Source: an uncultured Pelagibacteraceae bacterium (GTDB lineage: Bacteria; Pseudomonadota; Alphaproteobacteria; Pelagibacterales; Pelagibacteraceae). Taken from it: 64,000 nucleotides of DNA. The translations under genes and the position numbers were made by a program. The stretch is taken from assembly GCA_902613855.1 (NCBI GenBank), contig CACMIX010000003.1:106280-170279 (forward strand), read 5' to 3'. This document shows, piece by piece, positions 1 through 64,000 of the stretch; position 1 is the stretch's first letter, and every line of letters starts with the position of its first letter. The notes below the pieces were generated by a model. That model saw only the letters and a list, made by a program, of their open reading frames with translations, did not search any database and was not told where the DNA came from.

Positions 1-1733
1 TTTTAGGTGCTGGTGGATCAGGACTGAGAGCTGCCGTTGGTTTGAGTGAAGCAGGATTAAAAACCGCATGTATCTCAAAAGTATTTCCAACCAGAAGTCA
101 TACGTCTGCAGCCCAAGGCGGGATTTCTGCTGCGCTTGGAAACATGGGTGAAGATGATTGGAGATGGCATATGTATGATACTGTTAAAGGAGCTGATTGG
201 TTAGGAGATCAAGATAGCATCGAGTATTTGTGTAAAGAAGCGCCAAAAGCAGTTTTAGAATTAGAAAAATATGGAGTTCCATTTAGTCGAACAGATGAGG
301 GAAAAATTTATCAAAGACCATTTGGAGGAATGACAAAAAATTACGGAAATGGAATAGTTCAAAGAACATGTGCAGCTGCAGATAGAACTGGACATGCAAT
401 ATTACATACTCTTTATGGGCAAGCTTTGAAACACAATACAGAATTTTTTATAGAATATTTTGCACTAGATTTATTAATGAAAGACGGTGAGTGTAAAGGA
501 TTAATAGCTTGGAATTTGAATGATGGAACAATTCATCGATTTAGAGCTCATACAGTAATTATAGCGACAGGTGGTTATGGAAAAGTTTATTATTCAGCAA
601 CTTCTGCGCATACCTGTACAGGGGATGGAAATGCAATGGTATTGAGAGCAGGATTGCCGTTACAAGATATGGAGTTTGTTCAATTTCACCCAACTGGTAT
701 TTACGGACACGGAACATTAATTTCTGAGGGCGTTAGAGGTGAGGGAGGATATCTAGTAAACTCTAAAGGTGAAAGATTTATGGAAAGATATGCTCCAAAT
801 GCGAAAGATTTAGCATCAAGAGATGTTGTGAGTAGATCAATGTCGATAGAAATTAATGAGGGAAGAGGTGTAGGAAAAGATCAGGATCATGTTCATTTAC
901 ATTTAAGTCATTTAGATAAAAGTGTAATTGAAAATAGACTTCCAGGGATCACTGAAGCAGCGAGATTATTTGCGAATGTTGATGTAACAAAGGAGCCAAT
1001 CCCAGTTGTTCCAACTGTTCATTATAATATGGGTGGAATTCCAACTAATTATAAAGCAGAAGTTTTAACAGTTAATGGATCAGAAAAAACAGTACCAGGC
1101 CTGATGGCAATTGGAGAAGCAGCATGTGTATCAGTTCATGGAGCTAATAGACTTGGGTCAAATTCCTTAATTGATTTAGTTGTGTTTGGAAGAGCCGCAG
1201 CAAAAAGAGCTGCTGAACTAATCAAACCAGGTGCACCTCACGAAGAAATCCCGGAGACAGAAACTCAGAAGTGTTTAGATAGATTTGATAAATTAAGAAA
1301 TGCTCAGGGAGACAATAGTACTGCAGAATTAAGACTAGCAATGCAAAAAACAATGCAATCAAAATGCGCAGTGTTTAGAACAGAAAAAAATTTAGAGGAA
1401 GGTGTTAACGAAATTAGAAAAACTTATGATGGTATGGACTCAATCTCAGTTAAGGACAGATCTTTAGTTTTTAATACAGATTTAGTAGAAACCTTAGAGT
1501 TTGATAATTTAATTAGACAAGCAGTAACCACAGTAGACTCTGCATATCATAGAAAAGAGAGTAGAGGAGCTCATGCAAGAGAGGATTATCCTAACAGAGA
1601 TGATAAAAAATTTATGCAGCACACACTTGCTTGGTGTGATGGAAAAGATACTAAAATAACATACAGACCTGTTCATAATTCAACATTGACTAATGAAGTC
1701 CAATATTTTCCACCTCAAGAAAGAGTTTATTAA
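1..1733 (+). CDS. sdhA: Succinate dehydrogenase flavoprotein subunit, 5'-truncated by window edge
   Basis: Frame is open from base 3 ([41 protein letters not shown]), so the ORF-track start at 42 is internal; FAD-binding GAGGSG and HTAAQGG-like motifs. Confidence 0.97.
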
Positions 1734-2512
1734 TGGCTCAAATAAGTTTACCTAAAAATTCTGAGGTAAATAAAGGGAAATATTTCAAAGATAAGACAGG
1801 GTCAAAAAATATTCGTAAAGTTAATGTTTATAGATGGGATCCGTCTACAGAAGAAAATCCAAGAATTGATACTTACGAAGTTGATATGGACAATTGTCCT
1901 TCAAAAGTTTTAGACATTTTGAACAAAATTAAAAATGAAATAGACCCTACTCTGGCATATAGAAGGTCGTGCGCTCATGGTGTTTGTGGTTCATGTGCAA
2001 TGAACATGGGAGGTAAAAACGGTCTTGCTTGTACAAAACCTCATGCTGAAATAGATGGCGATATAGACATTTATCCTTTGCCTCATTTAAGAGTGAAGAG
2101 AGATTTAATAGGTGACTTAGATGGTCTTTATAAACAGTACCAGTCTATTGAGCCTTGGTTAAAAAATAATTCTTCTAAAGATACAACTGAGATTTTTCAA
2201 TCAAAAGAAGATAGAGCAAAATTAGATGGTGCATATGAATGTATAATGTGTGCATGTTGTTCTACTTCGTGCCCTAGTTATTGGTGGAATGGAGATAAAT
2301 ATTTAGGACCCGCTGTGCTTTTGCAGGCTTATAGATGGATTGTTGATAGTCGAGATGACGAAAGAAAAGCAAGATTAAAAAAAGTTGCTGATGAACTAAA
2401 ACTTTATAGATGTCATACTATTCTAAATTGTACCAGTGCTTGTCCTAAAGGGCTAAATCCAGCAAAAGCAATTGCTGAAATCAAGAAAATGTTAGCTACA
2501 GCTAATGTTTAA
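1733..2512 (+). CDS. sdhB: Succinate dehydrogenase iron-sulfur subunit
   Basis: [15 protein letters not shown] and [17 protein letters not shown] Fe-S motifs; TAATG junction with sdhA. Confidence 0.97.
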
Positions 2513-2551
2513 ATAGACTAATAAGTATTTTTGTTTTAAAAGATCCTTCTC

Positions 2552-4045
2552 ATGAAGTTAATTGAACACTTTGTTGGCGGAAAATTATTTTCAGGTTCTT
2601 CTGATAGAAAAGGTAAAGTTTTTAACCCAGCTACAGGTGAGCAAGAATCTGAGGTTAAATTAGCATCTAAATCAGATTTAAATGAAGCAGTTGGAATTGC
2701 CAAAAAAGCTTTTGAAACATGGTCTTTAAAGCCAGCTCTTCAAAGAGCAAGAGTAATGTTTAAATTTAAAGAATTAATTGAAAAAAATTCTGATGAATTG
2801 ACAAAACTAATTGTTTCTGAACATGGAAAAGTTTTTGAGGATGCCAGGGGTTCTTTAACAAGAGGGCTTGAAGTTGTTGAATTTGCTTGTGGAATACCTC
2901 ATTTATTAAAAGGTGAATTTTCTGAAAATGTTGGAACAAATGTCGATAGTTGGTCAATGAGACAACCTTTAGGGGTGGTTGCAGGAATTACCCCATTTAA
3001 TTTTCCTGCCATGGTTCCAATGTGGATGTTTCCAATTGCAATCGCATGTGGGAATACATTTATTTTAAAACCATCTGAAAAGGACCCTTCATGCTCTATT
3101 ATGTTAGCTCAATTGCTTACAGAAGCAGGTCTTCCAGATGGCGTGTTTAATGTAGTGAATGGTGACAAAGAATCTGTAGATGCAATATTGGAGAACTCAG
3201 ATATTAAAGCAGTAAGTTTTGTAGGCTCAACACCAATTGCTAAATATATTTATGAAAACTCAGCAAAAAATGAAAAGAGAGTTCAAGCATTGGGTGGTGC
3301 CAAAAATCATTTGGTGGTAATGCCAGATTGTGATTTAGATGGAGCAGTTAATGGTTTAATGGGTGCAGCTTATGGTTCTGCTGGCGAAAGATGTATGGCC
3401 CAATCAGTTGCAGTTGCTGTTGGTGATATTGGAGATGAGCTTGTTTCAAGATTATCTAAAAAAGCTGAAGCTTTAAAAGTTGGCCCTGGAATGGATAAAG
3501 CATCTGAAATGGGTCCTTTAGTAACAAAAGAACACCTAGAAAGAGTTAGAGGATATGTAGATTTAGGTGTTAAAGAGGGTGCTAAACTAGTTGTTGATGG
3601 AAGAGATCTTAAACTTCAAGGTTATGAGAATGGATTTTATATTGGTGGTTGTTTATTTGATCATGTCAATAAAGATATGAGAATATATAAAGAGGAAATA
3701 TTCGGCCCAGTATTATCAGTTGTAAGAGTTAAAACTTTTGAAGAGGCTGCAAAATTAATAAACGATCATGAATATGGAAATGGAGTAAGTATTTATACTA
3801 GAGATGGAGATGCTGGAAGAACATTCGCTAGCAAAATTCAGGTAGGTATGGTTGGTATTAATGTACCCATACCAGTGCCGATGGCTTTTCATAGTTTTGG
3901 AGGCTGGAAAAGATCTTTATTTGGAGATAGTGCAATGCACGGTATGGAAGGAATAAAATTTTATACAAAACTTAAAACAGTAACATCTAGGTGGCCTTCT
4001 GGTATCCGTTCAAATGCGGAATTTGTAATGCCAACAATGAAATAA
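2552..4045 (+). CDS. mmsA: Methylmalonate-semialdehyde dehydrogenase (CoA-acylating)
   Basis: Aldehyde dehydrogenase fold; GSAGERCMA active-site region and [14 protein letters not shown]...KTVTSRWP C-terminus typical of MmsA. Confidence 0.9.
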
Positions 4046-4055
4046 AAGGAAAATA

Positions 4056-5018
4056 ATGACAAAAATATCTTTGATTGGCGCAGGCCAAATTGGTGGAACT
4101 CTTGCTCACTTAATTGGTACAAAAGAATTAGTAAACGAAGTAGTGTTATTTGATGTAGCGAGCGGTATTGCAAAAGGAAAAGCTTTAGATATAGCCCAAT
4201 CTTCATCTGTAGATGGTTTTAATGTTAAATTTTCAGGCACTGATAATTACAAAGATATTAAGGACTCAGATGTAATAATTATTACTGCAGGTGTACCTAG
4301 AAAACCAGGAATGAGTAGAGATGATTTACTAGGAATAAATTTAAAAATTATTAAACAAGTTGCTGAAGGAGTTAAACAAAACGCCCCAAATGCTTTTGTT
4401 ATATGTATTACTAATCCATTAGACGTGATGGTTATGGCATTTCAAAAATTTTCTAGTTTACCAGCCAATAAAGTTGTGGGCATGGCAGGTATATTGGATA
4501 GTTCTAGATTTAAATTATTTTTATCTCTAGAATTAAACATACCAGTTAAAGAGATTGAGGCGATGGTGATGGGTGGACATGGTGATACAATGGTCCCTAT
4601 GCCAAGATTTACAAAAGTTTCTGGCCGACCTTTACTTGATTTAGTTAAAGATGGAAAAATATCTCAAGAAAGACTTGAAGAAATAAATCAACGAACAAGA
4701 GATGGGGGAGCTGAGATAGTTAAGTTTTTAGAGAAAGGTTCAGCGTTCTATGCTCCTGCAGCATCAGGTGTTCAAATGGCTGAAGCATATTTAAATGATC
4801 AAAAAAAATTATTACCATGTGCAGTCCAATTAAATGGAGAGTACAGTGTAAATAATGTTTATGCTGGAGTGCCTGTTATCATTGGAAAAAGTGGTGTTGA
4901 AAAAATTGAGGAAGTCAGTTTAGATGATAATGAGAAAAAAGAGTTTATGCATTCAATAGATGCAGTAAAAGCTCTTTGGGAAGCTGCATCAAAAATAGAT
5001 CCTGATCTTTCCAAATAA
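4056..5018 (+). CDS. mdh: Malate dehydrogenase
   Basis: [15 protein letters not shown]-binding motif, [17 protein letters not shown]. Confidence 0.97.
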
Positions 5019-5020
5019 AA

Positions 5021-6181
5021 ATGAATATACACGAGCATCAAGCCAAACAAATCTTAAAAAAATATGGTGCAGTAGTCCCAGAAGGAGTATTTGGTTTAAA
5101 TGTTGAGGAACTGCTTGAGAAAGTAAAATCACTGAAAACAGAAAAATACGTTCTCAAAGCACAAATACATGCTGGTGGAAGAGGAAAAGCTGGAGGTGTG
5201 AAAATTTTAAATACAATTGATGAGCTAGAATTAGCAGCTAAAGAGTTGCTAGGTAAAACACTTATTACTCATCAAACAGGCCCAGAGGGAAGAGAAGTTA
5301 AAAGGTTATATGTTGAAGAGTCCTCAAACATAGAAAAAGAATTTTATTTATCGTGTCTTGTGGATAGAGCTAGTTCAAAAATTGCTTTCATATCAAGTGA
5401 TCAAGGTGGCATGGATATTGAAGAAGTAGCGAGCAAATCACCAGAAAAAATTCTAACTACAAAAGTTGATATTAATGATGAAATTTCAAATGCTAATTGT
5501 GAAAAAATTATAAAAATTTTTAATTTAAATAATAATGCAAAAAACCAAGCTATAAATTTAATTAAATCAATTTATAAAATGTTTATAAGTACTGATGCTA
5601 ATATGGTTGAGGTCAATCCTTTAATTTTGACCAAAGAAGAAAAAATAGTTTGTTTAGATGCAAAAGTAAATTTTGACTCAAATGCCTTGTTCAGACATCC
5701 TGAAATTGTTGAGCTTAGAGACCTTAATGAGGAAGACTCAACAGAAATTGAGGCAAGCAAACATGACCTTGCTTATATAAAATTAGATGGAAGCATAGGC
5801 TGTATGGTCAATGGAGCAGGATTAGCAATGGCAACAATGGATATAATAAAATTATATGGAAAGGAGCCTGCCAATTTTTTAGATGTGGGAGGAGGAGCAT
5901 CAAAAGAAAAAGTTTCTGCAGCTTTAAAAATTATTCTTTCTGATAAGAATGTTAAAGGTATCTTAATTAATATTTTTGGGGGAATTATGAGGTGTGATGT
6001 GCTTGCACAAGGGGTAGTAGACGCTGCTAAGGAGATAAACATTAGTGTTCCTTTAGTGGTTAGACTTGCAGGTACAAATTTTAAGCAAGGCAAAGAAATC
6101 CTCGATAATTCTGGTTTGAAGTTAATATCAGCAGAAAATTTAGATGATGCTGCTAAAAAAATTGTTGAGGCGATAAAATAA
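5021..6181 (+). CDS. sucC: Succinyl-CoA ligase beta subunit
   Basis: MNIHEHQAKQILKKYG N-terminus, ATP-grasp, NIFGGIMRCD. Confidence 0.97.
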   Translation: MNIHEHQAKQILKKYGAVVPEGVFGLNVEELLEKVKSLKTEKYVLKAQIHAGGRGKAGGVKILNTIDELELAAKELLGKTLITHQTGPEGREVKRLYVEESSNIEKEFYLSCLVDRASSKIAFISSDQGGMDIEEVASKSPEKILTTKVDINDEISNANCEKIIKIFNLNNNAKNQAINLIKSIYKMFISTDANMVEVNPLILTKEEKIVCLDAKVNFDSNALFRHPEIVELRDLNEEDSTEIEASKHDLAYIKLDGSIGCMVNGAGLAMATMDIIKLYGKEPANFLDVGGGASKEKVSAALKIILSDKNVKGILINIFGGIMRCDVLAQGVVDAAKEINISVPLVVRLAGTNFKQGKEILDNSGLKLISAENLDDAAKKIVEAIK

Positions 6182-7057
6182 ATGTCAGTATTAGTAAATA
6201 AAAATACAAAAGTTATTTGTCAGGGCTTCACAGGATCTCATGGCACATTCCACTCTGAACAAGCAATAAAATATGGGACAAATCTTGTAGGTGGAGTAAC
6301 CCCTAAAAAAGGAGGCCAAAAACATTTAGAAAGACCAGTTTTTAACACAGTGTTAGAGGCAAAAAATGAGGTAGGTGCAGACGCTACTATGATCTATGTT
6401 CCAGCAAAATTTGCAGCTGCTGCAATCATTGAAGCAATTGATGCATCAATAGATCTAATAGTTTGTATAACAGAAGGCATCCCAGTTCAGGATATGCTTA
6501 AAGTAAGACAAAGTTTGGCTAGCTCAAATAGTCGTCTTATCGGGCCAAACTGCCCAGGAATAATTACACCTGATGAATGTAAAATTGGAATAATGCCTGG
6601 AAATATTCATAAGAGAGGATCAGTTGGTATCGTTTCTAGATCAGGAACATTAACTTACGAGGCAGTAGCACAAACTACTGAAAATGGACTGGGTCAATCA
6701 ACTTGTATTGGCATTGGAGGAGATCCAATCAACGGTACAAATTTTATAGATTGTTTAGATTTATTTTTAAATGATGATGAGACAGAGTCGATTTTAATGA
6801 TTGGTGAAATAGGGGGAACAGCAGAGGAAGAGGCTTCAGAATTTGTCAAAAATCATAAAATTAAAAAACCTATAGTTGGATTTATAGCAGGAATTACAGC
6901 TCCGCCAGGTCGAAGAATGGGTCATGCAGGGGCTATTATTTCTGGAGGTAAAGGTGGGGCAAAAGACAAAATAAAAAAGATGGAAGAATGTGGGATTACA
7001 GTTGCAGAATCACCATCAATTATTGGAAAAACATTGTTTAATAAACTGTCTAATTGA
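6182..7057 (+). CDS. sucD: Succinyl-CoA ligase alpha subunit
   Basis: [41 protein letters not shown] phospho-His region. Confidence 0.97.
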
Positions 7058-7092
7058 AAAATACTATTAGAAGGATATATTAAGCAAAAAAG

Positions 7093-10011
7093 ATGTCTTC
7101 ATCAAAAAATCTTGAATTTGAAAAAACTTCATTCTTAAATAAGTCTAATAGTGCATTTATTGAACAAATGTATCTTAAGTTTATCAATAAAGATCCTGAA
7201 TTACCTGAGAGCTGGGCAAACTATTTTGAGGGTATAGGCGAAGAGATAAAAGTTATTGCCTCAGAAATAAATGGGCCATCTTGGGGGCCTTCAAAAGTAA
7301 AAATAGATATTGATGAATTACAAAAAAAAATAGAGATAGAGGACAACAATAAAGTAAATAATGAAAAAAAAGATTCATCAGAAAAATTTAATTTTCAATT
7401 ACTTGCAGACTCTAACAAAGATTCCATAAGTGCTGTTGCCTTAATACGTGCTTATAGATTGAGAGGACATTTGTTAGCAAATTTAGATCCACTAGAAATG
7501 AGAGAATCTGAGTATCTTGATGAATTACATCCTGAATTTTATGGTTTTAAAAAACAGAATTATGAAAAGAAAATTTTCTTAAATGGAGTAATTAATAAAA
7601 AATATGCAAATATCAAAGAAATATTAAAATTTTTAAAAAAAACATATTGTGGAAATATTGGTTATGAGTTTATGCATGTTTCAAATCCAGTTGAGAGAAA
7701 ATGGTTTAGAGACAGAATAGAGCAAGATCAAAATGCTTTAAACTTTACGAAGAACGGTAAAGAGGCAATACTAAATAAACTTGTACAAGCAGAAGGTTTT
7801 GAAAAATTTTTAGCTACTAAATATGTTGGTACAAAAAGATTTGGTCTTGATGGAGGTGAAAGTTTAATACCAGCTCTTGAGCAAATAATTAAAATTGGTG
7901 GGCAAAACCAGATTAAAGAAGTTAAAATTGGAATGTCTCATAGAGGTAGACTTAATGTTTTGGCAAATGTGTTACAAAAATCATATAAAAGAATATTTAA
8001 TGAATTTGCAGGGGAAGTAAGCTCAGACTCTGAGGAAAGTGCAGGAGATGTAAAATACCATCTTGGTGCATCTTCAGATAGGCAGTTTGATGGAAACTCT
8101 GTTCACGTAAGTTTAACAGATAATCCCTCTCACCTAGAAGCTGTCAATCCAGTAGTTTTAGGACAAACAAGAGCAAAACAATTTTTTCATAAAGATAAAG
8201 AAAGAAATAAGGTTATACCTATTCTTATTCATGGAGATGCTGCTTTTGCTGGCCAAGGTGTGGTAGCAGAATGTTTTGCTATGTCAGGACTTCCTGGCCA
8301 TAATACAGGCGGCACCATTCATATTATAGTAAACAATCAAATTGGTTTCACTACTAGTCCAAGATTTGCCAGGTCATCACCATACCCATCAGATGTTGCA
8401 AAAATGGTTGAAGCTCCAATTCTTCATGTGAATGGAGACGACCCAGAAGCAGTTGTTTATGCGACTAGAATTGCTACCGAATTTAGACTGAAGTTTAATA
8501 GAGATGTTGTAGTCGACTTAATTTGTTATAGAAGATTTGGACATAACGAAGGGGACGAACCTTCATTTACTCAGCCATTGATGTATAAAAAAATTAGAGC
8601 ACATCCAAGTGTTTATAAGATATATGGAAACAAGTTGGTTAATGAAAATTCAATTACCCAAAATCTTTTAGATCAAAATGTTAAAGGATTTAAAGATTTA
8701 TTGGACGAACAATATAAAAGCGCAAAAGATTATAAACCTAAAATAGAATGGTTTGAGGGCTCATGGTCTAGATACAAACCATCCAAAGGCAAAGATAAAA
8801 GAGGTGTGACTGGTTTTGATGAATACAAACTTAAAGAAATATCAGATAGAATTAACACCATACCTGCTGAAATTAATATTCATAAAACTATTTCTAAAAT
8901 TTTAAACATTAGAAAAAATTCAGTAGATAAAGGTTTTGATATTGATTGGTCTACAGCAGAAGCGCTAGCTTTTGGCTCTTTACTTGAAGAGGGTTACCCA
9001 GTTAGGCTCGTTGGTCAAGATTCTGGTAGAGGAACATTTAGTCAAAGACATTCAGTTTTAAGAGATCAGATTGATAATTCTAGGTATATTCCATTAAACA
9101 ATATTTCAAGCAAACAAAAAAAATTTGAAGTCGTTGATAGTTTTTTATCTGAACTTGCTGTTTTGGGATTTGAATATGGATATAGTTTAGTTGAACCCAA
9201 TACATTAACTTTGTGGGAAGCTCAATTTGGAGATTTTGCTAACGGTGCACAAGTTGTAATTGATCAATTTATAGCATCAGGAGAAAGAAAGTGGAATAGA
9301 GCCTCTGGGTTAGTAATGTTATTACCTCATGCCTATGAAGGACAAGGGCCAGAACATTCTTCTGCAAGATTAGAAAGATTTTTACAACTATGCTCAAATG
9401 ACAATATGCAAGTATTAAACTGTACTACCCCCGCTAATTATTTTCATGCTTTACGAAGACAAATGCATAGAGATTTTAGAAAGCCATTAATAATTATGAC
9501 ACCAAAATCTTTATTAAGAAATAAGTTCTGCGTTTCAAATTTAAAAGATTTTAATAAAGAAAATACTTTTCATAGAATATTATGGGATCATGCAATTGAT
9601 CCAAATGTAGATGGTTTTATTGAGCTGAAAGATAGTTCAAAGATAAAAAAAGTAATTTTATGTTCTGGAAAAATATATTTTGATCTTTTGGATGCTAGAG
9701 AAAAACTAAAAAAAGATGATGTTATAATTTTTAGAATTGAACAATTATATCCTTTTCCTGCAAAAGCTCTTGTAAATGAGTTAAAACCATACGCAAAAAA
9801 TGCAAAGTTTTTCTGGTGCCAAGAGGAGCCTAAAAATATGGGTGCCTGGTTTTCAGTTAGAGATTATATCCAATGGACATTAGATAGTTTAAAGGCTAAT
9901 AATAACAAAATTTCTTATATAGGAAGAAGCCCAGATGCAAGTCCAGCAACCGGATATGCCAAAAGGCACAATTCTCAACAACAAGAAATAATAAATAAGG
10001 TTTTTGAATAA
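7093..10011 (+). CDS. sucA: 2-oxoglutarate dehydrogenase E1
   Basis: IGMSHRGRLNVLANV, GDAAFAGQGVVAE, YRRFGHNEGDEPSFTQPLMY. Confidence 0.97.
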   Translation: MSSSKNLEFEKTSFLNKSNSAFIEQMYLKFINKDPELPESWANYFEGIGEEIKVIASEINGPSWGPSKVKIDIDELQKKIEIEDNNKVNNEKKDSSEKFNFQLLADSNKDSISAVALIRAYRLRGHLLANLDPLEMRESEYLDELHPEFYGFKKQNYEKKIFLNGVINKKYANIKEILKFLKKTYCGNIGYEFMHVSNPVERKWFRDRIEQDQNALNFTKNGKEAILNKLVQAEGFEKFLATKYVGTKRFGLDGGESLIPALEQIIKIGGQNQIKEVKIGMSHRGRLNVLANVLQKSYKRIFNEFAGEVSSDSEESAGDVKYHLGASSDRQFDGNSVHVSLTDNPSHLEAVNPVVLGQTRAKQFFHKDKERNKVIPILIHGDAAFAGQGVVAECFAMSGLPGHNTGGTIHIIVNNQIGFTTSPRFARSSPYPSDVAKMVEAPILHVNGDDPEAVVYATRIATEFRLKFNRDVVVDLICYRRFGHNEGDEPSFTQPLMYKKIRAHPSVYKIYGNKLVNENSITQNLLDQNVKGFKDLLDEQYKSAKDYKPKIEWFEGSWSRYKPSKGKDKRGVTGFDEYKLKEISDRINTIPAEINIHKTISKILNIRKNSVDKGFDIDWSTAEALAFGSLLEEGYPVRLVGQDSGRGTFSQRHSVLRDQIDNSRYIPLNNISSKQKKFEVVDSFLSELAVLGFEYGYSLVEPNTLTLWEAQFGDFANGAQVVIDQFIASGERKWNRASGLVMLLPHAYEGQGPEHSSARLERFLQLCSNDNMQVLNCTTPANYFHALRRQMHRDFRKPLIIMTPKSLLRNKFCVSNLKDFNKENTFHRILWDHAIDPNVDGFIELKDSSKIKKVILCSGKIYFDLLDAREKLKKDDVIIFRIEQLYPFPAKALVNELKPYAKNAKFFWCQEEPKNMGAWFSVRDYIQWTLDSLKANNNKISYIGRSPDASPATGYAKRHNSQQQEIINKVFE

Positions 10012-10017
10012 ATTGTA

Positions 10018-11322
10018 ATGAGTGAAAAAATTGTAGTTCCTGCACTTGGTGAGAGTATAACCGAAGCAACAGTGGCTAAATGGTTAAAAAATGCAGGAGA
10101 CTCTGTTGATGCAGATGAACCAATAGTTGAACTTGAAACAGATAAAGTAAATTTAGAAGTCCCCTCTCCAATAACAGGAGTATTAACTGAAATAAATTCT
10201 AAAGACGGGTCAGTAGTGGAAGTTGGAGCTTTACTAGGTTCTGTTTCTGAAAATGGCAGTGGCGTCAAACCCAGCACCACAAAGAATGAGGAAGTTAAAA
10301 AACAAGAGATCGAACCTAATGAAAATAACGTTATTAAATTAGACCCAATTAAAAAAGAGCCTAAAGTTTTTGAGGAGACTTTAAAAGTAGAGGAGCAAAG
10401 TGAAAAACCTTTAGTATTATCTGATGAAGTTGTTGATCAAGCACCAACGATTAAGAATACTCAGAACCAAACATTGTCACCAGCTGTTCGTAAAATTGTT
10501 GTTGAAAACAAAATAGACCTAGCTACTGTTCAAGGCTCTGGAAAAGATGGGAGAGTTCTTAAAGGTGACTTGATAAGTATGATGGGAGCAAATCCAAAAC
10601 CTTCAGAGAGAAAAATTCAATATGGTCAAGAAGAAAGAATAAAGATGACCAGACTTAGACAAACTATTGCTAAAAGATTAAAGCAAGCTCAAGAAAATGC
10701 AGCCTTACTAACAACATTCAACGAAGTCGACATGACAAATATTATGCAAATGAGAAAAGAAAATCAGGAAGATTTTCAATCTAGATATAATATTAAACTT
10801 GGCTTTATGTCATTTTTTGTAAAAGCATGTGTTGTTGCTTTAAAGAATTTTCCAGCAGTAAATGCAGAAATTGATGGGGATGAAATAATTTACAAAAATT
10901 ATTATAATATTAGTTTTGCAGTTGGAACTGATAAAGGTTTAGTAGTACCAGTTTTAAGAAATGCAGATGAGTTATCTTTTGCAGACATCGAAAAAAATAT
11001 TAAAGAAATTTCTGAAAAGGCGAGGGATGGAAAATTGGCAATTGAGGATCTTCAAGGAGGAACATTTACAATAAGTAATGGTGGAGTTTATGGGTCTATG
11101 CTTTCAACACCTATATTAAATCTTCCACAATCTGGGGTACTAGGAATGCATAATATTGTTGAAAGACCTGCCGTTGTTGATGGAGAAATTAAAATAAGAC
11201 CAATAATGTACTTAGCATTGTCTTATGATCATAGAATTATTGATGGTAAAGAGTCAGTTTCATTTCTTAAAATGATAAAGGAAAATTTAGAAGACCCAAG
11301 AAGGCTATTTTTGGATATTTAG
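10018..11322 (+). CDS. sucB: Dihydrolipoyl succinyltransferase E2
   Basis: Lipoyl domain ([14 protein letters not shown]), E3-binding segment, catalytic SYDHRIIDG. Confidence 0.96.
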
Positions 11323-12723
11323 ATGTCAGAAAAATTTCAAGCAGTAGTTATTGGTGGTGGACCTGGGGGATATGTTTGTGCGATTAGACTTTCTCAACTA
11401 GGATTAAAAACAGCTTGCATAGAGTCTAGAGGTTCTTTAGGAGGCACTTGTTTAAATGTTGGCTGTATACCATCTAAGAGTTTATTAAATTTGTCTGAGG
11501 AATTTCATAAAGTTAAAGGTTTGGCTAATAAAGGAATAGAAGTAGGAGATGTTAAGCTAAACCTAGATAAAATGATGAAAAGTAAAGATAAAGCTGTAAC
11601 CGTTCTTACAAAAGGGGTTGAATTTTTATTTAAGAAAAACAAAGTAACTTATTTCAAAGGTTATGGTAGTTTCAAATCCCAAAACGAAATTTCAATAAAA
11701 GATAATGAAAATAAAGAGACTATTATACAATCTGAAAAAACTATAATAGCAACAGGATCTGTAGCTACTTCTTTACCAGGAATTGAAATCGATGAGCAAA
11801 AAATAGTTTCATCTACTGGTGCGTTAAAGCTTGAAAAAGTTCCAAATAAAATGGTTGTTGTAGGGGGTGGTTATATTGGATTAGAAATGGGATCGGTTTG
11901 GTCAAGACTGGGTTCTGAAGTGCAGGTAGTAGAGTTTTTAGATCACATCACTCCAGGTATGGACAAAGAAATATCCTCAGAATTTATGAAAATTCTAAAA
12001 AAACAAGGCATTAAGTTTAATATGCAAAATAAAGTTGAAGCAATTAAAAAAAATAAATCTGGAGTAACAGTATCCACTGTAGATAAAGAGGGAAATAAAA
12101 ATAATTTAGATTGTGATGTAGTTTTAATTTCTGTTGGCAGGAAGGCAAATACTGAGGGCTTAAATTTAGAAACTGTTGGAGTTAAACTGGACGACAAAAA
12201 AAGAATCAAAACTGATAAATCATTTAAAACAAATTTAGAGAATATATATGCAATTGGTGATGTAATATCAGGACCCATGCTTGCTCATAAAGCTGAAGAT
12301 GAAGGTATTGCTGTTGCTGAAAACATTGCAGGACAATCAGGGCATGTCAATTATGATACTATTCCAGGTGTTGTATATACCACACCAGAAGTTGCAGCGA
12401 TTGGTAAAACTGAGGAACAATTAAAAGATTCTAAAATGAAATATAAAGTTGGAAAATTTTCATTTATGGCTAATTCAAGGGCTAAAGCTATTGATGATGC
12501 AGAAGGATTTGTGAAGATTTTAGCTGATGAAAAAACAGATAAAGTGTTGGGTGCTCATATAATAGGCCCTCATGCTGGTGAGTTGATTGCTGAAATTGGC
12601 GTTGCTATGGAATTTGGAGCTAGTTCAGAGGATATAGCACGTACATGTCATGCTCACCCAACTTTTTCAGAGGCAGTAAAAGAGGCAGCTTTATCAGTTG
12701 ATAAAAGAGCAATACACTCTTAA
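11323..12723 (+). CDS. lpd: Dihydrolipoyl dehydrogenase E3
   Basis: GGGPGGYVCAI, GGTCLNVGCIPSK redox-active cysteines, C-terminal HAHPTFSEA. Confidence 0.97.
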   Translation: MSEKFQAVVIGGGPGGYVCAIRLSQLGLKTACIESRGSLGGTCLNVGCIPSKSLLNLSEEFHKVKGLANKGIEVGDVKLNLDKMMKSKDKAVTVLTKGVEFLFKKNKVTYFKGYGSFKSQNEISIKDNENKETIIQSEKTIIATGSVATSLPGIEIDEQKIVSSTGALKLEKVPNKMVVVGGGYIGLEMGSVWSRLGSEVQVVEFLDHITPGMDKEISSEFMKILKKQGIKFNMQNKVEAIKKNKSGVTVSTVDKEGNKNNLDCDVVLISVGRKANTEGLNLETVGVKLDDKKRIKTDKSFKTNLENIYAIGDVISGPMLAHKAEDEGIAVAENIAGQSGHVNYDTIPGVVYTTPEVAAIGKTEEQLKDSKMKYKVGKFSFMANSRAKAIDDAEGFVKILADEKTDKVLGAHIIGPHAGELIAEIGVAMEFGASSEDIARTCHAHPTFSEAVKEAALSVDKRAIHS

Positions 12724-12744
12724 TTTTTTTTCATATTATAAAAT

Positions 12745-14700
12745 ATGAAATATCCGATTCTTTTACCAAATATATTTAATTATCCATTCACATATGAAAG
12801 TAATTTAGATTTAAAAATTGGTGAATATGTATCAGTACCCTTTGGTAAAAATAAACTTACTGGAGTAGTATGGGATAAATTAGAAGAAAATGAACAAAAA
12901 AAATTTAAATTAAAAAAAGTTTTCAAGAAATTAAAAGTTAAACCACTAAAAAAAACAACTATAAACTTTTTAAATTGGTTTTCAGAATACAATATTATTC
13001 CAAAGGGCATGGCTTTAAAATTGATGCTATTGAGCAACAATGCAATTGAAGACAATATAAAAAATAATTTTCAAGTTTTTGAAAGCAATATAAAAAATAA
13101 TTCAATAAAACTCTCTGAGGACCAAAAGAAATCTCTAAAGGAAATGGTCATTTTAAACAATAAATTTAGAGTACACGTATTACAAGGAACAACTGGATCT
13201 GGAAAAACTTTTGTTTATTTTGAGGCATTAAAATCAATAATAAAGAAGGGCTTTCAAGGCTTAATATTATTACCAGAGATAGGACTAACGGGCCAATTTG
13301 AGCAAAAATTTGTTGAATATTTTGGTTTTAATCCAGCTGTCTGGCATTCAGGAATATCTAAAAAGAAAAAAGAAATAATATGGAATGGAATTTCTAATGG
13401 CAAAATTCAAGTTATAATTGGAGCAAGATCGTCTTTATTTTTACCATTTAAAAAACTTGGAATAATTATTGTTGATGAAGAACACGATCAATCATTTAAG
13501 CAAGATGAGGGGACAACTTACAACGCGAGAGACATGGCAATAGCCAGAGCATCATTTGAAAATATTCCAATAAATCTTATAACTTCAGTTCCATCTGTTG
13601 AAACATATGAAAATATAAAAAAAGGAAAATATGGTTTATCTAGATTAAACCAGAGATATCAAAATGCTTCTCTCCCTAATTATGAAATTATAAATTTAAA
13701 TAATTCTAAGTTGGAAAAACAATCGTGGTTATCAAATGAAATTATTAAAAAGGTAAATTCTCATTTAGAAAAAAAGGATCAAGTTTTATTTTTTTTAAAC
13801 AGACGTGGGTTTTCACCACATGTATTATGCAATAAATGTTACACAAGTTTTTCATGTCCAAACTGTAGTATCAATTTAGTTTATCATAAAAATAAAGGTA
13901 ATTTGCTTTGTCATTACTGTGGATATAAATCTCATTTAAAAAGAGAATGTTCAAAAGAGGGAAATTGTGAATTTATTTTTAGTGGTCCTGGTGTTGAAAG
14001 AATATCAGATGAAGTAAAAAGAAAATTTCCAGATAAGAAAATTGAAATCTTTTCAAGTGATACAATGAATAAAAAAGACTCAATGGATAAGTTGGATAAA
14101 ATTATTAAAAATGAAACTAATATTTTAGTTGGAACTCAATTAATTTCAAAAGGATTTCATTTTCCAAGTTTAAATTGTATTGTAGTTGTCGACATCGATC
14201 TTTCATCTCAAGGACACGATTTGAGAGGAGCTGAAAAGAATTTACAACTTTATCACCAACTTTCAGGAAGAGCCGGAAGAACTGGAAAACCAGCTACGGT
14301 TTATTTTCAAACTTACAATCATGATACAAAAGTGATTGATGATATTACTAATAAAAATCCTGATATTTTTTTAGAAAGAGAGTTAGAGATTAGAAAAAAA
14401 AATAAACTTCCACCTTTTCAAAGATTTATCTCACTAATTCTTACAGGTGAAAATGAGCATAAATTAGAAACAGAGGCTTTAGGATTTAAAAATTTTATAG
14501 AAACTAAAATTGAAGGAAAAGTATTGGGCCCAGTAAATGCACCCATTTTTAGATTGAAGAGAAAATTTAGAGTTAGATTGTTAATAAGAGGAATTAAATC
14601 AATGAAAGTACAAAACTCAATCGCAAAAATTATACCAAATTATAAGTTTGGGTCTGGAATAAAACTTTCAGTTGATGTTGACCCTATAAACTTCAATTAA
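12745..14700 (+). CDS. priA: Primosomal helicase N'
   Basis: GTTGSGKT Walker A, DEEHDQSFKQDEG, zinc-binding CxxC pairs (CNKC/CPNC/CHYC), LSGRAGR. Confidence 0.93.
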   Translation: MKYPILLPNIFNYPFTYESNLDLKIGEYVSVPFGKNKLTGVVWDKLEENEQKKFKLKKVFKKLKVKPLKKTTINFLNWFSEYNIIPKGMALKLMLLSNNAIEDNIKNNFQVFESNIKNNSIKLSEDQKKSLKEMVILNNKFRVHVLQGTTGSGKTFVYFEALKSIIKKGFQGLILLPEIGLTGQFEQKFVEYFGFNPAVWHSGISKKKKEIIWNGISNGKIQVIIGARSSLFLPFKKLGIIIVDEEHDQSFKQDEGTTYNARDMAIARASFENIPINLITSVPSVETYENIKKGKYGLSRLNQRYQNASLPNYEIINLNNSKLEKQSWLSNEIIKKVNSHLEKKDQVLFFLNRRGFSPHVLCNKCYTSFSCPNCSINLVYHKNKGNLLCHYCGYKSHLKRECSKEGNCEFIFSGPGVERISDEVKRKFPDKKIEIFSSDTMNKKDSMDKLDKIIKNETNILVGTQLISKGFHFPSLNCIVVVDIDLSSQGHDLRGAEKNLQLYHQLSGRAGRTGKPATVYFQTYNHDTKVIDDITNKNPDIFLERELEIRKKNKLPPFQRFISLILTGENEHKLETEALGFKNFIETKIEGKVLGPVNAPIFRLKRKFRVRLLIRGIKSMKVQNSIAKIIPNYKFGSGIKLSVDVDPINFN

Positions 14701-14735
14701 TGAGTAAAAAAACGCCTTTTTAACAAATCGGTTAC

Positions 14736-14764
14736 TTGAAGACATAAAGGTCATATGCTAATTA
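14736..14764 (+). promoter_or_regulatory. Candidate promoter for the atp operon (TTGAAG-17-TAATTA)
   Basis: -35 14736-14741, -10 14759-14764, in the gap between priA and atpH; AT-rich, so moderate specificity. Confidence 0.35.
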
Positions 14765-14808
14765 AAGCCTGATTTTAATTTAATCTTCAACATTATATAG
14801 GAACAAAG

Positions 14809-15366
14809 TTGAGCAAAGACACGGGATTTTCAATAACTTCAGCCGAAAGATATTCGCTTGCACTTTATGAGCTATCTAACGAAAGCAATCTTTTGACTCA
14901 AATTGAGGAACAGTGTTCATCTGTCTTAGAATTGATAAACACAAGTGATGACTTTAAAAATTTAATTAAAGATCCAACAACAAAACAGGATGATTTATTA
15001 AAAATTACAAATTCAATTTCAGAAAATTATAAATTTGAAATTTTATTTAAAAATTTTTTAAATTTTTTAATTCAAAAAAGAAGGTTCTTTTTTTTAGAGA
15101 GAATTCTTAAAAGTTTTGTTGAGATATGTTCAAAAAAAAGAGGTGAACTTAAGGCAGAATTAAAATCAGCAAAAGAATTATCTAGTGATGAAATAACTAA
15201 AATTACAGAGGAGCTCACCAAAAATTTTAGCTCAAAAATAAAATTAAACTACAAATATGATAAAAGTTTAATAGGAGGTTTAGTACTTCAAGTAGGAAGT
15301 ACTATGGTTGACACCTCAATTAAAAATAAATTACAACAAATTGAAAACAGAATGATAGAGGCATAA
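14809..15366 (+). CDS. atpH: ATP synthase F1 delta subunit (TTG start)
   Basis: Position before atpA; C-terminal LIGGLVLQVGSTMVDTSIKNKLQQI. Confidence 0.93.
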   Translation: MSKDTGFSITSAERYSLALYELSNESNLLTQIEEQCSSVLELINTSDDFKNLIKDPTTKQDDLLKITNSISENYKFEILFKNFLNFLIQKRRFFFLERILKSFVEICSKKRGELKAELKSAKELSSDEITKITEELTKNFSSKIKLNYKYDKSLIGGLVLQVGSTMVDTSIKNKLQQIENRMIEA

Positions 15367-16902
15367 ATGGAAATCAATCCTTCAGAAGTTACAAAAATAT
15401 TAAAAGAACAAATTAAAAATTTTGGTGAAAAGACAGAGGTTACTGAAGTCGGTCAGGTATTATCCGTTGGAGATGGTATTGCTAGAATTTATGGCTTAGA
15501 TAATGTTCAGGCTGGTGAGATGGTTGAGTTTGCTGATGGTTCAAAAGGTATGGCTCTTAACTTGGAAAGTGAAAATGTTGGTGTTGTAATTTTTGGTGAC
15601 GACAGAAATATTAAAGAAGGTGATGTTGTTAAAAGAACAGGAAATATTGTTGATACACCAGTAGGAAAAGAACTTCTAGGTAGAGTGGTTGATGGTCTTG
15701 GAAATCCAATTGATGGAAAAGGAGCGCTTGATAAAAGTGTTAAAAAAACAAGGGTAGAAGTTAAAGCCCCTGGTATTATCCCGAGACAATCAGTTAGTGA
15801 ACCAATGCAAACTGGCTTAAAATCAATTGATAGTTTAGTGCCAATTGGAAGAGGTCAAAGAGAATTAATTATTGGAGATAGACAGACAGGTAAAACTGCT
15901 GTTGCTGTCGATGCAATTATAAATCAGAAAAAAATTAATGAGTCAGGTGATGAGAAACAAAAATTATACTGTATCTATGTTGCAGTAGGTCAAAAAAGAT
16001 CAACGGTGAGACAAATTCAAAAAACTTTAGAAGAAGCTGGAGCAATGGAATACACAACTATTGTTGCTGCTACAGCATCAGACTCAGCACCACTACAATT
16101 TTTAGCTCCTTATACAGGTTGTGCAATGGGTGAGTATTTTAGGGATAATGGAATGCACGCCTTAATTATTTACGATGATCTATCGAAACAAGCTGTTGCA
16201 TATAGACAAATGTCTCTTCTTTTAAGAAGACCTCCAGGAAGGGAAGCTTACCCAGGAGATGTATTTTATCTGCACAGTAGATTATTAGAAAGAGCTGCAA
16301 AACTTAGTGATGAACATGGTGGAGGATCATTAACTGCACTTCCAATAATTGAAACACAAGGAGGTGATGTTTCTGCATTTATTCCAACAAATGTGATTTC
16401 AATTACAGATGGCCAAATATTTTTAGAAACAGAGCTTTTTAACCAAGGTATTAGACCAGCAATTAACGTTGGATTGTCTGTATCGAGGGTTGGATCCTCA
16501 GCTCAAACAAAAGCCATGAAAAAAGTATCAGGCTCCATGAAACTTGAGTTAGCTCAGTATAGAGAAATGGCTGCTTTTGCTCAATTTGGATCAGATTTAG
16601 ATGCTTCTACACAACAGCTACTTAATAGAGGTTCTAAATTGACAGAACTTTTAAAGCAAAAACAATATTCACCACTGACAGTCGCAGAGCAAGTAGTATC
16701 TGTTTTTTGTGGAGTTAAAGGTTATTTGGATGACATAGATTTAAAAGATATTGCAGAGTTCGAAACAAAAATAATTGAAAAATGCAAATCTGATAAGCCT
16801 GAAATAATTGACTCTATCCAAAGTTCTGGAAAACTTGAAGAAGACAAAGAAAAACTATTAATAGAAGTAATTACTCAACTTAAACAAAACTTTAAATCAT
16901 AA
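15367..16902 (+). CDS. atpA: ATP synthase F1 alpha subunit
   Basis: [14 protein letters not shown]-loop, [23 protein letters not shown]. Confidence 0.98.
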
Positions 16903-16908
16903 TAATAA

Positions 16909-19204
<2,296 letters not shown>

Positions 19205-19205
<1 letters not shown>

Positions 19206-19597
19206 TGAGCGAAGAATTTAAAATTGAAATTGTAAATCCAGAAAAATCTTTTTTAGTAAAAGATGACGTTTCTGAAGTTGTTGTACCTGCTTATGAAGGA
19301 GAAATGGGAATATTAAAAGATCATATTTCAATTATTTCTTTTTTAAAGCCTGGAATTATTAAAATTTTATCAAAATCAGGTGATGAAAGTTATTATATTG
19401 AAGATGGTATTGTTGAATTTAAAAATAATAATCTTTCAATTCTAACTAGCTCCATATTTAATATTGCTGATATGGATAAATCCAAGCAACAAGATTTATT
19501 GAAACAAGCAGAGGAAGAATCTGGCAAGGAAGAAATAAGTGACCAGTCTAAGTATTTAATTGATCAAAAAATTGAAGTTTTAAAAACGCTCAATTAG
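19205..19597 (+). CDS. atpC: ATP synthase F1 epsilon subunit
   Basis: Position after atpD, TAATG junction; VVPAYEGEMGILKDHIS. Confidence 0.93.
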
Positions 19598-20067
19598 ATT
19601 AACTTTTCAACTTTTTTTTGTACTTCTTTGTAAACATGCAACTTAAAATCTACCACTACTCTAGTTAGTTGATCAAGCTCTATCCATTTCCAATCTAAAA
19701 ACTCTGGATGATGAGTGTTAATATTAATTTCCTTATCCTCACCAGTAAATCTCATTAAAAACCACTTTTGTTTCTGCCCTCTATATTTACCCTTCCAAAT
19801 AATACCTAGCAGACGTTCTGGAAGTTCATAAGTTATCATACCATCTAACTCTTTGATAAGTTTAACACTTTTAATACTAGTTTCTTCTTCTAGCTCTCTA
19901 TAAGCAGCCTTCAAAAAATCTTCACCAGAGTCAACTCCTCCCTGAGGCATCTGCCAAAAATCTTTTGGATTATCAATTCTTTTAGCTACGAATACTTTGT
20001 TTTCTTCATTTAAAACTACAATTCCCACACCACTTCTTAGTGGTAAGTTACTATATTTCTTATCCAT
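19594..20067 (-). CDS. rppH: RNA pyrophosphohydrolase (Nudix)
   Basis: WQMPQGGVDSGEDFLKAAYRELEEETS Nudix box; LRSGVGIVVLN. Confidence 0.92.
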   Translation of the reverse strand: MDKKYSNLPLRSGVGIVVLNEENKVFVAKRIDNPKDFWQMPQGGVDSGEDFLKAAYRELEEETSIKSVKLIKELDGMITYELPERLLGIIWKGKYRGQKQKWFLMRFTGEDKEININTHHPEFLDWKWIELDQLTRVVVDFKLHVYKEVQKKVEKLI

Positions 20068-20068
20068 G

Positions 20069-21208
20069 TTATCCGTTGAGTAACTTAATGGCGTAACTTA
20101 GTTGATTGTCTGTTTCACTCTTTATCTTAAAATCATCTCCGTCTTCATTGATTTCTATATCAGGTCTGACACCGACCTCAGAAATAGACTTTCCAGACGG
20201 CAAATAATATTTTGCAACAGTTAATCGTATAGCACCTTTATTTTTAAGTGGAATGATAGATTGTACAGATCCTTTTCCATAACTGTTTTCTCCAACAATT
20301 ATTGCTCTTTTATGGTCCTTTAGTGCACCAGCCACTATTTCAGAGGCAGAGGCTGAACCGTAATTAATCAATACTAACAATGTTTTTCCATCTGTAATAT
20401 CTCCTTTTTTAGCAAACCACTTTCTATTTTCTGATTTTTTTCTACTTTTTGTAGATACTATCTCCCCATTATCTAAAAAAAAATCTGAGATTGTTATAGC
20501 TTGAGATAATAGTCCTCCAGGATTATTTCTTAGATCTAAAATAAACGCATTTACACTTTCATTTTTTTTTAATTTTTTAATCTGTTTTTCAATTTGATCG
20601 CTACTATTTTCATTAAATGATGTAAGTCTTATATATCCTATATTATTTTCTAAAATTTCAGATTTGACTGATTGAATTTCTATTATTTCTCTAACAATAT
20701 TAAATGTTAGTGCTTTTTTTTCCCCTCTTCGTCTTACAGTTAGTTCTATTCCAGAACCAACCGGTCCCCTCATCAAATCTACAGCTTCTGCTAAAGATTT
20801 ACCTTGTACTTGAATATTATTAATTTTTACAATGTAGTCACCAGCTTTTAGTCCTGCCTTTGAAGCGGGTGTATCATCTATAGGTGATATTACTTTAACT
20901 ACACCAGCCTCCATACTTACTTCAATACCTAAACCTCCAAATTCACCACTTGTCTCTGTTTGCATCTGTTCAAGAATTTTTGGTGACATATATGCGGAGT
21001 AAGGATCAAGAGATTGAAGGAGACCATTGATAGCTGAGTCCATACTTTCAGATTGATTTATCTCATCTACGTATTCTTTATTTATTTTTTCTAGAACTTC
21101 ACCAAAAAGATCAATTTTTTTATAAATATCAGTCTCAGCTGTATTTAAGCTGCTATTAAAAAAAAAAATAGATAAAAAAATTATTAAATATGTTTTAAAT
21201 AATTTCAT
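20069..21208 (-). CDS. ctpA: C-terminal processing protease, S41 family
   Basis: PDZ plus S41 core (DLRNNPGGLL, GSASASEIVAGALKDHKRA, GENSYGKGSVQ). ORF track starts at 21244; the internal ATG at 21208 gives a signal peptide (MKLFKTYLIIFLSIFFF) and an ATGA overlap with rsfS. Confidence 0.92.
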   Translation of the reverse strand: MKLFKTYLIIFLSIFFFNSSLNTAETDIYKKIDLFGEVLEKINKEYVDEINQSESMDSAINGLLQSLDPYSAYMSPKILEQMQTETSGEFGGLGIEVSMEAGVVKVISPIDDTPASKAGLKAGDYIVKINNIQVQGKSLAEAVDLMRGPVGSGIELTVRRRGEKKALTFNIVREIIEIQSVKSEILENNIGYIRLTSFNENSSDQIEKQIKKLKKNESVNAFILDLRNNPGGLLSQAITISDFFLDNGEIVSTKSRKKSENRKWFAKKGDITDGKTLLVLINYGSASASEIVAGALKDHKRAIIVGENSYGKGSVQSIIPLKNKGAIRLTVAKYYLPSGKSISEVGVRPDIEINEDGDDFKIKSETDNQLSYAIKLLNG

Positions 21209-21555
21209 ATCATAACTTTTTCTTTCGGAATAAATTCTGACCAAATTTTTTCAAGTTCATAAAATTTTCTTTTTTCAGGATGAAAAATATGAACAATTAA
21301 ATCTATACCATCAACTAATTTCCATTCACTACTTTGTTTACCCTCAATCTTAGAATCTGGAACTCCATTTTTTTTTAACTTTTCTAAAACTTGTTCTGAT
21401 AATGACTGAATATGTCTTGAAGAGGTCCCGCTGGCAATAATCATATAATCAGCCATTGAACTCTTATCTTTTAAATCAATTGTTATTATGTCTTGTGCTT
21501 TATTAAGATCGAGAGTGTTGATTACAATCTTTTTAAGATCTGAAATTTTATCCAT
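21205..21555 (-). CDS. rsfS: Ribosome silencing factor
   Basis: DIITIDLKDKSSMADYMIIASGTSSRHIQSL. Confidence 0.94.
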   Translation of the reverse strand: MDKISDLKKIVINTLDLNKAQDIITIDLKDKSSMADYMIIASGTSSRHIQSLSEQVLEKLKKNGVPDSKIEGKQSSEWKLVDGIDLIVHIFHPEKRKFYELEKIWSEFIPKEKVMI

Positions 21556-21572
21556 TAATTAGATTTAGACTA

Positions 21573-22130
21573 TCAAATTTTTCTTAATTGAGAAGATGAA
21601 ATGTTGACTTTTTTAAATTCAATAAATTTAAGTACATCTTTATTAAGCTGCTTAAATGTCTTTGATTTTAATGAATTTTTTTTATATCCATGACGATCAA
21701 ATACTAAAATGTTGCATTTTTGTGAAATTAATTTCGACTTATGCCACTTGTGGAAGCTAATTAAATTATCTGCACCCATTAAAAAATAGATTTCTATATT
21801 TTTATTTTTTTTTAAGTGGTTGATGAGATCAATGGTTTTGTTTGATTTAATTAAGTTTTCATAAAATTTCACTTTTATAAATGAATTTGAGCCAATAATA
21901 CGTCTACATCCTTTAATTCTTTTTAAAACCGTTGTTTTACTTTCAGCTTTAAAGGGATTTTTTTTTGTTATAGCCCAGATTATATTCTGAAGTTGAAATC
22001 TCTTTTTTGCTTCTTTAGATATTGCCAAGTGTCCTTTATGTGCGGGATCAAAAGAACCTCCCAGAACCCCAATTTTGATTTTTTTAGTATTCAATTTATT
22101 TTCTTGTTTTTCCTTTACTCTTAATTTCAT
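21573..22130 (-). CDS. nadD: Nicotinate-mononucleotide adenylyltransferase; start uncertain (overlaps proA by 35 bp)
   Basis: GVLGGSFDPAHKGHLAIS, FLMGADNLISFHKWHK. Confidence 0.92.
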   Translation of the reverse strand: MKLRVKEKQENKLNTKKIKIGVLGGSFDPAHKGHLAISKEAKKRFQLQNIIWAITKKNPFKAESKTTVLKRIKGCRRIIGSNSFIKVKFYENLIKSNKTIDLINHLKKNKNIEIYFLMGADNLISFHKWHKSKLISQKCNILVFDRHGYKKNSLKSKTFKQLNKDVLKFIEFKKVNISSSQLRKI

Positions 22131-23346
22131 ATTTATAAGAAACTAATTGATTTAATCCTACAGGTCCTCTCGGAGGTAATATATTTGTAGAAATTCCTAC
22201 TTCTCCACCGAATCCAAATTCTCCACCGTCAGCAAATTGAGTTGATGTATTATGCATAGCGATTGAGCTTTTAATATTTCTTAAAAAGTTTTTGGCTGTT
22301 TTTTTATTATTTGTAATTATACAATCTGTATGCATTGTTCCATATTTGTTTATATGATCAATACTTTCTTCAAGATTATTTACAATTTTTACTGATACTG
22401 CAGGTGCTAAATATTCTGTAGACCAATTTTTTTCTTTAGCTGGCAATATTTTCCCTCTGTAATACTTTTTTAAAAACCTATCTCCATATATTTTGCAATT
22501 TTTATTTTGTAGCTCATTCAAAATTGGATTACAAAAGTCTTTTGCAACTTTTTTATGAATCAGAATGGTTTCTGTTGCGCCGCAAATACTTGTATTTCTT
22601 AATTTTGCATTATAAACAACTTTTTTTGCCATAGTTAAAGTTGCATCTTTATCAACATAGGTATGACAAAGTCCTTCAAGGTGTCCAATAATGGGTACAC
22701 TAGATAAATCTTGAACTCTTTTTACTAAATTTTTTCCACCTCGTGGAATAATTACATCAATATATTTTTTCATACCTGACAGCATTATATCCACAACTTT
22801 TCTCTGTTTTATATCAATGAATTGAATAAAGTTTTCGTCAACTTTATTAACTTTAAGTGCTTTTCGAAAAATCTTTGCTAAAATGTTGTTAGTATTTATA
22901 GCCTCTGAGCCACCTTTCAAAATTACTGGATTTCCAGATTTAAAGCATAGACTAGCTACATCTGAGGTAACATTTGGCCTACTCTCGTAAATAACTCCAA
23001 TTACTCCGATTGGTATAGATACTTTTCTAATATTCAAACCATTAGGCCTTTTCCATTTTTCTAAAGTATTTCCAACTGGATCTTTTAATTTTGCAATTTT
23101 AATAATTGAATTTTGAATATCTTTTAACTTAGTTTCATTTATTAAAAGTCTACTAATTAAATTATTTTTAATACCTATTTTTCTGGCATAATTTGCATCT
23201 TTTAAGTTTTGCTTAAGTATTATTTTTTTTTCATTACCTAATAATTCTGCGTATTTATTTAATACTTTATTTTTGATTTTTGTATCAATTTTCTGTTCAA
23301 AAGCTTTTCTTGCTTTTCTTCCAACTAAATTCATATATTTGTTCAT
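22096..23346 (-). CDS. proA: Glutamate-5-semialdehyde dehydrogenase
   Basis: RPNGLNIRKVSIPIGVIGVIYESRPNVTSD; GFGGEVGISTNILPPRGPVG. Confidence 0.96.
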   Translation of the reverse strand: MNKYMNLVGRKARKAFEQKIDTKIKNKVLNKYAELLGNEKKIILKQNLKDANYARKIGIKNNLISRLLINETKLKDIQNSIIKIAKLKDPVGNTLEKWKRPNGLNIRKVSIPIGVIGVIYESRPNVTSDVASLCFKSGNPVILKGGSEAINTNNILAKIFRKALKVNKVDENFIQFIDIKQRKVVDIMLSGMKKYIDVIIPRGGKNLVKRVQDLSSVPIIGHLEGLCHTYVDKDATLTMAKKVVYNAKLRNTSICGATETILIHKKVAKDFCNPILNELQNKNCKIYGDRFLKKYYRGKILPAKEKNWSTEYLAPAVSVKIVNNLEESIDHINKYGTMHTDCIITNNKKTAKNFLRNIKSSIAMHNTSTQFADGGEFGFGGEVGISTNILPPRGPVGLNQLVSYKYEIKSKGKTRK

Positions 23347-25450
<2,104 letters not shown>

Positions 25451-25453
25451 CTA

Positions 25454-25708
25454 TTAATTGGGTTTTACTGAAACGAAAGTTCTATCTGCTTTTGATTTTT
25501 TGAATACAACCTTACCTTTAACTACTGAAAAAATAGAATGATCTTTACCCATGCCTACATTCTCACCAGGAAAAATTTTAGTTCCTCTTTGTCTTACAAT
25601 TATATTACCAGGTACGACAGTTTCACCACCATATTTTTTAACACCCAATCTTCGTCCGGCACTATCTCGTCCGTTTCTTGATGATCCACCTGCTTTTTTT
25701 GTTGCCAT
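25454..25708 (-). CDS. rpmA: 50S ribosomal protein L27
   Basis: [29 protein letters not shown]. Confidence 0.98.
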
Positions 25709-25721
25709 AATTTACCTTGTT

Positions 25722-26120
25722 TTATTTACTTACCGCTTCTTTAGTTTCTTCTTTTTTTGGCTTCTTAGAAACTTTTTCAGCTTCAGATAAAACTTTGCCA
25801 TCTTTTGAAAAAATTTTATTTATTCTTATCATAGAATACTCTTGTCGATGTCCATTTTTTCTTCTTGAATTGTGTCTTCTTCTTTTTTTAAAAATTAGTA
25901 TAGTTCTATTTTTACTGTTTTTAATTAAATCAGCTTCGACTTTTGCTCCACTTACATGAGGAGCTCCGACCTCAATAGATTTATCATCCCCATATGCTAG
26001 GATTTCATTAAATTCAATTTTTGTTTCAGGTTTTGAATCTGGAAGCTTCTCTACCTTAAGAATTTCTCCAGACTTAACTTTGTATTGCTTTCCACCTGTT
26101 TTTATAACTGCGTAAGACAT
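25722..26120 (-). CDS. rplU: 50S ribosomal protein L21 with charged C-terminal tail
   Basis: [38 protein letters not shown]. Confidence 0.97.
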
Positions 26121-26147
26121 AGTATGAATATATATTTAAGTATCCGC

Positions 26148-26175
26148 AATATAGTTGCAGCTAAGTTTTAGTCAA
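26148..26175 (-). promoter_or_regulatory. Candidate sigma70-type promoter for rplU operon (TTGACT-16-TATATT)
   Basis: Minus strand: -35 at 26170-26175, -10 at 26148-26153, about 30 nt upstream of the rplU ATG. Confidence 0.6.
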
Positions 26176-26185
26176 GCCGAATTAA

Positions 26186-26905
26186 CTAGAAATTATCCTT
26201 TAAATCTCGCAGTTTTGAAAAGGTTTTGACATCTTTTGCTCTTAGAAAAATATTGCAATCCAATTCTTCTTTAAGTGTAGACGGAATTGTGGGCAAGCTA
26301 CTCTTTAACTTTATTTGAATATTTTGTATTTTTTTTTTAAGATTTAAATTTTCAGAATCATGTTTTAAACAAAATTTTGAATTATTAAGAGTATATTCGT
26401 GACCACAATAAATTTGAGTATCAAGAGGCATAGCTTTAATCTTATTTAAAGAACTAAACATTTGTTCATAGGTACCTTCAAAAATTCTCCCGCAGCCAAG
26501 GGAAAAAAGAGTATCTCCAGTAAATAGTAATTTATCTTTATAAAAATGAAAACAAATATGACCCTTAGTATGTCCAGGAACATGAATTATTTTAGCTACA
26601 AAATTATCGCTTTTCCATATTTCATTGTCTTGAAGACAGATATCAATTTCTGGAATTCTTTCTGAATCATGTTTAAAGCCAACAACGATACTATTATATT
26701 TTTTTTTTAATTCCTTATTACCTCCAATATGATCATAATGATGATGAGTATTTAAAATATATTTTAGATTAATATTTTTATTTTTTAGATAATCAATTAC
26801 TGGACTGGCCTCGCTTGGGTCAACAATACATGCTAAATTGTTAGTTTCGTCAATAATTAAATAACTATAATTATCTTGGAGACATGAAATTATTTCTACT
26901 TTCAT
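26186..26905 (-). CDS. gloB: Hydroxyacylglutathione hydrolase (glyoxalase II)
   Basis: THHHYDHIGG metallo-beta-lactamase motif; PGHTKGHICFH; YCGHEYTLNNSKF. Confidence 0.93.
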   Translation of the reverse strand: MKVEIISCLQDNYSYLIIDETNNLACIVDPSEASPVIDYLKNKNINLKYILNTHHHYDHIGGNKELKKKYNSIVVGFKHDSERIPEIDICLQDNEIWKSDNFVAKIIHVPGHTKGHICFHFYKDKLLFTGDTLFSLGCGRIFEGTYEQMFSSLNKIKAMPLDTQIYCGHEYTLNNSKFCLKHDSENLNLKKKIQNIQIKLKSSLPTIPSTLKEELDCNIFLRAKDVKTFSKLRDLKDNF

Positions 26906-26906
26906 T

Positions 26907-27503
26907 TTATTTCTCTATTAAAAATATTCCTAGATCTGCAAAAAAATTTTTAATTGTTAAATTGCTATCATTTATTATTGAAACATTCTGATTGTTTATA
27001 GCCAATGATTTAAAGATTTTGATGTTTCTTGATTTTGCAAAGTAAAAAAAATCCTTTATTGAACACATATGAATATTAGGAGTATTGTACCACTCATCTG
27101 GTAATGTCTTAGTAATTGGCATTGTCCCTTTTATGAGCAAATGAAGTCTGACTCTCCAATAACCAAAGTTTGGAATAGTTACAATTGCTTTTTTTCCAAC
27201 TCTTAAAAGTTCGTTTATAACTAGCTCAGGATTTAAGAAAGCTTGAAGAGTTTGACTAAGAACAACATATTCGAAAGATTTGTCTGGAAATTGCTTTAGA
27301 TCTTTTTCTGCATTTCCTTCAATGACAGTCAATCCTTTTGCAATACACTCTTGTACTTTACTTTTTGAAATCTCCAGTCCTCTAATATTAGTATTTTTAT
27401 TATTTTTTAAAAACTGCATTAAAATTCCATCTCCACAACCTACATCTAATACTTTTTTATCTTTTTCAATTAATTCAGCTATTACTTGAAATTCATTTTT
27501 CAT
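26907..27503 (-). CDS. metW: Methionine biosynthesis protein MetW
   Basis: LDVGCGDGILMQFLKNNK SAM-binding motif; adjacent to metX. Confidence 0.92.
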   Translation of the reverse strand: MKNEFQVIAELIEKDKKVLDVGCGDGILMQFLKNNKNTNIRGLEISKSKVQECIAKGLTVIEGNAEKDLKQFPDKSFEYVVLSQTLQAFLNPELVINELLRVGKKAIVTIPNFGYWRVRLHLLIKGTMPITKTLPDEWYNTPNIHMCSIKDFFYFAKSRNIKIFKSLAINNQNVSIINDSNLTIKNFFADLGIFLIEK

Positions 27504-27505
27504 AA

Positions 27506-28624
27506 TTAATTTTCTGTGTAAGATTTATCTAAAAAGTTTTTTAGCGCACTTAAAAAGTCTGGAACATCTAATAAAAAGGAGTCGTGACCTTTGTCAGACT
27601 CTATCTCAACAAAACCTACATCTGCGCCAATGGAATTTAAGGCAATTACAATCTCTTTGTTTTCTTGAGTTGGATAAAGCCAGTCAGATGTAAATGATAT
27701 TATAAAAAACTTTGCTCTTGTAGCTCTAAAAGCGTCAGATAAATTACCCTTGTATTGTTTTGCTAAGTCAAAATAATCCATTGCTCTTGTAATATAAAGA
27801 TAGCTATTCGCATCGAATCTGTCGACAAATACTGAACCTTGATATCTTAAATAACTTTCTATCTGAAAATCTGCATCAAAACCAAATTTCAAATCCTCTC
27901 GTTCTTGAAGTTTTCTTCCAAATTTTTCTTGGAGACCTTTTTTTGAAAGATAAGTTATATGTGCAGCCATTCTTGCAACAGCCAAACCTTTATTTGGGAT
28001 TGTATCTTCAGAGGAATAATCCCCACCTTTCCAATTACTATCAGCCGCTATAGCCTGTCTTCCTAATTCATTAAATGCAATATTTTGTGCTGAGTGACTA
28101 GACGTACAAGCAATTGGGATAACAGTTTTAGCTTTATCAGGAAAATTACTTATAAACTGTAGTACTTGCATACCACCCATTGAGCCACCTGCGATTGAAA
28201 AAAGTTTGTCTATACCAAAATGGTCAAGCAAATTATATTGCGCATTTACCATATCGTTTATAGTTATAACTGGAAAATTTGTACCAAAAGCAGTCCCAGT
28301 ATTAGGGTCTTCATGGCTTGGCCCAAATGAGCCCATGCATCCACCCATTACATTTGCACAAATAACAAAATATTTTTTGGTATCAATTGCTTTATAAGGA
28401 CCAACTGCATAAGACCACCAACCATCTTTCTTTGTTATTGGATTTTGGCCACTAACAAATTGATCTCCCGTTAATGCATGAAAAACCAAAATAGCATTAT
28501 CTTTATTTTTATTTAATGAACCATAAGTTTCATATGCAATTGGGAATTCACTAATAGTTTTTCCACAATCTAACTTTAATGGTTTTTTTACTATAAAGGT
28601 TTTAATATTATTCTCAGCATTCAT
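27506..28624 (-). CDS. metX: Homoserine O-acetyltransferase
   Basis: FHALTGDQFVSG; AGGSMGGMQVLQF nucleophile elbow; SDKGHDSFLLD. Confidence 0.96.
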   Translation of the reverse strand: MNAENNIKTFIVKKPLKLDCGKTISEFPIAYETYGSLNKNKDNAILVFHALTGDQFVSGQNPITKKDGWWSYAVGPYKAIDTKKYFVICANVMGGCMGSFGPSHEDPNTGTAFGTNFPVITINDMVNAQYNLLDHFGIDKLFSIAGGSMGGMQVLQFISNFPDKAKTVIPIACTSSHSAQNIAFNELGRQAIAADSNWKGGDYSSEDTIPNKGLAVARMAAHITYLSKKGLQEKFGRKLQEREDLKFGFDADFQIESYLRYQGSVFVDRFDANSYLYITRAMDYFDLAKQYKGNLSDAFRATRAKFFIISFTSDWLYPTQENKEIVIALNSIGADVGFVEIESDKGHDSFLLDVPDFLSALKNFLDKSYTEN

Positions 28625-28654
28625 AACTAAGCTAATTTTTGAATTGTGAGAAAA

Positions 28655-28709
28655 AAAACTATTTTAGCGGTTTTTTTTAAGCGCTCGCAATTCAGTTAAA
28701 TCAGCGCAT
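28655..28709 (-). ncRNA. SAM-II riboswitch upstream of metX
   Basis: Minus strand: GCGCTGATTTAACTGAATTGCGAGCGC-TTAAAAAAAACC-GCTAAAATAG. P1 GCGCT/AGCGC; pseudoknot AUUGC/GCUAA plus CUG/UAG; conserved SAM-II core GAUUUAA...AUUGC.AGCGC...GCUAAA. Confidence 0.9.
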
Positions 28710-28713
28710 AATT

Positions 28714-28742
28714 TTTGTACTAGAACTTATTTATTATGTCAA
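28714..28742 (-). promoter_or_regulatory. Promoter for metX/SAM-II leader (TTGACA-17-TACAAA)
   Basis: Consensus -35 at 28737-28742, -10 at 28714-28719; predicted start coincides with the 5' end of the riboswitch P1. Confidence 0.65.
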
Positions 28743-28815
28743 TTTTTTTAAAAATTGTCTTATTCTCTATAAAAATTTGTAATTTTATCTATAAAGAGCT
28801 CATAAAATTAAAAAA

Positions 28816-29898
28816 ATGGTTACTCCAAAATTTAAAAAATTTAAGATTGAAGCTTATAAACCTGGCAAGTCAAAGGTCAAAAAGCTTAAAAAAGTAATAA
28901 AACTTTCAGCTAACGAATCTGCTCTTGGGATCAGCCCAATGGCAAAGAAATTGATATCAAATAAAAAAATGATTTTGGATAAATATCCTGATGGAAAGTC
29001 ACAAGATCTGAAAAAAGCAATTTCCAAAAAATATAAGTGTGATTTAAATAAAATTATTTGTGGTGCAGGTTCTGACGAGGTAATTCAAATGTTGTGTCAA
29101 TTATATTTAAATCCAAAAGATGAGGTAATAGTTCCAGAATATAGTTTTTTGATGTACAGAATTTATGCAAAAATTGTAGGTGCCAAAGTTTTATTTGCAA
29201 AAGAGGTAAATTTTAAAGTGTCAATAAGAGAGATTTTAAAAAAAATCACAAGAAAAACTAAAATAGTATTTATCGCTAACCCAAATAATCCAACTGCAAC
29301 TTATTTGACTAAAAAAGAAATATTAGAACTAAGGAATAAAATGAATAAAAATATTTTACTTGTGGTTGATGATGCGTACTCAGAATATATGAAAAATAAT
29401 GATTATACTTCAGGTTTAGATTTATTTAGAAATAAAGATAATGTTTTTATATTAAGAACATTTTCAAAAATGTTTGGATTAGCTTCCTTAAGAGTAGGTT
29501 GGGGATATGGATCAAAAAAAATAATAGATGCTCTAAATGTTATTAAACCACCATTCAATGTAAATGGTGTAGCACAACTCGCAGCTATTGCGTCGCTAAG
29601 AGATACAAAATTTATAAGTAGATCTGTTAAGCACAATTTACTTTATGCTAAAAAGTTAAAAAAATTTCTTGAAGTTTACAATATTTCTTCAAATAAAATT
29701 TCAGCAAATTTTCTATTTTTAAATTTTGATAATTGTAAAATTTCAGCAAAATATTTATATGAAAAATTGAAACAAAAAGGTGTTATCTTAAGATCAACAG
29801 AGGATGGCTATGGTATTAAAAATAAATTAAGATTAACCATAGGGTCTAAGGAAGAAAATTTAAAATTTATGAATACTGTAAAAAGAATATTAAATTAA
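28816..29898 (+). CDS. hisC: Histidinol-phosphate/aromatic aminotransferase
   Basis: LSANESALGISPMA, FIANPNNPTATYLT, RTFSKMFGLASLRVGWGYG. Confidence 0.92.
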   Translation: MVTPKFKKFKIEAYKPGKSKVKKLKKVIKLSANESALGISPMAKKLISNKKMILDKYPDGKSQDLKKAISKKYKCDLNKIICGAGSDEVIQMLCQLYLNPKDEVIVPEYSFLMYRIYAKIVGAKVLFAKEVNFKVSIREILKKITRKTKIVFIANPNNPTATYLTKKEILELRNKMNKNILLVVDDAYSEYMKNNDYTSGLDLFRNKDNVFILRTFSKMFGLASLRVGWGYGSKKIIDALNVIKPPFNVNGVAQLAAIASLRDTKFISRSVKHNLLYAKKLKKFLEVYNISSNKISANFLFLNFDNCKISAKYLYEKLKQKGVILRSTEDGYGIKNKLRLTIGSKEENLKFMNTVKRILN

Positions 29899-30795
29899 AT
29901 GAATAATATTTTAATTATTGGATGTGGTTTATTAGGATCCTCTTTATTGAGATGCATTCACAAAAAAAAAATTGTTAAAAAAATATTCATTTATGAAAAA
30001 TCAAAATCAAATGTTTCAAAAATTAAGAAATTAAGGCTTCCAGGTATTGTTATTGACAATCTAGATAAAGGAGCAATTAATTATGATCTAATTATTGTTT
30101 GCACTCCAATGAGTGAATATAAAAATCTAATCTTAAAGATAAATAATTTTATTACTCCCAAAACATTAATTACAGACATCGGATCATCTAAAGTAGAGAC
30201 CTCGAGGCTTATAAAAAAATTTTTAAAAAAAAATATATCTTGGACTCAAAGTCATCCCATTGCAGGCTCTGAAGTTAGTGGCCCAGAGCATGGTAAAGAA
30301 AATATGTTTCAAGATCGATGGTGTATTTTAATAAAAGAAAAAAATACAAAAAAAAAATATTTAGACATTTTAAATAATTTTTGGAAAAAAATGGGTTCAA
30401 AAGTTATCGTTATGACACCTGAAAAACATGATAGAATTTTTTCCATAACAAGTCATTTACCCCATTTAATTGCCTATAATTTGGTAAAATCAGCACAAGA
30501 TTTTGAAAAAAAACAAAATTATGATTTGATTAAGTTTAGTGCTGGAGGACTTAGAGACTTTTCACGTATAGCAGCTTCAAATGAAATTATGTGGAGAGAT
30601 ATTTTTTTTAACAATAGTAATAATATTTCAAAAGCTATTGATTTATTTATCAAAAATCTAACAGCTTTTAAAAAAGATATAAATTTAAAAAACAATAAAT
30701 CAATATTAAAAAAATTAATTCAAACTAAAAGAGTTCGTTCTAAAATTATTAAGTTAAAACAAGATATAAACAAACCTGACTTTGGTAGAAATTAA
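29899..30795 (+). CDS. Prephenate/arogenate dehydrogenase family protein
   Basis: NILIIGCGLLGSSLLR NAD-binding motif; SHPIAGSEVSGPEHG; SHLPHLIAYNLV. Confidence 0.9.
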   Translation: MNNILIIGCGLLGSSLLRCIHKKKIVKKIFIYEKSKSNVSKIKKLRLPGIVIDNLDKGAINYDLIIVCTPMSEYKNLILKINNFITPKTLITDIGSSKVETSRLIKKFLKKNISWTQSHPIAGSEVSGPEHGKENMFQDRWCILIKEKNTKKKYLDILNNFWKKMGSKVIVMTPEKHDRIFSITSHLPHLIAYNLVKSAQDFEKKQNYDLIKFSAGGLRDFSRIAASNEIMWRDIFFNNSNNISKAIDLFIKNLTAFKKDINLKNNKSILKKLIQTKRVRSKIIKLKQDINKPDFGRN

Positions 30796-31535
30796 AATTT
30801 TATTTTAGAAATTTTTCTCACTTCAAGACCTGCTGTATCAAGTATTCTTTTAATTGTTTCCTTTATTGGCATGATAAGTACTTTTTTTTTTGGACCATAA
30901 GCGTGAATCAACTGTTTAGAGTTTACACAAATGGCAACATGACCTTTCCAAAATATAATATCTCCCGTTTTAAATTTTTTTGATATTTTTTTCTCCGAAT
31001 ACTTTATTTGATCTTTAGTATCTCTTGGATAAAATAAATTATTATAATAAAAAAAAATTTGCAATAGAGCTGAGCAATCAATACCTTTATAAGTCTTACC
31101 ACCCCATTTATAACTTACCTTAAGAAATTTTGTAAAAAATTTTATAAAGTTTTTTTCTTTGTGATTAATTTCTTTGATATCTTTTTTTTTAATCCACTTA
31201 TTCTTGTCAATTTTTATATATAACTTATTTTCTTTTTCTACACTCAATTTAGATCCTAGGGGGAGGTAGCTGTTTGAAACAGAATTAGGTTTTATATAAA
31301 TTTTTGCCTTTAATGTATTTACTTTATATTTTGGATTAAAATTTTTGATATATTGTTTATTTTTAATGTATCCAACATAATTGTCATAAGTAGATTTAAT
31401 CTTTATCCAATTTTTATTTTTAGAAAAAATTTTAAATTTTTCACCGTATATTATTTGAGAAGTTACCTCAGATGACGTGTAAGGTTCTTTGTAAATATTT
31501 GAAATATTCCCTTTAAAGTAAAAATTATTTTTCAC
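30792..31535 (-). CDS. SH3-domain plus NlpC/P60 cell-wall hydrolase
   Basis: YKWGGKTYKGIDCSALLQ (catalytic Cys), GDIIFWKGHVAICV (catalytic His), N-terminal SH3-like repeats. Confidence 0.88.
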   Translation of the reverse strand: MKNNFYFKGNISNIYKEPYTSSEVTSQIIYGEKFKIFSKNKNWIKIKSTYDNYVGYIKNKQYIKNFNPKYKVNTLKAKIYIKPNSVSNSYLPLGSKLSVEKENKLYIKIDKNKWIKKKDIKEINHKEKNFIKFFTKFLKVSYKWGGKTYKGIDCSALLQIFFYYNNLFYPRDTKDQIKYSEKKISKKFKTGDIIFWKGHVAICVNSKQLIHAYGPKKKVLIMPIKETIKRILDTAGLEVRKISKIKF

Positions 31536-32901
31536 TAATTTTGATTTTATTTTTTATAAGCCATAAACAAAATAAAGAAGGGATGACCATAATTGTAGTT
31601 AAAACGAAGAATGTACCCCAATCTCCATTTAGCCAATCTACTAACGCACCTGAGGATGATGCTAAAGTAGTTCTTCCAGCAGTACCTATTGAAGCAAGCA
31701 ATGCATATTGAGTTGCTGTGTAAGTTCTATCTACCAATAAAGAAATAAAGGCAACAAAAGCCACTGTAGCAAATGCTGCAGTAATATCGTCAGCAATCAC
31801 AGCGATTGCAAATAAAATTTCAGATTTTCCTGTCCAAGCCAAAACTGCAAATAAAAGATTTGTTATAGCCATTAGCCCTCCTGCGAAGAACATTGTTTTT
31901 ATCGTTCCAGCTCTCATAGCCATTAAGCCACCTATTAATGTAAATATTACAGTTGTAATCCAACCAAGTCCTTTTGAGTAAATTGCAATTTGTCCTTTTG
32001 AAAATCCGATTTCTTTATAAAAAACAATAGACATCCTTCCCATAAAAGCTTCACCAATTTTAAATAAAAAAATGAATGCTAATATTCCTGCTGCGATAGC
32101 AAAGCCATTTTTTTTAAAAAAACTAATAATGGGTCCTCCAATAGTCCCTGTGATATAGGCAATAAAGTTTGTTATAATATTACTAGATCCAAGTTTTTTT
32201 TTAATTAGTTGGTCTGTTTCTTTCTGTTTAGCTTGTCTATCTGTTTGAATAGGTTCATGAACAAACATTAAACCTATGTTCATTAAAATAATTAAAATTC
32301 CCAAAATTAAAAAAGTAGTTTGCCAATAGTCAGATACGCCTAAGTTTTCAAAAAATTCAGCTGTAAACAATGCAACAACACCACCCAATTTATAACCTGT
32401 CCACCAACCTACAACAGCCATTGCAGCACCTGCCGCCATAGATTTTCCTTCATTTTCATTTATTTGTTCAATTCTTAATGCATCGATAGTTATGTCTTGT
32501 GTAGCTGAGGCTATAGCTATAATTAATCCTACACTTATCAATAGAGCTAAATTTTCTGTTGGATTTATTACGCTCCAAACTACTAGGCATACTAAAATTA
32601 CGATTTGCATTAAGACTATCCATCCCCGTCTGTGACCCAATTTTTTTGTTAAATAAGATATTTGGACTCTATCGATAATTGGAGCCCACAAGTAGTTAAA
32701 GGCGTATACACCGAAGATTAATCCTGCCCAACCAATTGTAGATCTGCTTAGACCCTCTTCTTTTAACCAAAGACTTAAACTGCTTGCAATCAATACCCAA
32801 GGAAAACCTGAGATGGCTCCTAACAAAAGAATTCTGAGCATTCTTTTGTCGTAATAAACAGAAAAAGTTTCAGACAGTGTTTGTTTTTTTACCTCAAGCA
32901 T
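31525..32901 (-). CDS. AmpG-like MFS permease (muropeptide transporter family)
   Basis: ISGFPWVLIASSLSLWLKEEGLSRSTIGWAGLIFGVYAFNYLWAPIIDRV; SATQDITIDALRIE. Confidence 0.82.
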   Translation of the reverse strand: MLEVKKQTLSETFSVYYDKRMLRILLLGAISGFPWVLIASSLSLWLKEEGLSRSTIGWAGLIFGVYAFNYLWAPIIDRVQISYLTKKLGHRRGWIVLMQIVILVCLVVWSVINPTENLALLISVGLIIAIASATQDITIDALRIEQINENEGKSMAAGAAMAVVGWWTGYKLGGVVALFTAEFFENLGVSDYWQTTFLILGILIILMNIGLMFVHEPIQTDRQAKQKETDQLIKKKLGSSNIITNFIAYITGTIGGPIISFFKKNGFAIAAGILAFIFLFKIGEAFMGRMSIVFYKEIGFSKGQIAIYSKGLGWITTVIFTLIGGLMAMRAGTIKTMFFAGGLMAITNLLFAVLAWTGKSEILFAIAVIADDITAAFATVAFVAFISLLVDRTYTATQYALLASIGTAGRTTLASSSGALVDWLNGDWGTFFVLTTIMVIPSLFCLWLIKNKIKISEK

Positions 32902-34341
32902 TTAGTTTTTCCAAAAGGATGGTAGAAATAATACTAGTATTGCGAACAACTCAAGTCTACCTAAAATCATTCCAACAGATAAAACCCATTTTGATATATC
33001 TGGCAATGATGAAAAATCTCCATTTGGACCAATTATTGGCCCCAAACCTGGACCTACATTTGAGATAGATGTTGCGGCCCCAGAAAGAGCAGTAATAAAA
33101 TCAAGACCAGTTAAAGATAATAATGCAGATAAAATAAAGAAAATTACAAAATAAAAAAATATGAAAGATATAATTGAAGCAATAAATTTTTCATCCACTG
33201 AATTTTGATCATACTTTATTAAAAAAACTCCTTTTGGATAAATAATTTTTTTAAGCTGGTTTAAAATGAAAAGGTAGAGAATTTGAATTCTAAATATTTT
33301 AATTCCACAAGTAGTTGATCCTGCACATCCACCAATAAACATTAACGCAAGAAAAATAGTTATTGGAAAACTACCCCAACTATCAAATTCAGCATTTACA
33401 TAACCAGTGCCGGTTAAAATAGAAATAGTATTGAAAAATATTGATCTAAATGAAAAATTTTCATTATTTGTTAAAAATAAATAAAAACTCAGAATAATTA
33501 TAGATAAAATTATTATTTTTAAAAAAGATATTATTTGACCATCACTTATAAATATTTTTTTGTTTCCATTTAAAAACTTAATGTAAGCTATAAAGGGAAC
33601 ACTTCCTAAAATAATAAACACCATAGAGGAAATCTCAATATAAACGCTATTAAAATAACCTATAGATTGGTTATAATTTGAGAATCCACCTGTTGCTATT
33701 GTAGTCATTGAATGGGTTAAGCTATCAAATTTTCCCATTCCAAAAATCCAGTAACTAATAGCACAAACTGCTGTTAAAGCAGAATAAATATATACCAGCC
33801 TTAAAGCAATTTCTTTAGATTTTGGAAGTATTTTTTCTGACGAGTCGTTGCTGGAGATTTTAAATAATTGCATTCCTCCAACATTCATTATCGGCATAAG
33901 AGTTATAGCCATTACAATGATACCTATACCTCCTAACCATTGCAAAATAGCTCTCCATAAAAGAATACCTTTAGGTGCATTTTCTAAATTAGATATGATA
34001 GTTGAACCTGTAGTGGTAATTCCTGACATGCTCTCAAAAAAAGCATCTGTAATTGACATTTCCATAGAAGAAAAAATGAAAGGTAAAGATCCAAAAACTG
34101 CGACACTCAACCAAGATAAAGCCGTTAACAAAAAGGCTTGTTGTAAATTAACTTTTCTATCATGATCAATATTTGTTAAAAAAAAAAGCGCTCCAAAAAC
34201 TATAGTTACAATTGATGCTCCAAAAAAAGATGAGTCAATTTCTGCATAAATAAATTGTACAATTATAGGGACAAACATAGACACCCCTAAGATTATTTGT
34301 AAAATTCCAAGTGTAAAAAATACCGTTTTATAATTAGACAT
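32902..34341 (-). CDS. TrkH-family potassium uptake protein
   Basis: SGITTTGSTI, TIATGGFSNYNQSIGYF, GTGYVNAEFDSWG, FIGGCAGSTTCGIKIFR filter repeats. Confidence 0.92.
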   Translation of the reverse strand: MSNYKTVFFTLGILQIILGVSMFVPIIVQFIYAEIDSSFFGASIVTIVFGALFFLTNIDHDRKVNLQQAFLLTALSWLSVAVFGSLPFIFSSMEMSITDAFFESMSGITTTGSTIISNLENAPKGILLWRAILQWLGGIGIIVMAITLMPIMNVGGMQLFKISSNDSSEKILPKSKEIALRLVYIYSALTAVCAISYWIFGMGKFDSLTHSMTTIATGGFSNYNQSIGYFNSVYIEISSMVFIILGSVPFIAYIKFLNGNKKIFISDGQIISFLKIIILSIIILSFYLFLTNNENFSFRSIFFNTISILTGTGYVNAEFDSWGSFPITIFLALMFIGGCAGSTTCGIKIFRIQILYLFILNQLKKIIYPKGVFLIKYDQNSVDEKFIASIISFIFFYFVIFFILSALLSLTGLDFITALSGAATSISNVGPGLGPIIGPNGDFSSLPDISKWVLSVGMILGRLELFAILVLFLPSFWKN

Positions 34342-34429
34342 TTTGAAAGAACATTATTTTATGGTAAATAAATTTCAACTCTATAAGAATTAATAAAATC
34401 ACTAATTTGAGATTTTAAAAGAACAATTC

Positions 34430-35992
34430 ATGATTAAAAAAGAAGTTTTAGACAAAACCAGTGCATGGCCTTTTGTAGAAGCCAAAAAAATGATGAGAGA
34501 AAGAAAATCGTTCATTGAAAAAAAAGGAAAAATAACATTACAAACTGGATACGGGCCAAGCGGTTTACCTCACATAGGTACTTTTGGAGAAGTTGCAAGA
34601 ACCTCTATGATGGTAAATGCTTTAAATCAATTAACTGATTTACCTACTGAAATTATAACTTTTTCAGATGACATGGATGGCCTAAGAAAAGTTCCAGAAA
34701 ATATTCCTAACCAAAATTTGTTAAATGAAAATCTTCATAAACCATTAACTGAGGTTCCTGATCCGTTTGGGAAATTTAACAGTTTTGGCGAACATAATAA
34801 TGAGATGTTAAAAGATTTTTTAAATAGTTTTAACTTTAAATATAGCTTTAAAAGTTCTACAGATTTGTACAAAAGTGGATACTTTAACTCAACACTAAAA
34901 ATAATTTTAGAAAATTACGATGGTATAATGAATATTATACTCCCAACCTTAGGTAAAGAACGTCAAAAAACGTACTGTCCATTTTTACCTATATGTCCAG
35001 ACACTGGGCACGTACTTGAAATACCATTAATAGAAATTAATAAAGAAAAATCTCAAATAATTTTCGACAATAAAGGTAAAAAATTTGAAAAAAGTATTCT
35101 TGATGGAAACTGTAAACTTCAATGGAAAGTTGACTGGGCTATGAGGTGGTTTGCTCTTGATATTGACTTTGAAATGTATGGTAAAGATTTAATTGAAAGT
35201 GCAATACTATCTTCAAAAATTATCAACTTACTTGGTAAAAAGAATCCCTCAGGCTTTGCATATGAGTTATTTTTAGATGAAAAAGGTGAAAAGATTTCTA
35301 AATCGAAGGGAAATGGAATTACTATTGATCAATGGTTAAAGTATGCATCACCTGAAAGTTTATCTTTATACATGTATCAAAACCCAAAAAGGGCAAAAAA
35401 ACTATATAAGGAAATTGTTCCAAAGGCTGTAGATGAATATTTAGACAATATTGAAAAATCTAAAAAACAAACAGATCAGCAACTGATAATGAATCCAGTC
35501 TGGCATGTTCATGAAGGCAAAATCCCAACTGAAGAAATGATTATGACTTTTTCCATGTTGCTTAACTTGGTTGAAACAAGTAATGCAGATAGCAAGGATT
35601 TACTTTGGAAATTTGTTAAAAAATATAAACCAAATATCCAAGAAGAAAACTTTCCAATCTTTGATGGATTAGTTGGATATGCAATTAAATATTTTAATGA
35701 CGTAATCAAATCACAAAAAAAATATAAAAAACCAAGTGAAAGTGAAAAAAAAGCTCTTCTAGCTTTAATTAAAACTTTAGAAACATGTAATGATGGAATG
35801 TCACCTGAAGAAATCCAAACTTTAATTTATTCAGCTGGTAAAGAAAATGGTTATGCTGATAAACTAAGAGACTGGTTTAAATTAATTTATGAGGTTGTCT
35901 TTGGTGATGAAAATGGCCCAAGAATGGGTTTTTTCATAAGTTTTTTTGGTGTAAACGAAACTAAAGAGCTTATAACGAATAAATTAAAATAA
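34430..35992 (+). CDS. lysS: Lysyl-tRNA synthetase, class I
   Basis: GPSGLPHIGTFGEVART (HIGH-type) and GEKISKSKGNG (KMSKS-type) motifs. Confidence 0.93.
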   Translation: MIKKEVLDKTSAWPFVEAKKMMRERKSFIEKKGKITLQTGYGPSGLPHIGTFGEVARTSMMVNALNQLTDLPTEIITFSDDMDGLRKVPENIPNQNLLNENLHKPLTEVPDPFGKFNSFGEHNNEMLKDFLNSFNFKYSFKSSTDLYKSGYFNSTLKIILENYDGIMNIILPTLGKERQKTYCPFLPICPDTGHVLEIPLIEINKEKSQIIFDNKGKKFEKSILDGNCKLQWKVDWAMRWFALDIDFEMYGKDLIESAILSSKIINLLGKKNPSGFAYELFLDEKGEKISKSKGNGITIDQWLKYASPESLSLYMYQNPKRAKKLYKEIVPKAVDEYLDNIEKSKKQTDQQLIMNPVWHVHEGKIPTEEMIMTFSMLLNLVETSNADSKDLLWKFVKKYKPNIQEENFPIFDGLVGYAIKYFNDVIKSQKKYKKPSESEKKALLALIKTLETCNDGMSPEEIQTLIYSAGKENGYADKLRDWFKLIYEVVFGDENGPRMGFFISFFGVNETKELITNKLK

Positions 35993-37044
35993 TGTTTTCA
36001 AATTTAAGATCTTTAATATTTAAAATAGATCCTGAAAGAGCTCATTTTTTAGCAATACAGTCACTCAAACTTAACCTAGTTTCCAATATCTTTGATGAGC
36101 ATAAAAATGATCTTATTTTCAAGACAAAAATTTTTAACAAAGAATTAAACAATCCTATCGGGATAGCGGCAGGTTTTGATAAGAATGCTGAGGTCTACAA
36201 CCCTTTATTTAAGTTGGGATTTGGATTAGTAGAAGTTGGAACAATTACACCTTTTAAACAATATGGGAATAGTAAACCTAGAGTTTTTAGATTAGTAGAA
36301 GACCAAGCACTTATAAATAGATTGGGTTTTAACAATCATGGTTCAGATATCGTATTAAATAGGATTAAATCAAATAATAAACTGGGAGTGTTAGGAATTA
36401 ACGTTGGTCCTAATAAAGATTCTGATAATCGAATAAATGATTATTTAATAGGAATTGAAAAATTCCATGAAGTTGCAGATTATATTACAATTAATATCTC
36501 TTCACCAAATACTGAGAACTTAAGAAATTTTCATGATGAAAGAAAATTGCAAGATTTACTTCAATCTGTTTCAGAAAAGAAAAAAAATTTAGATACAAAT
36601 ATTCCAATAGTGGTAAAAATTTCACCTGATATAGATGAAAACCAGATAAATCTAATTTCAGAAATTCTTTTAGAAAATGATATAAGTGGAATAATTATTT
36701 CAAATACCTCAGAAGCATCAAGAGATACTTTAAAAAATATCCAAAGACATCAAAAAGGGGGATTGTCTGGAAAACCTATTGAGAAAAAATCAAATTTATT
36801 AATACAAAAGTTTTATAATTTATTAAAAGGTAAAATTAAGATTATTGGGGTAGGAGGAGTAGACTCCGGACAATCAGCTTACGAAAAGTTTTTACTAGGT
36901 GCAGATTATATTCAATTGTATACAGGTATGGTATTTCAAGGTCCAAATATAGCTAGTATTATTAAAAAAGACCTAAAAGAATTATTGACAAGAGATGGCG
37001 TTAAGAATTTTAGCGAAATTATAGGAAATAAAACTCTTTCTTAA
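35992..37044 (+). CDS. pyrD: Dihydroorotate dehydrogenase, class 2
   Basis: NPIGIAAGFDKNAEVYNPLFKLGFGLVEVGTITP; NISSPNTENLR; GGVDSGQSAYEK. Confidence 0.95.
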   Translation: MFSNLRSLIFKIDPERAHFLAIQSLKLNLVSNIFDEHKNDLIFKTKIFNKELNNPIGIAAGFDKNAEVYNPLFKLGFGLVEVGTITPFKQYGNSKPRVFRLVEDQALINRLGFNNHGSDIVLNRIKSNNKLGVLGINVGPNKDSDNRINDYLIGIEKFHEVADYITINISSPNTENLRNFHDERKLQDLLQSVSEKKKNLDTNIPIVVKISPDIDENQINLISEILLENDISGIIISNTSEASRDTLKNIQRHQKGGLSGKPIEKKSNLLIQKFYNLLKGKIKIIGVGGVDSGQSAYEKFLLGADYIQLYTGMVFQGPNIASIIKKDLKELLTRDGVKNFSEIIGNKTLS

Positions 37045-37055
37045 TTCTATTAAAC

Positions 37056-37084
37056 TTGACGCCACCAACATCTAACCTTATATA
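37056..37084 (+). promoter_or_regulatory. Candidate promoter for rpmB (TTGACG-17-TATATA)
   Basis: -35 37056-37061, -10 37079-37084; ATG at 37097. Confidence 0.65.
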
Positions 37085-37096
37085 GGCACTGTTATT

Positions 37097-37408
37097 ATGT
37101 CAAAAAAATGTGAACTTACTGGAAAAATTCCTATGAAAGGTCATAACGTTAGTCACGCTAACAACAAGACCAAGAGAAGATTTTTGCCCAATCTTAAGAA
37201 AGTAAAGTTTACTAGCGAACTAATGAAAAGAAGTTTAAAATTAACAGTGAGTAATGCTGGAGTTAGATCAGTTGATAAAAAAGGTAGTTTTGATGAATAT
37301 CTAAAAACTGTAAAAAATAAAAACTTATCTCCAAGACTCAAAAAATTAAAAAAAGGTATTCTAATTAAATCCCCATTTAAGAAAAAACCTTTGGCTAAAT
37401 CTGCATAA
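37097..37408 (+). CDS. rpmB: 50S ribosomal protein L28
   Basis: [31 protein letters not shown]. Confidence 0.96.
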
Positions 37409-37962
37409 TGAATAAATTATTCTTGTTTCTCTCATTTTTAATGGGAGTGGTTGTTTTATCATCAAATTATTTAGTCCAATTCCCAATTAAATACTATGGA
37501 CTAGAAGAGATATTAACATATGGAGCATTTAGTTATCCAATAGCTTTTTTAATTACTGACTTAGCAAACAGATCTTATGGAAAATTGGTTGCAAGAAAAA
37601 TTGTTTATGTTGGTTTTGCAATAGGAATTAGTTTTACTCTTATATTCTCAACAAATTTTGCAGATTTAATTTCAGTAAGAATTGCAATTGGGTCTGGAAC
37701 GGCCTTTTTGGTCGCTCAATTATTAGATGTCCAAATATTTGATCAATTAAGAAAAAGAAAGTGGTTTATTGCTCCTTTAACATCTTCTCTAATTGGATCT
37801 ACGATCGATACATTTTTATTTTTTTCAATATCTTTTTATGCAACAGGTATTCCGTGGGTTACCTTATCTTTAGGAGATTTAGCAGTTAAGATACTTGTTG
37901 CTCTTGTTATGTTGATCCCTTTTAGATTGTTATTAGGAACATTTAAGGCTGTTAAAGCTTAA
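37408..37962 (+). CDS. VUT family (YhhQ-type, queuosine-precursor) transporter
   Basis: Membrane protein with AFSYPIAFLITDLANRSYGKLVARKIV; TIDTFLFFSISFY. Confidence 0.82.
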   Translation: MNKLFLFLSFLMGVVVLSSNYLVQFPIKYYGLEEILTYGAFSYPIAFLITDLANRSYGKLVARKIVYVGFAIGISFTLIFSTNFADLISVRIAIGSGTAFLVAQLLDVQIFDQLRKRKWFIAPLTSSLIGSTIDTFLFFSISFYATGIPWVTLSLGDLAVKILVALVMLIPFRLLLGTFKAVKA

Positions 37963-38834
37963 TATAAAAATTTATAACTTAAAATTTTATAAGCCAACTT
38001 AGCAACAAGAAAGTTATATGAATTAAAACCTTTTATAGGCGATAATTCATTAATGTCAGCCCCAACAATTTGGGAATTTTTTGCAGCAATTTTTATTATG
38101 TTTAAAGTTTCGTCCCATAACAATCCACCTGGTTCAGGAGTTCCAGTTGCCGGCATAATACTAGAATCAAGTCCGTCAACATCAAAAGTTAAGTAGACTT
38201 TTTTATTTTTAATCAATTTTTTAAATTTGCTAAGATCCCATTTTATTTTATCTTTAGCCCAAAAAATTTTTATTCTAGAAGAATTTTTCTTTAAAAATGG
38301 AATTTCACTTTTAGAAATATTTCTGATTCCAAATGAAATTAATGAAACATTTGGATAATCTAAACATCTTTTTATAGCTGATGCATGTGAGAATTTTTCA
38401 CCATTATAACTTTCTCGTAAATCTGCATGGGCATCAAAGTGCAAAAGACAAATATCCTTATATTTTTTTGTAAATGGAACAATACATCCAGGTGTGATTG
38501 AGTGTTCTCCACCAAAAGTCATTGGAAAAAGTTTTTTATCTATAATTTCTTGATTTATTTTTGACATTTTACTCAATGCCTTTTTAATATTTTTATCTAT
38601 TTTGAATGGTTTTAAAGTTTTAATACCTATCTTTTTATAAGGCTCACAATTTAATTCTTCATCATAAAGCTCAACTTGGTGAGAGGCTTTAATAATTTCT
38701 TTTGGCCCATTTTTAGTTCCTCCACCATAACTTACAGTTTTTTCAAGACCGAATGGAACTATGACAACTTTTTCTTTAAAATTGACTTTATTGTCAATTC
38801 CGAGAAAACCGTTTTTGTTTGAAAGGTATTTCAA
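37959..38834 (-). CDS. speB: Agmatinase/ureohydrolase
   Basis: GGEHSITPG, LHFDAHADLRESYNG, SFDVDGLDSSIMPATGTPEPGGL-like metal ligands (TFDVDGLDSS). Confidence 0.92.
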   Translation of the reverse strand: MKYLSNKNGFLGIDNKVNFKEKVVIVPFGLEKTVSYGGGTKNGPKEIIKASHQVELYDEELNCEPYKKIGIKTLKPFKIDKNIKKALSKMSKINQEIIDKKLFPMTFGGEHSITPGCIVPFTKKYKDICLLHFDAHADLRESYNGEKFSHASAIKRCLDYPNVSLISFGIRNISKSEIPFLKKNSSRIKIFWAKDKIKWDLSKFKKLIKNKKVYLTFDVDGLDSSIMPATGTPEPGGLLWDETLNIIKIAAKNSQIVGADINELSPIKGFNSYNFLVAKLAYKILSYKFLY

Positions 38835-38836
38835 TT

Positions 38837-39880
38837 TTATTCAAAAATTTTTGTAAAGTTTTTTCGATCTCTGCTTTTCCATTCACCTCTATGATAAGCA
38901 TCACTAGCTATTAGAGGCAAAACGCTTGTAGCTTCTGCAAAAACCATTTGTTCCTTCGTGATATCAACTTTACCCCAAGAACTTGCCTCTTTTAGTGTTG
39001 AGCTACTACATGCTCCATCTCTACTATCTGCAACTGTGATTTGAATAGCATACTTATGCATATCAACATCTTTTCCTAAAAGTTCTGCGCATATAACTGT
39101 ATCTTGAATAAAATTCTTTGGTACTCCACCACCTATCATGAATAATCCTGAGCCTTTGGATTTAATTTTTATTTCTGTAAGTTCTCTAAATTCCCTGACA
39201 GAGTCAATTGTCATATGTTTTTTTGGATTTTTTTCCTGGTGCATTACTAAACCAAATCCTGCACTCGAATCTGTAAATGCGGGGCAGAAAATTGGAACAT
39301 CGTTATTAAATGCTGTTTCAATTAATGAATCTTTCTTTTTTGAGTTCTTTTTCAGATACTTTCCCATTTCATGTATGAACTCTCTAGAAGTGTAACTCCT
39401 TGGTTCTAACGTATTTGCTATTTCACATATAATTTTGTCACACATTTGAAGCTCTTCCTCATCTATATAAGTATCGTAAATTCTATCGATATAGTTATTT
39501 CTTAATTCGGTATCATCTTGAAACTGTGAACCCTGGTAATGTTTAAACCCCAGTGCCTCAAAAAAATCCATATCTACAATTGAGGCTCCTGTTGCAACAA
39601 TGGCATCAACCATATTATATTTAACTAAATCTTTATAAACATTCATACATCCAGCAGCTGATGTTGATCCAGCCAGGGTAAGAAAAATTGTACAATCTTT
39701 ATCTTTCAACATTTCATTATAAATATTTGCTGCATTAGCAGTCTCTCTAGATACGAAAGACATTTTTTCCATTGATGAGATTATCTTTCTTGAGTCAAAG
39801 GAGGTGATATCAATGTGTTCTACAGGGTTTTTTAAGAAATCTTTTTTACTATTGTGACCCAGATTTTTTTGGTCTGACAT
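38837..39880 (-). CDS. Deoxyhypusine-synthase-like protein (possibly homospermidine synthase)
   Basis: TLAGSTSAAG, ASIVDMDFFEALG, GGGVPKNF, and SSWGKVDITKEQMVFAEATSVLPLI containing the catalytic-Lys motif SWGK. Confidence 0.88.
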   Translation of the reverse strand: MSDQKNLGHNSKKDFLKNPVEHIDITSFDSRKIISSMEKMSFVSRETANAANIYNEMLKDKDCTIFLTLAGSTSAAGCMNVYKDLVKYNMVDAIVATGASIVDMDFFEALGFKHYQGSQFQDDTELRNNYIDRIYDTYIDEEELQMCDKIICEIANTLEPRSYTSREFIHEMGKYLKKNSKKKDSLIETAFNNDVPIFCPAFTDSSAGFGLVMHQEKNPKKHMTIDSVREFRELTEIKIKSKGSGLFMIGGGVPKNFIQDTVICAELLGKDVDMHKYAIQITVADSRDGACSSSTLKEASSWGKVDITKEQMVFAEATSVLPLIASDAYHRGEWKSRDRKNFTKIFE

Positions 39881-41064
39881 TAAGCAACCATATTAGCTTT
39901 ATTGCTATCTTTATCGTACATGGTCATTATTGGTTTATCTTCAACTTCATAAATCTCATCTGAATAGTAGCCATTGAACTGAGTTCTAAAAGTTAATCCG
40001 TAAGCCCCAAGCTGACCAAGTTCTATATAATCATTTTCTTTAATATTATTTGGAAGCAAAAAAGGACCTTTCATATAATCCATGCTATCACAGGTTGGAC
40101 CAAAGAAATCAAAAGCAGTTAATTTTTTTGAAATAATTTTATTTGAGTTTTCTTTAATCATCTTTGATGGGTAAACAATATTTGGAGTACCAGCATCAAA
40201 AAGAGAACCGTAGGTTCCATCATTTATATAGAGCTTTTGTTTCTTTCTAAGGTTAACCCTAACAATTGTTGATCCACTTTCTGCAACCAAAGCTCTTCCA
40301 GGTTCACAAATTATTTTAGGTAATGCATCGAGTTTTAAATTTTCTAGACTTTTTTTAATTTCATTAAAATAATTATTTAATGATTGAGGAATTAAATCAG
40401 GATAGATAGTTGGAAATCCACCTCCTATATTTATATAATCTGGAACTATTTTAGTTTTTTTTATTATGTTTCCAATCTCAGTTATACCCTTTGCGTATGA
40501 GATTGGATGCATACATTGAGATCCAACATGAAAACTCAAACCAATTTTTTTTGCATGTTGTTTTGACAATCTAGTTAAACCTATGGCCTCCGATGTTAAA
40601 GCTCCAAACTTTTTCGATAAGTCTATTTCTGCATGTTCGTTTGAAACTGCCACTCTTACAAATAATTCCAGATCTTTTGCGTTATTTGTACTTTCTATAA
40701 TTTTGATTAATTCATCCTTAGTATCTAATGAAAAAGTTTTAACATTATAATTAAAATAAGCTTCCTTAATACTTTCTCTGCTTTTTACAGTGTGCATGTA
40801 TGAGCATTTTGCATTATGACTAAAATTTCTTATGCTTTTTATTTCTTCAATTGATGCAACATCAAATTGCTCTATTCCACTATCTATAATTGTCTTTATT
40901 ACTTCTGGATGAGGATTTGTCTTTACAGCATACAAAACTTTTCCTGAGAAATTTTTTTTGAAAACTTTTACTGCAGATTCAATTGAATTTTTTCTGATAC
41001 AATATACTGGTTTTTCAGGTTTCAGTTGATTTACAAGTTCTTCAACCGATTTAAATTTTTGCAT
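39880..41064 (-). CDS. Fold-III ornithine/lysine decarboxylase
   Basis: YAVKTNPHPEVI (PLP-Lys), FGPTCDSMD (catalytic Cys). ORF track starts at 41166, but the ATG at 41064 has an upstream GGAGG and removes a non-homologous hydrophobic leader. Confidence 0.9.
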   Translation of the reverse strand: MQKFKSVEELVNQLKPEKPVYCIRKNSIESAVKVFKKNFSGKVLYAVKTNPHPEVIKTIIDSGIEQFDVASIEEIKSIRNFSHNAKCSYMHTVKSRESIKEAYFNYNVKTFSLDTKDELIKIIESTNNAKDLELFVRVAVSNEHAEIDLSKKFGALTSEAIGLTRLSKQHAKKIGLSFHVGSQCMHPISYAKGITEIGNIIKKTKIVPDYINIGGGFPTIYPDLIPQSLNNYFNEIKKSLENLKLDALPKIICEPGRALVAESGSTIVRVNLRKKQKLYINDGTYGSLFDAGTPNIVYPSKMIKENSNKIISKKLTAFDFFGPTCDSMDYMKGPFLLPNNIKENDYIELGQLGAYGLTFRTQFNGYYSDEIYEVEDKPIMTMYDKDSNKANMVA

Positions 41065-41234
41065 TTCTAATGCCTCCAAAAAAAATTTAATAAAAAAAAG
41101 TCTTTTAAAATAAAAAAACTTTAATATTTTGTGGCATATAAAGTAACCATCACTAATGTAAAGCAAATAATTCAGGTCAGTATTGCTTAATAATCATATG
41201 TTGAAAAATTTAAATCAGTTACCATATTAGGAGT

Positions 41235-41798
41235 ATGAAAGAACAAGCAACTCTTCAAAATCTCAGTGATTTTGAGAATAAATCACTGTTAATTTGTGAT
41301 GACGACAATCCTTTTAGAGAAAGATTGGCAAGAGCAATGGAAAAGAAGGGTTTTGAGGTTTTTCAAGCAGAGAGTGTACAAAAGGGCGTCGAAGCTGTTA
41401 AAGCAAAAAAACCTGGATTTGCTGTAGTAGATTTAAGACTTGGAGATGGAAATGGTCTTGAAGTTGTAAAAGAAATTCAAACCTCAAATAATGATAGTAG
41501 AATTATAATGTTAACTGGATATGGAAACATTCCAACAGCAGTTGCGGCTATTAAAGAGGGTGCAATTGATTATCTTGCTAAGCCAGCAGATGCTGAAGAT
41601 GTTGAAAAAGCTTTGTTAGCAGATCCATCAAAAAAAGCTGCACCTCCAGAAAATCCTATGTCAGCAGATAGAGTAAAATGGGAACATATCCATAGAGTGT
41701 TTGAGCTTTGCAATAGAAATGTATCTGAAACAGCGCGAAGACTTAAAATGCACAGAAGAACTCTTCAAAGAATTCTCTCTAAAAGATCACCTAGATAA
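41235..41798 (+). CDS. regA: RegA/ActR/PrrA-type response regulator
   Basis: Receiver domain (LICDDDNPFRERL, VVDLRLGDGNGLE) plus Fis-type HTH NVSETARRLKMHRRTLQRILSKRSPR. Confidence 0.92.
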   Translation: MKEQATLQNLSDFENKSLLICDDDNPFRERLARAMEKKGFEVFQAESVQKGVEAVKAKKPGFAVVDLRLGDGNGLEVVKEIQTSNNDSRIIMLTGYGNIPTAVAAIKEGAIDYLAKPADAEDVEKALLADPSKKAAPPENPMSADRVKWEHIHRVFELCNRNVSETARRLKMHRRTLQRILSKRSPR

Positions 41799-42342
41799 AT
41801 TTTCTAATTTTTATAATTTTCTTAACTAATAATGCCAAAATGGCAATTTTAAATATTTCTGCCAACAAAAAAGGTTTAGCTCCTAAAGCTAGAATAGGTT
41901 TGTCCCATCCAATTAATGTGCCTAACCATAATAATCCTAAAATATATATTGTTGAAGTTGCAAGTATTAGTTTACCCAAAACAACAAAAAAACCATCCTC
42001 AAATTTAATCATAGATGCTAAATAGCATGCTGTTAAGAATCCAATTAAATATCCCATAGTTGGACCGGTGAAATATAAAAATCCGACACCTTTTTCTGGA
42101 GAATTTGAAAAAACTGGTAATCCTGCAATTCCTTCAATTAAATACAATCCGATTGTAGCTAATCCAATTTTATAACCTAAGCTAATTCCTAAAAATAAGA
42201 CTACAAAAGTTTGCATAGTCATAGGGACTGGGTAAAAAGGAATTTTTATTTTTGCAGAAATAGTTAAAGCTATTGAACCAAGTACTATAGCTAACAAAGA
42301 TTTAATTATTTTAGTTTGTGTAAGATTTTTTGTTAATTCCAT
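41791..42342 (-). CDS. bioY: Biotin transporter BioY
   Basis: KIPFYPVPMTMQTFVVLFLGISLGYKIGLATIGLYLIEGIAGLPVF; GPTMGYLIGF. Confidence 0.93.
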   Translation of the reverse strand: MELTKNLTQTKIIKSLLAIVLGSIALTISAKIKIPFYPVPMTMQTFVVLFLGISLGYKIGLATIGLYLIEGIAGLPVFSNSPEKGVGFLYFTGPTMGYLIGFLTACYLASMIKFEDGFFVVLGKLILATSTIYILGLLWLGTLIGWDKPILALGAKPFLLAEIFKIAILALLVKKIIKIRKFI

Positions 42343-42440
42343 AAAATTAATAATACTCTTAATTGTTAATATAATCTAGTGATTAGTAGATTAAATTAAA
42401 GTTTAGACTATATTAACTATAAAACATTTAATAAATTTTA

Positions 42441-45215
42441 ATGAGTAAAATACAAAAAACTGATCATTTTTATCTTATTGATGGTTCTGGATATATCTTT
42501 AGAGCTTATTATGCATTACCACCATTAAGTAGAAAAAGTGACGGACTGCCAACAGGCGCAGTTAGTGGTTTTTGCAGTATGCTTTTTAAACTTTTAGAGG
42601 ACTCAAAATCAAATCAAAATTTGCAGAAACCAACTCATTTTGCTGTTATTTTTGATTCTGCCAGAAAAACATTTAGAAATGAAATCTATAGTGAATATAA
42701 AGCAAACAGATCTGAGGCGCCTGATGACTTGGCACCTCAATTTGAATATATAAGAAAGTCTGTTTTAGCATTTAACCTACCATCTGTAGATTTACCTAAT
42801 TATGAGGCAGATGATTTGATTGCAACTTACGTCGACCAAATAATCAAAATAGGAGCAAAGGTCACAATTGTTTCATCAGATAAAGATTTAATGCAATTAT
42901 ATCAAAAAAATGTCCGTATCTTTGACCCAATGAAAAATAAATTTGTAACTGAAGAAGACATCATCAAAAAGTTTGGGGTTGATGCATCAAAAGTAATAGA
43001 TGTCCAATCCTTAGCGGGTGATAGTAGTGATAACGTTCCAGGTGTACCTGGAATAGGAGTAAAAACTGCTGCTGAACTAATTAATAAATATGGCACTCTA
43101 GAAAAATTATTGAGATCAGCTCATGAAATTAAACAAAACAAAAGACGAGAAACTCTCTTAGAAAATAAAGATAAAGCATTAATTAGCAAAAAACTTGTGA
43201 CATTAGATCATAAATCTCCAATAAAGAGAGAGTTAGATGAGTTTCAGTTAAAAAGTATAGACAAAGATAAATTATATAAATTTTTAAGAGAGATGGAATT
43301 TAATAGATTATTAAGTTCTGCTATTTCTGCATATGGAGAGCCAGACTTAACGAGCTCTGTTCCAGAAACAAAAAATATAGAAAAGCAAAGTCCAATTAAT
43401 AATAAAAATTATTATTTGATTTCTAACGCAGATGAAATAGATGAATGGGTTGAAGAGGCCGAAGAGTTAGGAGAGGTTGCTGTTGACACTGAAACAAATT
43501 CTCTAGATCCTCATCAAGCAGAGCTAGTAGGTATCTCGCTTTCTTCAAAAATAGGGAAGGCCTGCTATATTCCAATTGGCCACAAATCATCAAAATGCAT
43601 CAAAAAGGAAGTTGTTATTAAAAAACTAAAAAAATTATTAGAAGATCCAAGTGTTAAAAAAATTGGTCAAAATATTAAATTTGATTTTATTGTTTTATTT
43701 AAACACGGCATAACATTGTCTGCCATGGAAGATACAATGTTGATGTCTTATGTTTTAGATGCAGGAAAAAATAGACATAATATGGATACATTATCAGAGT
43801 TACACCTTGGACATAAAACGATTTCTTTTAAAGAAATGGTGGGAACTGGAAAAAAAGAAATCAATTTCAGTGAAGTAGAAGTTGAAAAAGCAAAAGATTA
43901 TGCAGCTGAAGATGCTGACATAACTTTTAGACTTTATAAAAAATTCCTTAAAAACCTAAAATCCGAAAAACTGATTAATATTTACGAAATTTTTGAAAAA
44001 CCATTAATTAAAATTCTTGCATTTATGGAAATTGAAGGCGTAGAGATTGATAGTAAGTTTTTAATGTCTCTTTCTAAAAAATTCGAAAAAAAAATTCTAA
44101 CATTAGAAAAAGAGATATTTAAAATTTCAAAAAAAGAGTTTAACATTGGGTCACCCAAACAACTAGGTGAAATCATTTACAATGATCTTAAAATAGCAGG
44201 TTTAAAAAAAACAAAAAAAGGTGGATTTGCAACAAGTGCTTCTGTTTTAGAGGATTTAGTATTTAAAGGTAACAAATTTCCTAAATTAATCTTGGACTGG
44301 AGACAGTTATCAAAATTAAAAAATACTTACTCAGACGCATTACCTGAACATGTTAATCCAACAACAAAAAGAGTGCATACTTCTTTTTTATTAGCCGCTA
44401 CCACAACAGGAAGACTAGCTTCAAGTGACCCCAATCTACAAAATATTCCAATTAAATCAGATGAAGGAAAAGATATAAGAAAAGCATTTAAAGCTAAAAA
44501 AGATCATTTATTAATTTCTGCGGATTACAATCAAATTGAAATGAGAATTCTTGCTGATTTAGCTGATGTGAAAGAATTAAAAAAGGCATTTAAAAATGAA
44601 GAGGATATTCATTCATTAACAGCCAGCCAAATATTTAATATTGATATTAAAAAAGTAAATCAAGACCACAGAAGGAAAGCTAAAGCTATCAATTTTGGAA
44701 TAATTTATGGAATTTCCCAATATGGTTTAGCAAAGCAAATTAATGTATCCAATTACGAAGCTGAAGAATTTCTAAATTCATACTTTGGAAAATTTCCAGA
44801 AATTAAAATCTATATGGAAAACACTATTAAATTTTGCAGAAAAAGTGGTTATGTAAATAATATTTTTGGAAGAAGATCACACTTTAATGGCATCAATGAC
44901 AAAAATTTTAATGTCAGAAATTTTCAAGAGCGTGCTGCAATTAATGCTCCAATACAAGGATCCGCCTCAGAGATAATGAGACTAGCCATGATAAGATTAA
45001 ATAAAAAAATGTCTGACGATAAAATTACAAAACCAAAAATGCTTCTTCAAATTCACGATGAATTAATCTTTGAAGTTCCAAAAAAAGATGAAAAGTTGAT
45101 GACCAAAATAATTAAAAATGAGATGACAAGTGTAGCACAAAGCGACTTTCACTCATTTTCTACCCCTTTAACAGTCGATGTCAATATAGGTGATAATTGG
45201 GGAATGCTTCATTAA
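42441..45215 (+). CDS. polA: DNA polymerase I with 5'-nuclease, 3'-5' exonuclease and polymerase domains
   Basis: FLIDGSGYIFRAYYALPPL-like N-terminus; VDTETNSLDP exo I motif; SADYNQIEMRILADLA; QIHDELIFEVP. Confidence 0.96.
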   Translation: MSKIQKTDHFYLIDGSGYIFRAYYALPPLSRKSDGLPTGAVSGFCSMLFKLLEDSKSNQNLQKPTHFAVIFDSARKTFRNEIYSEYKANRSEAPDDLAPQFEYIRKSVLAFNLPSVDLPNYEADDLIATYVDQIIKIGAKVTIVSSDKDLMQLYQKNVRIFDPMKNKFVTEEDIIKKFGVDASKVIDVQSLAGDSSDNVPGVPGIGVKTAAELINKYGTLEKLLRSAHEIKQNKRRETLLENKDKALISKKLVTLDHKSPIKRELDEFQLKSIDKDKLYKFLREMEFNRLLSSAISAYGEPDLTSSVPETKNIEKQSPINNKNYYLISNADEIDEWVEEAEELGEVAVDTETNSLDPHQAELVGISLSSKIGKACYIPIGHKSSKCIKKEVVIKKLKKLLEDPSVKKIGQNIKFDFIVLFKHGITLSAMEDTMLMSYVLDAGKNRHNMDTLSELHLGHKTISFKEMVGTGKKEINFSEVEVEKAKDYAAEDADITFRLYKKFLKNLKSEKLINIYEIFEKPLIKILAFMEIEGVEIDSKFLMSLSKKFEKKILTLEKEIFKISKKEFNIGSPKQLGEIIYNDLKIAGLKKTKKGGFATSASVLEDLVFKGNKFPKLILDWRQLSKLKNTYSDALPEHVNPTTKRVHTSFLLAATTTGRLASSDPNLQNIPIKSDEGKDIRKAFKAKKDHLLISADYNQIEMRILADLADVKELKKAFKNEEDIHSLTASQIFNIDIKKVNQDHRRKAKAINFGIIYGISQYGLAKQINVSNYEAEEFLNSYFGKFPEIKIYMENTIKFCRKSGYVNNIFGRRSHFNGINDKNFNVRNFQERAAINAPIQGSASEIMRLAMIRLNKKMSDDKITKPKMLLQIHDELIFEVPKKDEKLMTKIIKNEMTSVAQSDFHSFSTPLTVDVNIGDNWGMLH

Positions 45216-45266
45216 TTTAATACCATTGCCCAAATTAGGACAATTTAGTATTTTTAAGATGAATAT

Positions 45267-45974
45267 ATGCAGAAACAAACTATAGCGTTAATCGATGATG
45301 ATAGAAACATACTCACAAGCTTAAGTATTGCTTTAGAGAAAGAAGGCTTCAAAGTGCAAACCTACATAGATGGAGAGAGTGCACTAATTGGATTAACAAG
45401 AGTTCCACCTGACCTTGCAGTTATTGATATTAAAATGCCAAAAATGGATGGAGAAGAATTATTAAAAAAACTTAGAAAGAAAACATCTTTACCAGTAATC
45501 TTTTTAACATCTAAAGATGAAGAAATTGATGAACTTTTAGGCCTGAAATTGGGTGCAGATGATTTTGTAAAAAAATCTGGGGGTTTTTCTATAAAAGTTC
45601 TAGTTGAAAGAATTAGAGTTCAATTAAGAAAAAAAGACTCAAAAAATATTTTGGAGGAAAACAAAAGTTTAGTTTCTCACGGAAGATTAAAATTAGATCC
45701 CTCCCAACTAGAATGTGAATGGAATGGTAAACCATTACCAGATAAGTTAACAACTACAGAATTTTTAATTGTTAAAGAATTGGCAAAAAGACCAGGCATA
45801 ATAAAAGAAAGAGCACAATTGATGGATATCGCTTACAGGGAAGACACAGATATAGAAGATAGGACAATTGATAGTCATGTTAAAAGAATTCGAAAAAAAT
45901 TTAAAAAAGTAGACCCTGATTTTTCAGCTATTGAAACTAGGTATGGTAGTGGATATAGATGGAATGTTAGCTGA
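45267..45974 (+). CDS. chvI: OmpR-family response regulator, ChvI-like
   Basis: [23 protein letters not shown]; winged-helix C-terminus [14 protein letters not shown]; next to chvG-like kinase. Confidence 0.88.
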
Positions 45975-47515
45975 TGTTTAGTAAATACTTAAAAACTCTT
46001 TCAATATTAAAAAAATTCTTATTCATTAACTTTGTTATTTTTACTATCATTGGATTATTTACAATAGTTTACTTAAATAATATTCAACCAAATTTAGTAA
46101 AAAAAAAATCTGAAAATCATATAAAAATTATAAATAATACTATCGATAATCTTTCAAGATTAAACGTAAAATTTGTTGCTGATGATATAAGAAAATTTCT
46201 ATTTTCAACAAGATTTATATTTCAAAATTTAGATAGAGTAATTTTTTTTGATAGTAACTTAAATCTTATTGGAGATACAAATACATTAGATCTTGATCCG
46301 AGATCATTCTCAACAAGAGTAGATGAGATTGAGTTTGAAAGTTTAAGTGAAGACAAAAATGATCAAAATATTGAAGAAAAAAATATTAATATAGATCAAG
46401 AAAAGCCGGTCTCATTGAAAGATATTTTGACTGATTACTCAAAATCTGAAAAATCTGAAAATCCATACACTTTTATTCAAGAAAATTACAATCAATTTAA
46501 ATTAACAACTATAAAAGATGTTGAAAGAGAAGGATCAAATGTAGGTTATTTAGCAATAACTGAGATTGCTAATGATATTAAAACTGCAACAGACGAGAGA
46601 AAGGCTTTTGTAATTAGAACCGCTATATCTGTTGGATTCGTAATTTTAATTTTTTCATTTGTGTTAAGTAGATATTTTATTAAACCAATTCAAAATTTAG
46701 TTCATTATACTAAACTTATAAAAGAAAAAAATCAGACTAAGTCAAATATTGAAAATTTAAAAAATAGAAATGATGAATTAGGTCTTCTTTCAACTTCTCT
46801 TGAAGACATGACAAATGAGTTACAAAAAAGAGTAACTCATGCAGAAAATTTTTCTACTGATCTTGTTCATGAAATTAGAAATCCTTTAGCATCTTTAAAA
46901 GGTGCATCAGAAATTTTACAAGATACAAATGATAAAGATCAAAGACTAAAACTAATAAATATTCTTAGCCATGATGTTCAGCGTATTGAAAGATTAATTA
47001 CAGATTACTCTCAAATGTTAAAGGATGAAGTTGCTTTGAGTAAAGAAAAAATGAATAGGATAAATATAGAACCAATTATCCAATCCGTCGTAGATGATTA
47101 TAACAATATCCATAAAGTCAAAAAAGATATTGATGTAAGATATGAAAATGATGGAAAAAAAGAATATTTTATTAAGGGTATTGAAAACAGAATTGAGCAA
47201 ATAATTGCAAATTTATTAGATAATTCTATATCCTTTAGTAAAAAAGGTTCCAGCATTTTAATTAATGTTTCTGATACTTCAGAAAACAAAGTTTCAGTCA
47301 AAATACTTGATGAAGGAGAAGGGTTTAAGGAAAAAGATACCTCAAGAATATTTAATAGATTTTATAGTAATCGACCTGATAAGTTTGGAGAACATTCAGG
47401 ACTAGGATTAAATATCGTTAAAAATCTAGTTGATTTACATGAGGGAGAAATTGTAGCATCTAATAGAGTTGATACTATTGGTGCTATGATAGAAATAAGA
47501 TTTCCAACCATTTAA
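45974..47515 (+). CDS. chvG: Sensor histidine kinase, ChvG-like
   Basis: Two TM segments, HAMP, FSTDLVHEIRNPLASLKGA (H box), HSGLGLNIVKNLVDLHEG. Confidence 0.87.
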   Translation: MFSKYLKTLSILKKFLFINFVIFTIIGLFTIVYLNNIQPNLVKKKSENHIKIINNTIDNLSRLNVKFVADDIRKFLFSTRFIFQNLDRVIFFDSNLNLIGDTNTLDLDPRSFSTRVDEIEFESLSEDKNDQNIEEKNINIDQEKPVSLKDILTDYSKSEKSENPYTFIQENYNQFKLTTIKDVEREGSNVGYLAITEIANDIKTATDERKAFVIRTAISVGFVILIFSFVLSRYFIKPIQNLVHYTKLIKEKNQTKSNIENLKNRNDELGLLSTSLEDMTNELQKRVTHAENFSTDLVHEIRNPLASLKGASEILQDTNDKDQRLKLINILSHDVQRIERLITDYSQMLKDEVALSKEKMNRINIEPIIQSVVDDYNNIHKVKKDIDVRYENDGKKEYFIKGIENRIEQIIANLLDNSISFSKKGSSILINVSDTSENKVSVKILDEGEGFKEKDTSRIFNRFYSNRPDKFGEHSGLGLNIVKNLVDLHEGEIVASNRVDTIGAMIEIRFPTI

Positions 47516-47522
47516 TCTAATG

Positions 47523-47550
47523 TTGATAAATTAATACTTAACGTTATAAA
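47523..47550 (+). promoter_or_regulatory. Candidate promoter for ahcY (TTGATA-16-TATAAA)
   Basis: -35 47523-47528, -10 47545-47550, only 7 nt between -10 and the ATG. Confidence 0.5.
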
Positions 47551-47557
47551 CCTTGCC

Positions 47558-48844
47558 ATGGAAGATTATAAAGTAAAAGATATTTCACTGGCTGATTTTG
47601 GAAGAAAAGAAATTTCTATTGCAGAAAGTGAAATGCCAGGATTGATGGCTTTAAGAGAAGAATACTCAAAAAAAGAACCTCTCAAAGGTGCTAAAATTAT
47701 TGGCTGTTTACATATGACAATACAAACAGCTGTACTAATTGAAACATTAGTTGATTTAGGAGCTGAAGTAAGATGGTCATCTTGTAATATTTTTTCAACT
47801 CAAGATCATGCTGCCGCTGCTATTGCTAAAGCAGGTATTCCTGTTTATGCCTGGAAGGGTGAAACCGAAGAAGAATACTTGTGGTGTATTAAACAAACTA
47901 TCGTTGGTAAATCTGATTGGAAACCAAATATGTTATTAGATGATGGTGGCGACTTAACAGCAATCATGCATAACGAATATAAAGAATTGATGAAAGATGT
48001 TAAAGGCGTTTCAGAGGAAACAACAACTGGGATTAAAGCACTTAATAAAATGGAAAAAGATAAATCTCTCCTAGTTCCAGCTATAAATGTAAATGACTCA
48101 GTTACTAAATCAAAATTTGACAACTTATATGGCTGTAGAGAAAGTTTGGTTGATGGCATAAGACGAGCAACTGATGTAATGATGTCAGGTAAAATCGCAA
48201 TTGTTGCTGGCTTTGGAGACGTTGGGAAAGGAAGTGCTGCATCTTTGAGACAAAGTGGAGCAAGAGTTTTAGTAACAGAAGCAGATCCAATTTGTGCTCT
48301 TCAAGCAGCAATGGAGGGTTACGAAGTTGTTTTAATGGATGAAGCTATAAGTAGAGCAGATATAATTGTAACTGCAACAGGAAATAAAGATATAGTTACT
48401 GCAGACCACATGCGAGACATGAAAGATAGAGCAATATTATGTAACATTGGTCACTTTGATAATGAAATACAAGTTGAAGCTTTAAAAAACTATAAGTGGA
48501 CTGAAGTTAAACCTCAAGTTCATGAAATAGAACTTCCTGGTGGTAAGAGAATTATTTTATTAGCAGAGGGAAGATTAGTAAATTTAGGTTGTGCAACTGG
48601 ACATCCCAGTTTTGTTATGAGTGCATCTTTTACTAATCAAGTAATTGCTCAGATAGAACTTTGGCATAATCACAAAAATTATGAAAATAAGGTTTATGTA
48701 TTACCAAAGCATTTGGACGAAAAAGTTGCTACCTTACATCTTAAAAAAGTTGGTGCTAAATTAACTAAATTGTCTAAAGATCAAGCGGATTATATAAGTG
48801 TAGGAACAGAAGGTCCTTTTAAACCAGATGCCTACCGCTATTAA
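47558..48844 (+). CDS. ahcY: Adenosylhomocysteinase
   Basis: [44 protein letters not shown]-terminus. Confidence 0.97.
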
Positions 48845-49289
48845 AAATAGCAAAATTGATATATCTTCAGAGAAGTCTACAAGAGAATTAGCAGAAAAAT
48901 TAACCTTATATTTTAAAGGAGGTGAATATATTTTTTTGTATGGTGAGATGGGAGTAGGCAAGACAACTTTTGTAAAATATTTTATTAATAAATTTCAGAC
49001 TAATGAGCAACTAAAACTTACAGAGGTTACTAGCCCTACGTTCAATTTACTGAATGAATATAAAACTAATAATTTTGTAATTAAACATTACGATTTGTTT
49101 AGGATAAAAAATATTTCAGAAATAAAAGACCTAGATATTTTTGAAAACAATGAAAAAATTATTACTTTAGTCGAGTGGCCTCAATTGCTAAAAAAAAATA
49201 ATAAAGCAAAATGTATAGATTTATTATTTACATACGAAAATGAACTTAAAAATAGAAGAGTTGAGATAAAAGGTTTAAATTTATTTTAG
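48828..49289 (+). CDS. tsaE: tRNA t6A biosynthesis ATPase TsaE
   Basis: [33 protein letters not shown]. Confidence 0.92.
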
Positions 49290-49293
49290 TAAT

Positions 49294-50238
49294 ATGCTAA
49301 ATTTTAAAAAGTTAAAGAAAATTAAGGGCGACGCTTCGTTTCGCAAGTTTTATAGAAATAAGAATAATCACTCAGTTGTGGTTTATGCTAAAAAAGAAAA
49401 GTTTAAAAATCTTTTGATCTATGATGCTATTAATAAAATTTTAATTAAAAATAAAATTTTGGCACCAAAGCTACTAAATAAAAATTATAAAAATAATTAT
49501 ATAGAGGTCGAAGATTTTGGAGATAATACTTTGTACAAAGTCTTGAAACATAATAAAACTAACAAAGAGAAAATTTTTAGAAAAATATTAAAAACTTTAA
49601 GCAGATTACAATTAATTAAAGATAAACAGGTTATAAATCTTAATAGTCAGAAGTATAAATTACTGAAGTACGATAATAAAATACTATCGAATGAAGCAAA
49701 ATTGTTTTCTGAATGGTATGCTCCTGGAAAAATAAATAAGTCTAAGATCAGAAATTTTAAAAAAAGATACAAAAATGAGGTAAAAAAATTACTATCCAAA
49801 TTGAATTTAAAAAACGATACTTTTGTTCACAGAGATTTTCACGTATCAAATTTAATGTATGTAAAAAACAATATTGCAGTAATTGATAGCCAAGATGCGT
49901 TAATTGGCAATAAAGCATATGATTTAGCTTCACTTGTTGATGATGTTAGATTTAAAACATCCAATAAACTTAAAAATAAAATTTTAAATAATTACTTTAA
50001 AAAATTAAAAAAAACTGAAATTAATAAATTTGTAAATGACTTTGAAATTTTATCTGTTTTAAGAAATTTAAAGATAATAGGAATTTTTATGCGTTTAGCA
50101 GTAAGAGACAATAAAAAAAAATACACAAAAATGATACCTTATGCTTGGGAAATGATTAACTATAGAATGAAAGAAAATAGGAAATTTATTAATTTAAAAT
50201 TAATACTGAAATGCAATTTCCCTAAATTTATAAAATAA
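49294..50238 (+). CDS. amgK: Aminoglycoside phosphotransferase-family sugar kinase, AmgK-like
   Basis: DASFRKFYR, FVHRDFHVSNLMYVKNNIAVIDSQDALIGNKAYDLASLVDD; between tsaE and murU. Confidence 0.83.
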   Translation: MLNFKKLKKIKGDASFRKFYRNKNNHSVVVYAKKEKFKNLLIYDAINKILIKNKILAPKLLNKNYKNNYIEVEDFGDNTLYKVLKHNKTNKEKIFRKILKTLSRLQLIKDKQVINLNSQKYKLLKYDNKILSNEAKLFSEWYAPGKINKSKIRNFKKRYKNEVKKLLSKLNLKNDTFVHRDFHVSNLMYVKNNIAVIDSQDALIGNKAYDLASLVDDVRFKTSNKLKNKILNNYFKKLKKTEINKFVNDFEILSVLRNLKIIGIFMRLAVRDNKKKYTKMIPYAWEMINYRMKENRKFINLKLILKCNFPKFIK

Positions 50239-50241
50239 ATT

Positions 50242-50931
50242 GTGAAAATAAATACTGCTTTAATTTTATGTGCTGGCTTTGGAAAACGTTTGAATCCAAT
50301 TACTTTAAAAAAACCTAAACCATTACTTGAAATAAAAGAAGTCACTATGCTTGAAAAAAGCATAAGCTTGATTAAGGATTTGGGTATTACCAAAATTTTT
50401 ATTAATACTTTCCATCTAAGAGACCATTTTTTAAATTTTATTAAAAATAAAAATTTTAATTTAGATATTCATATTGTTGACGATGGTGAAAGTATTCTAG
50501 ATACGGGAGGTGGTGTGCTTAATATGATCACTCATTCAGGTGAAGATGATTTTATAATCTTTAATCCTGATACAATTTGGTCAAATATATATAGAGATGA
50601 AATTATAAAAATGGAGGATATTTATTTTTCAAAAAAATTAGAAAATATTCTTTTATTAGTAAATAAAAACTTAAGTTTTGATCAAAGCTTAAAAGGAGAT
50701 TTTAATCTTTCAAGTAATTTAATCTCAAAAAAAGATAACTTAGATTTTATTTATACTGGTTGTCAAATTTTAAATAAAAAAATCTTGACTAATCAAACTT
50801 TAAGTAAATTTTCTATTTTAAATATTTGGAATAAATTAATAGATGAAAAAAAATTATATGGGTTTGAAAGTAAACAAAAATTTTATCATTTAACAGACTT
50901 AAACACTTTTAATAAACTAAAAGATCTTTAG
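50242..50931 (+). CDS. murU: Sugar-1-phosphate nucleotidyltransferase, MurU-like (GTG start)
   Basis: LILCAGFGKRLNPITLKKPKPLLEI nucleotidyltransferase signature; follows amgK-like gene. Confidence 0.85.
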   Translation: MKINTALILCAGFGKRLNPITLKKPKPLLEIKEVTMLEKSISLIKDLGITKIFINTFHLRDHFLNFIKNKNFNLDIHIVDDGESILDTGGGVLNMITHSGEDDFIIFNPDTIWSNIYRDEIIKMEDIYFSKKLENILLLVNKNLSFDQSLKGDFNLSSNLISKKDNLDFIYTGCQILNKKILTNQTLSKFSILNIWNKLIDEKKLYGFESKQKFYHLTDLNTFNKLKDL

Positions 50932-51622
50932 CTCTTTCAGTGTCAAGGTATTCACAATTTAATATCTTATTTTCTGAGTCAAATTTTATCAGCAAAGGGT
51001 TACCAGTAGGTATTTCTAGTTTTGAAATTTGATTGTTATTTAAATTAAGAAGATACTTACATAAAGCTCTTATCGAATTTCCATGCGCAGAAATTAAAAT
51101 ATTTTTATTTTTTAAATTACTTTCAACTTCTTCACTATAATATTTGATTACTCTTTCATAAGTATCTTTCAAAGACTCAGTGTCTGGAATTTTATCGATA
51201 GGTATATCTTTATATGTATTGATATTTAAAGGATGATAAACGTTACTTTTATCTAGTGGATCAGGTTTAAGATCCCAAGATCGTCTGAATTGGTGAACTT
51301 TTTCTTCTCCAAGTTTTTTTTTAATTTCATCTTTATTTAAACCAGTAAGAGATCCATAGTGTCTTTCGTTAAGTTGCCAAGCAGATTTAACTTTTTTATA
51401 GTCATCTAATTGTTCTTGAATAATTTTTAGGGTATTTTTGGCCCTTAACTGAAATGAAGAGAAATAGTGATTGATATTTAATTTTTGCTCTTTAATGAGT
51501 TCACCAGCTTTTTTTGCTTGGGCTCTTCCATTATCATTTAAATCAACATCTACCCATCCTGTAAATCTATTTTCAAGATTCCATACACTTTGACCATGTC
51601 TTACAAGTATTAAATAACTCAT
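50909..51622 (-). CDS. gpmA: 2,3-bisphosphoglycerate-dependent phosphoglycerate mutase
   Basis: LVRHGQSVWNLENRFTGWVDVDL; NERHYGSLTGLNK; SAHGNSIRAL. Confidence 0.95.
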   Translation of the reverse strand: MSYLILVRHGQSVWNLENRFTGWVDVDLNDNGRAQAKKAGELIKEQKLNINHYFSSFQLRAKNTLKIIQEQLDDYKKVKSAWQLNERHYGSLTGLNKDEIKKKLGEEKVHQFRRSWDLKPDPLDKSNVYHPLNINTYKDIPIDKIPDTESLKDTYERVIKYYSEEVESNLKNKNILISAHGNSIRALCKYLLNLNNNQISKLEIPTGNPLLIKFDSENKILNCEYLDTERAKDLLVY

Positions 51623-51643
51623 TTGTTTATCTTTTAGAATAGT

Positions 51644-52063
51644 TTGATAAATAAAACTATACTATTCATGATTAGTTTTTTTACAAAATATAAAATCATT
51701 TTTTACTTATCAAATTTCATTTTAATTTTGCTTTACTTATTTCCAGGGAGTTTAATTGGATATTTTTTATATGGTGACTTTAAGTTGCAACCTCAAATTA
51801 CTAGAGATTACATAATTTCGTCAAATCATTTATATGCGTTCGCAATTTTGTCTTTAATTGGCTTTTTAACTTATAAAAATTCAAAAAAAATAAAATATTT
51901 AAGTGGGTATTTAATTGCAGTTTCAATTTTTCTTGAGATATTTCATAATTTTATTCCTGAAAGAAGTTTTGAATATTCAGATTTATTTGGAAACTTAGCT
52001 GGTGTAATTATTGTAATAATAGTTTTTAATTTATTAAAAATATATGAAAATTCTAAAAATTAA
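51644..52063 (+). CDS. VanZ-like membrane protein
   Basis: LEIFHNFIPERSFEYSDLFGNLAGVII, VanZ-type C-terminal motif. Confidence 0.65.
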   Translation: MINKTILFMISFFTKYKIIFYLSNFILILLYLFPGSLIGYFLYGDFKLQPQITRDYIISSNHLYAFAILSLIGFLTYKNSKKIKYLSGYLIAVSIFLEIFHNFIPERSFEYSDLFGNLAGVIIVIIVFNLLKIYENSKN

Positions 52064-52643
52064 TTATTTATTATTTTTATTTGTTTTCATTAATGCCTGC
52101 TCTTCAATACCTTCAAATACATCGAATAGTTGTTCAATATTTGATGAAAGGTATTTATGGTATAAGCACGCAAAAAAATCAGAGAAGAAATGGGGTACGC
52201 CAGTTTACTTACAGCTTGCAATTATAAAAATGGAATCAGGTTTTGATTGGCTTGCAAAACCTCCTCGGCAAAAACTTTTTAAAATAGTTCCTTATAAAAG
52301 ACCTTCAAGTTCATTTGGTTATTCTCAGGCGGTTAAAGGAACATGGAAACAATATAAAACTGAAACAGGAAATAAGTTCGCAACCAGAACAAGATTTAAG
52401 GATAGTGTTGATTTCATTGGTTGGTACACAACAAAAACTGAAAAAATTTTAAAAGTTTCAAAACAAGATGCTTTCAAACAGTACGTTGCCTATCACGAAG
52501 GGTGGGGAAATTATAAAAATTATAAAAGTAATAAGAAAATTATTAATTTAGCAAAGAGAGTAGAAAAACAGTCAAATATTTACAAGAAACAATTATCAGA
52601 TTGTAAGAATAGTTTATCTACAAATAAATATATTGTTTTTTAA
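52044..52643 (+). CDS. Putative lysozyme/transglycosylase-like lipoprotein
   Basis: Lipobox-like FINACSS; AIIKMESGFDW and SFGYSQAVKGTWKQY lysozyme-fold motifs. Confidence 0.7.
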   Translation: MKILKINYLLFLFVFINACSSIPSNTSNSCSIFDERYLWYKHAKKSEKKWGTPVYLQLAIIKMESGFDWLAKPPRQKLFKIVPYKRPSSSFGYSQAVKGTWKQYKTETGNKFATRTRFKDSVDFIGWYTTKTEKILKVSKQDAFKQYVAYHEGWGNYKNYKSNKKIINLAKRVEKQSNIYKKQLSDCKNSLSTNKYIVF

Positions 52644-55600
52644 TTTAATTGTTTTTTAAGTTCTATGTCTACTGCATCAATACGTTTTGTATTTTTTGCT
52701 AATGCTAAGTACATTGTCGGTGTAACGTATAATGTAAAGAAAGTTGAAATAATCATTCCTCCAAGAATAGTTCCTCCAACAGCTAATCTAGATCCTTCTC
52801 CCGCACCTGGCCCAATATTTCCAATTACTAATGGTAACATGGCAATCATTGTACTTAATGAGGTCATGATAATTGGTCTTATTCTCAGTTGACATGCTTT
52901 AAGGATTGCATCTTGCAGTTTAACACCAGTTGTTCTTATCTGATTTGTGTAGTCTACTATTAAAATACTATTCTTTGTTGAGATACCAATCAGTATTATT
53001 AGTGCAATCTGAGAAAAAATATTTATCGAACTATTTAAAAATAAAATAAAAACTAGTCCACCAAAAACTGCGAGAGGAACTGTTAAAATAATTATAAAGG
53101 GATGAACGAAAGAATTAAAAGTTGCTGCCATAACCAAATATGCTGTGATCAATGCTAAAGCAAAGATTAAATATATTTCATTAGTTGTCTCTTTTAATTC
53201 TTCAGATTTTCCTTTCCAAGTAATTTGATTTTCAGGTGCAACTTTTACCATGACATTCTCTAAATAATTTATAGCCTCTGATAATGTATACTCCTCTGAA
53301 AGTGCTGCGGAAATTGTAACAGCTCTTTGACGATTATATCTAGGCAGCACTTCAGCTGTACCTTTTTCCTTGAATTCTACCAAACTTGCAACCGATACAA
53401 GTTTCCCAGTAGTCTCTGATCTAACAAAGATTTTTGACAAACCATCTTTATCACGTCTATCCGCAAGGTATTGTTGCAAAATAATTGGATATTCTCTTCC
53501 TTCCTTACTAAAAGTAGTGACTCTTTTGCCTCCATAAAGTGTTTCCAAAGTTCTTCCTATATTTTCTGTGGAAACTCCTAAATCGTTAGCTCTATTTTTG
53601 CTAGTTATTAATTTAACTTCAGGTTTATTTTTTGTGTAGTCACTTTCTATTCGAGACATATTTCTATTTTTTCTTAACTCACGTAAAACATTTTTTTGTA
53701 TTTCTTCAAGCTCTCCGTAGCTTGACCCATAGATTACCATTTGAACTGGCTTGTTATAACTCGAAACTCTGATTGCCTGAGGAGATATTGGGAAAGCAAA
53801 AGTTTCGGGAACAGAAACAACTTGTCCGATAGCTTCTCTCAATACAGTCTGACTACTTTTATCTCTATTTTTCCACTCATCTAATAGCGCAATAATTATA
53901 AATGTATTATAAGTTGTAGCTGACTTACCAAATCCTGGAACTCTCATAATAACTCTCTCATATGGACTATCTTTAGCTTGTAATAATTTAATTATTCTGT
54001 TCTCAATAATTTGAGCCTTTTCTTGAGTATACTCAAATGAGCTGCCTTCATCAGTAGATCCAATTATTAAATAAACACCCCTGTCCTCAGTTGGAATCAA
54101 CTCTTTTTTAGAAAAATCAAATAAAAATACTGAAGCTACAATTATTAAAATTATAAATACAGAAATAGTTTTCTGCCTATTTATCCAATATCTTAAAGTA
54201 TCAACATAAAAACCAGTAAAAGATTTAAATCCATTGTTAAATTTCTTAACAAAAAAATTTATTTTTTCTTTTTTATTTAAAAATTTACTGCCAAGCATTG
54301 GGGATAACGTTAAAGCAACAAAAGAAGAAACCACTATAGAGAAAGACAGAGCGATTGCAGTTTCTTTAAATAAAGTTCCAGAAATACCTTTTATGAAAAT
54401 TAGAGGTAAAAAAACTGCAACTAAAATTAAAGTTGTTGCAATAATTGCAAAAGTAATTTGTTTCGATCCCTTATATGCAGCAACAAGAGGAGTTTCACCA
54501 TTTTCAATTCTAGTATATATGGCATCAGTCATTATAACAGAATCATCCGTTATTATGCCTATTGCCAAAATAAAACTTAATAATACAAAAATATTAATTG
54601 AAAGGTCAAACAAGTATAAACCTAAAAACGATCCTATTAAACTAACTGGTAATGCAATCGCTGGAACTATTACAGCTTTGAGGTTGCCAAGAAATAGATA
54701 GATAATTAAAACAACTAAAATAAATGCAATAATCAAACTCTTATAAACTTCCTCAATCGCTGCACCAACATATGTAGCTCTATTAAAAGCAACCTCTAAT
54801 TTTAGTCCATCTGGCAAAGATTTATTTAGTTCGTTTATTTTTGCTTTAATCTGATTTGAAAGTTCAACAGTAGAGGCGCCACTTTTAGCATAAATTCCAA
54901 TCCCTACCGTTTTTAAATTAATTGCATTTTTTCTTTGAGCTTTAAATAAAGTTTTTTCAGATACAGGTCCTAATTCAACATTTGCTACGTCTGATAAAAT
55001 AATAACTTTATCCTTATTTTTTTTTAATGGTAATTGTTTAATGCTATCAATATTTGAATAAGATTTATCAATATTAAGAGTAAGATCTTTGTTGTTCGCT
55101 TCCAAGGTTCCTGCTGGAAGATTAACATTCTCATTTCTAAATGCTCTTTCAACCTCTTGAATAGTAAGCTTATTTGCGGCTAATTTAATTGGATCTATCC
55201 AAACTCTAACACTTAATTCTCTTAATCCACCAACTCTTATTCTTCCAACGTTAGGCACACTCGAAAAAGCGTCAATTAGATATCTTTCTGCATAATCTCC
55301 AAGTTCTAAGTCACTCCAGCTTGCTGAGGATAGACCTACCCACATTGTCGTTGTAAACCCTGCTGCCTGTTTCAATATTTGAGGAGGACTCGATTCACTT
55401 GGTAGATTGTCGACTACTCTAGATACTCTCTCTCGAATATCGTTTGCCGCATCATCTAAATCTATATCTGTATTAAATTGAATATTAATCCTACTTCTTC
55501 CGCTGAGAGAACTTGAATCTATATTTTTAATTCCTTCTGCTCCACCAATGACATCCTCAATTTTTTGAGTTATTTCTTCGTCTACAATTTCTGCTGATGC

Positions 55601-55762
55601 AGATTTGTATTCTGTTTGTACCTGTACGACAGGTGGCTGTATACCATCTGGTAATTCTCTTACGGGCAATTCTGCAAAAACAAAAATACCAAAAATAATT
55701 AATATTAAAGACATTACCCAGGCGACCACAGGTCTTTTTATGCTAACTTCAGTAATATACAT
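52640..55762 (-). CDS. RND efflux transporter permease (AcrB/MexF family)
   Basis: 1040 aa; ISIKRPVVAWVMSLILIIFG-like N-terminus, LSFILAIGIITDDSVIMTD, TM-rich duplicated architecture. Confidence 0.93.
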   Translation of the reverse strand: MYITEVSIKRPVVAWVMSLILIIFGIFVFAELPVRELPDGIQPPVVQVQTEYKSASAEIVDEEITQKIEDVIGGAEGIKNIDSSSLSGRSRINIQFNTDIDLDDAANDIRERVSRVVDNLPSESSPPQILKQAAGFTTTMWVGLSSASWSDLELGDYAERYLIDAFSSVPNVGRIRVGGLRELSVRVWIDPIKLAANKLTIQEVERAFRNENVNLPAGTLEANNKDLTLNIDKSYSNIDSIKQLPLKKNKDKVIILSDVANVELGPVSEKTLFKAQRKNAINLKTVGIGIYAKSGASTVELSNQIKAKINELNKSLPDGLKLEVAFNRATYVGAAIEEVYKSLIIAFILVVLIIYLFLGNLKAVIVPAIALPVSLIGSFLGLYLFDLSINIFVLLSFILAIGIITDDSVIMTDAIYTRIENGETPLVAAYKGSKQITFAIIATTLILVAVFLPLIFIKGISGTLFKETAIALSFSIVVSSFVALTLSPMLGSKFLNKKEKINFFVKKFNNGFKSFTGFYVDTLRYWINRQKTISVFIILIIVASVFLFDFSKKELIPTEDRGVYLIIGSTDEGSSFEYTQEKAQIIENRIIKLLQAKDSPYERVIMRVPGFGKSATTYNTFIIIALLDEWKNRDKSSQTVLREAIGQVVSVPETFAFPISPQAIRVSSYNKPVQMVIYGSSYGELEEIQKNVLRELRKNRNMSRIESDYTKNKPEVKLITSKNRANDLGVSTENIGRTLETLYGGKRVTTFSKEGREYPIILQQYLADRRDKDGLSKIFVRSETTGKLVSVASLVEFKEKGTAEVLPRYNRQRAVTISAALSEEYTLSEAINYLENVMVKVAPENQITWKGKSEELKETTNEIYLIFALALITAYLVMAATFNSFVHPFIIILTVPLAVFGGLVFILFLNSSINIFSQIALIILIGISTKNSILIVDYTNQIRTTGVKLQDAILKACQLRIRPIIMTSLSTMIAMLPLVIGNIGPGAGEGSRLAVGGTILGGMIISTFFTLYVTPTMYLALAKNTKRIDAVDIELKKQLN

Positions 55763-56689
55763 TTAATTATTCGATTTATCTTTTTTTCCCCAACTAGAAT
55801 TTCCTTGTTTTTTTTTAGAACCTTTTTCTATTGGTCTGATAGTTAAATTTGGTCTTACTTTTTTTGTACCTTCAGCAACAATTTTATCACCACTATTTAG
55901 ACCATTTAAAACTTCTACAAAGCCTATGTATCTATCACCAGTTGCAATTTTTGTTTTTAATACCTTATTTTGCTCGTCGACCCTATAAATAAAGACATTC
56001 TCACCTTCAACAACTGTACTTGTATCTGGAATACTTAAACTTTCTCTAACATTATATTTAATTGATATTTCTAAAAATGAGCCTGGAAGTATTTCTCCTG
56101 AAAGATTATCCATTTTAATCCTAGTAGCTAAAGATCTTGTCTCTTCGCTTATTCTACTTGCAAATGAATCGACATTTCCTTTATATATTTTGTCTTTGTA
56201 TCCAGAAAATTTTATGTCTACAGGCAAACCAACTTTAATAAATGGTACAAATATTTCCGGTATATCTACATCACAAAAAATTGAGCTATTATCTTCCAGA
56301 TTTATAAGTATTGATGATTTTGAAACTTCTAAATCCTCAGAAAATTCTCTTTTTCCAATTACTCCGTCAAATTGTGCTATAATTTTTCTATTTTTAAGAT
56401 CAGCAATAACATCACCTTTCTTGACTTTTTGATTATATTTGATCGGTTTAAGAATTTCATACTTTTCAACTTTAAATGATTGAGTCTGAACTGGAGCAGC
56501 TGTTCCATAAGTGCTTATAATATTTTCGAATACTCTTTCTTTAGCTGCTGTAACAATTATTCCTGGTGGAGGCCTTTTACTAAATTTTTTTTTAAAATGA
56601 TTTCCGATCATAGTTCTTCCAACAATTACAGTTGTGATGATTAGAAAAAAAATAATTATTATACTTGTTATTTTCGTTGATCTTTTCAT
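55763..56689 (-). CDS. RND efflux periplasmic adaptor (membrane fusion protein)
   Basis: N-terminal TM, barrel-sandwich segment, adjacent to RND permease. Confidence 0.87.
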   Translation of the reverse strand: MKRSTKITSIIIIFFLIITTVIVGRTMIGNHFKKKFSKRPPPGIIVTAAKERVFENIISTYGTAAPVQTQSFKVEKYEILKPIKYNQKVKKGDVIADLKNRKIIAQFDGVIGKREFSEDLEVSKSSILINLEDNSSIFCDVDIPEIFVPFIKVGLPVDIKFSGYKDKIYKGNVDSFASRISEETRSLATRIKMDNLSGEILPGSFLEISIKYNVRESLSIPDTSTVVEGENVFIYRVDEQNKVLKTKIATGDRYIGFVEVLNGLNSGDKIVAEGTKKVRPNLTIRPIEKGSKKKQGNSSWGKKDKSNN

Positions 56690-56692
56690 AGC

Positions 56693-57505
56693 TTAGATTT
56701 TGCCATACTCTGCCCACGAGCCATCATATATGACAGGCAGATAATTAGCGTTTACCAAAGAATATGCAAGGGCTAAAACACAAGCAGTAACACCAGACCC
56801 ACATGAAAAGACTGGTTTATCCATAGGATTTCTAAATGTATTATTAAATAAACTTTTTAATTCTTCTTCACTTTTAAATGAAAAATCTTTGTTTATAACT
56901 TCTAAAAAAGGCAAACAAATAGAATTAGGAATAGATCCACTTCTAACATTTTTTCTTGGATCTGGCACTTTACCCTCAAATCTCTCTTTACTTCTTGCAT
57001 CAATAACAACAAACTTTTTTTCTGAAATATTTAAATCAATTTTATTTTTGTTTTTCACCAAAGAAATTAATTCTTTGCCTTCATAATTTGTTTTTGAAAA
57101 TCTAACGATTTCATTGGATATCTTTTTACTTTCCTGTTTCCATTTTCTCAATCCACCGTTGAGCACACTAACAAGCTTTGGATCATGTCCAAAATAAATA
57201 AAGTTATACCAACATCTACAAGAACTTATTACATTAGAGTTATCATAAATAATTATTTGATCATCTTTCGAAATTCCTAAGTTTGAAACTATTTTATTCC
57301 AATTATCTAAGCTTGGAAGCATGTGTGGAAGATCTGTATTGTTTTTAGAATTTTTGTCTAAGTCAAAAAAAATTGCGTTTGGAATATGTTCATTATTAAA
57401 TTCTTCCTCAGCATTTCTATTTTCCACTGGCATATGCCAAGAACAATCAATAACTTTTACTTGGTTAATATTTTTTTCTAACCAATCTGTATCCACTAAA
57501 GACAT
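56693..57505 (-). CDS. sseA: Thiosulfate/3-mercaptopyruvate sulfurtransferase
   Basis: Two rhodanese domains; CGSGVTACVLALA active site; DARSKERFEG. Confidence 0.9.
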   Translation of the reverse strand: MSLVDTDWLEKNINQVKVIDCSWHMPVENRNAEEEFNNEHIPNAIFFDLDKNSKNNTDLPHMLPSLDNWNKIVSNLGISKDDQIIIYDNSNVISSCRCWYNFIYFGHDPKLVSVLNGGLRKWKQESKKISNEIVRFSKTNYEGKELISLVKNKNKIDLNISEKKFVVIDARSKERFEGKVPDPRKNVRSGSIPNSICLPFLEVINKDFSFKSEEELKSLFNNTFRNPMDKPVFSCGSGVTACVLALAYSLVNANYLPVIYDGSWAEYGKI

Positions 57506-57506
57506 T

Positions 57507-57950
57507 CTATCTTTTTTCTAAATACTTTTGATGGTATTCTTCAGCTGTACAATAGTTTTTAACTTGTGACAATTTAGTTACAACTTTTCCAGATAGTCTT
57601 TCGTTTTCTTTATTTATAATATTTTCTGCAGTTGTTTTTTGATCATCATTTAAATAAAAAATTTCACTTCTATATTGTGTTCCAAAATCTGGTCCTTGAG
57701 AATTAAGAGTTGTTGGGTCATGAATTTCAAAAAAAAATTCAAGGATTTTTTCATAAGATATTATTTTTGGATCGAAATCTAATTTAACCACCTCCGCATG
57801 ATTTGTTGAACCAGTACACACTTCCTTGTAATTTGTTTCTGCATTATGACCACCACAATATCCAACTTCAGTTTTAATAACTCCATCAAGTTTACTGAAC
57901 TTAATTTCTGGTCCCCAAAAACATCCTAATCCTAAAATTGCTATTTCCAT
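57507..57950 (-). CDS. msrA: Peptide methionine sulfoxide reductase A
   Basis: LGLGCFWGPEIKF; VGYCGGHNAETNYKEVCTGSTNHAEVV. Confidence 0.95.
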   Translation of the reverse strand: MEIAILGLGCFWGPEIKFSKLDGVIKTEVGYCGGHNAETNYKEVCTGSTNHAEVVKLDFDPKIISYEKILEFFFEIHDPTTLNSQGPDFGTQYRSEIFYLNDDQKTTAENIINKENERLSGKVVTKLSQVKNYCTAEEYHQKYLEKR

Positions 57951-57984
57951 TGATAATTAATCCAATTGATTTAAAGTTAACCCT

Positions 57985-58866
57985 ATGCTGTCAAAAAATC
58001 AATTAGGCTTTTTCTACATGTTCATCTCTGTATGTGCCTTTTCGCTAATGGATGTATTAGTAAAGTGGTCAGATTCATATCCTGTCGGACAAGTTTTATT
58101 TTTCAGGGGTTTTTGTGGAATAATTCCAATTTTGTTTCTTATTCCTAGAAATAGATTTTTAGATTTTTATAAAACAACAAGGCCTATCCTTCATTTTAAG
58201 AGATGTTTATCAGGCTTAATTGCTTTAGTTGCAATTTTTATTGCTTTAAGGAATTTACCATTAGCAACAGTAGTAAGCATTACATTTGCAGCACCAATAT
58301 TTACAACAATTTTCTCAATTTTTTTATTAAAAGAAAAAGTTGGTTTATATAGATGGTTGGCAGTCTTAGTAGGTTTTGTAGGAATAATTGTGATTACAGA
58401 GCCAGGCTTTAGTTCTTTAAATTTCTACTACATATATCCAATAATTTTTTGTCTTGGCCTATCATATGTAGCTATAGCAATCAGAAAATTATCTACAACA
58501 GAGCCAGTGTGGCTGATTAGTTTTTTCTTTTCTTTTTCAATAGCAATTTTGGGTCTTTTGTCTTTGTTTCAGGGCTGGGTTATGCCTAATTTTTTAGATT
58601 TATTTCTATTGTCTATGGTAGGAATTTTAGGGGGTCTTGCAAATTTATGGCTGTCTCAATCTTACAAATATTCAGAAGTAAGTTTAGTCACTCCCCTGAA
58701 ATATTTAGCTTTGGTATTCGCTATAATATTTGGATATTTTATTTGGAGTGAAGTTCCAACATTAAAAACATTAATGGGAGCTTTATTAGTAATCTTATCT
58801 TCATTTATAATTTTTAGAAGAGAAATGATTTTAAAGAATCGACTGTCAGTTTCACGACATGAGTAA
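57985..58866 (+). CDS. EamA/DMT-family transporter
   Basis: Ten-TM pattern with two EamA repeats; VLFFRGFCGIIP, ATVVSITFAAPIFTTIFS. Confidence 0.87.
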   Translation: MLSKNQLGFFYMFISVCAFSLMDVLVKWSDSYPVGQVLFFRGFCGIIPILFLIPRNRFLDFYKTTRPILHFKRCLSGLIALVAIFIALRNLPLATVVSITFAAPIFTTIFSIFLLKEKVGLYRWLAVLVGFVGIIVITEPGFSSLNFYYIYPIIFCLGLSYVAIAIRKLSTTEPVWLISFFFSFSIAILGLLSLFQGWVMPNFLDLFLLSMVGILGGLANLWLSQSYKYSEVSLVTPLKYLALVFAIIFGYFIWSEVPTLKTLMGALLVILSSFIIFRREMILKNRLSVSRHE

Positions 58867-59494
58867 TTCTCCACGATACTGGAACACAGCAAAAAAATAT
58901 TTATCCAGGAGGGATAAAACAATGTTTGCTTTGATAAAAAAGTACAAGTCTCCTTCAGAAACGATCTTGACCACCAGAAAAGATGTCTTTTTTTCATTAT
59001 GCAAAAGCATTATTGGCCAACAAATAAGTGTTGCTGCTGCTAATGCAGTTTTTTTAAAATTTAAAAAAAAATGCAAAAATAAAATTACGGCCAAGATAGT
59101 AAATAAGTTAACAACCTCCCAACTTAAAAGCTGTGGTCTAAGTAGACAGAAGGTAAAAGGTATCAAAAATTTAGCTAAACAAGTAATTGATAAAACTTTT
59201 AATCCAAAACTTATTCCTAAAATGTCTGATGAGGAGGCAATAATTTATTTATCTGAATTGAGACAAATTGGAAGATGGTCTGCAGAAATGATCTTATTAT
59301 TTACTTATAATCGACCTAATATTTGGCCAATTCAAGATATTGGTTTACTAAGAGCGATTTCAAAAAATTATAACAAAAAATACTTGCCCCCAGAAAATTT
59401 TGTCAAATTATTGAATAAAAAATTCTCACCTTATTGCTCAGTTGCAACTTGGTATTTATGGAGAAGTATAGATCCGGAGCCTATTCAATACTAA
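58859..59494 (+). CDS. HhH-GPD DNA-3-methyladenine glycosylase
   Basis: SIIGQQISVAAANAVFLKF; LRQIGRWSAEMILLFTYNRPNIWPIQDIGLLRAI. Confidence 0.88.
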   Translation: MSNSPRYWNTAKKYLSRRDKTMFALIKKYKSPSETILTTRKDVFFSLCKSIIGQQISVAAANAVFLKFKKKCKNKITAKIVNKLTTSQLKSCGLSRQKVKGIKNLAKQVIDKTFNPKLIPKMSDEEAIIYLSELRQIGRWSAEMILLFTYNRPNIWPIQDIGLLRAISKNYNKKYLPPENFVKLLNKKFSPYCSVATWYLWRSIDPEPIQY

Positions 59495-59777
59495 ATCCCT
59501 CTACTATTTGCATATGTCTAGTGGTTGTATTTTTTGCAATATTCCAACCATCTAAATATTCTTTTGAATTATGACATTCAACAGCCTTTTCATAATTTGG
59601 AAATTCCCAGATAACGGTTCTCACAAAATCATCCCCATCATATGTTATGTGTTTTCCACCTCTGACAAGAGGAATTCCTCCATAACTCTTTATTATTGGA
59701 GTAACCACCTCAGCATATTTTTTTAAATTTTCTTGGTTTTCAACTTCCTTATAAACACTTATCCAGTAGGCTTTCAT
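59481..59777 (-). CDS. DUF1330-family protein
   Basis: GGIPLVRGG, VIWEFPNYEKAVECHNSKEYL typical of DUF1330. Confidence 0.8.
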   Translation of the reverse strand: MKAYWISVYKEVENQENLKKYAEVVTPIIKSYGGIPLVRGGKHITYDGDDFVRTVIWEFPNYEKAVECHNSKEYLDGWNIAKNTTTRHMQIVEGFSIE

Positions 59778-59805
59778 GATTTCTCCTTTTTAAATTATTT
59801 TACTT

Positions 59806-60339
59806 ATGATAGTAAATTTTATGGATAATAAATTAATTGTCTCTTTTGAGGAATATATAAAAATAGTTGAGAAATTAGCAATACAAATTCATAAAGAATA
59901 TAAACCAACGGTTCTTGTTGGTATTATGAGAGGTGCAGCTCCAATATTAGATATTCTCTCAAGAATTTTAAAATTACCAATAGCTTACATTGTAATTCAA
60001 AGTTATTCAGGAAAAGGAATGGAAGATCAACAAGGGCAATTAATGTTTGCCAGAGAAATAAGTTCTTTAGCTGAAAATAAAGATTTTCAGAGAGTGCTAT
60101 TAATAGATGATCTTTCTGATACTGGATTAACTTTAAATAAGAGTATTGAATGGCTTAAAAATTATGCACAAACTAAAGATTATATTAAAGAGGTAAAAAC
60201 AGCTTGTTTGTGGAAGAAAAAATCCTCAACCTTTGAGCCTGATTTCTGTCCTGTTAGATTAGAGTCTGATCCTTGGATAGTGCAACCAACCGAGCATTAT
60301 GAGGAGTTATCTATAAATGAAATTATTAAAAGAAATTAG
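59806..60339 (+). CDS. Purine phosphoribosyltransferase (Gpt/Xpt-like)
   Basis: VLVGIMRGAAPILDILSR; PRPP motif VLLIDDLSDTGLTL. Confidence 0.82.
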   Translation: MIVNFMDNKLIVSFEEYIKIVEKLAIQIHKEYKPTVLVGIMRGAAPILDILSRILKLPIAYIVIQSYSGKGMEDQQGQLMFAREISSLAENKDFQRVLLIDDLSDTGLTLNKSIEWLKNYAQTKDYIKEVKTACLWKKKSSTFEPDFCPVRLESDPWIVQPTEHYEELSINEIIKRN

Positions 60340-60369
60340 TTAACAGGGCTAGGTTCCTAGCCCTGTTAA
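60340..60369. terminator. Bidirectional hairpin between convergent purine genes
   Basis: TTAACAGGGCTAGG-TT-CCTAGCCCTGTTAA: perfect 14-bp inverted repeat filling most of the 37-bp gap. Confidence 0.8.
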
Positions 60370-60376
60370 AGCCTAT

Positions 60377-61687
60377 TTAACTAACTGCAAAACTTACAAC
60401 ACTAAGTATTGCAATTACCCATATTGCTGGAGAAGTGCTTGAAAACTTTCCAGTAAATATTTTTATTAAAGCATAAGAAACAAATGCCAAGGCAATTCCA
60501 TTACTAATACTATAGGTTAATGGCATAGCTATCATCGCAAGTATGGCTGGAGCTGACTCTGATATATCATTCCACTCAATATCTGTAATATTTCTTATAA
60601 AAAGAACAGACACAAAGAGTAGGGCAGCACCATCAATTTGTTTAGGTAGACTAGTTGCAAGTGGTGCAAAAAATATACATGCTAAGAACAATAAACCAAT
60701 TACTAAAGAAGTCATTCCAGTTTTTCCACCAGCTTTGACACCAGCACCAGACTCTACATAGCTCGTTACAGTTGTTGTACCCATCATTGCACCAGCTACT
60801 GTTCCAACACTATCAGACAACATTGCTTTATTGATATCCTTAACTTTTCCATCTTTGCCAACTTTACCAGCTACATTAGCTACAGAAGTTAGTGTTCCTG
60901 CAGTGTCAAAAAAATCTATAAATAATAAAGTAAATATTACTGTAGACATTCCTGCTGTCATCGCAGCGGATAAATCAAATTCAAAAAGATATGTCATTGG
61001 AGGTGGTGAGCTTGCAATTCCATTAAATTTTGCAAGACCAGTTGCCCATGCAATTATACTGAATGCTAAAATACCTATAATAATGTTTCCTTTAACATTC
61101 ATTTTATCTAAAACTATAATTGCTATAAATGTTGCGCATCCTAATAGAACTAAAGGATCACCTAGATTACCAAGCTGCACTAACGTAACGGGATTGTCTA
61201 CAACAACTTCCATTATTTGTAGACCAATAATTGCAAGAAATAATCCTATTCCAGCACCTATTCCTAATTTTAGACTTTTTGGTATTGAGTTTATTAACCA
61301 AGCTCTAATTGGTGTAAGAGATATTATTAAGAATAATACACCCGCAACTAAGACTGCACCCAAAGCTTCTTGTGGTGTATATCCCATACCAGCACAAACT
61401 CCAAAAGCAACGAACGCATTAATTCCCATTCCTGGAGCAAGTCCAATAGGCCAAGTTTTTCCATAAAAGGCCATTATAAAACAAGCTAAAGCAGTTGCTA
61501 ATATTGTTGCTGTATAAACTGCGCCGAAATCAAAGAAACCTTTTTCGGGTCCGGCAAACTCTCCCGATAAGATAAATGGATTTAAAAACATTATGTATGC
61601 CATAGTCAAAAACGTAGTAGTTCCTGCTATGACTTCTGTTTTAAAATTTGTATTGTGTTTTTTGTAATTAAAATAATTATCAAGCAT
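60377..61687 (-). CDS. NCS2/AzgA-family purine permease
   Basis: TEVIAGTTTFLTMAYIMFLNPFIL; GLAPGMGINAFVAFGVC; FIDFFDTAGTLTSVA; AGGAGGACAAATG start context. Confidence 0.93.
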   Translation of the reverse strand: MLDNYFNYKKHNTNFKTEVIAGTTTFLTMAYIMFLNPFILSGEFAGPEKGFFDFGAVYTATILATALACFIMAFYGKTWPIGLAPGMGINAFVAFGVCAGMGYTPQEALGAVLVAGVLFLIISLTPIRAWLINSIPKSLKLGIGAGIGLFLAIIGLQIMEVVVDNPVTLVQLGNLGDPLVLLGCATFIAIIVLDKMNVKGNIIIGILAFSIIAWATGLAKFNGIASSPPPMTYLFEFDLSAAMTAGMSTVIFTLLFIDFFDTAGTLTSVANVAGKVGKDGKVKDINKAMLSDSVGTVAGAMMGTTTVTSYVESGAGVKAGGKTGMTSLVIGLLFLACIFFAPLATSLPKQIDGAALLFVSVLFIRNITDIEWNDISESAPAILAMIAMPLTYSISNGIALAFVSYALIKIFTGKFSSTSPAIWVIAILSVVSFAVS

Positions 61688-61812
61688 TTGTCCTCCTAAT
61701 AGTTGATATTTATTCGATTCTATTGATTATTTCCTTAATAAACCTTTATTTATTCACAGCATTCAACTTAGAAGTTTATATTTGTGCCATAATTAGGTTT
61801 TAAATTAAATTA

Positions 61813-62118
61813 ATGCATAATCTTAGAATTATTTTTATAAGTATAATTTTGTCTATGACAATTGCTGGCTGCCAGACAGTTAAACAAAAAACCGATTCAA
61901 TTATAGAAAAAGAGAATGAAAAATTGAGTGAGTTTATTGGAAAATCTGCAAGTAAGCTTCAAATGGAATTAGGAAAACCTGATGAGGATTTTAAGAACAG
62001 CAAAGGTAATTTTGAGTTTGTATATAATACAAAAAAATATTTGATACCTTGCGAGAGAAGATTTGAAATTAACTCAGAAAATATTGTTGTTGGTTTTGTG
62101 TCTAACGGCTGCTTTTAA
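61813..62118 (+). CDS. Small putative lipoprotein, function unknown
   Basis: Signal peptide with lipobox (MTIAGCQT); GKSASKLQMELGKPDEDF resembles BamE/SmpA-like lipoproteins. Confidence 0.6.
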   Translation: MHNLRIIFISIILSMTIAGCQTVKQKTDSIIEKENEKLSEFIGKSASKLQMELGKPDEDFKNSKGNFEFVYNTKKYLIPCERRFEINSENIVVGFVSNGCF

Positions 62119-62124
62119 ATCAAA

Positions 62125-62150
62125 CTTGCGAGGATGTGAATCCCCGCAAG
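62125..62150 (-). terminator. Hairpin downstream of hsp20, fully paired only in minus-strand RNA
   Basis: CTTGCGAGGAT-GTGA-ATCCCCGCAAG on +; the single mismatch becomes G.U in the minus transcript. Confidence 0.65.
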
Positions 62151-62161
62151 CAAGGTTAAAC

Positions 62162-62608
62162 TTATTTAATTTCTATAAGTTTTTTCTTTTTATGTTCTGG
62201 AATAATTCTTTCACATAATATTGTTAAAAGACCATCCTTAAGCTCAGCACCATTTACTTTTACGTCATCAGCAATAGTGAATGATCTTGCAAATTGTCTT
62301 TGAGAAATACCTTTATGAATAATTTCTCCATCAACATCACCGTTCTCAGATTTATTAACTTGTTTAGTTCTAACTGTTAATAAATTATCCTCAAACTCAA
62401 CCTCAACATCTTTCTTATTAAAGCCAGCTAATGCAACTTCAATTGCATAGTTGTCCTTACCTGTTTTTCTAATGTTATAAGGTGGGTAATTTGACTGCAT
62501 TGTCAAATTTCCATTTCCCAACATATTCTCAAATTGATCAAACATATCGTCAAAACCAATTGAAAACGGTCTAAGTGAGTTAAATATAGATAGATCCTTA
62601 CTTGTCAT
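62162..62608 (-). CDS. Small heat shock protein Hsp20/IbpA family
   Basis: GFDDMFDQFENMLG; YAIEVALAGFNKKDVEVEFEDNLLTV alpha-crystallin domain. Confidence 0.95.
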   Translation of the reverse strand: MTSKDLSIFNSLRPFSIGFDDMFDQFENMLGNGNLTMQSNYPPYNIRKTGKDNYAIEVALAGFNKKDVEVEFEDNLLTVRTKQVNKSENGDVDGEIIHKGISQRQFARSFTIADDVKVNGAELKDGLLTILCERIIPEHKKKKLIEIK

Positions 62609-62612
62609 AATA

Positions 62613-62664
62613 TCCTCCTTTGTTAAGCAAGTTTATATTTAGTAAGCCCCATTAGGCGACTTAC
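62613..62664 (-). promoter_or_regulatory. Structured hsp20 5'UTR: 5' hairpin plus candidate ROSE-like RNA thermometer
   Basis: Minus strand: GUAAGUCGCC-UAAU-GGGGCUUAC hairpin (62642-62664), then UUGCU-UAACAA-AGGAG covering the Shine-Dalgarno (62613-62630). Confidence 0.5.
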
Positions 62665-62671
62665 AAACACT

Positions 62672-62699
62672 ATTTAGTAACTACTTTTAATATTTCAAG
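62672..62699 (-). promoter_or_regulatory. Heat-shock (RpoH-like) promoter for hsp20: CTTG-N17-ACTAAAT
   Basis: Minus-strand CTTGAAA at 62693-62699 and ACTAAAT at 62672-62678; spacing matches the alphaproteobacterial RpoH pattern CTTG-N17-CYTATNT. Confidence 0.6.
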
Positions 62700-62708
62700 A
62701 TTAAAAAA

Positions 62709-64000
62709 TTAAATTTTTTTTGTAATTTTTAATGCAAACGCATAGTCGATGGCAATTTCTTCAATGGCACCATCTCGACCAGATTTACCACCATGACCTG
62801 CATTCATTTCAGTTTTTAATAAAAGCAAATTATTGTCAGTTTTATACTCTCTTAATTTTGCAGTAAATTTTGCAGGCTCATCAAATAGAACCCGGTTATC
62901 GCTAAGGCTTGTTGTTATTAAAATGTGTGGATAATCTTTTTTTTTTATATTGTTGTATGGAGCATAGGAAAAAATATAATCGAAATGCTCCTTGTTTTCT
63001 TTTGCGTTTCCAAATTCATCAAACTCTCCAACTGTTAAAGGTAAAGAATGATCAAGATTTGTTGTTAAAGAGTCAACAAAAGGCACAGCCATTATAATTC
63101 CTAAAAATAATTCTGGAGATTGATTTACAACTACACCCATAAGCAATCCACCTGCTGATCCACCCATACCAATGATTTTACCTTTAGAGGTATAGTTATT
63201 TTCTATTAAATATTTAGCAGCATGAATATAATCTTCAAAAGTATTTTTTTTATTTGTTAACTTTCCTTCTTTCCACCACTTCATTCCTTTTTCCATGCCC
63301 CCTCTTATATGGGCAGTTGCCCAAATTATATCTCTATCTATTAAACTTAATTTTGTTGAGGAAAAACTTGGGCTCATAGAGCTTCCATAAGATCCGTAAC
63401 CATAAAGGAGTAAATTGGCAGACCCGTCTAACTTCGTTTTTTTATGACGCGTAATTGTTAATGGCACTAATCTTCCATCGTGCGATTTGAACTCCACTCT
63501 TTCCACAATATAATTTTCTGGATTGTGTCCTGATGGAATTTCTTGTTCTTTAACAAGCTCTTTAGATTTATTCGATAAATTAAATCTATAAACTCTTGAA
63601 GGCGTTTTAGGCGAAGAATATCCAAGATAAACCTCATCGGTATCTCTATTTCTTTGAGTGAGAGAAACTCCTGGTACATATATCGTTTCGTCTGAAAATA
63701 TTAATTCTTGCTCTATATTTGTAGAAATATTTCTAACAAATAATTTATCTAGAGCATTAGACGTTTCAGATCGAATGATCCAATTTTTTAGAAAAGTTAT
63801 GCCTCCTATTAAAACTTCTTTTTTTGATAAAATAAAAGGTTTCCAGTCTTGTTTTTCTAAATTATCTGTAATGTCAATTTTAAAATCTTCTGCATTTTTG
63901 TTTGTATGATTATAAAATTTTCCATCCCATGAATTTGTTGAATATAGAACACCTTTTTCTCTTTTCATTATTAGCTTTGGAGAAGGGTCTGCCTCATTTA
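62709..64000 (-). CDS. ptrB: Oligopeptidase B (S9A prolyl oligopeptidase family), truncated by window edge
   Basis: GMGGSAGGLLMGVVVNQSPELF catalytic Ser; frame continues upstream of the listed Met (NEADPSPKLI-MKREKGVLYS) to the window end. Confidence 0.92.
   Translation of the reverse strand, partial: NEADPSPKLIMKREKGVLYSTNSWDGKFYNHTNKNAEDFKIDITDNLEKQDWKPFILSKKEVLIGGITFLKNWIIRSETSNALDKLFVRNISTNIEQELIFSDETIYVPGVSLTQRNRDTDEVYLGYSSPKTPSRVYRFNLSNKSKELVKEQEIPSGHNPENYIVERVEFKSHDGRLVPLTITRHKKTKLDGSANLLLYGYGSYGSSMSPSFSSTKLSLIDRDIIWATAHIRGGMEKGMKWWKEGKLTNKKNTFEDYIHAAKYLIENNYTSKGKIIGMGGSAGGLLMGVVVNQSPELFLGIIMAVPFVDSLTTNLDHSLPLTVGEFDEFGNAKENKEHFDYIFSYAPYNNIKKKDYPHILITTSLSDNRVLFDEPAKFTAKLREYKTDNNLLLLKTEMNAGHGGKSGRDGAIEEIAIDYAFALKITKKI

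Follow-up and report, generated by a model that had tools for sequence, protein, structure and literature searches.

A probable minimal ROSE-like RNA thermometer in the hsp20 leader of SAR11 bacteria, shared with hsp20 genes of marine phages

ROSE-like RNA thermometers are known in alpha- and gammaproteobacteria, where they span 60 to over 100 nt and form two to four stem-loops (PMC10474464). A two-hairpin element of this type occupies the 61-62 nt 5'UTR of Pseudomonas ibpA (PMC3669281). From PMC11182007 and PMC3669281 we drew up a list of ROSE-like features for comparison: a place in the 5'UTR of a heat-shock gene, two to four hairpins, a U(U/C)GCU motif in the last hairpin that imperfectly pairs with the Shine-Dalgarno (SD) sequence, a G that is bulged or mismatched where it faces the SD, an SD that is closed in the cold and opens on warming, and translation that depends on temperature. 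In phages, a 2024 paper counts thermometers on lambda cIII, on SPbeta blyA and on a sigma-70 gene of a gut Caudoviricetes; the last two are fourU-type and none of the three is described as ROSE-like (PMC11182007). Within SAR11, Stav et al. 2019 mention 'a possible RNA thermometer' in strain HIMB5, its gene being unnamed in the main text (PMC6429828), and this may be the hsp20 leader described here. Neither hsp20 nor heat shock is mentioned in Meyer et al. 2009 (PMC2704228).

Here we analyse the leader of a SAR11 hsp20 gene, very probably a minimal ROSE-like RNA thermometer with two hairpins that is transcribed from a sigma-32-type promoter; hsp20 genes of marine phages share the element. Because ROSE-like elements, including the two-hairpin ones of Pseudomonas, have already been described, the SAR11 leader is a reduced form of a known type. 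SAR11 are among the most abundant marine bacteria and are considered very poor in regulators. A ~55-nt heat sensor before their sole hsp20 would be a directly testable case of how these cells sense warming.

The leader lies on the minus strand of the window (the whole stretch of DNA analysed, 64,000 nucleotides). It is bounded by a gene that ends at 62709 and by hsp20, which is present in a single copy in this 1.21-Mb SAR11 (Pelagibacter-like) genome, whose closest named relatives belong to the Pelagibacteraceae. The hsp20 start stands 3' of the element, which would thus lie in the 5'UTR of a heat-shock gene if the transcript begins where predicted. For comparison, hsp20 leaders were gathered from 111 loci of near relatives and from about 90 more genomes at genus, family and order level. 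The features of the locus are collected in Table 1.

Table 1. Features of the hsp20 locus, in window coordinates
Feature	Position	Strand	Details and basis
-35-like element CTTGAAA, sigma-32 (RpoH)-type	62693..62699	minus	sequence; conserved TTGAA
-10-like element ACTAAAT	62672..62678	minus	CCCATAT in most relatives
Hairpin I, GUAAGUC-G-CC UAAU GG-GGCUUAC	62642..62664	minus	9 bp; bulged G at 62657; as written on the minus strand, GUAAGUCgCC-UAAU-GGGGCUUAC (62664-62642)
Putative anti-SD strand CUUGCUU	62625..62631	minus	ROSE motif U(U/C)GCU at 62630-62626; conservation and Rfam ROSE_3/ROSE alignment
Shine-Dalgarno strand AAGGAGG	62614..62620	minus	predicted to pair with CUUGCUU across loop AACA
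AAGUAAG across codons 2-5, possible alternative partner of CUUGCUU	62597..62603	minus	Pelagibacteraceae-specific; folding and codon invariance
hsp20 (small heat-shock protein), 148 aa	62162..62608	minus	ATG 62608-62606; Pfam PF00011, 58.6 bits
Terminator-like stem after hsp20	62125..62150	minus	CUUGCGGGGAU...AUCCUCGCAAG hairpin, then UUUGAUUU; sequence reading

The original prediction read three things in this leader: an RpoH-like promoter (CTTGAAA...ACTAAAT), a 9-bp hairpin with one bulged G, and a UUGCU standing 6 nt before AGGAG. All three are in place, and the relatives bear each of them out. TTGAA is present in 212 of 216 SAR11 leaders, and a pair of -35- and -10-like boxes was found in 209 of the 216, with an identical spacing of 15 nt in 205 of these 209. 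The commonest form is CTTGAAA..CCCATAT, to which the window's own -10 element is a weak match (CCCATNT-like box). RpoH itself is encoded in the genome (359 bits). Both boxes with their fixed spacing and the RpoH gene thus support a sigma-32-type promoter, from which the transcript is predicted to start at the 5' end of hairpin I or a few nucleotides before it. From hairpin I to the AUG, SAR11 leaders measure 50-59 nt.

Hairpin I is strongly supported by covariation. In an alignment of 46 diverse leaders from the SAR11 family (A1), 97% of its pairs are kept and two-sided compensatory changes occur in six of eight stem pairs (for example GUUGGUC..GGCUAAC, GUAUGUC..GGCAUAC and GCAAGUC..GGCUUGC). 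RNAalifold recovers the hairpin unaided, and none of 500 shuffles reached the whole-structure measures of A1; the compensatory changes and the shuffles together rule out a chance origin. We also considered a switch in which the 5' arm of hairpin I would pair with ACUUGC, which was dropped because hairpin I covaries (as in GUUGGUC..GGCUAAC) while ACUUGC stays unchanged. The apex, UYGCC..GGGR with the bulged G, is nearly invariant. Such an apex would suit a protein binding site, and Hsp20 might by analogy bind the hairpins and repress its own translation until titrated by aggregates, temperature then acting more through the protein than through melting. E. coli IbpA does repress itself by way of the ibpA 5'UTR, and alphaproteobacterial IbpA is reported to conserve the critical residues (PMC10474464). 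We give autoregulation in place of melting rather little credence; it is compatible with a thermometer in any case, E. coli ibpA having both.

The second hairpin would be formed by the UUGCU at 62630-62626 and, 6 nt further on, the AGGAG at 62619-62615, with G62628 facing G62617 or, in the other register, bulged. UUGCU (183 cases) or UCGCU (2 cases) occurs in all 185 unique SAR11 leader-plus-start sequences, so that motif, complementarity to the SD and the odd G all recur as in ROSE-like elements, judged from sequence. Conservation of UYGCU is at least that of the SD, while the spacers are free to differ in both length and sequence and the loop variants stay symmetric (CUUGCUUAAUAUUAAGGAGG in L020, CUUGCUUUACAAAGGAGG in L007, CCUUGCUAACAAAGGAGG in many leaders). 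A second SAR11 family (L219-L233) reads UUAAUCGCUUAAGGAGGAUUAA, with UCGCU again. Two-sided changes are absent from hairpin II in A1, since one of its strands is the SD and cannot vary; covariation across related leaders, proposed as a check in the original prediction, is thus found for hairpin I, and for hairpin II the motif is conserved instead. The leader would then have two hairpins, hairpin I by covariation and hairpin II by conservation and covariance-model alignment. In the second SAR11 family the 100 nt before hsp20 keep UCGCU and the SD in a longer leader, whose upstream hairpins are different and additional (for example GCCUAGCUUAAUUUAAGUAGGC).

The argument for hairpin II is drawn from conservation and homology and not from the one sequence. 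The bare pattern TTGCTN{2,12}AGGAG matches at 33 places in the genome and at four in the window (1.3 expected), and is too common to be used alone as evidence. SD occlusion in the single window sequence is not unusual (72 of 300 shuffles were as low), and its free energy gives no support (z -1.96 with the coding start). An ordinary leader would accommodate several of these observations: sigma-32 would be the sole regulation, as the strongly conserved promoter would allow, hairpin I would only protect the 5' end of the mRNA, 5'-terminal hairpins being a common stabiliser, and UUGCU would be kept for some other reason, TTGCT..AGGAG arising by chance elsewhere. We regard this as highly improbable, given that UYGCU beside the SD is kept in SAR11, in other alphaproteobacteria and in phages while its flanks vary, that both hairpins fit ROSE models together, and that phages retain both hairpins without the sigma-32 promoter.

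Predicted folding depends on how much coding sequence is included. The 5'UTR alone folds into both hairpins, with a probability of anti-SD:SD pairing of about 0.9. When seven codons are included, the anti-SD prefers codons 3-5 (probability about 0.8-0.9; median 0.89 at 15 C) and the predicted ensemble leaves the SD open at about 0.75. The proposed pairing across the SD is supported by its conserved complement and challenged by the folding with the first codons. One way to read this is a bistable leader, in which CUUGCUU would switch between the SD and codons 3-5 (AAGUAAG), the second helix being the main low-temperature state in Pelagibacteraceae and holding SD and AUG in one loop, similar to cyanobacterial hsp17. 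Besides dominating the predicted ensemble, this helix involves codons 3-4 (AGT AAG) that are invariant in 99 of 99 unique hsp20 coding sequences, although elsewhere in the gene AAG encodes 23% of the lysines and AGT 11% of the serines; leaders of g4 and g2 (L210, L211) retain the helix despite different N-termini. However, genus g3 (L213, L214), L192, the second SAR11 family and the leaders of other alphaproteobacteria and of phages show this helix weakly or not at all and retain UYGCU:SD; the helix shows no compensatory changes; and conservation of 5' codons has other causes, 9 of 134 conserved hsp20 codons lacking synonymous variation. A bistable leader therefore seems unlikely to us. Since the alternative helix is limited to part of SAR11, the SD hairpin is taken as the ancestral and general structure, with the alternative helix as a possible second layer in the folding model. 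Folding from 4 to 45 C predicts no melting of the leader, but the same is true of the ROSE_3 consensus, a positive control built on proven elements, and temperature-series folding was therefore discarded as a test.

Homology supports the ROSE-type reading of the original prediction well, and it is from homology that we infer the function. Among 4,227 Rfam families, the best match to the 75-nt window leader is ROSE_3 (21.1 bits, E 0.0072) and the second is rhizobial ROSE (21.4 bits, E 0.092); both alignments run end to end through the leader, and all other Rfam matches have E values of at least 2.3. The leader of L210, from another SAR11 genus, matches ROSE_3 with 23 bits (E 0.0031). The window scores lie below the gathering cut-offs (43 bits for ROSE_3, RF02523, and 45 bits for ROSE, RF00435) and the leader is therefore not filed under either family. 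ROSE matches in 14 of 240 alphaproteobacterial genomes are also under the RF00435 cut-off. A whole-genome ROSE_3 search did not have the leader among the matches listed; it was probably lost at the loose first stage, the focused scan having matched it. A canonical ROSE leader, L304, carries a hairpin I (GCGGUCGCC-AUAAC-GGGGCCGC; GCGGUCGCCAUAACGGGGCCGC) that is nearly identical to that of SAR11.

R1, a covariance model of the SAR11 leaders that ignores the identity of the downstream gene and whose last ~21 positions span the SAR11 start codons, captures the element that the Rfam cut-offs miss. R1 has one match in its own genome (E 1.4e-19) and also matches hsp20 starts in the second SAR11 family. 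Across 289 alphaproteobacterial genomes, 18 matches fall outside SAR11 at E <= 0.1, with 12 on hsp20, two on rpoH, one on dnaK and three unrelated (genes assigned by blast and ORF reading, rpoH and dnaK confirmed by NCBIfam). The canonical ROSE leader L300 is found at 18.2 bits. Altogether, the Rfam ranking, the compensatory changes in hairpin I with its nearly canonical sequence, the order-wide UYGCU opposite the SD and the matches on heat-shock leaders elsewhere in the class argue for a ROSE-type element.

The R1 matches on two rpoH leaders (L266, L271) and one dnaK leader (L276) of other alphaproteobacteria have E values of 0.0014-0.04, and in the bacteria with the rpoH matches the heat-shock sigma factor itself may be under the control of compact ROSE-like elements. 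A thermometer on SAR11 rpoH was considered and rejected: nothing comparable lies upstream of the gene, the hsp20 leader being the sole R1 match in the genome. In another alphaproteobacterium (G346), a two-hairpin ROSE match of 73 nt (L308) is followed by a 62-aa ORF, with no obvious hsp20.

Compared with the short ROSE of Pseudomonas ibpA (ROSE_3; PMC3669281), the SAR11 leader shares two hairpins, the position in the 5'UTR of a small heat-shock gene, the sigma-32 promoter, U(U/C)GCU facing the SD with an odd G, a bulged-G hairpin I and a full-length covariance-model alignment. It differs in being shorter (50-59 nt from hairpin I to AUG, against a 5'UTR of 61-62 nt), far more A+T-rich, distinct in the sequence of its loop and of hairpin I, and under the gathering cut-off. 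The leader had been called unusually short for a two-hairpin thermometer, a description that the Pseudomonas precedent tempers, although 50-59 nt does stand at the known lower limit or slightly under it. With rhizobial ROSE, which belongs to the same gene family and bacterial class, it has in common the nearly identical hairpin I (GUCGCC-N-UAA-N-GGGGC) and a terminal UUGCU:SD hairpin; in contrast, it lacks the middle hairpin(s) (about 30 nt), its SD hairpin has a reduced outer stem and the SD pairing register is shifted by one. From its sequence, the SAR11 element looks like canonical ROSE minus its middle hairpin(s). The hsp17 thermometer of Synechocystis (PMC4477652) is likewise a very short small-heat-shock leader and is similar to the alternative helix around SD and AUG, but it is a single hairpin without UYGCU, and an hsp17-like form is not supported as the class-wide structure.

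In the ROSE-like thermometer that we favour, a sigma-32-type transcript would begin at hairpin I, itself expected to be thermostable, with its bulged G as in canonical ROSE. Hairpin II would pair the SD (AAGGAGG) with CUUGCUU, leaving one guanine unpaired or facing another G, and, within the cell, keep the start site closed at normal sea temperatures. Heat would then melt this weak helix and admit the ribosome, with an effect on the level of Hsp20.

The same anatomy is found on phage hsp20 genes. IMG/VR was searched with the window's Hsp20, yielding 68 viral loci of which 66 were tested; R1 matches 62 of the 66 (59 at E<=0.01), each solely at the hsp20 start. A second IMG/VR scan, this time starting from a cyanophage Hsp20, yielded 77 testable loci, and R1 matches every one (46 at E <= 0.01). 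In INPHARED, 508 phage records, mostly cyanophages, hold an Hsp20 relative. We examined 19, including the pelagiphages HTVC008M, Mosig, HTVC103P and HTVC115P, the methylophage Melnitz-3 and the cyanophages Syn33, P-SSM4, syn9, Syn19, S-RIM32, S-CAM7 and MED4-213. R1 matches the hsp20 start in 17 of the 19 (E <= 1; 12 at E <= 0.01), with two weak matches elsewhere. In an anchor-based count, which picks the best-pairing hairpin and is thus biased towards pairing, and from which a Vibrio phage was excluded, 17 of 17 phage leaders have the bulged-G hairpin I and 16 of 17 have UYGCU. The hsp20 leader of that one Vibrio phage, among the 19 records, lacks the two-hairpin anatomy. UCGCU is present in 55 of 55 unique leaders of the second scan, mostly after GGUUGCC-UUCG-GGGACC or a covarying form of it (GAUUGCC..GGGAUC, GAAUGCC..GGGUUC, GGAUGCC..GGGUCC, UGUCGCC..GGGACA). 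Rfam ROSE_3 also detects the leaders of Melnitz-3 (34.1 bits, E 0.002) and MED4-213 (29.2 bits, E 0.034) in a 40-kb scan. Phage hsp20 starts with ROSE-like leaders are L309-L374 and L396-L475 (IMG/VR) and L377-L394 (INPHARED).

Where the sigma-32 promoter would be, the phage leaders carry a TAWATA box of the T4 late type, the T4 late promoter being of the form TATAAAT (PMC3037559). In 51 of 57 unique cyanophage leaders this box ends 8-9 nt upstream of the bulged G; among shuffled segments, 5% contain a TAWATA box at any position. In an Hsp20 tree the main pelagiphage clade lies near SAR11 (weak support) and most cyanophage sequences form a separate deep clade. The element accompanies hsp20 in phages of SAR11, methylotrophs and cyanobacteria, a T4-type late-promoter box replacing the sigma-32 promoter. 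We think it more likely than not that ROSE-like thermometers are a standing part of hsp20 in marine T4-like and other phages of these hosts, driven by late promoters, so that late phage Hsp20 would be temperature-gated independently of the host sigma-32.

The known phage thermometers, on lambda cIII, blyA and the sigma-70 gene, likewise sit on phage genes, but they are single cases and not ROSE-like. In contrast, hsp20 is found in hundreds of marine phages and belongs to the core genes of T4-like cyanophages (PMC3037559), and all named records examined show the two-hairpin ROSE-like anatomy, the Vibrio phage excepted. No paper describing thermometers in the hsp20 leaders of cyanophages or pelagiphages was found in the literature searched (most subscription journals lie outside it), and a ROSE-like element on phage hsp20 has apparently not been described before. 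Such an element on a cyanophage core gene and in pelagiphages would extend the three phage thermometers counted so far (PMC11182007) by a new class and make the outcome of infection in warming water testable at one RNA hairpin; we consider this phage extension the part worth following.

Variants of the leader also occur in phages. Viral leaders L347, L349, L352, L353, L358 and L366-L374 read AACUGUCUAACAAGGAGGUU, with UGUCU, an SD complement with one mismatch, in place of UYGCU. A similar two-hairpin leader precedes hsp20 in the Pseudomonas jumbo phage Ettore (L394, 403-474), where UUGCG stands for UUGCU and the R1 match is weak (13.5 bits). On one viral contig (L340, 1507-1557), a glutamine riboswitch (RF01739, 64.1 bits, E 4.6e-12) lies just downstream of hsp20.
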